Shown in pieces: positions 1-13,727 of a stretch of DNA of 13,727 nucleotides (positions are counted from its first letter, which is position 1; the number at the start of each line of letters is the position of its first letter). The position numbers and the translations under genes were made by a program. Source of the DNA: Minisyncoccota bacterium (GTDB lineage: Bacteria; Patescibacteriota; Microgenomatia; UBA1400; PJMF01); NCBI GenBank assembly GCA_014728425.1, contig WJLO01000047.1:1-13727 (forward strand), given 5' to 3'. Under the pieces are notes generated by a model. The model had not been told where the DNA came from and did no database searches. It saw only the letters and a list, made by a program, of their open reading frames with translations.

Positions 1-1311
1 GTAATAAACAGCATCCTTGTGAACCACTTCAGGCACTTGGTAAGATTTTCGACCAGGGACATTGATTGTCACAAGTTCGCGCTGATAGCTAGTGCCTCTA
101 AAAATTCTTTCAACAATCCAAGCAGCTACATTCATGTTCGGATCAATTTTATCTAAACCATATTGACAAAGTGTGTTATAGATCTGTTGAATAGAGTACT
201 GAGCATGTAATTGGCCATGCTCATCTGTTTCAGTTTGCATTGCTAAGTGAATAGCATAGTTTCTAGCAGCTAAAACTAATTGACGTTGATGTCCGCGAGG
301 CTCACCTAGCAATAATTCCATGAAAGAAGCTCCCCCCTCTTCATCAGCTAGATATTCAGCACATCCCAATCTGGCAAATATAAATCGTTGTAGTTCTCCA
401 TTGCCAGCACGTAAAACGTGGAATCCCTCATGAGCCAACAACACGCCTAGTCTATCGATGGAAAAAGTTGTGTTTTTAGGCAGCTTGACTTCTTTTGATT
501 TAGCTCTAACGCTTGCAGATGAACTGTCAACGCCTATTATTTGCCAGTCTTTAAATTGAGGTGAACGATTTAACCAGGCTTGAATTAGTTTTTTTGCTTG
601 AAAAAAATTTAGTTCTGTTAAAGTGTGGTCAATATTATGTAACTCAACAGCAGTTAGCTCGTCAGGTTTAAAACGAAATTTGTCAAGTAGCTCGCCCAGA
701 TTAGAGAACCAAATTGGTGCTCCTCCTTCTCTCGCAATTTCTAATTCTTCCTTAGCTTGCTGGGCATAGCGAGTTGCTAATTGTTTTTGATTACTAAAAT
801 CTAGCACCTGGGGGTAGGACCTCAATATCATTTCTCTAGTAAATTCTGACCGACCAACATGTTTTAATGTTTCAGCAGCGTCAATAATCTTATTGATTTT
901 TTTCTCATATTCCTGTTTTAATAATTGAGGCAGATCTACTTCTTTAAGCCTCTCAAGTATTTGTTTAGCCTGATTGATAATTTCTGCTAATTTATTTTTT
1001 TGATGGTTAGCTTTTTTTTCTTGTTGTGAATCTGTAAGCTGATCCGTTTCTGCATGAAGCACATAAATTTCATTCAAAGGTTTGCCTCTTAGATAATCAT
1101 CAGCATTGCCGGCCTCTAATGCTTTGGTCAAGTCTTGAAGAAAATCAGGCAACCTTGCTGCGCCGGAAATAAGACCATAGTTTTTATCAGGAGTGAGTCT
1201 ATTTAATTCTTGTTCTAAAGCTGTTAACTGATCCCAATCCAGAGATTCTCTTTTTCCTCCAGCACGTTCTCTTTCTTCTATGAACTTAATTGTTGCTTCA
1301 GTGTCTAGCAT
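1..1311 (-). CDS. DUF1704/MATCAP-like zinc peptidase, HExxH variant (partial, runs off left edge)
   Basis: My translation of the minus strand from the ATG at 1311 stays open for 437 codons to the window edge, so the C-terminus is missing. Residues 1-230 are helical and charged. The catalytic region has H294-E295-G-F-H298 followed by V-L-R, then E324-E325-G-G-A, the counterpart of the family's (Q/E)EGLA motif. Further on are F404-R-G and K432-D433 near a Tyr pair, which match the FRG and KD positions of DUF1704 proteins. The family contains zincin-like metallopeptidases, and its eukaryotic members (MATCAP) remove C-terminal residues from tubulin. DUF1704 proteins usually carry HExxxH, but this one has HExxH, one residue shorter. 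The gene starts 6 bases after the stop of the upstream GNAT-like gene, with AGGT (1323-1320) as a plausible ribosome-binding site, so it is probably the distal gene of the operon. No signal peptide or membrane helix is visible. Family assignment is fairly sure; substrate is unknown. Confidence 0.8.
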   Translation of the reverse strand, partial: MLDTEATIKFIEERERAGGKRESLDWDQLTALEQELNRLTPDKNYGLISGAARLPDFLQDLTKALEAGNADDYLRGKPLNEIYVLHAETDQLTDSQQEKKANHQKNKLAEIINQAKQILERLKEVDLPQLLKQEYEKKINKIIDAAETLKHVGRSEFTREMILRSYPQVLDFSNQKQLATRYAQQAKEELEIAREGGAPIWFSNLGELLDKFRFKPDELTAVELHNIDHTLTELNFFQAKKLIQAWLNRSPQFKDWQIIGVDSSSASVRAKSKEVKLPKNTTFSIDRLGVLLAHEGFHVLRAGNGELQRFIFARLGCAEYLADEEGGASFMELLLGEPRGHQRQLVLAARNYAIHLAMQTETDEHGQLHAQYSIQQIYNTLCQYGLDKIDPNMNVAAWIVERIFRGTSYQRELVTINVPGRKSYQVPEVVHKDAVYY

Positions 1312-1317
1312 GAGTGA

Positions 1318-2214
1318 TTACCTGTTTAACCTTTTTAAAAATTGGTCCCTCTGTTTATTTAAAGCAGCAAAATCAGTGCAGGCAATATTATTAATGTCTT
1401 TAGTGGTATATTTTGGCTTGATTTTTGCAGGTTGCTGGTCAGTGATGATTAAGTAACCAACTTGATTATTGTGAATAGTGGTAAAAATTACATCAGAAAG
1501 AAAGATTTTTGGTTTTAAAATAAACATAGTTTGCCAGTTTTCGGTAGGGTAAGCATTAAAGCCATAACGAGCTTTAAACTCAAACAAGCCAATTTTGCTA
1601 ATCAGGCCCACAGGGTTAAAGCATCGTCGGCCATGCATGATAGTAGTGAGCTGGTGTTGATAGCAAAAATCAAGGAGTTCAATTTCTAATAACCCACCAT
1701 AACCACCCCTAAGTTGATTGTTTTTAGTTTTAGCACCTAAACTTACCAAAGCAGTTTTTTTTCTGACAATAAAAGCCAAGCCAGCTACTAATTGATCAGC
1801 TTGGTAAATTCCACTTAAATAAATTTTAGCACCAACCAAAACTTTGCTAAGAATTGCTCTTTTAGGACTATCATTTAAGGCTCGTTGGCGGTTTAGGGTG
1901 GTTTTTTTAAAAAGTTGATCAAACTGTTTAAAAGATTGTTGGTCAAAAAGTTTTGTGTTGATTTGATAGCCCTGTGACAGTAGCTTTTTTTTGTTTTTGA
2001 TTAAATGCTTACGCTCTCTTTTAGAGCGAATAAAGGCTAAAGCATCATTAGCTGAGGCAAGATTGCCCACCCAAATCATTCTTTTGGAGTGATAAATGCC
2101 TCCTGGCACATAGCCATTGAAATATAATAAATCAGCTTGGCTAATTTCATCTAGGTTAGCATCTTTTGGGCGATCAAACCTAGCAATAGTGTAATCAAAT
2201 TTTTTAGTTAGCAT
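1318..2214 (-). CDS. GNAT/FemAB-like acyl- or aminoacyltransferase
   Basis: This 298-residue protein has no signal peptide. The centre looks like the GNAT-fold domain of FemAB-type and Acetyltransf_6 proteins: a lysine/arginine-rich helix (about 63-80), a strand pair around 141-160 (LVAGLAFIV, then TALVSLGAK), a glycine loop (R169-G-G-Y-G-G174), a helix (175-187), and G209-LFEFKARYGF near 218, resembling the 'GLxxFKxxFG' end of FemAB domains. FemAB proteins move amino acids from aminoacyl-tRNA to amino groups of peptidoglycan; relatives acylate other amines. Which donor is used cannot be read from the sequence. The last 70 residues match no motif I recognise. The ATG at 2214 follows a purine-rich stretch. 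The frame stays open 22 codons upstream but contains no ATG, GTG or TTG, so this is the first usable start. The gene lies 108 bases after one DUF1704 gene and 6 bases before another. Fold assignment is moderate; function is unknown. Confidence 0.7.
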   Translation of the reverse strand: MLTKKFDYTIARFDRPKDANLDEISQADLLYFNGYVPGGIYHSKRMIWVGNLASANDALAFIRSKRERKHLIKNKKKLLSQGYQINTKLFDQQSFKQFDQLFKKTTLNRQRALNDSPKRAILSKVLVGAKIYLSGIYQADQLVAGLAFIVRKKTALVSLGAKTKNNQLRGGYGGLLEIELLDFCYQHQLTTIMHGRRCFNPVGLISKIGLFEFKARYGFNAYPTENWQTMFILKPKIFLSDVIFTTIHNNQVGYLIITDQQPAKIKPKYTTKDINNIACTDFAALNKQRDQFLKRLNR

Positions 2215-2322
2215 TAAAGCTTTCTTTTGACACTTAATTAGTTTATACGCAAGCTGGTCTGGTAAATAGCTTAACTTTTCTCATCAAGTAGGCATGTGAG
2301 CATCAAGGTTATTTTCAACTTG

Positions 2323-3312
2323 TTAATTATCAACTGTTAATGATAGTTGGTCAAGTTGGTTAATTGTCCCGATTTTTACTAATCTTTCTCGATAACCAAC
2401 CCGATTCCGTTGAAAAAATCTCGGCAGTTTTGGCCTAAAAGTAGGCTTCATTGCAATTGCTTTTTCTATATCTTCTAGGGCCATTTTACCAAAGTATAAA
2501 GTAGTAGGGTTAAATTGATGTTTTTGAAGATATTGCCAAACTGTTACTAAACCTTCCAAATAAAGAATGTCTTTGGTAAAGCCACCTGGCTGACTAGTGT
2601 TAGTTAAACCGCGCTTACGCCTAACTGCAAAGATCCATCTTTTATCTGGGTCGTCAATATAAGGAGTAAGAAACTGCCATAATTGGGTAAAAGAGTTTTG
2701 TTGAGCGTGCTGTACTGCTAAATAGGCCAAGGCAGTTTTGCGGGCCAATTTAAAATCACGGGGAATTAACGAATGCAAGCTAGCTAAACCTTCTTCGGTT
2801 TTTAAATAATTGCTAAAACCGTGCTTTTTCTTTTTTTTGTACCAAGGTTGTTGTTCATAATTAACTCTGCGCAAAGCATGAGTACCGATTTCATGATATA
2901 AAGCACCAGTTAATTGTTGCTCACGAAGATTAAAGGGTTGACGTAGTTTAATGGTGTTTTTATTAATCGAGATCATGCTTAAGAAATCTGCAGACCATTT
3001 GATTTGAAAACGGGCTGCTAAACCATGAACTTGTAAAAAATCTTTAATACGTTGATGAGCTTGTGGTTGCGAGATTTTTTTACCAAAAGTTTTTAAGATT
3101 TCGCTTTCATTGCGATCATGGTAAGCTCGGTCAATGATTTCTTGAGCTAAGTCAAGATATTTTTGTTTGGGTAAGCCATACTGTTGAGCTAATTGCTGAG
3201 TATCAATCTTTTTAGCATAACTTAATTGAGGTTGATAATTAAAATCAGCAGCAAAAAACTTGGCTTTTTCTTGTTGCAAGTTAGTTGGTATTAAGTCGCG
3301 AACTTTAATCAT
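2323..3312 (-). CDS. DUF1704 (MATCAP/QEGLA family) zinc metallopeptidase
   Basis: This protein of about 329 residues has the full DUF1704 signature (numbered from the TTG codon just upstream; subtract 1 for the ATG start). It has H141-E-I-G-T-H146 as the HExxxH zinc motif and E174-E-G-L-A178 as the family motif with a further glutamate. R226-W..RRKRG and F246-T-K-D249-x-x-Y follow, matching the FRG...KD.xY region. In eukaryotes this family includes the MATCAP tubulin-tail peptidases; bacterial members are often annotated as 'flavohemoglobin expression-modulating QEGLA motif protein', with unclear function. All expected metal and catalytic positions appear present, so an active, probably cytoplasmic peptidase is likely. 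The ATG at 3312 shares one base with the TGA of the ATP-grasp gene (TGATG), which points to translational coupling. AAGGA (3320-3316) lies 3 bases upstream. A TTG at 3315 would add one residue and is less likely. The substrate may be the product of the adjacent ligase (inference). Confidence 0.88.
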   Translation of the reverse strand: MIKVRDLIPTNLQQEKAKFFAADFNYQPQLSYAKKIDTQQLAQQYGLPKQKYLDLAQEIIDRAYHDRNESEILKTFGKKISQPQAHQRIKDFLQVHGLAARFQIKWSADFLSMISINKNTIKLRQPFNLREQQLTGALYHEIGTHALRRVNYEQQPWYKKKKKHGFSNYLKTEEGLASLHSLIPRDFKLARKTALAYLAVQHAQQNSFTQLWQFLTPYIDDPDKRWIFAVRRKRGLTNTSQPGGFTKDILYLEGLVTVWQYLQKHQFNPTTLYFGKMALEDIEKAIAMKPTFRPKLPRFFQRNRVGYRERLVKIGTINQLDQLSLTVDN

Positions 3313-4598
3313 CAATCCTTAATGCCTACTAAAAATCCTGGCAAGTCTTTGCGACCAAGCTCAAGTTTATGGCTGCGGCGGTTAAGTTTTTTAGAAACCA
3401 GCATGGTGGTTTCTAGCTGGCGGTCTTTTAGTTGAAAAGCAACTTCTACTACTGGCACTTTACCCTCACCCTGCTCTTGCTGAAACCAGAGTAGGTCATC
3501 TAGATCAATCAAGCCTAGTTCTTCTGCTAGTTGGCTAGCAATAGCACTGCGATATCTACCAGTATTGATTAAAGCTGGAGCAATTCTCTCTTGGCGGTCT
3601 TCGCCAAAGACTGTTAGTTCCTCTCTTGGCTCTACAATAGCCAAGCCTTCTTTAGCTTTGATTTTGTCAGCAAAGCTTTCGGCAAATAGGGCTTGACCAA
3701 TGCGCACTCCATGATCGTCATTTAAGACATTAAGATCTGCTACTCGTTGTAGCCGGCGCCTGAGTCCTGCCTGATTAGCAATCTGAATTGATAAGCCAGG
3801 CTGGGAGTTTAACTCTACCACCATCGGCCCTTTGTCTTTATGAATAAATAGATCAATGCCAGCATAAACCAACTCAGCTGCCTCTGCTGCTTGCACAGCA
3901 GTTTTAAGCAACTGATTCCAAAAAGGAATTTTAATACCATTAAGTTTTTTTTTGGTGCCAGGTAAGTACTGGATTAATTGAGTTTTATGAGCTGCAGCAT
4001 AAGTGGTAATGCCAGTGGCAATATCAATACCAACGCCAATGGCTCCTTGACTTTGATTGGCTCGTCCTTCAGATTCTTTAGTTGGCAATCTTAACAAGGC
4101 CATCACTGGAACTTTGTTAAAGACAATTACTCGGATATCTGGAGTACCTTTATAAGTATATTTTAATAATTTGGGATGAATCGGCACTCGCTCTTCTACA
4201 ATAATATGATGACGAGAACCATGGGTGCTGTATTGACCTTCTAAAATGTCATAGCAATGTAGTTTGAGATCAGCTAGACTCCAAACCCGACCAACCACAT
4301 CGGTCCAGTGTTGTTGATCAGCATGCTGTTTTTTAAAAGCAATAATTCCCTTACCAGCATGACCATTGGTGGGTTTGATAACAAAGTTTTCAGCCATTTT
4401 ATGCCAAGGAAAATCATTAACATCTTCTTGAGTAGCTAGCACTCCATAAACTTCAGCAGTGGCAATGTTTTGATTAGTAAGTAAGACTTTGGTAGCATAT
4501 TTAGACTTGCAAATACTTTTTGCTTTAGCAGAATTCAGGCTTAAATATAATTGATTTCGGGCGTTCATGCCCAAAATCTCACTCGGCTTGGTCGTCAT
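3312..4598 (-). CDS. RimK-like ATP-grasp ligase (alpha-L-glutamate ligase-like) fused to a retropepsin-like domain
   Basis: This 428-residue protein opens with S-E-I-L-G-M-N-x-R-N (6-15), the hallmark start of the 'alpha-L-glutamate ligase-like' ATP-grasp family (TIGR02291 type). ATP-grasp motifs follow: V73-I-K-P76, the glycine loop G79-H-A-G-K-G84, D154-I-R-V157, and the metal-binding E262-L-N-S-Q-P-G268. Such enzymes join an amino acid to a carboxylate through an acyl phosphate, using ATP. Residues about 325-428 form a second domain like the RimB/PF05618 retropepsin-like proteases: a turn at 345-347 followed by RYRSAI, a strand P382-VVEVAFQL, and a closing L414-GRKDLPGFLV. Where D-T-G is expected the sequence reads N345-T-G (codon AAT), so the domain is probably not an active aspartic protease. 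The gene overlaps the upstream 7TM gene by 20 bases and the downstream peptidase by 1 base, a strong sign of one operon. An internal ATG at 4568 would delete the conserved start. The amino acid added and the acceptor are unknown. Confidence 0.87.
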   Translation of the reverse strand: MTTKPSEILGMNARNQLYLSLNSAKAKSICKSKYATKVLLTNQNIATAEVYGVLATQEDVNDFPWHKMAENFVIKPTNGHAGKGIIAFKKQHADQQHWTDVVGRVWSLADLKLHCYDILEGQYSTHGSRHHIIVEERVPIHPKLLKYTYKGTPDIRVIVFNKVPVMALLRLPTKESEGRANQSQGAIGVGIDIATGITTYAAAHKTQLIQYLPGTKKKLNGIKIPFWNQLLKTAVQAAEAAELVYAGIDLFIHKDKGPMVVELNSQPGLSIQIANQAGLRRRLQRVADLNVLNDDHGVRIGQALFAESFADKIKAKEGLAIVEPREELTVFGEDRQERIAPALINTGRYRSAIASQLAEELGLIDLDDLLWFQQEQGEGKVPVVEVAFQLKDRQLETTMLVSKKLNRRSHKLELGRKDLPGFLVGIKD

Positions 4599-5562
4599 GG
4601 TAGTGATCGTGGCTAGTAATATTGGGGCTAAAAACCGAGCTAAATCGCAGATATTCTAACAGTCTCAAACCAGTGTAACGAGCAGTTAAGTAGTTAATCA
4701 CTGCAGTGCCCAACAAGGTGATTTCTGGTCTGAGGAGAACAAATTTTTGCACTGCAGTTAAGCTAATAAACATGGCGCATAAAACCGCAATTAACAAGGT
4801 TTCAATGGTGAGTTTGGTAGCCTCTTTTTGACTGTTAAATAGCTGTGAGGTAATAAAGTTTTCTGTAAGTAAAATGATAATTAATAAAGGAAAAATACTA
4901 ACACTAATCAGTGAGGTTAAGTTGTAATAAGCTGCACCTATTAACAACAACAATGTAAAGATCGACACCCCCCAGAGCAGCATGGCGGTCCGAGGCAAGT
5001 AAGGCAAGCGTAGTTTTTTGATTACTTTACGAGTGGCTAGGGCTGCTAGTAAAACTGCTGAAAAAATAATTACTCCATTAACGATCTCAGTTGACACAAA
5101 AGCCACTGACAATACTGCTGGAATATAAATACCAAAGCCCCGCAACCCTATTACATGGCGCGAAACTGCAATTACAGAAGCGATCAAAGGAAATAAAATC
5201 ATCAAAACCACAATGTTGGCAGGCAGTCCTTTTTCAATAGCCCTGCGAATAGCATGCTGTAAAAAATTATGCCAAGAAGGCGATTCTACTGGATGTTGAT
5301 CTAGATAAGCTACTAGCTCGCTTTTTTTCTCTCCAGTGGTCTCGGTAATGTCTTGGGCCTTTTTTTCTTGAATTTTTTGTTCTACTTCTGCTGAGGCTGA
5401 AGCTAAGCTGCCAGATTCAGTAGCAGTAGGGCTGGCTGGAGCAGTGGTTGGCGTGGATGTGGGGCTAGGTTGTAGGCGTTGAGCTTGCGCCATAGGGGCA
5501 ATGATATAGCAGAGACTCAAACTTAGACAACTTAAGCTAATCAGAATTAGTTTTTTGCTCAT
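4579..5562 (-). CDS. Membrane protein of the 7TM_transglut family, lacking the transglutaminase domain
   Basis: This 327-residue protein starts with a signal peptide (about 1-27, ending A-Q-A). A Ser/Thr/Pro-rich stretch (32-50) and a charged helix (about 56-90) follow, probably outside the membrane. From residue 110 on there are six or seven hydrophobic segments (about 114-134, 142-160, 162-178, 192-212, 217-236, 252-272, 275-294). Motifs resemble the 7TM domain usually fused to an inactive transglutaminase (PF14402): L114-P...VVLMILFPL, V137-I-G-L-R-G-F-G144, T249-K-L-T-I-E-T and R295-Y-T-G-L-R-L. The transglutaminase part is absent; only about 80 linker residues lie between signal peptide and helices. 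The C-terminal tail is rich in His and Asp (318-325). These proteins are commonly encoded beside the ATP-grasp ligase found here, and the two genes overlap by 20 bases. A transport or scaffold role for the ligase product is inference. The ATG at 5562 lies about 42 bases from the predicted transcription start. Confidence 0.85.
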   Translation of the reverse strand: MSKKLILISLSCLSLSLCYIIAPMAQAQRLQPSPTSTPTTAPASPTATESGSLASASAEVEQKIQEKKAQDITETTGEKKSELVAYLDQHPVESPSWHNFLQHAIRRAIEKGLPANIVVLMILFPLIASVIAVSRHVIGLRGFGIYIPAVLSVAFVSTEIVNGVIIFSAVLLAALATRKVIKKLRLPYLPRTAMLLWGVSIFTLLLLIGAAYYNLTSLISVSIFPLLIIILLTENFITSQLFNSQKEATKLTIETLLIAVLCAMFISLTAVQKFVLLRPEITLLGTAVINYLTARYTGLRLLEYLRFSSVFSPNITSHDHYHDDQAE

Positions 5563-5610
5563 TTGGTCTTTAAGTTATGTTGATGATATAGCAGTTTATG
5601 CCACCATCCT

Positions 5611-5640
5611 ATTATACTCTTTTTTACTAAGATACTCCAA
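5611..5640 (-). promoter_or_regulatory. Candidate sigma70-type promoter of the 7TM/ATP-grasp/DUF1704 operon
   Basis: On the minus strand a perfect TATAAT (5616-5611) is preceded, after 18 bases, by TTGGAG (5640-5635), which keeps only the TTG of the -35 consensus. Predicted transcription starts near 5604, about 42 bases before the 7TM start codon. It lies in the 129-base gap after the holin-like gene, and no other gap down to 2323 could hold a promoter, so it probably drives the operon. Confidence 0.5.
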
Positions 5641-5691
5641 TTAGTTAGATTTTTCTCAAGTTTAATGTTGATTCTACTGTATTGCTAAAAA

Positions 5692-6054
5692 TTATAAAAA
5701 CCAACCGATTGCTGATTGAAGCAAGCTGATCAAAAAGGAAACAAGTAGTAAAGAAAAGAAAAAATTTAGTTCAAGGCCAAAAATCGTCATTGGTTGAATC
5801 TGAAAGCCAGGTACTAAATAAGTAGCCAGCCAAAGTAAGGCCACATTAATCACTAAAGAAAACAGTCCCAAAGTAACGATGTTAATGGGTAAAAATAGCA
5901 GTTTTAACACAGGTTTGGCGATTTTCTGCAGCAAGGTTAAGACAATGCTGGCTAAGATTAAGCTAGTCCAGTTTAAGTAGCTAACTGTTGGCAAAGCCCA
6001 GGCTAGAATGACAATAGTTAAACCGCTGATTAAGATTGGTTTTAAGATTTTCAT
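5692..6054 (-). CDS. Small four-helix membrane protein, phage holin family 4 (PF04020) type
   Basis: This 120-residue protein is almost entirely hydrophobic, with four predicted membrane helices (about 7-27, 30-48, 57-80, 93-117). It carries the conserved block of the family: K47-P-V-L-K-L-L-F-L-P, then N58-I-V-T-L-G-L-F and N70-V-A-L, ending at P82-G-F. Members are widespread in bacterial chromosomes and are labelled 'phage holin family protein' because of superfamily similarity. No lytic function is shown for most of them, and no phage gene is nearby. The ATG at 6054 is the start; upstream lies a 160-base spacer with palindromes and a possible promoter, so it may be transcribed on its own. 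The physiological role is unknown. Confidence 0.85.
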   Translation of the reverse strand: MKILKPILISGLTIVILAWALPTVSYLNWTSLILASIVLTLLQKIAKPVLKLLFLPINIVTLGLFSLVINVALLWLATYLVPGFQIQPMTIFGLELNFFFSLLLVSFLISLLQSAIGWFL

Positions 6055-6071
6055 TTTTAGTTTTACTAAAT

Positions 6072-6117
6072 AGTCAAGTTTACTTAAGTTATTGTTTAGA
6101 GTTTTTTAAACTTGACT
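6072..6117. repeat. 11-bp perfect inverted repeat upstream of the holin-like gene
   Basis: The arms AGTCAAGTTTA (6072-6082) and TAAACTTGACT (6107-6117) are exact reverse complements around a 24-base loop. The loop itself holds a small ACTTAAGT palindrome (6082-6089). The repeat sits 18-63 bases before the start codon at 6054. It could form an mRNA hairpin in the leader or bind a dimeric regulator. There is no following T-tract on the minus strand, so a simple terminator is less likely. Confidence 0.6.
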
Positions 6118-6119
6118 TT

Positions 6120-6149
6120 ATTTTAAAAGATTAGTTAGGAGATAATCAA
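6120..6149 (-). promoter_or_regulatory. Possible promoter of the holin-like gene
   Basis: The minus strand reads TTGATT (6149-6144), an 18-base spacer, and TAAAAT (6125-6120). Both boxes match the sigma70 consensus only partly, and such matches are common in AT-rich DNA. If used, transcription would start near 6113, inside the right arm of the inverted repeat at 6072-6117, so the repeat could act as an operator or a leader hairpin. Confidence 0.3.
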
Positions 6150-6159
6150 GAGTAAAATT

Positions 6160-6175
6160 AATTGATATATCAATT
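6160..6175. repeat. 16-bp perfect palindrome in the uvrC-holin spacer
   Basis: AATTGATATATCAATT is an exact palindrome with no loop. It lies about 40 bases after the end of uvrC and upstream of the possible holin promoter. The form fits a binding site for a dimeric regulator or part of the transcript end region. Its AT-only core makes chance occurrence more likely than for a mixed sequence. Confidence 0.45.
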
Positions 6176-6186
6176 TTTATTTTTAT

Positions 6187-6206
6187 TAAAAATCATGACA
6201 ATGATT
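6187..6206 (-). terminator. Possible weak intrinsic terminator of uvrC
   Basis: Directly after the uvrC stop the minus strand has AATCAT, a 4-base TGTC loop, and ATGATT (6206-6191), running into a short T-tract and further A/T-rich sequence. The stem is only 6 bp and AT-rich, so it would be weak. Position and orientation fit the end of the uvrC transcript. Confidence 0.35.
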
Positions 6207-6214
6207 GAGGTATT

Positions 6215-7615
6215 TTAATCTTTTAAGAACTGTTTAGCACGAAGTTTATGATGTTGTTTTTGGGCAAAGCGATGTGACTCGTCACGTAGATGTTGGATTA
6301 ACTGTAAACTAGGATGATTACTAGCAAGCTTAATAATTTGATAATTAATTTTCAATCTTTTACTGCGGTCAATTTGAGTAGGAATGATTAAACGATCTGG
6401 ATTTTTAGCAATGCTAATGATTGGTTGTGGACCTTGCCAGACTTTTAGCACTGCCCTAAGCTGGCCTTTGCCACCATCAATTACTAGCAAATTAGGTTTA
6501 CCCCATTCTGGATGTTGTTGACGGCGACTAATAGCTTCTTGCAACATGTAATAGTCATTAGGCTGTTGTGGCCCGCGAATGTTAAACAAGCGGTAATGCT
6601 TTTTAGCTGGTTGGCCTTGAATAAAAACCACCATTGATACTGCAGCTGCTTGACCTTGAAGGTTGCTAACATCATATCCCTCTAATCGATTAAGAGGATA
6701 TTTTTTTGGCAAGTTTAAATAACTAGTGAGCATTCTTCTTAGATGAAGCAAGGCTGCTTGAGTTTTGTTTTGACTAAAGCTGGGTAAAATCAGCTCTGGC
6801 TTAAGACGATAGTTTTTACTAGTGACTAGCCTGATAAGCTGAATTTGGTTACGCACTTGAGCAGCTTGTTCAAAGCGTTGTTCTTTGGCAAGCTGATGCA
6901 TTTTTTGCTGAAGTTGGTTTAAAACGGTTTTTTTCTTACCTTGTAAAAACAAGACTAGGGCTTTGATGTTGGCTTGGTAATCTTGAGGAGAGATTTTGTT
7001 AATACAGGCTCCTGGGCAGAGATCAAGATGGTAGTAAAAGCAAGCACGAGCAGTAGCTGAGTTGCTATCAACTGACTCAGCTTGGTTGCACCAAGGGAAA
7101 ATCGGGCGCACTAGCTTAAGGACTTCTTTAAGCTTGGTGGCACTCGGAAACGGTCCCAAGATGGTGCCTTGGGTCTGCTTGGCTGGTAAACGATAAAGCT
7201 GTTTTTTTCTTAAAGTTTTTAAACTGGGATAAGGTTGATCAGTGACTTGTAAATATAAAGGACTACGATCGTCTTTAAGCAGAATGTTGTAAGCAGGTTG
7301 ATGCAACCGAATTAACTCTGCTTCGATCAACAAAGCTTCTAGTTCACTAGCCAGGACCTGGTATTTAAGCTTGCTGGTTTGGCTAAGCATTTTTTGTTGA
7401 CGAGGCAGCAGACGTTTAGTCTGAGTATAACTATGCAAGCGACGACGAAGGTTTTTGGCCTTGCCTACGTATAAAACTTTATGAGCGGCGTTTAAGAATG
7501 AGTAAACTCCCGGCTGTGAGGGGCACAAGGATAAAGCTGGCGGCCAGGATAGCGAGCCCGACTGGTTGGCTAAAAAGTTGTTGGAGCTTGGCTTGGCTGG
7601 TGATCTTGAGTTCAT
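6215..7615 (-). CDS. uvrC: UvrABC excinuclease subunit C, compact form without (HhH)2 domain
   Basis: UvrC makes both incisions around a lesion held by UvrB. Numbering is from the GTG at 7633; subtract 6 for the ATG at 7615. The GIY-YIG nuclease begins at P41-G-V-Y and Y55-V-G-K-A-K, with the catalytic Glu in the E98-L-E-A-L-L-I-E104 region. Four cysteines (C182, C198, C206, C210; last spacings x7 and x3) match the Fe-S cysteines of UvrC. A UVR domain (about 237-271) contacts UvrB. The RNase H-like nuclease has D321 (G-Y-D-V-S-N), D386 (V-I-D-G-G-K-G) and H454 (R-D-E-S-H). The protein ends 18 residues later, where other UvrCs continue into tandem helix-hairpin-helix motifs. The segment between UVR and D321 is also about 80-100 residues shorter than in E. 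coli UvrC (610 aa). Start choice is uncertain: GTG 7633, ATG 7615 or TTG 7528. All overlap the upstream transglutaminase gene. Confidence 0.92.
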   Translation of the reverse strand: MNSRSPAKPSSNNFLANQSGSLSWPPALSLCPSQPGVYSFLNAAHKVLYVGKAKNLRRRLHSYTQTKRLLPRQQKMLSQTSKLKYQVLASELEALLIEAELIRLHQPAYNILLKDDRSPLYLQVTDQPYPSLKTLRKKQLYRLPAKQTQGTILGPFPSATKLKEVLKLVRPIFPWCNQAESVDSNSATARACFYYHLDLCPGACINKISPQDYQANIKALVLFLQGKKKTVLNQLQQKMHQLAKEQRFEQAAQVRNQIQLIRLVTSKNYRLKPELILPSFSQNKTQAALLHLRRMLTSYLNLPKKYPLNRLEGYDVSNLQGQAAAVSMVVFIQGQPAKKHYRLFNIRGPQQPNDYYMLQEAISRRQQHPEWGKPNLLVIDGGKGQLRAVLKVWQGPQPIISIAKNPDRLIIPTQIDRSKRLKINYQIIKLASNHPSLQLIQHLRDESHRFAQKQHHKLRAKQFLKD

Positions 7616-9380
7616 GTTGTTGACTATGAGCACTGGTTTTAATAGTTAAATTTACCGAATTAGTGGTTGGCCAGGTTTGCTGTTCATTATAACTGCTTAA
7701 AGGAATGGTTAAAGTTTCAAAAGGCAGGATCATCTTAAGTTGATAATGAGTTGATTTTCCGTCTGAATGAGCTTTTAGTTTGTCTTGGTTTAGCTTTAGT
7801 TTTAATGATTGATTAGGGTTTTGCCAATCAAACCAAAGATCTAGTTCATACCAAGCTTGACCAGTATGATTTTGTAAAGTTAAGAGATACGAACCCGGTA
7901 TGCTCCAACCAGCAATTTTTTTACTGGTTAGTTGAACACTCAGTTGTGGTGACACTTGATCAAACTGATCAGTGAACTCTGCTTCAATATCTTTGGTTTC
8001 GCCGCCATTAAGCTTGTAGGCTCCAGCTGGTAGAGGTAAGGTGCTATCTTGACCATTAATAGCAAAAACTACGTGGTTAAGATCAAACTGGTTAAAGTAA
8101 TCTACTCCTTTAGTAGTATGACCCCAAGTAGGATCAATATTAACCCAAGTGTTTTGTTGTTGTTGATAATATTGCGGCCAGGTATGCAACACATCTTTAA
8201 CTAAGCTTAAGGGTCTTAAACTACTGTTTTCAGCATAAGCATAACCAGTGATTCTGCGAGCTGGAATATGTTGGGCTCTAGCTAAAGTGACAAATAAATC
8301 AGTAAATTCTTGACAGGTAGCCTGATTGGGTTGAGCTAAGGCTTTTAAAGCTCCTAAGCGCTTAATGCCTTGACTTAGATCAGCAGTAGTGTATTGCAAA
8401 GTGTTAACAGTATATTGATAAATACTTTGAGCATTGGCCTGTTGCTCAGCAATGGTTTTAATGGCTGAGTCATTAACTGGCCAGTATTGATCTGCCTGGG
8501 TATGGTTAGGCAAGACTGGATTAACAGGAATGTGTGGATTGGCTGTTAAAGTACGTTTCACTTGTACTGCTAAGTTAACTTCAAGATTGCTATTGGCAGC
8601 TAAACGATAAGTAGCAATCCAGTTACCATCAGCATCAGCTGCGATTTTACTAGGCAATGGGTCTAAGGCCTGATAGTTAACGCGTTGATAAGGAGTATCT
8701 GGAATCAAACTAATTTGGGTTAGAGCCTGTTGATTAGTGGGGTTTTCTAAATGATAACGTAAATTAAAGTGAAAAAACTGCTCAGTGCCAAAGATTGCAG
8801 AGATGCCTTGTTTTTGCAGGTTAGTAAATTGAGTAGTAATGGCTGTGTTGTTTTGTTGGAGTTGGTAGTTGCTTGGGGTAACTCGAGTTGGTGGGCCAAA
8901 CCTAGCTGGGGTGGTTAAATTGACTGTATATTGTTGGTAAGCTTCGGGGTTAGTTTGTTGAGGAATCACTACTTCTAAAACCTGGCCGCTAATAATGGCA
9001 ACATCAGGATTTTGGTAGGAAATACTAAATTGACGTTGCTTACCCTCCCCTACTAACTCATTAGCAAAAGTAATCCCAATACTAGTATAGCCATTAGCCT
9101 TGACAATTTCTGGTTTAATGATTTGGTCTTGATCAACAACATGAATATTAGTTAAGTTTTCTGAACCGATTTTGAGGCCATATTTATTTAAATAAGTAGT
9201 GGCAGTAAGATTGGTAATGGTAAACTGATGTTCTACATAAGCTTGGCCTTGATCATTAATCGTATAGTTAGTGTGTAAATCAAGTTGAAAGGGCTGTTCT
9301 TGAGCGGCAAAAACAGGCCAAACTAGCAGTTGGAGACTGATCAGCAAACTGCCAATAAGAGCAAAAAACTTATGCTGCAT
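7479..9380 (-). CDS. Exported, membrane-anchored transglutaminase-like cysteine protein
   Basis: This protein of about 633 residues has a signal peptide (1-26, ending F-A-A before Q), a long beta-rich extracellular region (about 30-300), a transglutaminase-like core (about 315-440), a second beta-rich region (about 465-590) and one C-terminal membrane helix (about 606-628) followed by K-R-R-S. The core carries a complete Cys-His-Asp triad: C356 in A-T-C-Q-E-F, H399 in V-L-H-T-W and D416 in N-I-D-P-T-W. Such proteins act outside the membrane as cysteine peptidases or cross-linking enzymes; the substrate is unknown. The ATG at 9380 is chosen because the signal peptide begins there; a GTG at 9431 would add 17 residues and lies upstream of the likely promoter. 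The last 137 bases overlap the 5' end of uvrC in another frame. The 'repair' location between uvrA and uvrC probably reflects position rather than function. Confidence 0.85.
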   Translation of the reverse strand: MQHKFFALIGSLLISLQLLVWPVFAAQEQPFQLDLHTNYTINDQGQAYVEHQFTITNLTATTYLNKYGLKIGSENLTNIHVVDQDQIIKPEIVKANGYTSIGITFANELVGEGKQRQFSISYQNPDVAIISGQVLEVVIPQQTNPEAYQQYTVNLTTPARFGPPTRVTPSNYQLQQNNTAITTQFTNLQKQGISAIFGTEQFFHFNLRYHLENPTNQQALTQISLIPDTPYQRVNYQALDPLPSKIAADADGNWIATYRLAANSNLEVNLAVQVKRTLTANPHIPVNPVLPNHTQADQYWPVNDSAIKTIAEQQANAQSIYQYTVNTLQYTTADLSQGIKRLGALKALAQPNQATCQEFTDLFVTLARAQHIPARRITGYAYAENSSLRPLSLVKDVLHTWPQYYQQQQNTWVNIDPTWGHTTKGVDYFNQFDLNHVVFAINGQDSTLPLPAGAYKLNGGETKDIEAEFTDQFDQVSPQLSVQLTSKKIAGWSIPGSYLLTLQNHTGQAWYELDLWFDWQNPNQSLKLKLNQDKLKAHSDGKSTHYQLKMILPFETLTIPLSSYNEQQTWPTTNSVNLTIKTSAHSQQHELKITSQAKLQQLFSQPVGLAILAASFILVPLTAGSLLILKRRS

Positions 9381-9396
9381 TAGGATTATTTTAGCA

Positions 9397-9424
9397 CTTA
9401 TAAGCAACTTTGCATGTTGTTCAA
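9397..9424 (-). promoter_or_regulatory. Candidate promoter of the transglutaminase-like gene
   Basis: The minus strand has TTGAAC (9424-9419), a 16-base spacer and TATAAG (9402-9397). The -10 box matches five of six consensus positions and the -35 box keeps TTGA. Transcription would start near 9390, leaving a leader of only about 10 bases before the ATG at 9380. uvrC, which overlaps this gene's end, would probably share the transcript. Confidence 0.4.
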
Positions 9425-9502
9425 CAATCACACTACAGAAGAGTGTTAATCAGCTGGCTTAAAAAATTTAGATTAACAAAATTTTAGTAAGTAATTTTTT
9501 TG

Positions 9503-12500
9503 TTATTCTTTTTGTAAATAGTGGCCAGTTAAAGAAGCTGTGTTTTTGGCTAATTGAGCTGGTGTGCCAGTGGCAATTACTTCGCCTCCTTTAGCACCCC
9601 CTTCTGGACCAAGATCAATAATCCAATCAGCGTTTTTAACGATGTCCAAATTATGCTCGATCACGATCACAGTGTTGTTTTTGCCCACCAGCTGGTGAAG
9701 TACATTAAGTAAGTTTTGCACATCTGCAAAATGTAAACCAGTAGTGGGCTCATCTAAAAGATAAACCACATGCTCGTGAATACGGCCAGAAAGCTCTTTG
9801 GCTAGTTTGACTCGCTGAGCCTCTCCTCCACTTAAAGTAGGAGCAGGTTGACCAAGCTCAATATAACCTAGGCCCACATCTATTAAAGTTTTCAGTTTTC
9901 TTTTTAAAGTAGTGTGAGTTTGAAAAAACTCATTAGCTTCTTGGACTTCCATATTTAAGACTTCACTAATGTTTTTGCCCTGGTAAGTAACCTGTAGGGT
10001 TTCTTGGTTATAACGAGCGCCATTGCAAACGTCACAAGTGATATATACATCTGGCAAAAACTGCATCTCGATTTTAAGCTGACCTTCGCCTTTGCAAGCT
10101 TCGCATCGGCCGCCCTTAACATTAAAACTAAATCTACCAGGTTTATAACCACGGATTTTAGCTTCCTTGGTGTGAGCAAAGATTTTACGAATATAATCAA
10201 ACACCTTAGTATAAGTAGCTGGATTAGAACGAGGAGTTTTACCAATTGGGCTTTGATCAATTAAAGCCAGCTTTTTCACTAGCGATGGCACTTGTAAAGA
10301 GTTAACTGGTCCAGGCTGAGCATCGATCTTGTAACCTAAATGTTGTGCTAGTTGATAATACAAAGTATCATTTAACAAAGTTGATTTGCCAGAACCAGAC
10401 ACACCAGTGATGCAAGTAAGTTTACTTAAAGGAAACTCAACAGTGAGCTTTTTTAAATTATGATGACTAGCACCAGTGATCTTGATAGCTTGGCCATTAG
10501 CCTGCGGGTTTTTTTTATTTAATTTTGGTCTAGAAACTTGTTTTTTCTTAGCTAAGTATTTACCAGTTAAGGAGTTAGCAAGCTGAGTAAGTTGAGTTGG
10601 CTCTGCTTGAGCCACTACCTGGCCGCCTAGTCGTCCAGCTTTAGGTCCAAAATCAACAATCTGATCTGCTGCCAGCATTACTTCCCGGTCGTGTTCTACT
10701 ACAATCACGGTATTGCCTTGATTGCGTAAGTTTTTTAAAGTTTTAATTAAGCGCTGATTGTCTCGTGGATGTAGGCCAATAGTAGGCTCATCTAAAATAT
10801 ATAACACCCCGGTTAAACCAGTGCCGATTTGTGAAGCCAGTCTAATGCGCTGGGCTTCTCCTCCAGCTAAAGTACTAGCTTCACGATTTAAACTTAAATA
10901 TTCTAATCCTACTGACACTAAAAAGCGCAACCGAGTAACAATTTCTTTAATGATAGATTGACCAATGGTTTTTTCTTTATGACTTAAATGATCAGTGTTA
11001 AGTAGTTGCTGACTCCAGCCTAATAATTGATCAATGGGCAAGCTGGTGATTTGAGCAATATCCTGATCATTGAACTTTACTGCTAAAGCTTCATCTTTTA
11101 GTCTAGCACCTTGACAGTCAGGGCAAGTTTGCTGCAACATATATTTTTCAATTTCTTTACGCACATAATCACTATCAGTTTCTCCATAGCGTCTTTCTAG
11201 GTTGTTAATAAAGCCTTCAAACTTTTGCTGAATGCTGGTGAGGCGGCCTTGGCGGTTAGTACCTTTAACCTGATATACTTTATCTGACCCATGAAGTAGC
11301 ACTTGCTGCAGTTGAGTAGACATTTTTGCAAAAGCAGTCCGGCGGAAATCAGCCTCATAATCAGCCACTACAGTTTTAACCAGTCTTGCCCACCAAGTGT
11401 CATGGCTCAGAGTACGAGCAAAAGGAATAATGGCGCCTTCACTTAAGGTCAAGCCAGGAGCAATCATTTTTTCTGGCTCAAGCTTAAGTAAGGAGCCTAA
11501 GCCATTGCAGGTTTCACAAGCACCCTGGGGGGAATTAAAGGAAAACAATCTTGGCTCAAGTTCATTAAAAGAGATTCCGCATTGACTACAAGCCAGTTGT
11601 TCGCTAAAAAGTCTATCAATCATTTTTTTAGGCTTAGCAGGAAAATCAAAACCCTGATCTTTAATAAAACTGGCTATAGTTAAGCCATCAGCAAGCTGTA
11701 GAGCCTGCTCTAGTGATTGAGTTAATCTGCTTAATAACGTCTGGCGGCTGGCTTGATCTTGAAGTTGCTTTTTGTCAATAGTTAGTCTGTCTAAAACCAC
11801 TTCAATTGAGTGCTTGTTAGTTTTAATTAAAGTTAATTCTTCACTAAGCTGATAAACTTGACCGTCAATGCGCACGCGCTGATAGCCTTTTTGCTGGAGG
11901 TTTTTAAATAGTTCCTGAAACTCTCCTTTTTGCTCTCTGATTACTGGAGCCAAAATCATTAGTCGTACTGGCTGCGATTGGCTGCGTTGGTCAAGTTCTG
12001 TAGCTAATTGCTGCACGATTTGATCAATACTTTGAGGGGCAACTTCTTGATCACATTTAGGACAATGAAGATGACCAATTCGAGCATATAATAAACGAAA
12101 ATAATCATAGATTTCAGTAATAGTGCCTACAGTAGAACGAGGATTGTGTGAAGTGGTTTTTTGATCAATTGAGATCGCTGGCGACAAGCCTTCAATCTGG
12201 TCTACTGCTGGTTTACTCATGCCGCCTAAAAACTGGCGCGCATAAGAACTAAGGGACTCAACATAACGACGTTGGCCTTCGGCATATAAAGTATCAAAAG
12301 CTAATGAACTTTTGCCGCTTCCAGAAATACCAGAAAAAACAATTAATTTATTTTTAGGAATGGCTAGATCTAGGTTTTGGAGATTGTGTTCTCGTGCTCC
12401 TTTGATAAGGATGTGTTCAATCGGGCTAAGTGGCGAAGGCTGAGATTGTTTGCTAGTGGAGGTTTTTGAATCAGCTTTTTCTTTATCAATCTTTTCTTTA

Positions 12501-12553
12501 ACTGAAGATTTTTTATTTTTAGGAGAGCTGGTGAAGGAAGCAGCATGAGACAT
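9503..12553 (-). CDS. uvrA: UvrABC excinuclease subunit A (ABC-type DNA damage sensor)
   Basis: UvrA dimers scan DNA for distortions and load UvrB. This 1016-residue protein has both ABC modules: Walker A G75-I-S-G-S-G-K-S-S83 with signature L562-A-G-G-E-A-Q-R and Walker B Y585-I-L-D-E-P; then G717-V-S-G-S-G-K-S-T725 with L907-S-G-G-E-A-Q-R and Y931-L-L-D-E-P. Zinc-binding Cys pairs are at C322/C325 with C346/C349, and at C817/C820 with C840/C843, as in other UvrAs; further pairs occur at C164/C167 and C477/C480. The conserved S135-H-N-P-R-S-T-V-G-T is present. Two oddities: an N-terminal tail of about 45 Lys/Ser-rich residues that E. coli UvrA lacks, and Ala instead of Ser in the first ABC signature. 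No alternative start near the family N-terminus is available, so the tail is probably real. The gene begins 57 bases after uvrB. Identification is certain. Confidence 0.98.
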   Translation of the reverse strand: MSHAASFTSSPKNKKSSVKEKIDKEKADSKTSTSKQSQPSPLSPIEHILIKGAREHNLQNLDLAIPKNKLIVFSGISGSGKSSLAFDTLYAEGQRRYVESLSSYARQFLGGMSKPAVDQIEGLSPAISIDQKTTSHNPRSTVGTITEIYDYFRLLYARIGHLHCPKCDQEVAPQSIDQIVQQLATELDQRSQSQPVRLMILAPVIREQKGEFQELFKNLQQKGYQRVRIDGQVYQLSEELTLIKTNKHSIEVVLDRLTIDKKQLQDQASRQTLLSRLTQSLEQALQLADGLTIASFIKDQGFDFPAKPKKMIDRLFSEQLACSQCGISFNELEPRLFSFNSPQGACETCNGLGSLLKLEPEKMIAPGLTLSEGAIIPFARTLSHDTWWARLVKTVVADYEADFRRTAFAKMSTQLQQVLLHGSDKVYQVKGTNRQGRLTSIQQKFEGFINNLERRYGETDSDYVRKEIEKYMLQQTCPDCQGARLKDEALAVKFNDQDIAQITSLPIDQLLGWSQQLLNTDHLSHKEKTIGQSIIKEIVTRLRFLVSVGLEYLSLNREASTLAGGEAQRIRLASQIGTGLTGVLYILDEPTIGLHPRDNQRLIKTLKNLRNQGNTVIVVEHDREVMLAADQIVDFGPKAGRLGGQVVAQAEPTQLTQLANSLTGKYLAKKKQVSRPKLNKKNPQANGQAIKITGASHHNLKKLTVEFPLSKLTCITGVSGSGKSTLLNDTLYYQLAQHLGYKIDAQPGPVNSLQVPSLVKKLALIDQSPIGKTPRSNPATYTKVFDYIRKIFAHTKEAKIRGYKPGRFSFNVKGGRCEACKGEGQLKIEMQFLPDVYITCDVCNGARYNQETLQVTYQGKNISEVLNMEVQEANEFFQTHTTLKRKLKTLIDVGLGYIELGQPAPTLSGGEAQRVKLAKELSGRIHEHVVYLLDEPTTGLHFADVQNLLNVLHQLVGKNNTVIVIEHNLDIVKNADWIIDLGPEGGAKGGEVIATGTPAQLAKNTASLTGHYLQKE

Positions 12554-12562
12554 GAGCGGATT

Positions 12563-12568
12563 ATTATA
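12563..12568 (-). promoter_or_regulatory. TATAAT -10 box placed for a leaderless uvrA transcript
   Basis: A perfect TATAAT on the minus strand lies 9 bases before the uvrA ATG, so transcription would start within a few bases of the start codon. No good -35 box is seen 16-19 bases upstream, so the promoter would be weak or regulated. uvrA may also be read from the uvrB transcript. Confidence 0.4.
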
Positions 12569-12610
12569 CTGGAAGACCAGTAGCTTTGGCAGGGTTAAAA
12601 AACTGTTGAT

Positions 12611-13727
12611 TTAATTGTTTAACAACTTAATTTTATCCCGTAAAATTGCTGCTAATTCAAAGTCTAGCTCATTGGCAGCTTGTGTCATTCGCCGCTGTAG
12701 TTTGACTGTTAGCTTTTTTTTGTCTTGGGGGGTGAGTGCTTGAGGATCGATTTTATTTATATCAAGGCTTTCTTTTTTGGTTAATTTAATGATCAGTGGC
12801 TTGGTTGGTTTTTGAGCTTTATTAGAGGTGGTTTGGTAAGGTTTATTGGGTGTTTCTCTCACCAGTAGGGGTTTTTTAATGGCTTTAGTAATGGTGGTAG
12901 GAGTGATTTGGTGAGTGTGGTTGTATTGAAGTTGAATTTGGCGGCGGCGCGCGGTTTCTTCTATAGCCTGGCGCATAGCTTTAGTAGGTTGGTTGGCATA
13001 TAAAATGGCTAGTCCATTTACATGGCGCGCCGCCCTCCCCATTGTCTGAATCAATGAAGTGGTTGAGCGTAAAAAACCAGCTTTATCAGCATCCAAAATA
13101 GCTACTAAGCTAACTTCTGGCAAATCTAGTCCTTCTCTAAGCAAGTTAATGCCCACTAATACATCATATTTACCTTTACGCAAATCAGCTAAGATTTCTG
13201 ATCGCTCTAAAGTTTCAATATCAGAATGTAAATAAGCTACTTGTGGTAGTTGAAGATCAGTTAATTGCTTATTAATAACTTTGTGGTCTTGATCAGTTTT
13301 TTGAGCATAAGCTTGTTTTATTAGTTGGCGGAGTTTTTTTTCATTGTTAAGATAGTCAGTCAAAGCTTCAGCCATGCGTTTAGTTAAAGTGGTTACCAGC
13401 ACTCGCTGTTTTTGCTGCTTACGTTTTACAATTTCTTTAATGAGATCAGGAATTTGATTTTTTACTGGCCTAACTTCAACCTGCGGATCAACCAGGCCAG
13501 TGGGCCTAATCAGTTGTTCTACTACTTCTCCACTCGCTTGTGAGATTTCCCAGTCAGCTGGAGTAGCTGAAACATAAACAAGCTGATCATTACGTCTTAA
13601 AAATTCAGGAAATTTTAGCGGTCGGTTGTCAATTGCACTGGGCAATCTAAAACCATACTCTATTAAAGTTTGTTTACGAGCCTGATCACCACGATACATT
13701 CCTTTAATTTGTGGCACTGTCATGTGA
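12611..13727 (-). CDS. uvrB: UvrABC excinuclease subunit B, C-terminal part (partial, runs off right edge)
   Basis: UvrB is the helicase-like subunit that verifies damage after delivery by UvrA and recruits UvrC. About 371 residues are in the window. The frame stays open to the edge: a His codon (13726-13724) precedes M-T-V-P-Q-I-x-G-M-Y-R-G-D, matching the E. coli 'SHVTVPQIGGMYRGD' region near residue 340, so the ATG at 13723 is internal and the N-terminal half lies outside. Helicase motifs seen include [47 protein letters not shown] and Q-T-M-G-R-A-A-R. A variable lysine-rich linker leads to a C-terminal UVR domain (L-x-x-R-M...[11 protein letters not shown]) that binds UvrC. The gene precedes uvrA by 57 bases on the same strand. 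Identification is certain. Confidence 0.97.

What the first reader, a model, noticed from the sequence alone, without database searches (positions are those of the whole stretch)
1..5640. Five-gene operon pairing an ATP-grasp ligase and a FemAB/GNAT-like transferase with two DUF1704 peptidases and a 7TM membrane protein
Seen: five co-oriented genes with overlaps of 20 and 1 bases and gaps of 108 and 6 bases, behind one candidate promoter. Known: RimK-type ATP-grasp enzymes make amide bonds, FemAB-type GNATs can transfer amino acids, and the DUF1704 family includes the MATCAP tubulin-tail peptidases. Inference: the operon encodes a system that adds and removes amino acids on a peptide or protein tail or on an envelope component, an analogue of tubulin-tail ligation (TTL is also ATP-grasp) and removal by MATCAP. 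Two peptidases plus a GNAT in the same operon is more than the ligase/7TM pair I recall.
Basis: partly seen in the sequence, partly recalled or inferred. Interest (0 to 1): 0.75.

Follow-up and report, generated by a model that had tools for sequence, protein, structure and literature searches.

The report
Amide-ligase and peptidase envelope module
A tiny-genome bacterium carries a conserved membrane protein, an amide-bond-making enzyme and a peptidase related to the human enzyme that trims tubulin tails; in many related bacteria the peptidase sits beside the ligase or is fused to it, apparently where the ligase's own built-in protease has lost its active site.

Summary
The five co-oriented genes are there as described (7TM, ATP-grasp, MATCAP/DUF1704, FemAB-like GNAT, second MATCAP cut by the contig end), in a Microgenomates (Pacebacteria-like) Patescibacterium. 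The conserved module is smaller than five genes. The 7TM gene is directly upstream of the ATP-grasp in 126 of 130 core loci. MATCAP is a recurrent third partner: of 51 phylum genomes with both families, 45 have them within 10 kb (about 1 expected), and in 18 loci from 10 families ligase and MATCAP are one clean ORF. The FemAB-like gene and second MATCAP are variable cargo (5 and 4 of 89 genomes). The core ligase also carries a C-terminal RloA/RimB-type retropepsin domain, whose D(T/S)G motif is intact in 59 of 63 loci without linked MATCAP but lost in 58 of 67 with linked or fused MATCAP; few independent events underlie this and the sign test is not significant. I read it as a Rim/Rlo-type ligase-peptidase system at the membrane in which MATCAP replaced the retropepsin as trimmer, probably acting on an envelope peptide or polyamide. 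Substrate and product are inferred, not shown.

The parts
4579..5562 (-). 7TM_transglut membrane protein (RloB-like 7TM, 327 aa); N-terminal signal/anchor-like segment, Pro/Thr-rich linker, no transglutaminase domain found
   Evidence: PF14402 5e-26, residues 117-310; hydropathy; AF2 pLDDT 75
3312..4598 (-). core ATP-grasp ligase, 428 aa, RimK/RloC-like
   Evidence: PF14397 3e-63, RimK 2e-12; TIGR02291 250.6 bits, below its cut-off of 314
3741..4559 (-). ATP-grasp domain (residues 14-286)
   Evidence: coordinates
3327..3623 (-). C-terminal retropepsin-like (RimB/RloA) domain, residues about 326-424
   Evidence: profile A3 positions 339-430 match 9g59 'ATP-dependent zinc protease' 2e-5, and 335-426 DDI1; PF05618 in the same ORF of relatives; no PF05618 match in this gene itself
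3558..3566 (-). degenerate catalytic motif: NTG (residues 345-347) where retropepsins have DTG
2323..3315 (-). MATCAP/DUF1704 metallopeptidase, 330 aa (329 from the ATG), no hydrophobic N-terminal segment
   Evidence: PF08014 9.6e-30; human MATCAP 7z5g 1.8e-47; hydropathy
2878..2895 (-). HEIGTH (HExxxH) zinc motif of gene 3; EEGLA at 2782-2796
1318..2214 (-). FemAB/aminoacyl-tRNA-transferase-like tandem-GNAT protein, 298 aa
1..1311 (-). second, divergent MATCAP-family protein (HEGFH, an HExxH variant), truncated by the contig end
   Evidence: PF08014 2.3e-14; no MATCAP match in PDB sequences; motif
2326..2354 (-). promoter-like site (10 of 12) ahead of the FemAB-like gene; not above chance
5692..6054 (-). 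small holin-4_2-like membrane protein, usually next to the 7TM gene in the window's family; membership of the module uncertain
   Evidence: PF04020 1.6e-20

Best explanation
A membrane-associated amide-ligase/peptidase module related to the Rim and Rlo systems. The cytoplasmic ATP-grasp enzyme adds amino acids (glutamate-like, by homology) through amide bonds to an acceptor. The 7TM protein is its constant membrane partner and probably hands over, anchors or exports the product at the cell envelope. The ligase has a built-in retropepsin-type domain that in relatives should trim the chain; in the window's lineage that site is dead (DTG to NTG) and the adjacent soluble MATCAP metallopeptidase has taken over trimming. 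Some genomes add further ATP-grasp ligases or FemAB-type aminoacyl transferases to the same locus, which would change the composition of the product; here that cargo is one FemAB-like gene and a second MATCAP. Shown: domains, conserved adjacency, fusions, loss of the retropepsin motif. Inferred: the chemistry, the direction of trimming, export, and that the product is an envelope peptide or polyamide.
For: 7TM directly upstream of the core ligase in 72 of 74 (relatives) and 54 of 56 (rest of phylum) loci. MATCAP and 7TM: both in 51 of 286 genomes, within 10 kb in 45 of those 51 (33 on one strand within 5 kb), about 1 expected if placed at random in 1 Mb. ATP-grasp + MATCAP in one ORF in 19 of 56 phylum loci, 18 of them free of masked bases, 10 families; Pfam confirms both domains in 3 of 3 tested. 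Retropepsin domain by profile and Pfam in relatives. D(T/S)G intact in 59 of 63 unlinked cores, lost in 58 of 67 with a linked or fused MATCAP, while an HExxxH pattern is present in 77 of 79 proteins with a MATCAP match over 60 bits. Accessory ATP-grasp genes in the downstream run in 28 of 74 and 25 of 56 loci. Published: RimB removes poly-Glu made by RimK, and its catalytic Asp is essential (PMC11957791, passages); in Pseudomonas loss of RloB or RloC suppresses loss of the RloA peptidases, fully for hypo-osmotic growth and partly for other traits (PMC12239564, passages); human TMCPs are also deglutamylases (PMC10499314, passages).
Against: The motif-loss correlation rests on few events: the broken state needs 6 changes on the tree and lies mainly in three clades; the independent-pairs sign test is not significant (median p 0.5, range 0.5-1). 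In the divergent fused proteins 'lost' depends on the alignment. Nine linked loci keep D(T/S)G (two of them, L074 and L075, linked to a longer MATCAP-like family that Pfam does not recognise), and nine more intact cores have a MATCAP within 8 kb outside a same-strand run, e.g. f41 genomes with it on the other strand. Most loci titled Woesebacteria or Shapirobacteria have no MATCAP in the stretch held. Six genomes with both families have them apart. Substrate, acceptor and export are not shown by any search. The 7TM model has no PDB match, so transport is a guess.
Confidence: 0.55

Rival explanations
1. Peptidoglycan editing: ligases and FemAB-like enzymes build or modify stem or bridge peptides, MATCAP trims them, and the 7TM protein is a lipid-II-proximal partner.
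For: FemX/MprF-like fold. Two relatives of the window's FemAB-like gene, L255 and L256, lie near a gene I read as glutamate racemase (MurI, by sequence), with a PF02388 FemAB gene also in L255. In 5 of 5 f33 loci with a called core (L133-L135, L137, L138) a protein of about 940-955 aa that I read as PBP1-like directly follows the core. Rlo mutants have cell-shape and ampicillin phenotypes (PMC12239564, passages).
Against: Core and accessory ligases are RimK-like or general ATP-grasp by Pfam, not Mur ligases; a cytosolic MATCAP would act on precursors only; the association with PG genes is patchy.
Confidence: 0.2
2. Cytosolic protein-tail modification as in RimK/RpsF or TTL/MATCAP tubulin: ligase adds, MATCAP removes residues on a protein C-terminus, and the 7TM protein is only an anchor.
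For: Gene 3 is close to human MATCAP; RimK-like ligase; no hydrophobic N-terminal segment on the enzymes.
Against: The 7TM gene is as constant as the ligase and in two tested proteins from other classes bears a PKD domain (PKD being usually extracellular is recalled), which points to the envelope. I saw no candidate target protein recurring in the loci.
Confidence: 0.2
3. Graspetide-type RiPP locus: the ATP-grasp genes macrocyclise a small precursor peptide and the MATCAPs mature it.
For: CPR graspetide loci with zincin peptidases have been predicted (PMC8939145, passages and part 1 of 3 of section 6).
Against: No small ORF of 25 aa or more on the coding strand in the gaps at 2215-2322 or 5563-5691. 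The term DUF1704 does not occur in that paper's main text. The core's retropepsin domain and fused MATCAPs fit poly-amino-acid trimming better.
Confidence: 0.08
4. Mere neighbourhood: 7TM + ligase is one system; MATCAP, FemAB-like and second MATCAP are unrelated passengers.
For: FemAB-like and second MATCAP are rare (5 and 4 of 89); the best promoter-like site lies at the end of gene 3, ahead of gene 2, though not above chance; in six genomes 7TM and MATCAP are apart.
Against: For MATCAP gene 3 excluded in practice by ATP-grasp-MATCAP fusions in 10 families.
Confidence: 0.1

Closest known systems
RloABC of Pseudomonas aeruginosa (PMC12239564)
   Same: 7TM_transglut membrane protein + ATP-grasp + a peptidase able to cleave poly-Glu in one operon
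   Different: Here no transglutaminase domain; the retropepsin is fused to the ligase and is degenerate; the peptidase is a MATCAP without signal peptide instead of a secreted retropepsin; host is a Patescibacterium (that paper reports 96% of RloB hits in Proteobacteria)
RimK/RimB and the RimBK hybrid (PMC11957791)
   Same: RimK-like ATP-grasp with a RimB-like aspartic protease domain in one protein
   Different: Domain order reversed (RimBK has RimB at the N-terminus), TIGR02291-like rather than RimK proper, constant 7TM partner, MATCAP partner
MATCAP/TMCP and TTL tubulin-tail enzymes
   Same: Gene 3 is homologous to human MATCAP over residues 8-326 and has HExxxH
   Different: Bacterial; the ligase is RimK-like and TTL (PF03133) is only a sub-threshold match; tubulin as substrate is not suggested
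QEGLA / N-formylglutamate amidohydrolase / ATP-grasp clusters of Proteobacteria (Aminobacter plasmid L254)
   Same: DUF1704 peptidase next to a glutathione-synthetase-like gene and FGase (one Patescibacterial cassette, L054, also has FGase)
   Different: No 7TM gene annotated in that stretch; its QEGLA protein is far from human MATCAP (14.8 bits) while gene 3 is near (165 bits)
FemABX, MprF and Sbb17-type aminoacyl-tRNA-dependent transferases
   Same: Predicted tandem-GNAT fold of gene 2
   Different: No sequence match to PF02388 or any Pfam family

Membership tests
RloABC system | 7TM_transglut domain protein next to an ATP-grasp gene | tested here: met
RloABC system | RloB with inactive transglutaminase domain (NF052267 over its cut-off) | tested here: not met
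   60.8 bits against a cut-off of 900; two longer Patescibacterial 7TM proteins tested carry PKD instead
RloABC system | Active, secreted retropepsin RloA | tested here: not met
   Domain present but fused to the ligase with NTG for DTG; no PF05618 hit in the window's 81%-complete genome
RimK-related alpha-L-glutamate ligase (TIGR02291) | Score over curated cut-off | tested here: not met
   250.6 against 314.2 bits; 0 of 286 phylum genomes passes it
ATPgrasp_ST (PF14397) | Score over gathering cut-off | tested here: met
   214 against 31 bits
Glutamate ligases | Uses L-glutamate | not testable with these tools
   needs enzymology
MATCAP (PF08014), gene 3 | Family score and HExxxH + downstream Glu | tested here: met
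   104 bits; HEIGTH and EEGLA; 7z5g 1.8e-47
MATCAP (PF08014), gene 1 | Family score and HExxxH | tested here: inconclusive
   53.6 bits, over the cut-off, but motif is HEGFH (HExxH) and the gene is truncated
QEGLA (TIGR02421) | Score over curated cut-off | tested here: not met
   97 (gene 3) and 41 bits (gene 1) against 339
FemABX | PF02388 sequence match | tested here: not met
   no Pfam hit up to E = 1
FemABX | FemX-like tandem-GNAT fold | tested here: met
Graspetide locus | Precursor peptide gene next to the ATP-grasp | tested here: not met
   no coding-strand small ORF of 25 aa or more in the two gaps; overlapping or distant precursors not tested

The most novel reading that the evidence does not exclude
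Patescibacteria carry a broadly distributed, modular system for a non-ribosomal peptide or polyamide coat: a fixed membrane + ligase core plus a variable cassette of ATP-grasp ligases, FemAB-type transferases and MATCAP peptidases that sets its composition, as capsule loci do for sugars. Within it MATCAP displaced a retropepsin as the trimming enzyme, and the eukaryotic tubulin-tail carboxypeptidase MATCAP descends from this bacterial ligase-partner peptidase.
Probability: 0.2. Interest if true: 0.85.

Novelty: new variant of a known kind. Interest (0 to 1): 0.62.

Why it matters
The surfaces of Patescibacteria (tiny, mostly uncultured, largely host-dependent bacteria) are poorly understood. 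A conserved membrane-ligase core in genomes of about 0.5-1.4 Mb is a candidate for a basic envelope function. The fusions and the decay of one protease where another is present give a testable prediction: retropepsins and MATCAPs act on the same ligase product. It also gives the human tubulin-tail peptidase a bacterial relative with a ligase partner, so its original substrate can be asked about directly.

Tried and rejected
Five-gene module as such: rejected; genes 1 and 2 are variable cargo. Operon proof from promoter or terminator scans: no signal above shuffles; the RNA fold of the 108-base gap and its edges is ordinary (z 0.41). A 7TM + ligase fusion in L247 was dropped because the ORF runs through masked bases; for the same reason L128 is left out of the 18 clean ligase-MATCAP fusions, though it stays in the motif table (without it: lost in 57 of 66 linked). 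7TM fold: 45 PDB matches at E <= 10, none at E <= 0.001. Profile A1 of the FemAB-like gene against PDB sequences: none up to E = 1. The plasmid collection gave 3 records for the ligase and 5 for MATCAP; I opened 4 of the 8 stretches and saw no triad annotated, but one has no features and in another the matched gene itself is not annotated. No search centred outside the phylum was run. Phylogenetically corrected test of motif loss against MATCAP linkage: not significant. Literature: Iyer et al. 2009 on amidoligases is not held, so I cannot say whether it describes parts of this. The searches listed no paper that by title or abstract start describes an ATP-grasp/MATCAP link in Patescibacteria; this is an open-licence library and several of those lists were capped.
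Full report
WHAT IS THERE. The window is the whole contig C27 of an 846-kb, 81%-complete genome. All five genes of the finding are on the minus strand with the stated gaps and overlaps. Upstream, also co-oriented, are a holin-4_2-like gene, uvrC, a transglutaminase-domain protein, uvrA and uvrB (uvrA and uvrB are named from the sequence, they were not scanned). The closest named relatives are mostly Candidatus Pacebacteria/Paceibacterota and other Microgenomates. Gene 1 is cut by the contig end.

CONSERVATION IN RELATIVES. Of 89 genomes (own included): ATP-grasp 79, 7TM 80, gene 3 51, gene 2 5, gene 1 4. In the window's family (42 genomes) gene 3 relatives are in 39, three of them away from the core (G002, G005, G023). 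I fetched stretches for 74 of the 79 ligase-bearing genomes and for 57 of the 79 7TM-bearing phylum genomes outside that set; 56 of the 57 gave a core under my gene caller, and one further stretch from a genome without a 7TM hit gave none. The 7TM gene is immediately upstream on the same strand in 72 of 74 and 54 of 56. Of the four exceptions one is a contig end (L110); in the other three (L073, L115, L121) my gene caller put another ORF there, while the searches place the 7TM hit beside the ligase. Downstream, in the same-strand run, lie accessory ATP-grasp genes (28 of 74; 25 of 56), MATCAP-family genes (43 of 74; 5 of 56, plus 19 fused) and FemAB-like genes (7 of 74, window included, two of them by a second profile that I did not verify; 0 of 56). 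Representatives of these cassettes carry distinct ATP-grasp families, N-formylglutamate amidohydrolase and DUF3541. In L227, L240 and L245 an accessory ATP-grasp is fused to a FemAB-like domain by my profile (Pfam sees only the ATP-grasp part of L240).

LINK TO MATCAP. Over 286 genomes of the phylum, 7TM is in 86, MATCAP in 63 (61 over the cut-off), both in 51; in 45 of the 51 they lie within 10 kb, about 1 expected by random placement in 1 Mb, and in 33 on one strand within 5 kb; six have them apart or on other contigs. In 19 loci of ten families ligase and MATCAP are one ORF, 18 without masked bases, 768-840 aa but for one of 1027 whose start is probably misread. For L111 Pfam gives ATPgrasp_ST 1.5e-69 and MATCAP 2.3e-60 in one protein. 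This is the strongest evidence that the two act together.

PROTEASE SWAP. Aligning 130 core ligases shows the retropepsin D(T/S)G motif intact in 59 of 63 without linked MATCAP, and lost in 58 of 67 with MATCAP in the run or fused (57 of 66 without the masked L128). The four broken, unlinked cases are a contig end (L050), two genomes with MATCAP elsewhere (L059, L066) and one where MATCAP is adjacent in another frame (L146). The nine intact, linked cases are L074, L075, L111, L116, L117, L125, L129, L130 and L166. Nine further intact cores have a MATCAP within 8 kb outside a same-strand run. On the ligase-domain tree (129 rows) the broken state needs six changes and lies mainly in three clades (44 rows with the window, 18 rows of mostly fused proteins, and L126/L127); the independent-pairs sign test has too few pairs (median p 0.5). 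The correlation is thus striking but rests on few origins. RimB D31E had no detectable activity in the time tested (PMC11957791, passages), so NTG is expected to be inactive.

MECHANISM. In Pseudomonas, Rim and Rlo pair an ATP-grasp with a retropepsin that can cleave poly-Glu; in Rlo the membrane protein is RloB, and loss of RloB or RloC suppresses loss of the peptidases (PMC12239564, passages). By analogy the window's ligase and 7TM protein build and place an amide-linked chain at the membrane and MATCAP trims it. Human TMCPs, also MATCAPs, remove glutamates (PMC10499314, passages). The FemAB-like gene may add an aminoacyl-tRNA-derived residue. Product, acceptor and export are not shown.

RIVALS. 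Peptidoglycan editing is the main rival: two relatives of gene 2 near a glutamate-racemase-like gene and a PBP1-like gene after the core in f33; both names are my reading of the sequence, not a family scan. Tail modification of a cytosolic protein remains possible. Graspetide loci are predicted in CPR (PMC8939145, passages and part of one section), but no precursor-like ORF lies in the gaps here.

NOVELTY. The 7TM/ATP-grasp pair, the RimBK hybrid and DUF1704 peptidases are known. What I did not find in the searches named under Tried and rejected is the ATP-grasp-retropepsin/MATCAP link, its fusions, the motif decay and the variable cassette in Patescibacteria. The 2009 amidoligase survey could not be read.

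Noticed in passing
window 7479-9431 (-): Transglutaminase-core protein with N-terminal and C-terminal hydrophobic segments, lying between uvrA and uvrC in many relatives of the window's family; RloB's transglutaminase domain is missing from the 7TM gene, so a link is conceivable.
   Followed up: partly
window 5692-6054 (-): Holin-4_2-like small membrane protein, usually directly upstream of the 7TM gene in the window's family.
   Followed up: partly
window 2323-3315 (-): Gene 3 is far closer to human MATCAP (165 bits) than the two proteobacterial QEGLA proteins tried are (27 and 14.8 bits), which raises the question of the origin of eukaryotic MATCAP.
   Followed up: partly
L133, L134, L135, L137, L138: In these f33 genomes a protein of about 940-955 aa, PBP1-like by reading, directly follows the core ligase, whose DTG motif is intact.
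   Followed up: no
L255:1986-3671, L256:3-2505: Two of the three closest relatives of the FemAB-like gene lie near a gene that reads as glutamate racemase, away from the core locus.
   Followed up: partly
L227, L240, L245: Accessory ATP-grasp fused to a FemAB-like domain in one protein of 777-794 aa directly after the core ligase.
   Followed up: partly
L116:6013-7578, L135:8928-10481: In two tested genomes of other Patescibacterial classes the 7TM protein carries an N-terminal PKD domain instead of a transglutaminase domain.
   Followed up: partly
L074, L075, L243: A longer protein family of 553-611 aa lies in or beside these cassettes; the L074 member has an HExxxH motif but Pfam does not recognise it, so I call it MATCAP-like only by motif.
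   Followed up: partly
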